From: a virus
Length of the DNA: 28,967 bases
IMG/VR virus record: IMGVR_UViG_3300037553_000324
Span: 1 to 28,967 of that record
Reading direction: 5' to 3' (one strand)
Within the stretch, counting starts at the first letter, position 1; each line of letters opens with the position of its first letter. The notes under the pieces are model-generated. The model did not search any database, was not told where the DNA came from, and saw nothing but the letters and a program-made list of their open reading frames with translations. Of the stretch, positions 1 through 28,967 are shown in pieces. A program made the position numbers and the translations under genes.

Positions 1-503
1 CCACCGTGATCAGGCATTTCGATCATGGCATTCATTTTAAAGTATGGTAACTCGAAATGTCCAAACATGTATTTGCATTTTACTTTAGCAACATCTTTGT
101 GTTCGTCACCTACTAACCAAGGAATAATAGCAACGTTATCTTGCAAGAAGTGTTCGTCAACCATTACAATGTTAGACATGTCTCTAGCAAACTCTATACT
201 GTTTAGGTCACGTTTCTCTCTATAAAATAAATCGTGATTACCAGTAATAAAGTAAACTGTTTCGAATGCATTATTTAAACGCTTTAAGTCTTTGATAGTA
301 GAATTCATAGTAGCAATATTAATACTTGCTCTATGATGATGCCAGTCGCCTAGAAATATACAAGTTTCGCAATTCCGTGCTTTCGATTCTTTAATAAACC
401 ATGTTATAAAATTATCACAGTCTATTAAATGCTGTCTACTGTTTTGCTTTAAGCCGTAGTGTATATCGGTGAAACACGCGGCCCTTTCAAAAAGGTTCGC
501 CAT
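1..503 (-). CDS. 47: Recombination endonuclease subunit gp47 (SbcD/Mre11-type), 5' part only
   Basis: This minus-strand gene begins at an ATG at 503 and runs off the left edge, so only about the first 167 residues are present. Three metallophosphoesterase motifs are visible in the right order: D13-I-H15 in CFTDIHYG, G52-D53-W-H-H-H, and G88-N89-H90-D91, followed near residue 150 by FGHFE. These are the metal-binding residues of the Mre11/SbcD/gp47 family. In T4, gp47 pairs with the ATPase gp46 to process DNA ends for recombination-dependent replication. It lies 8 bp downstream of gp55 on the same strand with no clear Shine-Dalgarno sequence, so it is probably translated from the gp55 message. 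A close relation to gp47 rather than another phosphoesterase is inferred from motif order plus the gp55 neighbour; gp46 would be expected just left of the window. Confidence 0.9.
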   Translation of the reverse strand, partial: MANLFERAACFTDIHYGLKQNSRQHLIDCDNFITWFIKESKARNCETCIFLGDWHHHRASINIATMNSTIKDLKRLNNAFETVYFITGNHDLFYREKRDLNSIEFARDMSNIVMVDEHFLQDNVAIIPWLVGDEHKDVAKVKCKYMFGHFELPYFKMNAMIEMPDHG

Positions 504-511
504 AATGTTTG

Positions 512-1390
512 CTACTCGGTTGATGTATTTTCTGCTTCAGCTTCTGCAAGTGCGACCGCACGAAGTTCTCTCATCTCATTTTCGTATGCTATCTGTCTAC
601 CATAACTTGGTAAATGTCCTGACTCGATTAAGATGTCGTCTCTAATTGATTGGTTGCGTTTCTCTAAGTTTAAAACTCTAGTGAAACTGTTATTAACTGT
701 AGCGGTATAATATGCAAACGGATTGTCTGATTTTGCTTCGTTAAACTGTAATCCTATTTGAGCAAGTTGTACTAATGCTTGTCCACGCATTTCGTCAACA
801 TAAGTGTAACCTCGCCAGTTACCTCGTTGACTATAACGCTCGACAAGTTTCATAAACATGCTACCGAGTGTGTTTGTAATTTTTCCATGGGTACAACTAA
901 AATTTCCATTGTGTAGTCCACCCACCCAATGACTCCTAGCAACTTCTCTAGGATTAGTTCCAGCGCCATCTACAATGTAATGCTTGAACGGAGGAAAATT
1001 TAGTTTTGCTTTTGTATCAGCAATAGTTTTAGTTGTTTTCTTACGACCTGGTTCGTCTGGAATATGGTCATATCCCATAACTCTGAATACTAACTCATCT
1101 ACCGGAATTGAAAGAGGATCAACTGCAAAGTCTTTTTGCTTGGGCTTCTTATCCCACCCACCTTCTTTCATGGCAGTTTGATAGCCCTCAGACTGTAACT
1201 TCGCAGATCTGTTTACTTGTGCTCTTTTAATTATAGTTTTATTGATTTCTTTTACGTCCATCAATATAATATCAGGATACATATACATGTCGTCCTGAAC
1301 ATAACAATAAGACATCTTACTAGCATGAATTTGCCTCAGTATGTCTTTATTGTTTAAATAATTAACCTTTTTTGGTTGAGGGTTTGCCAT
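512..1390 (-). CDS. 55: Late-transcription sigma factor gp55, with a long internal insertion
   Basis: The protein has 292 residues. The N-terminus KKVNYLNNKDIL (residues 7-18) matches the start of T4 gp55 (NYVNNKELL). Residues about 165-250, containing RGYTYVDEMRGQALVQLAQ, NPFAYYTATVNNSFTRVLNLEKR, correspond to the sigma region-2-like core of gp55 that binds host RNA polymerase and the late -10 box. T4 gp55 is 185 aa; the extra length is mostly a block of roughly 130 residues (about 25-160) between these parts, of unknown role, with YYPDII-like, lysine-rich and HWVGGLHNGNF segments. The C-terminus is alanine-glutamate rich and ends NTSTE, without the hydrophobic DFLYE-type sliding-clamp-binding tail of T4. 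The start at 1390 is supported by AAGGAGA at 1395-1401. It is the first gene of a minus-strand unit with gp47 and has a host-type promoter immediately upstream. Confidence 0.88.
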   Translation of the reverse strand: MANPQPKKVNYLNNKDILRQIHASKMSYCYVQDDMYMYPDIILMDVKEINKTIIKRAQVNRSAKLQSEGYQTAMKEGGWDKKPKQKDFAVDPLSIPVDELVFRVMGYDHIPDEPGRKKTTKTIADTKAKLNFPPFKHYIVDGAGTNPREVARSHWVGGLHNGNFSCTHGKITNTLGSMFMKLVERYSQRGNWRGYTYVDEMRGQALVQLAQIGLQFNEAKSDNPFAYYTATVNNSFTRVLNLEKRNQSIRDDILIESGHLPSYGRQIAYENEMRELRAVALAEAEAENTSTE

Positions 1391-1394
1391 ATAA

Positions 1395-1401
1395 TCTCCT
1401 T
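1395..1401 (-). promoter_or_regulatory. Shine-Dalgarno site of gp55
   Basis: AAGGAGA on the minus strand sits 4 nt before the ATG at 1390 and fixes that start codon. It is a strong match to the 16S anti-SD, stronger than the sites before gp47 or the giant ORF. Confidence 0.8.
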
Positions 1402-1412
1402 AGTTAAACAGT

Positions 1413-1441
1413 AGTATAGTGTCTAAACAAGATAAAGTCAA
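1413..1441 (-). promoter_or_regulatory. Host sigma-70-type (early) promoter for gp55-gp47
   Basis: On the minus strand the -35 is TTGACT (1441-1436) and the -10 is TATACT (1418-1413), separated by exactly 17 bp. Each hexamer is one base from consensus. Transcription would start near 1406, giving a leader of about 16 nt that contains the AAGGAGA ribosome site. The same two hexamers with the same spacing recur at 7667-7695 before the other minus-strand unit, which makes a chance match unlikely. Sigma-70 recognition implies expression before phage late transcription, as expected for gp55. Confidence 0.82.
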
Positions 1442-1481
1442 CTGTTTTCTGATAATAGTACTAATAATTAAAACGTACTAT

Positions 1482-1489
1482 TATTTATC
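1482..1489 (-). promoter_or_regulatory. Possible minus-strand late promoter box (GATAAATA)
   Basis: Read on the minus strand, 1489-1482 is GATAAATA, the mirror of the plus-strand box at 1492-1499, separated from it by 2 bp. By T4 late-promoter spacing (box at -13 to -6) it would start RNA near 1476 and transcribe gp55 with a leader of about 86 nt. It could give gp55 a second, self-driven promoter, or it may simply be the other arm of a palindrome. No second gene-start box on the minus strand supports it, so the call is tentative. Confidence 0.4.
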
Positions 1490-1491
1490 GT

Positions 1492-1499
1492 GATAAATA
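1492..1499 (+). promoter_or_regulatory. Late promoter box GATAAATA for the gp48-gp53-hub-gp5 operon
   Basis: GATAAATA differs at one base from the T4 late -10 box TATAAATA, which is read by gp55-bound RNA polymerase and needs no -35. With the T4 geometry the start site would be about 1505, which is the base just before the ribosome site AGGAG (1506-1510) of the gene at 1517. The same octamer recurs at 7735-7742 before gp25. By eye I found no other GATAAATA at a plus-strand gene start in the window. Confidence 0.75.
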
Positions 1500-1505
1500 G
1501 TATAT

Positions 1506-1510
1506 AGGAG
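1506..1510 (+). promoter_or_regulatory. Shine-Dalgarno site of the gp48-like gene
   Basis: AGGAG lies 6 nt before the ATG at 1517. If the late promoter at 1492-1499 is used with T4 spacing, the whole leader would be about 12 nt and consist of little more than this site. Confidence 0.75.
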
Positions 1511-1516
1511 CACAAT

Positions 1517-2254
1517 ATGGCAAATGAAACAGAATATACCCAACCTTATATAGGAGGTACCTCAGAATTTGATCAACTCATGAGCAGAAGCGATGGGTCA
1601 AAGATGGACACAGTAGATTGGCGAGCAAGGATCCGACCTAAGAAGGGCGGAGAGAGATGGGCATACGGACTATACGATCCTGATAATCCTACAGAGGATA
1701 AAATAGATAGTGTTCTAAAACCATTGCAAGATAAAGGCGGAATTGTATTTCCTTATACTCCAGACATTTTCCTTGCGGCGTCAGTAGATTACAACGAATC
1801 AACTCAGCAAGGTACTAACTATCCGTTTTATACATACATTAATAGTAGACCTACAACGCTACCTATCACAGGAACGTTTACAGCAAATACTATAGAAGAA
1901 GCACAATACATGTTAGCAATATTTCATTTTTTAAGAAGTATTACTAAAGCATTCTATGGTGATAGTGCTGTTAAGACTGGATTCTACGGAACTCCACCTC
2001 CAGTATTATTATTTGAATACTTAGGAGAATTTGGATTTAACAAAGTGCCAGTTATTATACGAAACTATAACTTCCAATTGCCACCCAACGTAGATTACGT
2101 TCCAGTTAAATATGGTGACACCACAACAATGATGCCAACAGAAACCAGTATAATGATAGAACTTGCACCTCAATACACATATAGAAAAACTAGAAAGAAA
2201 TTTAACTTGGGAGAATTTACTAGTGGCAGAGCATTAAAGGATGGGTTTATCTAA
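1517..2254 (+). CDS. 48: Baseplate tail-tube cap protein, gp48-like
   Basis: This 245-residue protein has no membrane segment or signal peptide. The middle and C-terminal parts (TFTANTIEEAQYMLAIFHFLRSITK, GTPPPVLLFEYLG, then PNVDYVPV and a final beta-rich IMIELAPQYTYRKTRKKF... KDGFI) follow the pattern of gp48-type tube-cap proteins of marine T4-like phages. In T4, gp48 and gp54 close the baseplate hub and start tail-tube polymerisation. T4 gp48 is longer (364 aa), so the N-terminal part is shortened or replaced here. It is the first gene after a late promoter and its stop overlaps the gp53 start (TAATG). The alternative is a gp54-type protein; the tail-tube-junction role is more certain than the exact T4 gene name. 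Confidence 0.65.
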   Translation: MANETEYTQPYIGGTSEFDQLMSRSDGSKMDTVDWRARIRPKKGGERWAYGLYDPDNPTEDKIDSVLKPLQDKGGIVFPYTPDIFLAASVDYNESTQQGTNYPFYTYINSRPTTLPITGTFTANTIEEAQYMLAIFHFLRSITKAFYGDSAVKTGFYGTPPPVLLFEYLGEFGFNKVPVIIRNYNFQLPPNVDYVPVKYGDTTTMMPTETSIMIELAPQYTYRKTRKKFNLGEFTSGRALKDGFI

Positions 2255-2553
2255 TGGCTAGTTTTAACAGCAGAGAAAGTTTCCTACGTCGAGCACCAAC
2301 AAATGGGTTATACCTCGATATTAATGATTTGCCTAAACTTCCAAAAAGTCGTGCAGATAGATTATATGCAGTAGAGCCTAAGTATGCAAAACGACCTGAC
2401 CTACTAGCACACGAGCTGTTCGGTACTGTTAGACTGTGGTGGGTGTTTGCATTAAGAAACCCAGACGAAATAGTAGATCCTATAGAAGATTTTGTATCAG
2501 GCTTATCAATTTATATACCTACTAAAGAAACTATCGATAGGGTAATTGGCTAA
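2254..2553 (+). CDS. 53: Baseplate wedge protein gp53 (short form)
   Basis: The protein has 99 residues. The core, residues about 32-75 (RADRLYAVEPKYAKRPDLLAHELFGTVRLWWVFALRN-PDEIVDP), matches the conserved part of gp53: a YxIxxxxRPdxLAxxIYGxxxLWWVlxxxN pattern followed by a short DP-containing loop and a IYIPTKE strand. In T4, gp53 (196 aa) clamps neighbouring wedges around the hub during baseplate assembly; this copy is about half that length and resembles the compact LysM-like form. It overlaps its neighbours by one base on each side (TAATG), so its output is probably tied to theirs. Confidence 0.85.
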   Translation: MASFNSRESFLRRAPTNGLYLDINDLPKLPKSRADRLYAVEPKYAKRPDLLAHELFGTVRLWWVFALRNPDEIVDPIEDFVSGLSIYIPTKETIDRVIG

Positions 2554-4973
2554 TGGCTTGGTTTTCTAGCGACGATGAGGAAGATAAGGAAAAAACTTCA
2601 TCTCCTATAGTAGAAGATAGGTGGCTCGGCGCAGTTGCGGGCAATAAATTAGACGGTTATAATAACTCCACATACAACTGGCGGCTTTATATGATACCAG
2701 ATGATGACGGCGATGGCGGTGGATATATGAACGGTGCCCTAAAAGCTGAACCAGCAAATACAGTAATTATTGCCCAGACGGGTGTAACTGGTATAGCAAT
2801 AGATAATGTATCCTTAAACATTGTTAAAGGTAACTCTGGTGCATTTGTTACTAACGGTTCGTTTACACTTATACAACCAGGTGCCGCAGACTTACTAGAT
2901 CAAATACAACTATCTAAAAAAGTATTAGGCATTGAAGCAGGCATGTTTGCTAATGTACCAATATTTCTAGAGTTATCTTTTAAAGGCTATACAGAAGATA
3001 TAGATGATACCGAAGCGGAAGGCAAGCCTGTTACGATTGACGGTCCATGGTGCTGGCAATGTGAGATTGCAACTATCGATGTGAGTATAACTGAAGAAGG
3101 TAGCACATACGACTTTACAATAGTTATTGGATCTCAAAACGCATACTCAGATATATTTTATACACTTCCAGCTGACACTAGTATGACTGGTAGCACTATT
3201 GCTGAGTGTATTGAAAATTTACAGGAAACACTTACTAAGTTTAGAGAAGACAATTATAAAGAACATGCTGTACAAGACGAAGTAGAATTTGACCTATCTC
3301 AATTGAGATCCGTAATTGGCGAGGGCGAAATTAAATATAACAGCTATGAAAATGCGGAGCAAATAAACAGATTAATGAATGCTCAAGCCCAGGGTATTAA
3401 AACAAGAAAAGAATATGATAAAGTATTAGAAGATAACCCAGAAAGTTTAGATGGTGGAATTAAAGCATCGGGCGGAATTTTCCGGAGAGACAGAATACAA
3501 ATTAAAGAAGGCACAAACTTCCATAGAATTTTAACAACATTGCTTGTGATGAACGAGGAGTTTTTAGATACATGCCAAAGAAAAAAAGGGGCAATGGATG
3601 ATCCAAATATAAATGAAGACGGGTTTGACTTAGCACAAACATTTACGAAATGGTACAGGATTAATGCATACGTTGAATGGAAAGAATATGATCATAGACG
3701 AAACACTTATGCAAAAAAGATTACATACCAGCCTGTGATTTATGACACGGCAGACGGCGACCAAATTATGGCGGCGGCAGAAAATAACACCAAGAAAGAA
3801 GATGTTAATATTCGAATCAAGGAAATGTCAATTAAGAAAGCATATCATTACTTGTATACCGGACTAAATGACCAAATATTAAATGCTGATATTTCGTACC
3901 ATGCAGGACAGTTACTATTAGGTGCACCCGGCGGAGGAAAGCTAGGAGACGCATCTACTAATCCTAACGCTCCAGGCGGTCAGGCAAGTACTGGCGACCC
4001 AGATGGGACTCAAGCCAAGGGTGATTACGCTGTGGCAACTGCAGACATAGATGGATTATCGAACCAATTGGCTACTGACTCGAACCTAATGCAACGTGTT
4101 CAAGATAAACTCAATTTAACAGAGACAGAAAAGAAAGCTATACAAGACGATGAACAAAAAAGAAAGAATTTAGCAGAAGCAATAATATTTTTAAATGCAC
4201 AAGGATCAAATCCATTAGGTTACAAGAAAAGCGAAGCAAAAGGAACAAATCCATATGTACCAGTCAGCCCGACTGATGTAGTAGATGATACTTACTCACC
4301 GGAGCCAAGCGGGTATCTATATAGTGCAGAATTATTATCAGACACAGGTGGAAGTGAAACTGTTATAGGTGAACTTAGTGGAGCAACAGCACTTAATACT
4401 TTAAAAAATTCACTTAATGCTAAGGATGATGATGAAGATACTGGCCCGAGACCAGGCTTTGGCTATGCGGCAAGTATTGTGTCTACGTCAGGCAACACTA
4501 GTGACGGAACAGCTAAAGCAACATTGTTTGGATACATGTTCCAAAATGTTAATGATGCTAGTATTTTAGTTGACTTAAATTTAAAAGTTAGGGGCGATCC
4601 GTGGTACTTAGGTGCGAAGCCAAAAGATCCAATAAAGGGAAGAGACATGGCCCAACGGATTTCAGATAGTGGAACGGCAACCAGTCTAGATGCTATATCA
4701 TACGACGGTAATGATAATTACTTTTTGTTTACAATGCAAACTCCTAGGGTAATAGACCCTGATGTAGACGATGAAGATAACAACACAGGGTATATGAGTC
4801 AAAAAGGCACATCATACTTTATAAGTGGGGTATATCAAATTATGGGAGTAACAGCAAATTTTAACGGTGGCATGTTTGATTTAGATTTAAATGCTAAAAA
4901 GCAAACAGCACTAGACTTATCTAAATACGATCTCGTAAATGTAGATTATAATTTAAGTGAAGGTGACGAGTAA
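2553..4973 (+). CDS. Large baseplate hub-type structural protein (gp27 position)
   Basis: This 806-residue acidic protein lies directly before the spike gene gp5, where a hub protein is expected. Residues about 30-205 form a beta-rich N-terminal domain (NWRLYMIP, VIIAQTGVTGIAIDNVSLNIV, GSFTLIQP, PIFLELSFKGYTED) typical of large marine T4-like hub-region proteins. Residues about 455-490 are a Gly/Pro/Asp linker. The C-terminal domain, about 678-791, contains LKVRGDPWYLG and later FISGVYQIMGVTANFNGGMFDLDLNAKK, a pattern seen in phage hub proteins that bind the spike. A T4 gp27-like ring role is inferred from order and these motifs; I cannot show direct gp27 homology. Starts and stops overlap neighbours by TAATG on both sides. 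Confidence 0.6.
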   Translation: MAWFSSDDEEDKEKTSSPIVEDRWLGAVAGNKLDGYNNSTYNWRLYMIPDDDGDGGGYMNGALKAEPANTVIIAQTGVTGIAIDNVSLNIVKGNSGAFVTNGSFTLIQPGAADLLDQIQLSKKVLGIEAGMFANVPIFLELSFKGYTEDIDDTEAEGKPVTIDGPWCWQCEIATIDVSITEEGSTYDFTIVIGSQNAYSDIFYTLPADTSMTGSTIAECIENLQETLTKFREDNYKEHAVQDEVEFDLSQLRSVIGEGEIKYNSYENAEQINRLMNAQAQGIKTRKEYDKVLEDNPESLDGGIKASGGIFRRDRIQIKEGTNFHRILTTLLVMNEEFLDTCQRKKGAMDDPNINEDGFDLAQTFTKWYRINAYVEWKEYDHRRNTYAKKITYQPVIYDTADGDQIMAAAENNTKKEDVNIRIKEMSIKKAYHYLYTGLNDQILNADISYHAGQLLLGAPGGGKLGDASTNPNAPGGQASTGDPDGTQAKGDYAVATADIDGLSNQLATDSNLMQRVQDKLNLTETEKKAIQDDEQKRKNLAEAIIFLNAQGSNPLGYKKSEAKGTNPYVPVSPTDVVDDTYSPEPSGYLYSAELLSDTGGSETVIGELSGATALNTLKNSLNAKDDDEDTGPRPGFGYAASIVSTSGNTSDGTAKATLFGYMFQNVNDASILVDLNLKVRGDPWYLGAKPKDPIKGRDMAQRISDSGTATSLDAISYDGNDNYFLFTMQTPRVIDPDVDDEDNNTGYMSQKGTSYFISGVYQIMGVTANFNGGMFDLDLNAKKQTALDLSKYDLVNVDYNLSEGDE

Positions 4974-6538
4974 TGAGTATAAGCGGAAAATATAAAGCAG
5001 ATAAATTTAAAGTTAGTAGAACTAACCCAGTAGAATCATTTCGAAAAAATGCAGATTTAGATTTTGGTATATACTTAGGAGAAGTTATAGTTAGACCAAA
5101 AGATGATACTCACTCTGGGCGATTAACAGTATACATACCATCACTAGGTAAAGACAGAGATAATCCAAGTAACTGGGTAAATGCTTTTTGGAGTACACCG
5201 TTCGGCGGAAGTACACCTTCCAATAGAATAGGTACAGAAGTAACATCATATCTTGAAACACAAAAAACATACGGCATGTGGATGGTCCCACCCGATGTAG
5301 GTAACTGGGTACTAGTATGTTTTGCTGATGGTAAATCTAAACAGCCGTTTGTATTAAGTTGTTTACTTCCGGACCAAATGGCTTACATGGTACCTGGTAA
5401 CGCTGGTGGCAAAACATGGGGCCTAGACCAAAAATTACCTGTAGCAGAAGTTAATAGAAATACTGAAACTTTAGATCATGGTAATTACTCTGAGAGACCA
5501 ATAAACCCGTACATAACAAAACCTATTTTAGACCAGGGATTAATTAACGACAAGCTCAGAGGTATATCTACTTCTAGTGCAAGAAGAGAATCGCCAAGTT
5601 CAGTATTTGGAATATCTACTCCTGGTGCAGAAGATTTAAATGTAGAAACAAGTAAAAAAGACGGCACACACAGAACAGGTGGACACAGTTTTGTAATGGA
5701 CGATGGCGATATTGATGGCGCAAGTAGAAATATAAGAATTAGAACAGCAGGTGGCAATCAAGTATTAATGGACGACACTAACGGACTAATTTATATAATA
5801 AATGCAAAAGGTAATGCATGGATAGAGATGAGTGGAGATGGAGACATTCAAATCTATAGTGAAAAAGATATTTCATACAGAGCTAAAGGCAACATTAATA
5901 TACGAGCAGACAAACACTTAAACTTAGAAGGTAACACATCCGTAAATATTGCGGCTGGTGTATATGGTGAAGCACACGAACAACAGGACGAAGACGGCAA
6001 CCAACGTGGCGTACTTAACATCAATGCCGGTGCAGAAGCCTCCATGAAAGTTATGAAAGACTTTGTTTTAGACGTGGACGAGAAAGGCAGTATGCATTTA
6101 ACTGCTAGAAACAACATATTTGCTACAGCAGAAAAAGACATGCATGTAAATGCTAAAGCTAATATGTATAATACAGCACAGGATACTCAACACATTAGGT
6201 CCGGTGGAGAAACTACTGTACAGGCTGGAGGCAGAGCAAACGTATTAGGCAGTACAGTACATTTAAATGATGGTGGTAGTGCAACACAAGCAGAGCCTAG
6301 TCTATCAGCAACCGCAATTCCACTAAATGGTTATAAGGATCAAGGAGTACTAGTACCAGGGTGGGAGTATGATATCCAAGCGACTAGCAAGGAGAATCCA
6401 TTAACAACTGAAGGTAAGAGAGAAGATGAGGACGACGGTGATGAAATTAATAGTATTATAGATACAACAATGCTGACTCGCGAGCCATACATTGATCACA
6501 TCAGAGACGGAAATGATTGGGAGCCGGGTGCCTCTTAA
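4973..6538 (+). CDS. 5: Baseplate spike protein gp5 (OB fold plus beta-helix, no lysozyme domain)
   Basis: The protein has 521 residues. Residues about 30-160 form the OB-fold: GEVIVRPKDDTHSGRLTVYIPSLG, then GMWMVPPDVGNWVLVCFADG and an FVLSCLLPD strand. Residues about 225-440 show the short alternating strands and turns of an intertwined beta-helix (GGNQVLMDDTNGLIYIINAKGN, DGDIQIYSEKDISYRAKGNINI, ADKHLNLEGNTSVNIAAG), as in the gp5/VgrG needle that pierces the outer membrane. T4 gp5 carries a lysozyme domain between these parts; here residues 160-225 are only a linker-like stretch, so enzymatic wall digestion would need another protein. The C-terminus (IDHIRDGNDWEPGAS) is acidic. Last gene of the four-gene late operon; its stop touches the stop of the convergent gene. 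Confidence 0.85.
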   Translation: MSISGKYKADKFKVSRTNPVESFRKNADLDFGIYLGEVIVRPKDDTHSGRLTVYIPSLGKDRDNPSNWVNAFWSTPFGGSTPSNRIGTEVTSYLETQKTYGMWMVPPDVGNWVLVCFADGKSKQPFVLSCLLPDQMAYMVPGNAGGKTWGLDQKLPVAEVNRNTETLDHGNYSERPINPYITKPILDQGLINDKLRGISTSSARRESPSSVFGISTPGAEDLNVETSKKDGTHRTGGHSFVMDDGDIDGASRNIRIRTAGGNQVLMDDTNGLIYIINAKGNAWIEMSGDGDIQIYSEKDISYRAKGNINIRADKHLNLEGNTSVNIAAGVYGEAHEQQDEDGNQRGVLNINAGAEASMKVMKDFVLDVDEKGSMHLTARNNIFATAEKDMHVNAKANMYNTAQDTQHIRSGGETTVQAGGRANVLGSTVHLNDGGSATQAEPSLSATAIPLNGYKDQGVLVPGWEYDIQATSKENPLTTEGKREDEDDGDEINSIIDTTMLTREPYIDHIRDGNDWEPGAS

Positions 6539-6542
6539 TTAA
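6535..6542. repeat. Palindrome shared by two convergent stop codons (TTAATTAA)
   Basis: The TAA of gp5 (6536-6538) and the TAA of the minus-strand gene (6541-6539) abut with no intervening base inside TTAATTAA. There is therefore no space for an intergenic terminator. A T-run at 6555-6560 lies just inside the minus-strand gene, but I see no convincing GC stem before it. Confidence 0.85.
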
Positions 6543-6736
6543 GAATTATTTAAACTTTTTTGTAAATCAGCAAACTTTATATAAGCCCTATATTTGCCTT
6601 CTTGTTCTTCAGCAACCATTTTTTTAAGTCTTTCTATTTCGGCTCGTAATCTATAGTTCTCATTATTCTTTTCGACAAGCATAACCCGTAATTCTTCTTC
6701 TAATGTGTCGTTAAGTGATGAATTGATGTTAGTCAT
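6539..6736 (-). CDS. Small coiled-coil protein of unknown function
   Basis: The minus-strand frame gives 65 residues from the ATG at 6736, which I prefer to an in-frame start 36 bp upstream because this ATG overlaps the end of the hydrolase gene by 8 bp, the usual coupled arrangement. Residues about 10-50 are highly charged with a heptad-like pattern (LEEELRVMLVEKNNENYRLRAEIERLKKMVAEEQEGKYR), predicting one long amphipathic helix that could form a coiled coil. There is no cysteine, signal or membrane segment. It is the last gene of the three-gene minus-strand cassette. I do not recognise a family; an oligomerisation or partner-binding role is possible but unproven. Confidence 0.7.
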   Translation of the reverse strand: MTNINSSLNDTLEEELRVMLVEKNNENYRLRAEIERLKKMVAEEQEGKYRAYIKFADLQKSLNNS

Positions 6737-7355
6737 AAAATATCTCAGATTTAATAATTTCCACTGTTTCAAAATTAACTAGTACTTCGTTGTGACTAGT
6801 ACCCATTTCAATCTGTTTCAAATTATTAAAATTACTTGGAACAGATTTCTGTGTTCTAACCGTAAGAGTGCCGTCGTTTGACTCTCCCATACCGGCAAGA
6901 GCATTACCGAATCCTCTAGTTCCGGTAGTTACTATATTAATTATCTTAAAATCGTTATTAACACTTTGTAATGCTGTAATAAACGCACTCTTTGGATTTA
7001 ATGCTGTAAATAGTTTACTATGTCTGAATGCATACGACAGCCACTTTGCTGTTCTACTGCCGGCCCATGGAGCACTCATAGCTATAAAGGCGTTGCAATT
7101 AGCAAATGATTGTACTGCTTTTATTCCTAGTAAACATCCGTAACTATGTGCTATTACGGAAAATGGCGCATGACCGAACTCGTCGAGTATTTGCATTTTT
7201 ATACGATTTACCAATCTTTCAGGCTTTTCATGAGTATCGTACTCTATGAAAAGTACGTTATGCTCTGGCAAAAATATGTGTAAATAGTTATAACTAATTG
7301 CAGATGCGCCGCTCCCATGTATGAAAACTATATTTTTACTATCCTCTACTAGCAT
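6729..7355 (-). CDS. Alpha/beta hydrolase (lipase/esterase-like serine hydrolase)
   Basis: This 208-residue protein has the parts of a small alpha/beta hydrolase in order: strand plus oxyanion loop VFIHGSGAS (residues 10-18), nucleophile elbow I-A-H-S71-Y-G-C around residue 71, an acidic candidate D161 in ESNDGTLTV, and a catalytic histidine candidate H188 in GTSHNEVL. The nucleophile elbow reads A-H-S-Y-G, with Ala in place of the first Gly of GxSxG, a variant tolerated in the family. There is no signal peptide, so it probably acts inside the infected cell. The substrate cannot be read from sequence. The gene overlaps the upstream gene by 17 bp and the downstream gene by 8 bp and is transcribed against the flanking structural genes, from a host-type promoter. 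Confidence 0.82.
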   Translation of the reverse strand: MLVEDSKNIVFIHGSGASAISYNYLHIFLPEHNVLFIEYDTHEKPERLVNRIKMQILDEFGHAPFSVIAHSYGCLLGIKAVQSFANCNAFIAMSAPWAGSRTAKWLSYAFRHSKLFTALNPKSAFITALQSVNNDFKIINIVTTGTRGFGNALAGMGESNDGTLTVRTQKSVPSNFNNLKQIEMGTSHNEVLVNFETVEIIKSEIFYD

Positions 7356-7614
7356 TCTTCAACATGGTTTCCATCTCATAGAATTCTTGCGGGACTTTTC
7401 CTTTTTGTCCTACAAGATTAACCATTTCAAATAACACATATCCTTTAGTGTGGTAATCGTAAATGCCCACAGAATGTAGACGATTCTGTTTTTTCGTCTT
7501 CATTTGATAGAAGCGAGGCCCGTATCCGGAAGACTTATCAGTTAATTTTAACTTCCTGTTAACTGCGTCTGCTTTTTTGCAAATGCTGTCAAATCGTTCA
7601 ATGATGTTTCTCAT
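7339..7614 (-). CDS. Small protein of unknown function, first gene of the minus-strand cassette
   Basis: From ATG at 7614 the frame gives 91 residues, MRNIIERFDSICKKADAV...; a TTG codon directly upstream is a less likely start. AGGA at 7625-7622 lies 7 nt before the ATG. The protein is basic and soluble, with an N-terminal helix, a central segment with beta character (GPRFYQMK, SVGIYDYHTKGYVLFEMVNLV) and a C-terminal helix (PQEFYEMETMLKNASRG). I recognise no family. It sits next to a host-type promoter and overlaps the hydrolase gene by 17 bp, so the two are likely co-translated. Confidence 0.7.
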   Translation of the reverse strand: MRNIIERFDSICKKADAVNRKLKLTDKSSGYGPRFYQMKTKKQNRLHSVGIYDYHTKGYVLFEMVNLVGQKGKVPQEFYEMETMLKNASRG

Positions 7615-7629
7615 CAAATATTCCTATAA

Positions 7630-7637
7630 AATTTATA
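7630..7637 (-). promoter_or_regulatory. Weak candidate late box (TATAAATT) on the minus strand
   Basis: Minus-strand TATAAATT differs at one base from TATAAATA and, with T4 late spacing, would start RNA just before the ribosome site of the gene at 7614. The surrounding DNA is almost entirely A and T, so a chance match is likely. Confidence 0.2.
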
Positions 7638-7666
7638 AAAATTAGCAAGATATTTCTTACTATGTT

Positions 7667-7695
7667 AGTATATATCCTTTATGTTTAAAAGTCAA
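7667..7695 (-). promoter_or_regulatory. Host sigma-70-type (early) promoter for the hydrolase cassette
   Basis: On the minus strand the -35 is TTGACT (7695-7690), the spacer is exactly 17 bp, and the -10 is TATACT (7672-7667). Transcription would begin near 7660, about 46 nt before the first gene of the cassette. Both hexamers and the spacing are identical to the promoter before gp55, which implies the two minus-strand units are expressed at the same time, early in infection, although they are embedded among late genes. Confidence 0.82.
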
Positions 7696-7725
7696 CATTT
7701 TTTAGGCTTATTATAACTAGTTTTA

Positions 7726-7737
7726 ATCCTTAAGGAT
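7726..7737. repeat. 12-bp palindrome overlapping the gp25 late promoter
   Basis: ATCCTTAAGGAT is a perfect 12-bp inverted repeat whose last three bases are the first three of the GATAAATA box. It could be a protein-binding site over the promoter or a by-product of AAGGA acting as a ribosome site. A perfect 12-mer palindrome in an AT-rich spacer is suggestive only. Confidence 0.4.
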
Positions 7738-7742
7738 AAATA
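7735..7742 (+). promoter_or_regulatory. Late promoter box GATAAATA for gp25-gp6-giant ORF
   Basis: This octamer is identical to the box at 1492-1499. With the T4 geometry (box at -13 to -6) the start site falls at 7748, which is the A of the gp25 start codon, so the transcript may be leaderless. AAGGA at 7732-7736 could act as a ribosome site only for transcripts starting farther upstream, with a long 11-nt spacing. Confidence 0.72.
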
Positions 7743-7747
7743 GTTGT

Positions 7748-8119
7748 ATGGCAAATATATACCGAGGATTCAGCACAGTAGGACAAGTAAGAGCGCCTTA
7801 TACTTTGATCGATGGTGCTCTTATAAAAGCAGATTTGCTCAACGAACTTTACACCAAGAGGGGTGAGCGAGTGATGAGACCTACATACGGGACTAGAATT
7901 TGGGATATTATAATGAACCCTTTAGACCAGTATGTCGTTAACGAAGTTAAGGAAGATATTGAACGTATAGTAGAAAAGGACAGTAGAGTAGAAATGACCG
8001 ACATGTTTACTGACGTACTAGACCACACAATTAGCATAACACTACATTTAAAGTTTAAACCATTTCTAGCAGAAGACACATTATTTGTAAAATATGCAAG
8101 GGAAAACATAGAGACATAA
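7748..8119 (+). CDS. 25: Baseplate wedge protein gp25
   Basis: The protein has 123 residues, close to the T4 gp25 length (132). The conserved gp25/lysozyme-like wedge pattern is present: an N-terminal F-x-T segment, I-K-x-DLLNELYTKRGERVMRPTYGTRIWDIIMNPLDQYVVNEVKEDIERIV (residues about 28-78), and a C-terminal beta pair ISITLHLKFKP. This is the EPR/RPxFG-type wedge core (here RPTYGTRIWD) that, with gp6, forms the (gp6)2-gp53-gp25 wedge and contacts the sheath initiator. It is the first gene after the second late promoter, and one base separates its stop from the gp6 start. Confidence 0.92.
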   Translation: MANIYRGFSTVGQVRAPYTLIDGALIKADLLNELYTKRGERVMRPTYGTRIWDIIMNPLDQYVVNEVKEDIERIVEKDSRVEMTDMFTDVLDHTISITLHLKFKPFLAEDTLFVKYARENIET

Positions 8120-8120
8120 T

Positions 8121-11100
8121 ATGGCAATTAATAGTAGACAAAATAATTTATTCGCGGCAGAAGATTGGGCAGTAGCCTACCAAGCATATAGTCAAGTAGA
8201 CCTCCAAGCATATGATTTCGATACCATTAGAAATGCAATGGTTAATTATATTAAAACTAATTTTCCAGAAAACTTCAATGACTACATTGAGAGTTCAGAA
8301 TTTGTAGCAATCATCGAATTGTTAGCCTACCTCGGGCAAAGTATTGCATTCAGAATGGATGTTAATACAAGAGAAAACTTTTTAGAAACTGCTGAGCGAA
8401 GAGACTCGGTATTTAAACTTGCAAGACAACTTGGATACAATCCAAAACGAAACATTGCCGCAAGTGGCTTAATGAAAATTGTAAGTGTTTCGACTTCAGA
8501 ACCGTTAACAGATAGTACAGGTTCAAGCATAAACGACAAAACTATTAGCTGGAACGATTCTAACAATCCAGATAGTTACGAACAATTTTTAACTGTATTA
8601 AATAGTGCATTTGGTAATGTTAATAGATTTAGTAAGCCTGTAAAAACAGGAACTGTTGGTGGAATTATAACTGATAGATATGATATTAATACTCCAATTA
8701 ATTCTCCACTATCGTATAGCTTTAATGTAAATGTTAATGGCATTAGCAGAGTTTTTGAATTTGTAAATGTTGATTTCGAAGACGCTGGCGTGTTTAGCGA
8801 GAAGCATCCAGATAGCACAAACAACTTCTCAATAGTTCATAGAAATGACGGACTAGGATCACTAAGTAAAAACACTGGATTCTTTATGATGTTCAAACAA
8901 GGCACATTATCGTCTGTTAATTACGACTATAGTACTCCTGTTGAAAACAGACAACAAGTTATTGCTGTTGATAATATTAACGAAAGTGATGTGTACTTGT
9001 CAGAAATAGACAGCCTTAATAAAGTATTAGCTAAATGGACAAAAGTTCCAAACACGGTCGGACAAACTTTAATGTATAACACTAAAGCTAAAAGTACCCC
9101 ATTATTATATGCTGTACAAAACTTAGGACAAGGCGGAATTAACTTACAGTTTGCAGATGGTAACTTTGCAACTGTTCCATTAGGGTCCTTTAGAGCCCAC
9201 TACAGGGTTAGTGATAACGAAAGATTTGTATTACAACCAGATGATGTTAGAAACATTGTAACTACTATACCATACTTAACACAAGATGGAAAAGCATACC
9301 AATTAACAATTACATCAAAATTAGAAGGACAAGTATCAAACAGTTTGCCTGCTGAAACACTTGCTGGCATTAAAGAAAGAGCACCACAGGCATATTACGC
9401 CCAAGACAGAATGGTTACTGCTCAAGACTATCAAGTACTACCTTTAGCAAAAAGCACAAACATTAAAAAATTAAAAGTTACTAACAAAACACATGCTGGA
9501 CATAGTAGGTATATCGACATTACAGATCCTACTAGTACTTTCCAAACTACAACTAGTATTGCAGAGGACGGAGCATTATATGAAGAGGCTAGTAACTCTA
9601 GTGATTCATTTATTGTAACAACTACTAATACTACACAAGATTTTATTAATACTAAGTTTCCAAGCATTATTAAGAACTTAAAACTTAATGATTTTATTTA
9701 CAGCACCTTTAGAACTAAAGTTAAAGAAATTCCTGCTTATGCTGACATGTTTGATATTTCATTATTTGGTATAGTATGGAACACATTGCCAAGAAAGAGT
9801 ACCGGGGAATATGGTTATATGTCTGAGATTTATACAGCATCAGGCACACCAACAGACGTTAATATTTCGAACACACTCTTTAAAATTATACAACCAGGAT
9901 ACATGTTAAAATTTTATAATCCTTTAGACAAGACAAAATTTGAATGGGTTAAAGTTATTAGTGTAGACAATAACGGTGTTAGAAACTCGGCTAGTAGTAC
10001 AGCTAATGGCCCAGTTAAACTTAATAAGAAAATCACTAACGGATGGAAGTGTGATGAGCTAATTGTTATACTTAGAAAAACATTATTCGCATTAGAAGAA
10101 TCACAATTAAAAGCGGCGATGGAGGCTCGAAGAACATTTGGTGTAAGATTTATGCCAAGCGACAACAGGTATTACATTATTGAAAATAACAACCTAAGTT
10201 CAGAAGTAGACTTTAGTGCTTCGAACACAGGCGATTCATCAGGAACAGGAGTAGACGCAAGTTGGGTTTTGAAATTTATCTATATTAATGTTGATACATT
10301 AACTTACAGATACGATATTGAAATTAGAGGAACACAATTTGTGTTCGAAAGTCTAGAAGATGTTAGATTTTATAATGTTAACGAAAACAGATTACAAGAC
10401 AATGCAACAGGGTTAGCAAAATACGATTCAATTGAATTACCAACATTAAACATTAAGCCTAGTTTTACAGAAGGCTTTACGTGGGTAGATACTAGTGATG
10501 ATCTTATAGGCGACAAGTGGTATTTAGGCACCACTGGATCTTACTTCACCAACATACCATTGATTTCCAGAAACGTTAAACACTATGATGTGCAAGTTTC
10601 TGTTACATCTAACTTTGGTCTTTATACGAACGGTGTTACAGGCTCGTTTGCTTTACCAACAGAAATAGAATTAGGTACTAGTGAAACAACAACTGATAAC
10701 GGTAACGTGGTCATAGTTGCTGATACTGGAGTTGTTGATTCGCTTCCAATTATAACAATACCGTTTAGTAATACAACATTCGGATCTAATATTTTAGATG
10801 GTAGTGGCGATATAAGATATAGATACAACAACGCTGATTACACATTATCTACTACAGATACTGCTGGACTTGCTCCTGCAGGAGTAAATTTCTTATTGCT
10901 AGACAGTAATGTTACAACACAAACAGGTAACATTAAAGTAAACTTGCAATCCAGACATCACTACGGCATAGACAATACAACTAGAAATAACAGAAGCGAC
11001 CTTATATCAATTAAGTATGTTAATGATAACAGTAGACTTGACGCTCCTTTAGTATATAGTGCTATAGGAAACTTTAGTTACCCAGACGGTTATACTGATC

Positions 11101-12512
11101 CTAAGAAAGTTAAAGTTACACCTGTTAATACTGCATCGTCAGACAGTCCTGATAATCCAATTCAGTTTGAACAGTTTGTAGGCTCAGATGATATTATAAT
11201 ATTTGAAAATTACGAAGACTTTGACAGCTATACTTACACTAGACCAGTTAAAGCAGGCATACTAGATTTAAGAAAAGAGGCTGGTGTTAACTTTAGTGCA
11301 GACTTTAGTTATATTGCTGGTAACTCAATTGGAGATGCTACTGTAGAACCTAGAACAGGCGTAACTCATGCTACAGCAGATTACGAATACTTTTTAGTTA
11401 AAACTAAAGCAGTTGTTAATCAGTTTAATAACACTTCGGGTGCATTACATAATAAAAAGATTTATGCTAAAGATACAGGCAAAGTATTTATTTTAACTAA
11501 GAGTAGTACAGACTTAACAAGAGTTAGTAACTATGAAAGTTCAGGTCACTTTGCTAAGAAAGGTAGAAGCTTCACACAAAATACTAAGTCACAAAGACAA
11601 AACAGCGTTATATTTAAATGGACACACGTTGCAGATAACAGCATGAGAATTGATCCTAGTGTAAGTAATGTACATGAATTCTTTGTACTTACTTCTTCTT
11701 ACTGGGCAGACATGCAATCTTATATTAAAGTGCCTGGAACTGATTTCCCCATAGCACCTACTAGTTCAGAACTAGAAAATGAATTTGCAATACTGCAAAA
11801 CTATAAGTCTGCTAGTGATCAATTAGTATTTAAGAGTGGAAGATTTAAATTAATATTCGGTTCCGATGCAATTGATGAGCTACAAGCAAAATTCAAAGTT
11901 GTTAGATTACCCGGAACAAGTTTAAGTGATAACGAAATTAAGACAAAGGTAATTGCGGCAATCAATAGATATTTTGATGTTGACAATTGGGACTTCGGTG
12001 ATACTTTTTACTTCACTGAATTAAGTAGTTATATACACCAACAAGTTGGTAATGCTATAGGCAGTATTGTTATTGTGCCTACAAAAGCAAGTGGTGTATT
12101 TGGTGATTTATTCCAAGTTAAAGCAGATTCAGACGAACTATTTGTAAGTACAGCAAGCATCGACGAAATTGATGTTGTAGACAAATTAACACACGGAAAC
12201 ATTAAGCCTAACAAGACTAGTACTGGTCTATTAACAACATACAATGGTGTTGATAGCTCTACAGGTCCTTATGCTATTAATGGTTACTATCCGTTATATG
12301 CTACAACTGAAGCGGCTAACTTTGCAGGTGATGGAACTAATATGACCCACATATTCTTTGGGCAGACTTTCTATATGCCTAACGGTGTAACATACTACCA
12401 TGGTACTTATGTACTAGATCAAAGTTTAGCTGATACTACATTAGGTAATACAATTATTCTAAATAGCTCTGTAGGCAACTCTGGTAGTTCAACAGACAAC
12501 AGCGGGTATTAA
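8121..12512 (+). CDS. 6: Baseplate wedge protein gp6 (baseplate J-like), greatly enlarged
   Basis: The protein has 1463 residues against 660 for T4 gp6. Residues 1-110 match the gp6 N-terminus (FDTIRNAMVNYIKTNFPENFNDYIESSEFVAIIELLAYLGQSIAFRMDVNTRENFLETAERRDSV). Residues about 410-460 (GIKERAPQAYYAQDRMVTAQDYQVLPLA) are the baseplate-J core. Residues about 1237-1360 (FKVVRLPGTSLSDNEIKTKVIAAINRYFDVDNWDFGDTFYFTELSSYIHQQVG) are the gp6 C-terminal dimerisation-type domain. Between 460 and 1235 is a long beta-rich insertion, and the last 100 residues add a distinct tail with NMTHIFFGQTFYMPNGVTYYHGTY. gp6 dimers form the iris that holds the wedges together. Codon use is like the neighbours, so the insertion looks long settled. 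Confidence 0.9.
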   Translation: MAINSRQNNLFAAEDWAVAYQAYSQVDLQAYDFDTIRNAMVNYIKTNFPENFNDYIESSEFVAIIELLAYLGQSIAFRMDVNTRENFLETAERRDSVFKLARQLGYNPKRNIAASGLMKIVSVSTSEPLTDSTGSSINDKTISWNDSNNPDSYEQFLTVLNSAFGNVNRFSKPVKTGTVGGIITDRYDINTPINSPLSYSFNVNVNGISRVFEFVNVDFEDAGVFSEKHPDSTNNFSIVHRNDGLGSLSKNTGFFMMFKQGTLSSVNYDYSTPVENRQQVIAVDNINESDVYLSEIDSLNKVLAKWTKVPNTVGQTLMYNTKAKSTPLLYAVQNLGQGGINLQFADGNFATVPLGSFRAHYRVSDNERFVLQPDDVRNIVTTIPYLTQDGKAYQLTITSKLEGQVSNSLPAETLAGIKERAPQAYYAQDRMVTAQDYQVLPLAKSTNIKKLKVTNKTHAGHSRYIDITDPTSTFQTTTSIAEDGALYEEASNSSDSFIVTTTNTTQDFINTKFPSIIKNLKLNDFIYSTFRTKVKEIPAYADMFDISLFGIVWNTLPRKSTGEYGYMSEIYTASGTPTDVNISNTLFKIIQPGYMLKFYNPLDKTKFEWVKVISVDNNGVRNSASSTANGPVKLNKKITNGWKCDELIVILRKTLFALEESQLKAAMEARRTFGVRFMPSDNRYYIIENNNLSSEVDFSASNTGDSSGTGVDASWVLKFIYINVDTLTYRYDIEIRGTQFVFESLEDVRFYNVNENRLQDNATGLAKYDSIELPTLNIKPSFTEGFTWVDTSDDLIGDKWYLGTTGSYFTNIPLISRNVKHYDVQVSVTSNFGLYTNGVTGSFALPTEIELGTSETTTDNGNVVIVADTGVVDSLPIITIPFSNTTFGSNILDGSGDIRYRYNNADYTLSTTDTAGLAPAGVNFLLLDSNVTTQTGNIKVNLQSRHHYGIDNTTRNNRSDLISIKYVNDNSRLDAPLVYSAIGNFSYPDGYTDPKKVKVTPVNTASSDSPDNPIQFEQFVGSDDIIIFENYEDFDSYTYTRPVKAGILDLRKEAGVNFSADFSYIAGNSIGDATVEPRTGVTHATADYEYFLVKTKAVVNQFNNTSGALHNKKIYAKDTGKVFILTKSSTDLTRVSNYESSGHFAKKGRSFTQNTKSQRQNSVIFKWTHVADNSMRIDPSVSNVHEFFVLTSSYWADMQSYIKVPGTDFPIAPTSSELENEFAILQNYKSASDQLVFKSGRFKLIFGSDAIDELQAKFKVVRLPGTSLSDNEIKTKVIAAINRYFDVDNWDFGDTFYFTELSSYIHQQVGNAIGSIVIVPTKASGVFGDLFQVKADSDELFVSTASIDEIDVVDKLTHGNIKPNKTSTGLLTTYNGVDSSTGPYAINGYYPLYATTEAANFAGDGTNMTHIFFGQTFYMPNGVTYYHGTYVLDQSLADTTLGNTIILNSSVGNSGSSTDNSGY

Positions 12513-12520
12513 TAAAAAAC

Positions 12521-15500
12521 ATGGCTGATAAGCAAATAAGTAAGTTACCTGGCGCATTACAGACGACTGTACTAAAGAACTTTTTTGAAAGTACAGTAGA
12601 ACAGTTATTCAGTAAGAGCAATATTGAAACAGTATCTGCATACATTGGACGTAAAGAACCTGAGCAGTATGATTCTGCAAAGGATCATTATATAAGCGAG
12701 CCAAATCCAAGTAGGCAAAAGTACAGTTTAGAACCAGTAGTAAATACAATTGACATAACATCAGGTCAAGCAACAAACGTATTATTTTACGAAGACTTTG
12801 TTAACCAAATAAAAAGTTACGGTGTAGATACTAAGAACGAAAACGTTTTATTCGATACAAACTTTTACAGTTTTTTACCGCCAATTGATTACGACAAGTT
12901 AGTCAACTACCAAGAATACTTTTGGAGTCCAGAAGGACCAAATAAAATTTTAGTTAGCGGTACAGCACAATCAACTATTAATATTTTAAAAGATGTGATA
13001 GGCAAAAAGTCTTATACATCACCTAACGGTGTAGTATTTAAGAATGGTTCCGTTGTAGAATTTGAAGGCACACATGTTATTCCTGCAACATACTTAAACA
13101 ACAGGTACATTGTAGAAGGCGTAGGCGAGAGCATTGTTTTATATTTAAAAGACCAAAACTTTAGTGCTATATTCTCAACTCCGGCATATACACCTTGGGA
13201 CGAAGAATTAATAACAGCAGAAACAACTCTTATAGCAACAGACATACCGTCAGGATCAATAACAGCCGCGGCATTGTTATTAGAAGATAACGGCACAGCA
13301 AGACAATACTACGATAGTCTTGGACAAGAAGTTGAAAACGAATTCTTTAGCACATTAGAAGACGCAGACATTAACGGCAATTTTTATTGGAAGGGCTACG
13401 TTACAGGAGCGGGTGGGTTCTTATCATACATGAACACCGGTGAATATGGATTTGATTCTGAACCGTGGGACGGTGGCAACACTCAAAGCACACCTGACTA
13501 CATACTTATACAGAGAGCCGCAGTAGATAATAACACTTGGAGTAGAATTAACTTCTGGCATCATAAAGATAGATTTATAGAATCGTCTACATCATTGCCA
13601 GGGAAGGGTTACAGAGCAAAAAGACCAATTTTAGAATTTGACAGAAACTTAGAACTATATAAATTTGGTACTACCGGGCTAACATTTAGTGCTGATTTGA
13701 GTGGTGCTGATTATACTAAAGCAGAAATACAGGGCAGACCAATTAGTGCGCCACTAGATAGTCAAGGATTAAAAGTTGCTAACAAGATTATTTTGCCCGA
13801 CGAAAATAGTGCAAACTCACAATACATTTATGTTGTAGAAGACGAGCAAACACAAACAGTTGACGGTGCTGTTTCTAATGATATTACAGTTGTTTTAGAT
13901 TCCATAGAAGATGTTTACATTGGCGCTGTAGTTAAAGGCACAGGCATTAGTAATACTAATACAGTTGTAGTAACAGCAGATGTTGACACGCTTACTATTA
14001 CATTGAGTGCCGCCGAAACTATTGCAGACGGTACTGCACTAACATTCTCCAACAGAGTAAAACTAACAAGAATGCCACACCCAACAACCAATCCATCTGG
14101 AGCGGTTGACAGTGATGCAAACTTTGTACCATGGACTCCTACTGTAGGCGATATTGTATCTATACTGTTCGGTAATTCACACCAAGGTAAAGAATACTAC
14201 TGGACCGGAACAAAGTGGGAAGTTGGTCAGAGAAAAACAAAAGTTAATACAGCACCATTATTTTCAGCATATGATTCAAACAAGAAAGCACTGGATAACA
14301 TATTAACTTATCCGGAATCAACGTTTAAAGGATCTCCGCTGTTCTCTTATAAGACTGCTTCTACTAGTACTACCAATGATAGTGTTTTAGGATTTCCGTT
14401 AGAATATAAAAACTTTAATAACTTTAGTGAGATAGTATTTGACAACAACATGTCTACTGATGTAATTAGTTACACACCCTTCGGTGCAACTACTACTAAC
14501 TTTGCAAAAGGTTACATATATTACAAGAAAACAGATACTGCTGGAGCAATTACTTACAATACAACATGGCGCGGACACAAAGATTCGTTTAAACAAAAAG
14601 TAGAAGATGACTACGATGTATCTCAGGTTCATGTTGATAACAGTCGAACAATATGGGAACTTACTGCTTTGCCAGTTGACACTACTAAAATCAGAGTAAA
14701 GGTAAATGGCATTCGTAGAACAGACTGGACATACAATACTACATTAAAAGCAGTTCAGTTTACATCATTTAATCTAAAAAAGAATGACACTATTAGAATT
14801 ACTACACCTACTGTAACAGGAATTATAGAAGATAAAAACAGACATGGCAGATACGAGTTGCCGTTAGGCTGGTATGCTAATACTAATAAAGCAGATATTT
14901 TATCTATAAGTGAGCCACAATATTTAGAGCATGTTAAAACTTATATCGAAGAACAAAAAGATATAGTTGGAGATGTATTAGGTAATAATAACTTTGCTGA
15001 CTTAAATACTGACAAAAAACTTGCAAACAAAATTGTACAAACAGATGACGACTTGCTTATGGCAGGATTCCTTGTAAGCAACGATTCATTCAACGTTGTA
15101 GATGCAATGAAATTTAACGGAGAGGAATATCTAAAATATAAAAACAGATTAAAGAAAGAAATTAAACGTTATATTGATAATAACGATACAACTATTATGA
15201 CAGACAATGCAATATTAGAAGATGTATTGCAAAATGTTATAGCATATAACCCAGGCAAACTAGTATTTGATTACAGTTACATGTTAGCCCTTGGCGATAG
15301 ATATGATGAAGAACTTGTTGTTATTAATAACGTTATACAAAAAGAATACACGTTAACAAACTTCTTAGATTTAGAGAACATAGAAAATGCTATTCATGTT
15401 TATGACCAAGATTCTAAAGGCAACGATATACTATTATTAATAGATAAAGATTATACAATGACTAGTACTGCTGGCGTATGTACATTAACATTTACTACAG

Positions 15501-18500
15501 CATATAACTTAACATTAGGTAGTACTATTAAAATAAGATTTTTTAACAAAAATAGAGAAAGTGCTCAATGTCCTCCAACAACAGCGGCAATGGGTATCAC
15601 ACCTGTACAGCTACCAAAAATTATGTCTGATACATCATTTGCAGAAGCAATTAATGTTATAGTTGGACATGATGGTAGTAGAACTGTTGCAGACAATGAT
15701 AAGCAGGATGATATTTTATTAGAATTTGAAAAGAGAGTGTACAATAGTGTGCAACAAGTCTATAGAAACATGTCTACTCACCCTGATTTAAACGTACATG
15801 ATATTAGACCAGGCGCATTTAGAACTACAGGTATTGATAGAACTACATACTATAATAGTTTAAGAGAAAACTTTAACAAGTTTATTGCAAGAAACGAAGC
15901 TGACTTTGTTGAAAATGAATATTATGATGTTGATAAACCATTTACGTGGAACTATAATTCAGGCACAACAAATGCTGGCTACTGGAGAGGCATTTTTGAA
16001 GATTGTTTCGATACTGCTAGACCACATACTCATCCATGGGAAATGTTGGGACTTGTTAAAAAGCCAACTTGGTGGGATACTCAATATATTACAGCAACGT
16101 ATACTAACTACGGCAGTAGCAATAAACCAATGTGGCGTGACTTAGAAGACGGTATTATAAGACTAGGCACAGCCGAGAACGTAACTAATTCAGCATACAA
16201 AACTAACAATCCTTACAGAAGAATAGGATTGAAAAGTATGCTACCAGTAGACGCAGATGCCAAATTATTAGCACCAGCTAACATTTCAAGTACAGCGTCT
16301 ACAACTAAAACTATTTCGTGGACAGAAACAGAAACTGGTACAGCAACAGCTAATGCAACATCATTTATAGGTACTACAGACGGCTTGCAGTTAAACGAAA
16401 GAACAGACGGTACTAATACGCATATTAATGTAACAACAAGTAATATCCTAAACCATGTTGTTGGAACATTCCCTATTAGTAATAGTACTGCTTTTATTGA
16501 AGACAAACAATCAAACTACACTATAAAAGTTATTGAAGATGCTTCTGCTAATGCATTATACGCAAATACAACTACAGCGGCAGAATTTGTTACCGCTACA
16601 ACTACTTCTAATACGCATACAGGTATTGCAGTCAACGGTGCATTGGTATTCAACGGTAACACAGGTGTTGCTATTGATACTACTAGCAACTGGCATTATG
16701 ATGCTATGTTTAGAAATGAAGTAGGTAGAGATACAGCAGGTGGTAACCCAGACAGCAACAACCGTTATGGTTATGTACAACCTAGTCCACAAACAGTTGG
16801 ACTTACTGAGTGGAGCACATCAGAACACAGTCCAATAGTTGGCTGGAGTTTTGACGGGCTCCCAATTTACGGACCATACGGATATACAGATAGATTAAAT
16901 GACAGTAGTGATATTAAACGTTTAGTATCTAGTTACAGTTTAAAAACAAATCCAAGAGATACTTACGCACTAGGCGTAGGCGGAAATCCAACTGGCGAGT
17001 TCATAGAGGACTATGTATACGATTCCGCAACAGGTGACCTAGATGAATTCAACGGACGCTTTATGCTTACACCTGAATTCCCAAGTGGCGTATGGGCCTA
17101 TGTTGCAACAATAGATAGTGCCGGCGCTCCGGCTTATCCGTATACAGTAGGTCCTAAATTTAGATTAGCACCAACTGACCTTGCAAACAATATAATTGGA
17201 GCAGGAACATTTACTACAGCTGGTACAGAGAATTATGCATTGGTCAATAAGCAAACAATTGCATATACAATTGATACTGCAATGGTTGGCAATGAATGGA
17301 AATTTGGTGATGGCGCTCCTGTAGAGAATGCATGGAAAATGTCTGAGCAGTATCCATTTGCAATAGCAGAAGCATTGTTCCTCACTAAGCCAGGTAAGTT
17401 TGCTAGTGTGTTTGCAGAGCCAGAGAAGATTGTTAGAAGTTTAGCAAACCCATTACAGTTGCTTGATAAATCAACATTTAAACGTTACAAAGTTAAAGAT
17501 GCAATTGTACATGGTAGCACAGCCGCCGATAATAACACATTACTTACTAATACAGGTTATACACAATTTATAGATTCGTATTTACGATTCAATGGTATAA
17601 ACACAAAAACAGAATTTGCTACTCCGTTTAAATCAGTTAACGGTAAACTAGGACATAAGTTTGCTGGCTTTGTTGATAAAGATACCATGACAGTATTCAG
17701 CGATAGCTACAGCATAACAGGTAACAGTTCAAGTTTAATTCTTCCACATGAAGATATACAAATAAACGTTCATGTCGGACCTTACACGACTACAAACCAA
17801 TATACTGGCGTAATAATTGAACTTACGGATGACGGATATTACAAGTTATCAGGTTACAGCAGTACTAAGCGATTCTTTGAAATTGAAACTTCTAATAAAG
17901 AAGGACAACGTACAGAAATAAGTGTTGGCGGTGAAGCCGCAGACTTTATAGTTCATAACGGTACTGTACAATATAATGCAGGTGACATTGTTAAGTCTGG
18001 TTACAACTTCTTCCAAGCAAAAAGCGTAGTGCCAATTGGAACAGCAGTAACTGACACAGGCTACTATCAAAGACTTAGTGCATTACCACAAATTAATGCC
18101 GCTGAAGCAACCTATTATTTAGAAGGCACAGGCGTAACGCAACGTGTAGAATACGGCACAGTTTATAAAACTGTAGACGAAGTATTTGGGTTCTTGATTG
18201 ACTTAGGCAGAAAACAAAAATCACAAGGATACGACTTTAACGATTACGATAATACTATTAATGATGTTAACGATTGGATATATTCAGGTAAGCAATTCTT
18301 ATTCTGGAGTTTAGGCAACTGGGCAACTGGTAACACATTAAGCCTGAGTCCAATGGCTAGAAAAATTAAGTTTACATCTGTTGCAGGTAGAATAAGCGAA
18401 ATTGCAGAATCCTTTAAAGGACAGTTTAGCATATTAGACGAAACAGGTAAAAAGATTGCACCAACAGATTGTTTAATTGTTAGAGAAGGAAATACCATTG

Positions 18501-21500
18501 AAGTTACTCCTCCGGACCCTTCACAAATTTTTGGAATTATTATTCATACAAATAGTATAGAACATGCTATGCTTATTAATAACAAGACTGTATTTGGCGA
18601 TACAATTTACGATAATGTATTTGGACATAGACAAAAAAGATTAAAAGTTAAAGGCAAGAGAACAGCAGGATGGACAGGCTCGTTAATGAGTGAAGGTTTC
18701 TTAATTACCGATGACGGCTTGAAACCTAACTACGATACACTTGCACAAGACATGGGTAGATACAATGAAGTGGGTCATGTACCAGTTGAGAGACAAGTAT
18801 ACGAAGCCAGTAGACGACAGTATGGTTACAATGAAAGAAAATATTTAAGAGAATTTGAACTTGTAGACGATAACCAATTTGATTTCTACAACGGTATGAT
18901 TAGAGATAAAGGTACTAAGGCAAGTATTGAAAAATTACTTAACAGTGATAAAGTATTGGTTCCTGGTAGCATAGCAGTATATGATGAGTGGGCTCTTAAG
19001 TCTGGCGAGTTTGGAGATGTACAAAACAACCAACGAATAGATATTAAAGTAGAAGATACAGAAATTACAAGTGAGAATCAATTAATACAAATTGTTTATC
19101 CGGAAGATGTTGTTAGCGTAATTAGTGAAGTAGAACTTTTAAGTGCAACAACTAAGTTTTATAGTGTACCTGTTTTAGAAATTGAGGGACCGCCGGCAGA
19201 GATTCCAGGCTCGTTTACATACGCAGGTGGAACAACTGCTCTAGCATTAGTTAACCTCAACACAGACGGAACAATTAAAGATATTACAGTTACTGAACCT
19301 GGATATGGTTACACTACTAATCCTAACGTAACAGTTGTAGCGGCACAGTTACTAACAGCAAACGTTACAACTTACTTTAGTAAGCCGTACGCTATTAGTA
19401 ATGCATACTTAGACAACTCGGGTGTGTTTACAGGCAACGTATTAACTGGTATAAGCATAACAGATAACTTCTCAGCAAATGCTAGTTCGTTTATTGATTT
19501 AAGTTCATCAAGTAACATTACACTTGTTGCTAGTGCAATTAATTCTCATGCTAATACTAATGCAAACGTTACAGCGACAGTACTCACAATTGCTACAAGT
19601 GTAGATACTAACTACATGCTCCAAATTTCGGGCAACGACTTTACAGTTAGTAGTTCAAACGATGCACAAAAAGATGACTTAGTAAACAAATTAAAATTAG
19701 ATAACTCAGCAAATGTTATTCTCGATACAGGCTCTAAGCGTTTCCAACCAAGACAGCGTTACAGTTTTGAAAGTGCAAACACTACGACATCGTCAGATGT
19801 TATTGTTAATATTAACGGCTCAACAGTAAGCGAGTCAGGCAATTGGGATTTTGATGCTGGTAGTAGAACTATTATTAATCCTACCGAAAGAACAACATCC
19901 GGCAGTTTAGCATTTACATTTGCTCCAATGTCCGGAACAGCAACTACTCAAGCAACAACTACCACAGGTAACATTGCTGTAGACAACTTACAAATTATAA
20001 ACGGTAACTATCCTCATATAGCAGTACTTGTTAATGGTACACAAATAAGTGACACGTTAGAGAATGATGTTACAAACGGATTTAAAATAGATAATGTTTC
20101 TGGTACAGATAATGCTATTATTACATTTTATGATATAACTAAATTACCTGGTTCGGAGTTAAACGAAAATACTCCTATCACTGTTATTGAATTAGCAACT
20201 GTTGACTTTACTGATGCATATCAAGGTGACTTACCTGGTAGCTCATTAAACATTAAAGTTAAAGCTAACGATGCATTGGCGGCTAGACTAAAACAACAAC
20301 GAACATTAGAAATAACACCTGACAATAAAGCAGACTCAACTATATTAATTGACGTAGATGATAGCACAAGATTTATTCATAGACCAACAGATATGAAATC
20401 TAAAAACTTGTGGCCCGTTACTAAGAATGTTGACTTTTCAGGTATAACAGATTCTAAGTATACTCCGTTACCAAACGCAGGCTACATATCCTCGTATAAC
20501 GTAGGATATCAAGCAATGGACTTACAAGACTTTACAAACTTATTTGATATTGGTGAACGTCCTGCAAGTAAAATACCAACAGAAAATGATGTGGTACATT
20601 TTGCTATTAGTGAACATAAAGAATTTGATGCATATAAATTAGTAGAACCCACAGGTAGTAATGTTGCGTATATTAAATATAACGAACAAACAGGCACATC
20701 ATTCTTGTACACAGATATAAGTTTAAATGCTTTTGCTAATGCGAACTTAGTAGGCAATACACTTACTGCTGGCAATCTTATTATTGGTGATTCTTACAAC
20801 ATAGTAAGTGCAGGCACAACAGACTTTACATTAATTGGCGCTCCGGACAGTACAGTGGGCACAACCTTTACTGCTACTGGCGTTGGCACAGGCACAGGTA
20901 CAGCTGATACAGAAGCAACAAGATATTACGATAATGTTATAGCATTAAAGCGTGATGGAATTGTAATGGATGATTACTTTGCAAACATTGAACTTGCTGA
21001 CGGTGAGAAGCTGTTTGACAACACCATAATGGAAGTTGATAGTCCTGTTGGATACTTCCTAAACGAAGACCAAATTATTAAAAACTCTATAACAATATCT
21101 GGCATTGGATATAAAGAGCCTTTAAGATTGTTCATAGAAAAAATTGAACCGACAGTAAGTGGTAATGTGTCAGCGGCAAATTACTATGTTAATACTTCAG
21201 AAACGTTTGCTCTAGAAGCCAACGTTAGTACTAACAATACAGTAAAATTAAAATACACTGGTACAACGAATATGAATGACTTTGAAAGTGGTTCATATGT
21301 AACATTTACAGATTCAAGTGCAGGAGCACTAAACGGAAATACTTATAAAACAAGTAATGTTGTAGTAAGCCCATCAACATTGTCAACAACATTAACAGGC
21401 ACAACTGACACTGGAATTTATTCTACAACAGTTAACGGTGCATTAAGTAGTGCGACAACTATAACTATTACAGCAGGAGACAACGCTATTCAAATTGGAC

Positions 21501-24500
21501 ATGTTGTAAGTGGAACTGGCATACCAGCAGACACTAAAGTTACTGCTATAACTGATGCCGTTACAATTATAGTAGATACGGCAGTTACAATGGCAAATGG
21601 TGCGGATATACTGTTCTCTAGGAGAACTAATGATTACAGTACAGCAAATTCAATTATAACAACATTCACAGTTACTGATGCATCGTTCAGTGCAAATGTT
21701 AGTGCAAGTGCATTATCATTATCAGTTAATAACGGACTAGTGTTTACAACAGACATGGACACTACAACAGTTGCAAACTTAGGAGTTATTAAAATTAAAA
21801 ACGCAGGGTACTATTCAGGCGTATTTAGAGTTGTTGGTAAAACTGCAAACTCTATTAGTGTTTACGGTGATTATGTAGAACCAACAAGTGTTACAGTTTC
21901 AGTAGGTACCACTAGTGGAAGTACAGCGGCAACTATTGCTACACCAAATGTATTAGTAACTCGAGGCATGTTAATAAGTGGAACTGGTATTACAAGTGGA
22001 ACAACAATTGAAGAAATTACAGCAACAGGCGTAACACTATCAGCAAATGCAACGGCAACAGGCACAGCAAGTCTTACAATTCAAGATAATATATTTGAAG
22101 ATGCAACTATTATGACCGATGCTGTAGAAGTAACATTAAAAGAAGCACATGCATTAGCAACAGATGGTTCAGATACAATTGTAAACAAAGTTGTAAACAT
22201 TGTTGAAATGGAACCAAACTATTATAACTGGGCATGGAAAGTTACATCTGTACCTAGCACAACTACTTTACGTTTAGAAGGCTTTGCTTATGATCACCCT
22301 TATGTGACTGGTGGGATTAGATACATTTCAGAAAAAGATTATAAAATACATGGAACTGACACATTACCAACAAATGGTGGCGATGATTCTACTGCATACT
22401 TAATATCAAAACATGACGGCGATATTATGGTTAATGGAGCCAAAGTTGCAACAGCTTTCCCAATGCATACTTCGCAAGAATATGCAGATGAGATTAATAG
22501 ACAGATGGCTATTAAAGAAGGAGCAATTGTACAATGCGATTCATTCGCTATGTCCTTAACAGGTATTTCAGGAGTCCCGCAGAATCTCAGATACAAGGGC
22601 GGTGGTTCGTTATCTCTTAATATACCGTTTGCAAGTGGAGCATCATTACCAAATAATATAGTGCCTAACATAACAACAACTAATCCTATACCGCCTACAC
22701 GAGCTCAACAGACAGCGATTAATACATTACCGAACATAACTAGTAATTTAACGTCTTCGGTACCGTACGGAATATATTCACATAATAATTTATTGAGTCG
22801 AAGGGTTAATTTCTCTAGTCAAGGACGCATTTCTCATGGACGCGGAGGAGCCTCTGGTCTTGGTTACGGTAGTCAGCGCCGGCAACGCGGTGCTACTTTC
22901 CAACAAGGCGGTCCAGGCATGGGCGGAGCCGGGAAACCAAATACAAGTATAGGTGTCACACCGGTAAATGCAATAACACCAACGGGTGGTGTGATTTATC
23001 ATCCGCCACAGAACCCGAGGCCAACGCCTACGCCACCTATAGCGATACCAACATATATTCCACCAACAACAGTTAACAAAGGACAAACTGGAACTGGTAC
23101 GACACTTGTAGATTGGACTCCATTATTGTCCGTTACACAACATAATGATCCGTGTCCTCCACCTCCTCCGGTGCCACCAGCACCTCCAATACCGCCAGTT
23201 ACATCTGTATTTGTAAATGAGATGAACTCACAAGGTAGAGGGGCAACAGAAACATTTAAATATACGTTTACTTCAGACACCAGCCAAACATATCCAGTTA
23301 GAATACTGTTTGATATGTATAGTGCTAAAGATAGAATGACAGTTTACCAAAGTACTCATGCAGGATCAAGTGGAACTAGAATTGCAGGTACAGGTGTTGT
23401 AAGTACATTAAGCAACATAACTCAAACAGACATTAATGCATGGTCAGGTGTTAAGTGGCAAATATCTTCGGGTATGACTCCATGGCAACGAAATAATATA
23501 GGTGCAGGCGCATCATTACTAGGTCAAAACTATACGTCACATGGCAATGGGTTTGTTAAAGAAAATGGTAAAATATCATTTACATATGATGCTAGTAAAG
23601 GTCGTTACATAACTATTACATTAGATAAAGATTCATCAACAAGTACTGCATTTAAATACTTTATGGAACATCCTGCAGACGATGCTAATGCAACGCCAGT
23701 CAATTGGCCGCCTTGGTCAGGAGCAATTGGAGTTGGTTCTCCTCCTGCACACGGAAATCAAAATAATAGTTTCCCGAACGTAGCTAACCAAACACAAATA
23801 CATGGCTTGCCAACTAACTATAATACCACTAGTGGTATTGGACCCACGGTGCCACTGACTGTGGGTACCATCGGATATATCCAAAATAATATTTCCGCAT
23901 TCGGCGTCGGAGCTATATATGGCCCTTCTACACCAGGTCTGAATTACCAGAACTGGGGCGCCGGACGGCACCCAAGTTATCAGGCTCAAAACTACGCAAC
24001 GTATCCAATTGGCAATGTACCAGTTGGAACACCTTCATACGGGATTCCGGCAAGTACAGTAAGTGGTCAACCACAAAGTGGTACTGGGCTCGCCTCTAGT
24101 GTTGGACAAACTAGCCCTGCAGGTAATACAGCAAGTACTAGTTATCTTTCATTAACTCCTTTGAAGAAAAATACAACATCAGGAACGGTTGCTCCAGTAG
24201 CTAAAACAGTACATGTACCAATTTGTGCGCCTAAAGCTAGAGTTAAAATATGTGGACAAACTAAAACAGTTGGCCAAGGCGATACGTTCTTTATTAACGG
24301 TGATAGTATAACACTAAGTGGTGCAACTAACTTAACATCAATTAAAAATGAAATATTAAGCCACACAGATTCAGTTAATGTTCTTATTACTATAGATGCC
24401 GCAACTAAAGAAAAATGCTTACTGATTAAAAACAAGTTATCAGATGCCATGGTAATTAGAAATGGTTGTGCAGGTGGCGTATACAAAGAAGTATTAGACT

Positions 24501-27500
24501 ATTCTATTAAACAAGATAACCAAACGTGTTTTAATAAAGAAACAACACTAACACCAACTACAACTGGCACAGGCGCAACTAAAGTGACTGTTACAGACCC
24601 CTCCCAATCGAACGTTTCCCTATGGGGCACAATGGATGTTGCTCAACATACTACATCATATACTACTAATACTATAACAGCAGATGCTCAAAAACAAGCA
24701 CTTGTTAAAAACAATATTTGTATTACAGCAGGCACAGGCTATAATGTTGGCGATATAATGCGGGTAATGGGCGGTACACCTGTAGTAAGTAAAGGTACTA
24801 GCGGCATTGTGAAATTAATGATTAATAATCCAGGAAAAGACTATGGTGCAGACGGCATCGCGGCACCGATACAAATTAAAATTGGACAACGTGGCGAGCC
24901 AGGTAGTGGTGCAGTAGTAAAATATGAAGATATCACAACCGATTCAAATGGCGGCTTGGTGATTAAAGATCCTGCAATAGGCATTTCATTTGAAGGCAGT
25001 GGCTATAGCATAGACAATCCTCCAACTATTACTGTTGTAGGACAAGGCACAAATGCTGAAATTTCAGCACAGCTTGATCCTGCAATAGCAATTGAAAGAC
25101 CTGCTAAGTTTGTTATTACATCTGTTGATGGAGATGGCGGAATAGTAGACCTAACAGTTACTGACAGAGGCATATACAAAATATTCCCAAGTGACTTAGA
25201 CAGCGGTGTACCTATACAGTACGATATTAAACGTCCACAAAAAGATAAACCTAAGCCGGACGGCACAGTTGAAAACTTAGACCCTAGTAAAGTATTGGGT
25301 ACATTAGGAGTAGAGATAGGATCAGGATCAGGTGGCAGAGTATTCTTAACAGCAAAAGATATTCCTAGTTGTAGTGAAAAAGGTAATGCACTAAACGACT
25401 TAGGATTGCCAGATGGTATAATTAATAGAGCAACAGCACTAGGACAACTAGCAGATGATATTACTGCGTATAGTCCTAAAGATGCAAATGGTATTCCTTG
25501 GTTTAATGCAAACGAAAATCAATTCGGACCAGATGGTAGACGATTGACTGGTGATGATGATGGTGGAGATGGCAGAGGCACCGGTGCCGGCGGTTTAGGT
25601 GATACCGGGAGAACTGGCAGAGGTGGCGCTGGAGACGGAGACGGATTAGGTGGCGCTGGAGACGGAGATGGCGGAGTCGGAGCTCGGTTTGGCGAGCTAG
25701 TTATGGGCGGTCCAAACATTGACGGCTTAAGACTTGGTGATGAATTGAACCCAGGACTACTAGCATTATTAGGAATCACAGACGGTGACTATGTATGTGG
25801 CACTTATCCAAAATTTGAAAATATTGACTCTACTGGAATTGATCCAAAACTAGACGTTACTGGAGCACGGATAGACAATAGTGCTGGTGCAACTGCGTCA
25901 AACTTATTAGGACGAGCTGGAGGTTGGCAAGGTAATCTTCCGTGGACACAAGGCTTTAATTTAGGAATGGGATTAGGTAATGCTAGTTCAATAGCAAACT
26001 TATACGAATACGAACTTAGACAAGTAGACGGATTAAGTCCTGTACAGTTTACTAATGATAATCTTACAAGACAAGATGTTAAACCATTGTTACTAGAGAG
26101 CATGAGATATGCTACAGAATCCGGATTAACATTAGCTGGAATGAGTAATGTATGGATTGATAATTATGGCGGCAACGGTTGGGCATACTTAGAAAATGGC
26201 ACAGTAATAAGAAAGCAAGAATCATTAACTGACATTGCATTCATAGATGATGTAATTACATACGATGCTGATACGGCTGAGAAAGAATTTGACATTAACT
26301 TATACGATCCGTTTAAAGGTATTATACCAGGATTCATAGATAAAGATATTACATTTAAAACAGAAAGCGATCCTGTTGTATACGACACAATGTATACTAA
26401 ATTTGGCGATGAACAAGTAGGACAAACTTGGTGGGATACTAGTAAAGTACGATACAACTGGTACGAGCAAGGGGCCGGAACATATGGACAGTTTGCTTAT
26501 AACAATCAAGAGAGAACTAATAATTGGGGTTCCCAATTCCCTGGTAGTGAAATTGTAATATATGAGTGGACTAAGAACTTAGTACCGCCAACTGAATACG
26601 CAGGAGAAGGTACAGCAATACCTAGCCAGGCATTTGTTAGCGAACAAGAATTAAACCGTAAAGGCAAGGTAATAGATTATTACTACTATTGGGTTAGAGG
26701 ACTAACAACTATAGCAAATGAAGCTATGATGAAATATAGCAGAAGCCATAGCACACAAGAACTAGAGCAGTTATTAGACAATCCTGAAGGAAATAGAATA
26801 CCTTACTTTGGACTTGTTTCACCAGACGCGATGACAATTAATAAATTAGGTGACTTAATTAAGACTGAAGATTCTATTATAAGTTTAAACTTTAGAAGAA
26901 AAGAATCTGGACTATCGCAGAAGCATACTAGTTGGGCTTTAGCAGGTGAGGGCGATTCTAGTGCAAGTATTCCTGAAAGCCTAAGCATTAAAGTTATAGA
27001 CAGTTTAGCAGGATACAATGCTATAGACGAAGTAGTACCGGTTGCAGGACTAAGTGAAGGTGAGAGATACGGTTCACAATTTAGACCTAGACAAACAATG
27101 TTTAAAGATATTAAAGCGGCTAGAAAGCAAATGTTCGAAACAATGAACGAGATATTCTCAGAACTACAAATGAACACAGTATTTACAAATTGGAGAGCTG
27201 GACTTCCGGCTACAACTCCGCATTTAAAAACTACTAACTGGTTTAAGTTACTACGAACTAACAATGTAAAAAATACTAAAATTTATTATAACGAAGATTA
27301 TAAGCCACTAAGACGAGTTAAAACTGAAAAGCAATTACAGTTAATAAAGAACTTATTAGATAAGAGCATTATACAAGTACAAGATAGTACTGCTTCTTCT
27401 AAGTACAAGTTATTTGAGTACACTAAATCTGACAATAAGTTTACACTAATTGCAATAGAAAATGAAACTGTACAATGGGATAAAACTGTATACACCGAAA

Positions 27501-28967
27501 AGCAACAACTTGAACTTGGTAAAGAGATTAGACAAATATTACATTACTTGTATACTAAAGTATTCATAGGCTCACATAAACTATACTGGAATAAATTATT
27601 CTTTAGTATGGTTAAGTATGCTATGGGCGAACAAATAGAATTAAGTTGGGCGTTCAAGTCCACATACTTGAATGTGCAAAAAGAAGAAACTGACTTAATC
27701 CAATTTAAAGGATTAAAAGTTGATAACTTTAGCAAAGCAGTTGAGTACTTTAATGAAGTTAAGCCTTACAGTAGTAAGATTAGAAACTACAGAGATATTA
27801 AGAAAGCACCAGTAGAGGTAATGAAAGGCACAACTAGTGACTTTGATAGACCTGCGTACTTTGACGAGGATACTACATCAATTAGAATACTAGATGCATC
27901 CGTAGTAGCTGATGCTAATATACTTAATACTGATCCTTTATATGCTGGCTTTGTAAGTAGTAATGCTCCAATAAGACAAGTAAGTACAAAAATTATATTT
28001 GACAGAGTTAATGCAGACTTGTTTGAAAATTCTCTTAGGACAAAAACACAGCGAGTAACAGCAACATCTGACTTAACCGAAGTAGCATTTAACTTCTTGC
28101 CATACATTAGTGATGCTAGTGATGTATCAAGTCTCACAGTTAAGCACAATGATGTAATTGTTCCTAACACTAGTATAAGTGCATTACAAGGTGCTATTAC
28201 TAACTGGACATATAATGTTGCTGATAACAAAATAATATTTAATAAAGCGTACACAGATAATCCTTCATTAGGCGGAATACAAGCAGGTGATGTATTAGAC
28301 TTTGAATCAGTATCAGGTTACAAGCCTGGTAAAGAAACATTGAAGCAAAGTATTGCTAAAAATATTGTAAACATTGAAAACTCGACCGAAACTAGCCTAG
28401 GCAACACTTCATTAAATTGGAGAGCAAGTGATAGGGAATTTAAGTTCAATACAGAAATTAGAACAGCGTTTGTACATGCTATGGACTCAGCACACGGTGT
28501 CGGGGCAGGAGCAAATACATCTATAACAACTGATAAAACTCTTATGACCAATATGGTAAATGATGGTAACTTAGACTATACATTAAGTTTAGTTAAGACA
28601 GCAATTGGTGGAGACTTTAATGGTCAGATGCTAGATGCTAATACATTTATTGATGTTGTTCCAGGAACACACCCAACTACATATTACACTAATACAAGAG
28701 GATTTGACTTCTTCCTATGGGATAATGATGTTTGGGATAAAGAAGTTATAGTTGATAACTTCTACGGTGTGTTTGATACAGACTCGCAAGGTGCTGTAAA
28801 CTATAGAGTTAATAACGAAACAGTATACGGATTTGATGCCGTAACATTTACCAAGTCAGGATACGGTCCAGATAGACCACAAGAACTTATTGTTGTACAA
28901 CCATTTGAAACATTAGTTATGAATGTTTACACCAGTAACGTTTCGTATGGTAATGTTGCTATAGGAA
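12521..28967 (+). CDS. Giant virion structural protein at the gp7 position, 3' end outside window
   Basis: An ATG at 12521, 8 bp after gp6, opens a frame that I read to the window edge without a stop: at least 5482 codons. There is no good Shine-Dalgarno sequence, so translation may be coupled to gp6. N-terminal residues (LPPIDYDKLVNYQEYFWSPEGPNKI) resemble the starts of large structural proteins of marine T4-like phages. Within it are a triplicated GTGI module (about 449-512, 2973-3034, 3129-3188), a YHYH-like domain (about 1374-1549), a GTTDFTLIGA module (2748-2799), GYGYT-type repeats, an RG/proline-rich hinge (3427-3563), a beta-rich domain (3566-3724), a Gly/Asp-rich stretch (4339-4393) and a C-terminal W/Y-rich region. 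Cysteine is rare. Baseplate-peripheral or fibre role is inferred from position and modules; T4 gp7 homology is not established. Confidence 0.85.
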   Translation, partial: MADKQISKLPGALQTTVLKNFFESTVEQLFSKSNIETVSAYIGRKEPEQYDSAKDHYISEPNPSRQKYSLEPVVNTIDITSGQATNVLFYEDFVNQIKSYGVDTKNENVLFDTNFYSFLPPIDYDKLVNYQEYFWSPEGPNKILVSGTAQSTINILKDVIGKKSYTSPNGVVFKNGSVVEFEGTHVIPATYLNNRYIVEGVGESIVLYLKDQNFSAIFSTPAYTPWDEELITAETTLIATDIPSGSITAAALLLEDNGTARQYYDSLGQEVENEFFSTLEDADINGNFYWKGYVTGAGGFLSYMNTGEYGFDSEPWDGGNTQSTPDYILIQRAAVDNNTWSRINFWHHKDRFIESSTSLPGKGYRAKRPILEFDRNLELYKFGTTGLTFSADLSGADYTKAEIQGRPISAPLDSQGLKVANKIILPDENSANSQYIYVVEDEQTQTVDGAVSNDITVVLDSIEDVYIGAVVKGTGISNTNTVVVTADVDTLTITLSAAETIADGTALTFSNRVKLTRMPHPTTNPSGAVDSDANFVPWTPTVGDIVSILFGNSHQGKEYYWTGTKWEVGQRKTKVNTAPLFSAYDSNKKALDNILTYPESTFKGSPLFSYKTASTSTTNDSVLGFPLEYKNFNNFSEIVFDNNMSTDVISYTPFGATTTNFAKGYIYYKKTDTAGAITYNTTWRGHKDSFKQKVEDDYDVSQVHVDNSRTIWELTALPVDTTKIRVKVNGIRRTDWTYNTTLKAVQFTSFNLKKNDTIRITTPTVTGIIEDKNRHGRYELPLGWYANTNKADILSISEPQYLEHVKTYIEEQKDIVGDVLGNNNFADLNTDKKLANKIVQTDDDLLMAGFLVSNDSFNVVDAMKFNGEEYLKYKNRLKKEIKRYIDNNDTTIMTDNAILEDVLQNVIAYNPGKLVFDYSYMLALGDRYDEELVVINNVIQKEYTLTNFLDLENIENAIHVYDQDSKGNDILLLIDKDYTMTSTAGVCTLTFTTAYNLTLGSTIKIRFFNKNRESAQCPPTTAAMGITPVQLPKIMSDTSFAEAINVIVGHDGSRTVADNDKQDDILLEFEKRVYNSVQQVYRNMSTHPDLNVHDIRPGAFRTTGIDRTTYYNSLRENFNKFIARNEADFVENEYYDVDKPFTWNYNSGTTNAGYWRGIFEDCFDTARPHTHPWEMLGLVKKPTWWDTQYITATYTNYGSSNKPMWRDLEDGIIRLGTAENVTNSAYKTNNPYRRIGLKSMLPVDADAKLLAPANISSTASTTKTISWTETETGTATANATSFIGTTDGLQLNERTDGTNTHINVTTSNILNHVVGTFPISNSTAFIEDKQSNYTIKVIEDASANALYANTTTAAEFVTATTTSNTHTGIAVNGALVFNGNTGVAIDTTSNWHYDAMFRNEVGRDTAGGNPDSNNRYGYVQPSPQTVGLTEWSTSEHSPIVGWSFDGLPIYGPYGYTDRLNDSSDIKRLVSSYSLKTNPRDTYALGVGGNPTGEFIEDYVYDSATGDLDEFNGRFMLTPEFPSGVWAYVATIDSAGAPAYPYTVGPKFRLAPTDLANNIIGAGTFTTAGTENYALVNKQTIAYTIDTAMVGNEWKFGDGAPVENAWKMSEQYPFAIAEALFLTKPGKFASVFAEPEKIVRSLANPLQLLDKSTFKRYKVKDAIVHGSTAADNNTLLTNTGYTQFIDSYLRFNGINTKTEFATPFKSVNGKLGHKFAGFVDKDTMTVFSDSYSITGNSSSLILPHEDIQINVHVGPYTTTNQYTGVIIELTDDGYYKLSGYSSTKRFFEIETSNKEGQRTEISVGGEAADFIVHNGTVQYNAGDIVKSGYNFFQAKSVVPIGTAVTDTGYYQRLSALPQINAAEATYYLEGTGVTQRVEYGTVYKTVDEVFGFLIDLGRKQKSQGYDFNDYDNTINDVNDWIYSGKQFLFWSLGNWATGNTLSLSPMARKIKFTSVAGRISEIAESFKGQFSILDETGKKIAPTDCLIVREGNTIEVTPPDPSQIFGIIIHTNSIEHAMLINNKTVFGDTIYDNVFGHRQKRLKVKGKRTAGWTGSLMSEGFLITDDGLKPNYDTLAQDMGRYNEVGHVPVERQVYEASRRQYGYNERKYLREFELVDDNQFDFYNGMIRDKGTKASIEKLLNSDKVLVPGSIAVYDEWALKSGEFGDVQNNQRIDIKVEDTEITSENQLIQIVYPEDVVSVISEVELLSATTKFYSVPVLEIEGPPAEIPGSFTYAGGTTALALVNLNTDGTIKDITVTEPGYGYTTNPNVTVVAAQLLTANVTTYFSKPYAISNAYLDNSGVFTGNVLTGISITDNFSANASSFIDLSSSSNITLVASAINSHANTNANVTATVLTIATSVDTNYMLQISGNDFTVSSSNDAQKDDLVNKLKLDNSANVILDTGSKRFQPRQRYSFESANTTTSSDVIVNINGSTVSESGNWDFDAGSRTIINPTERTTSGSLAFTFAPMSGTATTQATTTTGNIAVDNLQIINGNYPHIAVLVNGTQISDTLENDVTNGFKIDNVSGTDNAIITFYDITKLPGSELNENTPITVIELATVDFTDAYQGDLPGSSLNIKVKANDALAARLKQQRTLEITPDNKADSTILIDVDDSTRFIHRPTDMKSKNLWPVTKNVDFSGITDSKYTPLPNAGYISSYNVGYQAMDLQDFTNLFDIGERPASKIPTENDVVHFAISEHKEFDAYKLVEPTGSNVAYIKYNEQTGTSFLYTDISLNAFANANLVGNTLTAGNLIIGDSYNIVSAGTTDFTLIGAPDSTVGTTFTATGVGTGTGTADTEATRYYDNVIALKRDGIVMDDYFANIELADGEKLFDNTIMEVDSPVGYFLNEDQIIKNSITISGIGYKEPLRLFIEKIEPTVSGNVSAANYYVNTSETFALEANVSTNNTVKLKYTGTTNMNDFESGSYVTFTDSSAGALNGNTYKTSNVVVSPSTLSTTLTGTTDTGIYSTTVNGALSSATTITITAGDNAIQIGHVVSGTGIPADTKVTAITDAVTIIVDTAVTMANGADILFSRRTNDYSTANSIITTFTVTDASFSANVSASALSLSVNNGLVFTTDMDTTTVANLGVIKIKNAGYYSGVFRVVGKTANSISVYGDYVEPTSVTVSVGTTSGSTAATIATPNVLVTRGMLISGTGITSGTTIEEITATGVTLSANATATGTASLTIQDNIFEDATIMTDAVEVTLKEAHALATDGSDTIVNKVVNIVEMEPNYYNWAWKVTSVPSTTTLRLEGFAYDHPYVTGGIRYISEKDYKIHGTDTLPTNGGDDSTAYLISKHDGDIMVNGAKVATAFPMHTSQEYADEINRQMAIKEGAIVQCDSFAMSLTGISGVPQNLRYKGGGSLSLNIPFASGASLPNNIVPNITTTNPIPPTRAQQTAINTLPNITSNLTSSVPYGIYSHNNLLSRRVNFSSQGRISHGRGGASGLGYGSQRRQRGATFQQGGPGMGGAGKPNTSIGVTPVNAITPTGGVIYHPPQNPRPTPTPPIAIPTYIPPTTVNKGQTGTGTTLVDWTPLLSVTQHNDPCPPPPPVPPAPPIPPVTSVFVNEMNSQGRGATETFKYTFTSDTSQTYPVRILFDMYSAKDRMTVYQSTHAGSSGTRIAGTGVVSTLSNITQTDINAWSGVKWQISSGMTPWQRNNIGAGASLLGQNYTSHGNGFVKENGKISFTYDASKGRYITITLDKDSSTSTAFKYFMEHPADDANATPVNWPPWSGAIGVGSPPAHGNQNNSFPNVANQTQIHGLPTNYNTTSGIGPTVPLTVGTIGYIQNNISAFGVGAIYGPSTPGLNYQNWGAGRHPSYQAQNYATYPIGNVPVGTPSYGIPASTVSGQPQSGTGLASSVGQTSPAGNTASTSYLSLTPLKKNTTSGTVAPVAKTVHVPICAPKARVKICGQTKTVGQGDTFFINGDSITLSGATNLTSIKNEILSHTDSVNVLITIDAATKEKCLLIKNKLSDAMVIRNGCAGGVYKEVLDYSIKQDNQTCFNKETTLTPTTTGTGATKVTVTDPSQSNVSLWGTMDVAQHTTSYTTNTITADAQKQALVKNNICITAGTGYNVGDIMRVMGGTPVVSKGTSGIVKLMINNPGKDYGADGIAAPIQIKIGQRGEPGSGAVVKYEDITTDSNGGLVIKDPAIGISFEGSGYSIDNPPTITVVGQGTNAEISAQLDPAIAIERPAKFVITSVDGDGGIVDLTVTDRGIYKIFPSDLDSGVPIQYDIKRPQKDKPKPDGTVENLDPSKVLGTLGVEIGSGSGGRVFLTAKDIPSCSEKGNALNDLGLPDGIINRATALGQLADDITAYSPKDANGIPWFNANENQFGPDGRRLTGDDDGGDGRGTGAGGLGDTGRTGRGGAGDGDGLGGAGDGDGGVGARFGELVMGGPNIDGLRLGDELNPGLLALLGITDGDYVCGTYPKFENIDSTGIDPKLDVTGARIDNSAGATASNLLGRAGGWQGNLPWTQGFNLGMGLGNASSIANLYEYELRQVDGLSPVQFTNDNLTRQDVKPLLLESMRYATESGLTLAGMSNVWIDNYGGNGWAYLENGTVIRKQESLTDIAFIDDVITYDADTAEKEFDINLYDPFKGIIPGFIDKDITFKTESDPVVYDTMYTKFGDEQVGQTWWDTSKVRYNWYEQGAGTYGQFAYNNQERTNNWGSQFPGSEIVIYEWTKNLVPPTEYAGEGTAIPSQAFVSEQELNRKGKVIDYYYYWVRGLTTIANEAMMKYSRSHSTQELEQLLDNPEGNRIPYFGLVSPDAMTINKLGDLIKTEDSIISLNFRRKESGLSQKHTSWALAGEGDSSASIPESLSIKVIDSLAGYNAIDEVVPVAGLSEGERYGSQFRPRQTMFKDIKAARKQMFETMNEIFSELQMNTVFTNWRAGLPATTPHLKTTNWFKLLRTNNVKNTKIYYNEDYKPLRRVKTEKQLQLIKNLLDKSIIQVQDSTASSKYKLFEYTKSDNKFTLIAIENETVQWDKTVYTEKQQLELGKEIRQILHYLYTKVFIGSHKLYWNKLFFSMVKYAMGEQIELSWAFKSTYLNVQKEETDLIQFKGLKVDNFSKAVEYFNEVKPYSSKIRNYRDIKKAPVEVMKGTTSDFDRPAYFDEDTTSIRILDASVVADANILNTDPLYAGFVSSNAPIRQVSTKIIFDRVNADLFENSLRTKTQRVTATSDLTEVAFNFLPYISDASDVSSLTVKHNDVIVPNTSISALQGAITNWTYNVADNKIIFNKAYTDNPSLGGIQAGDVLDFESVSGYKPGKETLKQSIAKNIVNIENSTETSLGNTSLNWRASDREFKFNTEIRTAFVHAMDSAHGVGAGANTSITTDKTLMTNMVNDGNLDYTLSLVKTAIGGDFNGQMLDANTFIDVVPGTHPTTYYTNTRGFDFFLWDNDVWDKEVIVDNFYGVFDTDSQGAVNYRVNNETVYGFDAVTFTKSGYGPDRPQELIVVQPFETLVMNVYTSNVSYGNVAIG
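13865..14055 (+). repeat. GTGI module, copy 1, inside the giant ORF
   Basis: The encoded stretch has the pattern G-x-V-V-x-GTGI, then x-V-T-A, then T-I-T-LS-x-A-x-T-x-A-x-GT-A-LTF. Two further copies occur at 21437-21622 and 21905-22084. The repeats are visible in protein but diverged in DNA, so they are old duplications or independent acquisitions of one small beta domain. Confidence 0.65.
16640..17165 (+). other. YHYH-like domain inside the giant ORF
   Basis: Residues about 1374-1549 carry the landmarks of the YHYH protein domain: NWHYDAMFRNE (from 16688), then SPIVGWSFDGLPIYGPYGY (ending near 16888), then LDEFNGRFMLTPEFP and VWAYVATIDSAGAPAYPYTVGPKF. In the family these surround a YHYH tetrapeptide; here the corresponding stretch appears to read YGYV (NNRYGYVQPSP), so the eponymous histidines are lost or displaced. 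The domain is known from secreted and marine viral proteins; its function is not settled. Confidence 0.7.
19268..19348 (+). repeat. GYGYT-type repeat unit, copy 1
   Basis: The encoded GTIKDITVTEPGYGYTTNP-NVTVVA follows the common phage structural pattern of an I-x-V strand, a GxGY turn, P, and a V-T-V strand. Related but weaker copies lie at 24797-25195. Confidence 0.55.
20762..20915 (+). other. GTTDFTLIGA module inside the giant ORF
   Basis: Residues about 2748-2799 read L-T-A-G-x-L-I-I-G-D-S-Y-N-I, GTTDFTLIGA, GTTFTATGVGTGTGTA. This is a recurrent short beta module of phage tail and fibre proteins. The GTG-rich end is low complexity at both DNA and protein level. Confidence 0.65.
21437..21622 (+). 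repeat. GTGI module, copy 2
   Basis: Encodes G-A-L-S-S followed by GHVVSGTGIPADTKVTAI and ending T-V-T-M-A-N-G-A-D-I-L-F-S. It aligns end to end with copies 1 and 3 with nearly no gaps. Confidence 0.65.
21905..22084 (+). repeat. GTGI module, copy 3
   Basis: Encodes GTTSGST, then RGMLISGTGITSGTTIEEI, then VTLSANATATGTASLTIQ. It lies only about 280 bp after copy 2, whereas copy 1 is 7.4 kb upstream. Confidence 0.65.
22800..23210 (+). other. Disordered RG-rich and proline-rich hinge of the giant ORF
   Basis: Residues about 3427-3476 are Gly/Arg/Gln rich (SQGRISHGRGGASGLGYG, SQRRQRGATFQQGGPGMGG) and use CGC/CGG/CGA arginine codons, unlike the AGA that dominates the rest of the ORF. Residues about 3478-3563 are proline rich, with PRPTPTPP and DPCPPPPPVPPAPPIPP. 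Local GC is visibly higher than in neighbouring DNA. It reads as a flexible joint between two folded halves. Confidence 0.75.
23216..23690 (+). other. Beta-rich domain after the hinge
   Basis: Residues about 3566-3724 show alternating strands (ETFKYTFTSDTSQTYPVRILFDMYS, KDRMTVYQST, GRYITITLDKD) compatible with a CUB- or jelly-roll-like sandwich. The FDMYSAKDRMTVYQ segment resembles ligand-binding beta domains in which an Asp-containing strand pair precedes an exposed loop. The family assignment is tentative. Confidence 0.4.
23822..23839. repeat. 18-bp perfect palindrome in coding sequence
   Basis: AATACCACTAGTGGTATT is its own reverse complement. A second inverted repeat follows at once: ACCCAC at 23842-23847 and GTGGGT at 23861-23866 with a 13-nt loop. 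Both lie in frame within the giant ORF (NTTSGIGPTVPLTVG). Confidence 0.7.
24205..24500 (+). other. Cysteine-containing domain of the giant ORF
   Basis: VHVPICAPKARVKICGQTK, then TFFINGDSITLSG, SIKNEIL, KCLLIKNKLSD and IRNGCAGGVY. Four of the few cysteines in the whole protein cluster here, with another shortly after (NQTCF). The INGxSITL... pattern recalls the flagellin-hook IN fold, in which an ING strand is followed by an IN-containing helix; the match is weak. Confidence 0.35.
24797..25195 (+). repeat. Three degenerate GYGYT-type repeat units
   Basis: Units begin near 24797 (GIVKLMINNPGKDYGADG), 24947 (GLVIKDPAIGISFEGSGYSIDNPPTITVVG) and 25127 (GGIVDLTVTDRGIYKIFPSD). Each has a G-x-I/V-x-x-L/I strand, a glycine-aromatic turn and a following strand. 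Copy 1 of the same family is 5.5 kb upstream at 19268. Confidence 0.5.
25535..25700 (+). repeat. Glycine/aspartate-rich low-complexity segment with a 27-bp tandem repeat
   Basis: Residues about 4339-4393 are almost only G, D, A and R. Within it a 20-bp word, GGTGGCGCTGGAGACGGAGA, occurs at 25622 and again at 25649, giving a 27-bp (9-residue) tandem unit GGAGDGDG-L/G. Nine-residue Gly/Asp periodicity is reminiscent of RTX calcium-binding repeats, but the aspartates are not at the canonical RTX positions. Local GC is well above the surroundings. Confidence 0.75.

Follow-up and report, generated by a model that had tools for sequence, protein, structure and literature searches.

An operon of three genes lies between the baseplate genes gp5 and gp25 of an uncultured virus, and sequence comparison indicates that it is an old, stable feature of an uncultured phage lineage and not a recent insertion. 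The operon has a fixed gene order, is conserved as a unit, encodes a hydrolase with an intact catalytic triad, has a promoter of a recognisable class and carries a covarying leader hairpin. The reading proposed here stands about an even chance of being right: this would be a core operon of uncultured jumbo-type myoviruses akin to the Pseudomonas phage PA5oct, transcribed early in most members and by the host RNA polymerase, whose hairpin-protected message would encode a translationally coupled trio that includes a cytoplasmic ester or thioester hydrolase.

Organization and Conservation of the Operon

The DNA analysed is the IMG/VR virus record IMGVR_UViG_3300037553_000324, positions 1 to 28,967, and the whole of this stretch of 28,967 bases is referred to as the window. 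Its genes run in the order late sigma factor, structural, baseplate wedge, structural, gp5, the three-gene operon, gp25 and gp6 (Table 1). Among annotated sequences, the baseplate wedge gene of the Pseudomonas jumbo phage PA5oct and its kin comes closest. An earlier note on this DNA had described three overlapping minus-strand genes between gp5 and gp25, and these are present exactly where it placed them; the open reading frames overlap by 17 nt (small protein and hydrolase, the first overlap) and by 8 nt.

How widely is this unit kept? A profile search of IMG/VR returned 74 hydrolase loci, and eight more loci found through the small protein also proved to carry the hydrolase. All three genes were measurable in 82 loci, window included, with 51 distinct hydrolases; these loci are related, several are near-identical, and the counts do not represent independent events. 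The order gp25, small protein, hydrolase, coiled-coil-like protein was found in 74 of 74 loci, always antisense to gp25 and gp5, with gp5 next wherever the contig extends that far. The earlier note had proposed to check whether the three genes are conserved together and whether relatives have the whole unit at this site. All three are co-conserved in 82 of 82 measurable loci, and site and order are the same in every locus that could be checked. The overlap between the small-protein and hydrolase genes is 17 nt in 74 of the 82 loci (20 nt in five and 8 nt in three), which suggests translational coupling.

Table 1. Coordinates of the operon, its neighbours and associated sequence elements (positions in the window unless a locus is named).
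Feature	Position	Strand	Remarks
Late sigma factor gene	512-1390	minus	
Promoter of the same type as that of the operon, before the late sigma gene	1441-1413		
gp5	4973-6538		one flank of the operon, antisense to it
Coiled-coil-like protein gene	6539-6736 from ATG (6772 from TTG)	minus	65 aa
Alpha/beta hydrolase gene	6729-7355	minus	208 aa, Ser71-Asp161-His188
Small protein gene	7339-7614 (from ATG)	minus	91 aa, predicted alpha-beta-beta-beta-alpha; homologue of PA5oct gp352
Predicted 5'-terminal hairpin of operon mRNA	7643-7662	minus	8-bp stem, 4-nt loop; z -4.7
Sigma-70-type promoter of the operon	7667-7695	minus	TTGACT-17-TATACT; read 7695-7667
Palindrome TTAAAACTAGTTWTAA between divergent promoters	7711-7726	none	same site in 38/38 representatives
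Late-promoter-like box GATAAATA of gp25	7735-7742	plus	kept in 38/38 representatives and PA5oct
gp25	7748-8119		other flank of the operon, antisense to it
Palindrome, further copies	L217:2771-2786; L219:2641-2656 and 2677-2692; L221:1657-1707		
Late-like box of the late-box clade	upstream of small-protein gene		L130, L131, L133-L139, L141, L142, L144, L153

No PDB fold matched the model of the small protein at E<=0.001, and a sequence search with it matched nothing useful. A role as a late coactivator like T4 gp33 was considered and dropped: gp33 is all-helical, whereas the small protein is predicted to have the mixed fold given in Table 1. The coiled-coil-like protein has two conserved motifs, LNxTxEExLR and KYxAY.

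A Phage Family of Alpha/Beta Hydrolases

The longest protein of the operon had been described in the earlier note as a serine hydrolase with a plausible triad of Ser71, Asp161 and His188, whose conservation among homologues was to be checked. The triad is intact, and all three residues are invariant in the 82 loci (51 distinct hydrolases), as are a His-Gly pair at 13-14, Ser94, Pro96, Trp97, Gly99 and Ser100. An AlphaFold2 model (mean pLDDT 80, residues 148-159 poor) has the alpha/beta hydrolase fold. In this model, S71 comes just after strand 65-70 in a nucleophile elbow of the form Sm-x-Ser-x-Sm (AHSYG in the window), and the other two residues follow in the canonical order, D161 after strand 137-143 and H188 after strand 179-184. 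Foldseek matched the model to many alpha/beta hydrolases in the PDB with a probability of 1.00 and E values down to 1.3e-7, with TM scores of only 0.5-0.6.

What might the enzyme act on? Abhydrolase_6 was matched by 18 of 20 members of the family, and fewer members matched LCAT (five of the 20 at E<=0.001), palmitoyl thioesterase and DUF676. Sequence matches in the PDB include PhaZ7, palmitoyl-protein thioesterase 2, LCAT and lipase A. The window protein itself scores below every Pfam gathering threshold (for LCAT, PF02450, it reaches 13.2 bits where the cutoff is 21), and for this reason any substrate class assigned to it is tentative. Sequence and model together suggest that it hydrolyses esters or thioesters and has a short cap; it would reside in the cytoplasm, as a signal peptide is not apparent by eye. 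A characterised close homologue was not found, nor was a report of this hydrolase in jumbo phages in the literature searched. Among GTDB contigs, 21 pattern hits to possible bacterial relatives gave no confirmed case; the seed patterns were strict and distant cellular relatives could escape them.

Promoter and Timing of Transcription

The sigma-70-type promoter that the earlier note had assigned to the operon is present, with a 10/12 match to the consensus, which is by chance not rare within one AT-rich intergenic stretch. All 25 representatives that fall outside one clade keep it in position, in the form TTGACT-17-TATACT or TTGACT-17-CATAAT, and the corresponding site of PA5oct reads TTGACG-17-TATACT. 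The description of the operon as a self-contained unit with its own early-type promoter is supported. In a relative of 339,794 bp, promoters of the TTGAC-17/18-TAYAWT-like class number 44 on the operon's strand and 4 on the other, against 6 and 6 in a read-backwards control. The operon's strand also holds most long ORFs in eight sampled 20-kb pieces of this relative; in the piece around the baseplate genes, by contrast, the other strand is the main coding strand. Promoter class and strand bias support a predicted early transcription by the host polymerase.

The exception is a single clade of 13 representatives (support 0.885), in which the sigma-70-type promoter is replaced by the late-like box GATAAGTA or a close variant. 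This box resembles that of gp25; the leader hairpin and the palindrome are retained in the clade. The claim that the operon is early thus holds in part: promoter class and strand speak for it, and the late-like box of these 13 members speaks against its holding for every member. Could the hydrolase instead be a lipase that acts late, or in lysis, on the membranes of the host? A late-like box where the sigma-70-type promoter would be, together with the weak profile matches to LCAT and lipase, would fit such an enzyme. The early-type promoter is nevertheless kept in 25 of 38 representatives, and the operon is located on the early strand, which makes a lysis role quite improbable.

A Predicted Hairpin at the Start of the Message

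The element that is new in this analysis is a predicted hairpin that leads the mRNA of the operon. For each leader, the 32 nt after the -10 box or the late-like box were folded, and z scores were taken against dinucleotide shuffles. A hairpin with a stem of 5-8 bp was found in 38 of 39 operon leaders, PA5oct included, with a mean z of -2.5; the lineage L169-L171 is the exception. There are 19 distinct stems, whose positions each show two to six types of pair, as expected of compensatory changes, and GNRA-type loops are common. The pair types were counted hairpin by hairpin because a MAFFT alignment of the hairpins shifted the stems.

Leaders of other genes average no such structure. In 19 control leaders behind promoters of this class, taken from six relatives and, in the window, from the late sigma gene, the mean z was +0.28 (Mann-Whitney p 1e-8 for the difference from operon leaders, with relatedness ignored), and in 32 further leaders from the 339,794-bp relative it was -0.06. 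The first control is the fairer one, since the 339,794-bp relative belongs to the lineage whose operon leader has no hairpin. Counting from the -10 box, the stem begins after 4-8 nt, and counting from the late-like box, after 8-9 nt; this would place it at or near the expected start site of transcription. Rfam had no match in the window.

In E. coli, RppH and RNase E depend on a single-stranded 5' end, which explains how 5' structure stabilises a message (PMC3997798). In phage T4, gene 43 is autoregulated through a hairpin operator in its leader, located about 40 nt ahead of the start codon (PMC3014915). The operon hairpin is read as a putative 5'-terminal element that would either stabilise the message or serve autoregulation. 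Stabilisation is preferred because it is the shape of the hairpin that is conserved, and not the sequence. A reasonable alternative, given that PA5oct keeps both the hairpin and the small protein, is that this protein acts in autoregulation.

The inverted repeat overlaps the predicted start site, and in several leaders a T-rich stretch follows the stem; on these grounds it could also be an operator that a repressor reads as DNA, or could attenuate transcription. However, 19 stem sequences with frequent GNRA-type loops point to selection on RNA shape and not on DNA read by a protein, and the A/T-rich stems are weak for a standard terminator. Such a DNA-level or attenuating role is therefore unlikely, if worth keeping in view, and an RNA element that protects or regulates the message is the preferred reading.

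Late Boxes and a Palindrome

The palindrome between the divergent promoters, TTAAAACNNGTTTTAA, is separated by 4 or 8 nt from GATAAATA late boxes. The late boxes that bear it are those of gp25 and of a baseplate-hub gene (phrog_150), about 16-18 kb apart, and at the latter it forms a tandem pair in some cases. It is near-unique in the 339,794-bp relative, with one exact copy, and PA5oct has none. The palindrome may be a binding site of a late regulator.

Three observations were made alongside. At 1482-1499 of the window, two GATAAATA boxes on opposite strands form an inverted repeat just upstream of the first late gene (1517). The 339,794-bp relative shows a strong strand asymmetry, in that most sampled regions code on the promoter-rich strand, opposite to the baseplate block. 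In three relatives, the baseplate-hub gene adjoins a gene for a large aspartate-repeat protein of the DxDGDGxxD type (L217:13-1587, L219:3839-5482 and L221:2851-3990); the one such protein tested had no match in PHROG.

Age of the Operon

Was the operon inserted as a cassette, as the earlier note supposed? PA5oct (NC_071039) has two minus-strand genes, gp352 and gp351, between gp5 and gp25, in the same gene order as the window. Homology links the first of these to the small protein (hhalign probability 95.7%, E 9e-9), which the second, gp351, did not match. PA5oct and the operon thus have in common the site, the strand, a sigma-70-type promoter, a 5' hairpin and a homologous first gene. PA5oct differs in having no hydrolase, a second gene unrelated to the small protein, and no TTAAAAC palindrome. 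A profile search found the hydrolase absent from PA5oct, RaK2 and Atu_ph07, and a search of IMG/VR with gp352 did not find intermediate cassettes.

Because PA5oct has promoter, hairpin and small protein without the hydrolase, these three would make up the older unit. The hydrolase was either gained in the operon's lineage or lost in PA5oct, which is a single outgroup.

Distances among the hydrolases and among the small proteins follow those of gp25 (Mantel r 0.86 each), as expected under vertical descent. The minority of pairs that are unsaturated gave median dN/dS values of 0.38 (coiled-coil-like protein), 0.32 (hydrolase), 0.20 (gp25) and 0.11 (small protein). A recently acquired cassette would account for an operon antisense to its neighbours and for the lack of the hydrolase in PA5oct, RaK2 and Atu_ph07. 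It would not account for identical site and order in all checkable loci, for a divergence that parallels gp25, or for a first gene, promoter and hairpin found at the same site in PA5oct. Recent acquisition is for these reasons very improbable, and the data favour a long-resident operon over an inserted cassette.

Proposed Role of the Operon

In the mechanism proposed here, the host RNA polymerase would transcribe the operon early in most members, and the mRNA would start with the hairpin. The hairpin would shield the 5' end from decay of the RppH/RNase E type, or act as an RNA operator, and production of the three coupled proteins would outlast that from a typical early mRNA. For the hydrolase, the most likely identity is a lipase-like alpha/beta enzyme of the cytoplasm, with a short cap and activity on esters or thioesters. 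Its target in the host would be an acyl ester, a lipid or an acyl-thioester, and the two small proteins would be its partners or regulators.

Alternatively, as the earlier note suggested, the hydrolase might be an effector of counter-defence or host takeover, which early in infection would destroy a molecule that the host uses for signalling or defence. An early-type promoter and a small enzyme with an intact triad are consistent with this, as is the accessory position of the hydrolase in a shared early unit, given that PA5oct does without it. Counter-defence genes are usually patchy, whereas the hydrolase is present in all 82 measured loci; no PADLOC family matched any of the three operon proteins, and one clade has replaced the early promoter by a late-like box. 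An effector of this kind is therefore improbable.

The lipase-like enzyme with two partners remains the preferred reading. Its fullest version is that a jumbo-phage lineage guards one early operon by a 5' hairpin whose conserved shape outlasts a switch from a host-type to a late-type promoter, and that an undescribed hydrolase and two dedicated partners act on a host acyl ester or thioester. Taken as a whole, this version is doubtful.

The analysis defines a phage hydrolase family unmatched in 50,697 phage records, in which neither the hydrolase nor the small protein had a match, with two small proteins fully co-conserved. The hydrolase is linked to an early unit that a culturable Pseudomonas phage also has, so that part of the proposal is open to testing. 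A hairpin that persists through a promoter swap would likewise allow a test of whether a phage singles out one early message for stabilisation or regulation.

Comparison with Known Systems

The mRNA-stabilising 5' stem-loops of E. coli ompA and papA are the nearest parallel to the leader hairpin, which is likewise predicted to begin at or within a few nucleotides of the 5' end. In contrast to these, it belongs to a phage early operon, with a predicted start site and a putative effect on stability. Compared with the operator of T4 gene 43, it has neither a conserved loop sequence nor a known RNA-binding partner, but it too precedes the start codon by tens of nucleotides, in the leader of a phage message that is transcribed early.

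The hydrolase finds its closest counterparts among lipase-like members of the alpha/beta hydrolase superfamily, such as Abhydrolase_6, LCAT (PF02450), palmitoyl-protein thioesterase, PhaZ7 and Bacillus lipase A. It stands apart from them as a family of its own, with sub-gathering Pfam scores, TM scores of about 0.5-0.6 and a short cap. Nonetheless, it has a like fold, the nucleophile elbow and the order Ser-Asp-His, and it shares with these enzymes an SxPWxGS segment after the strand that follows the nucleophile.
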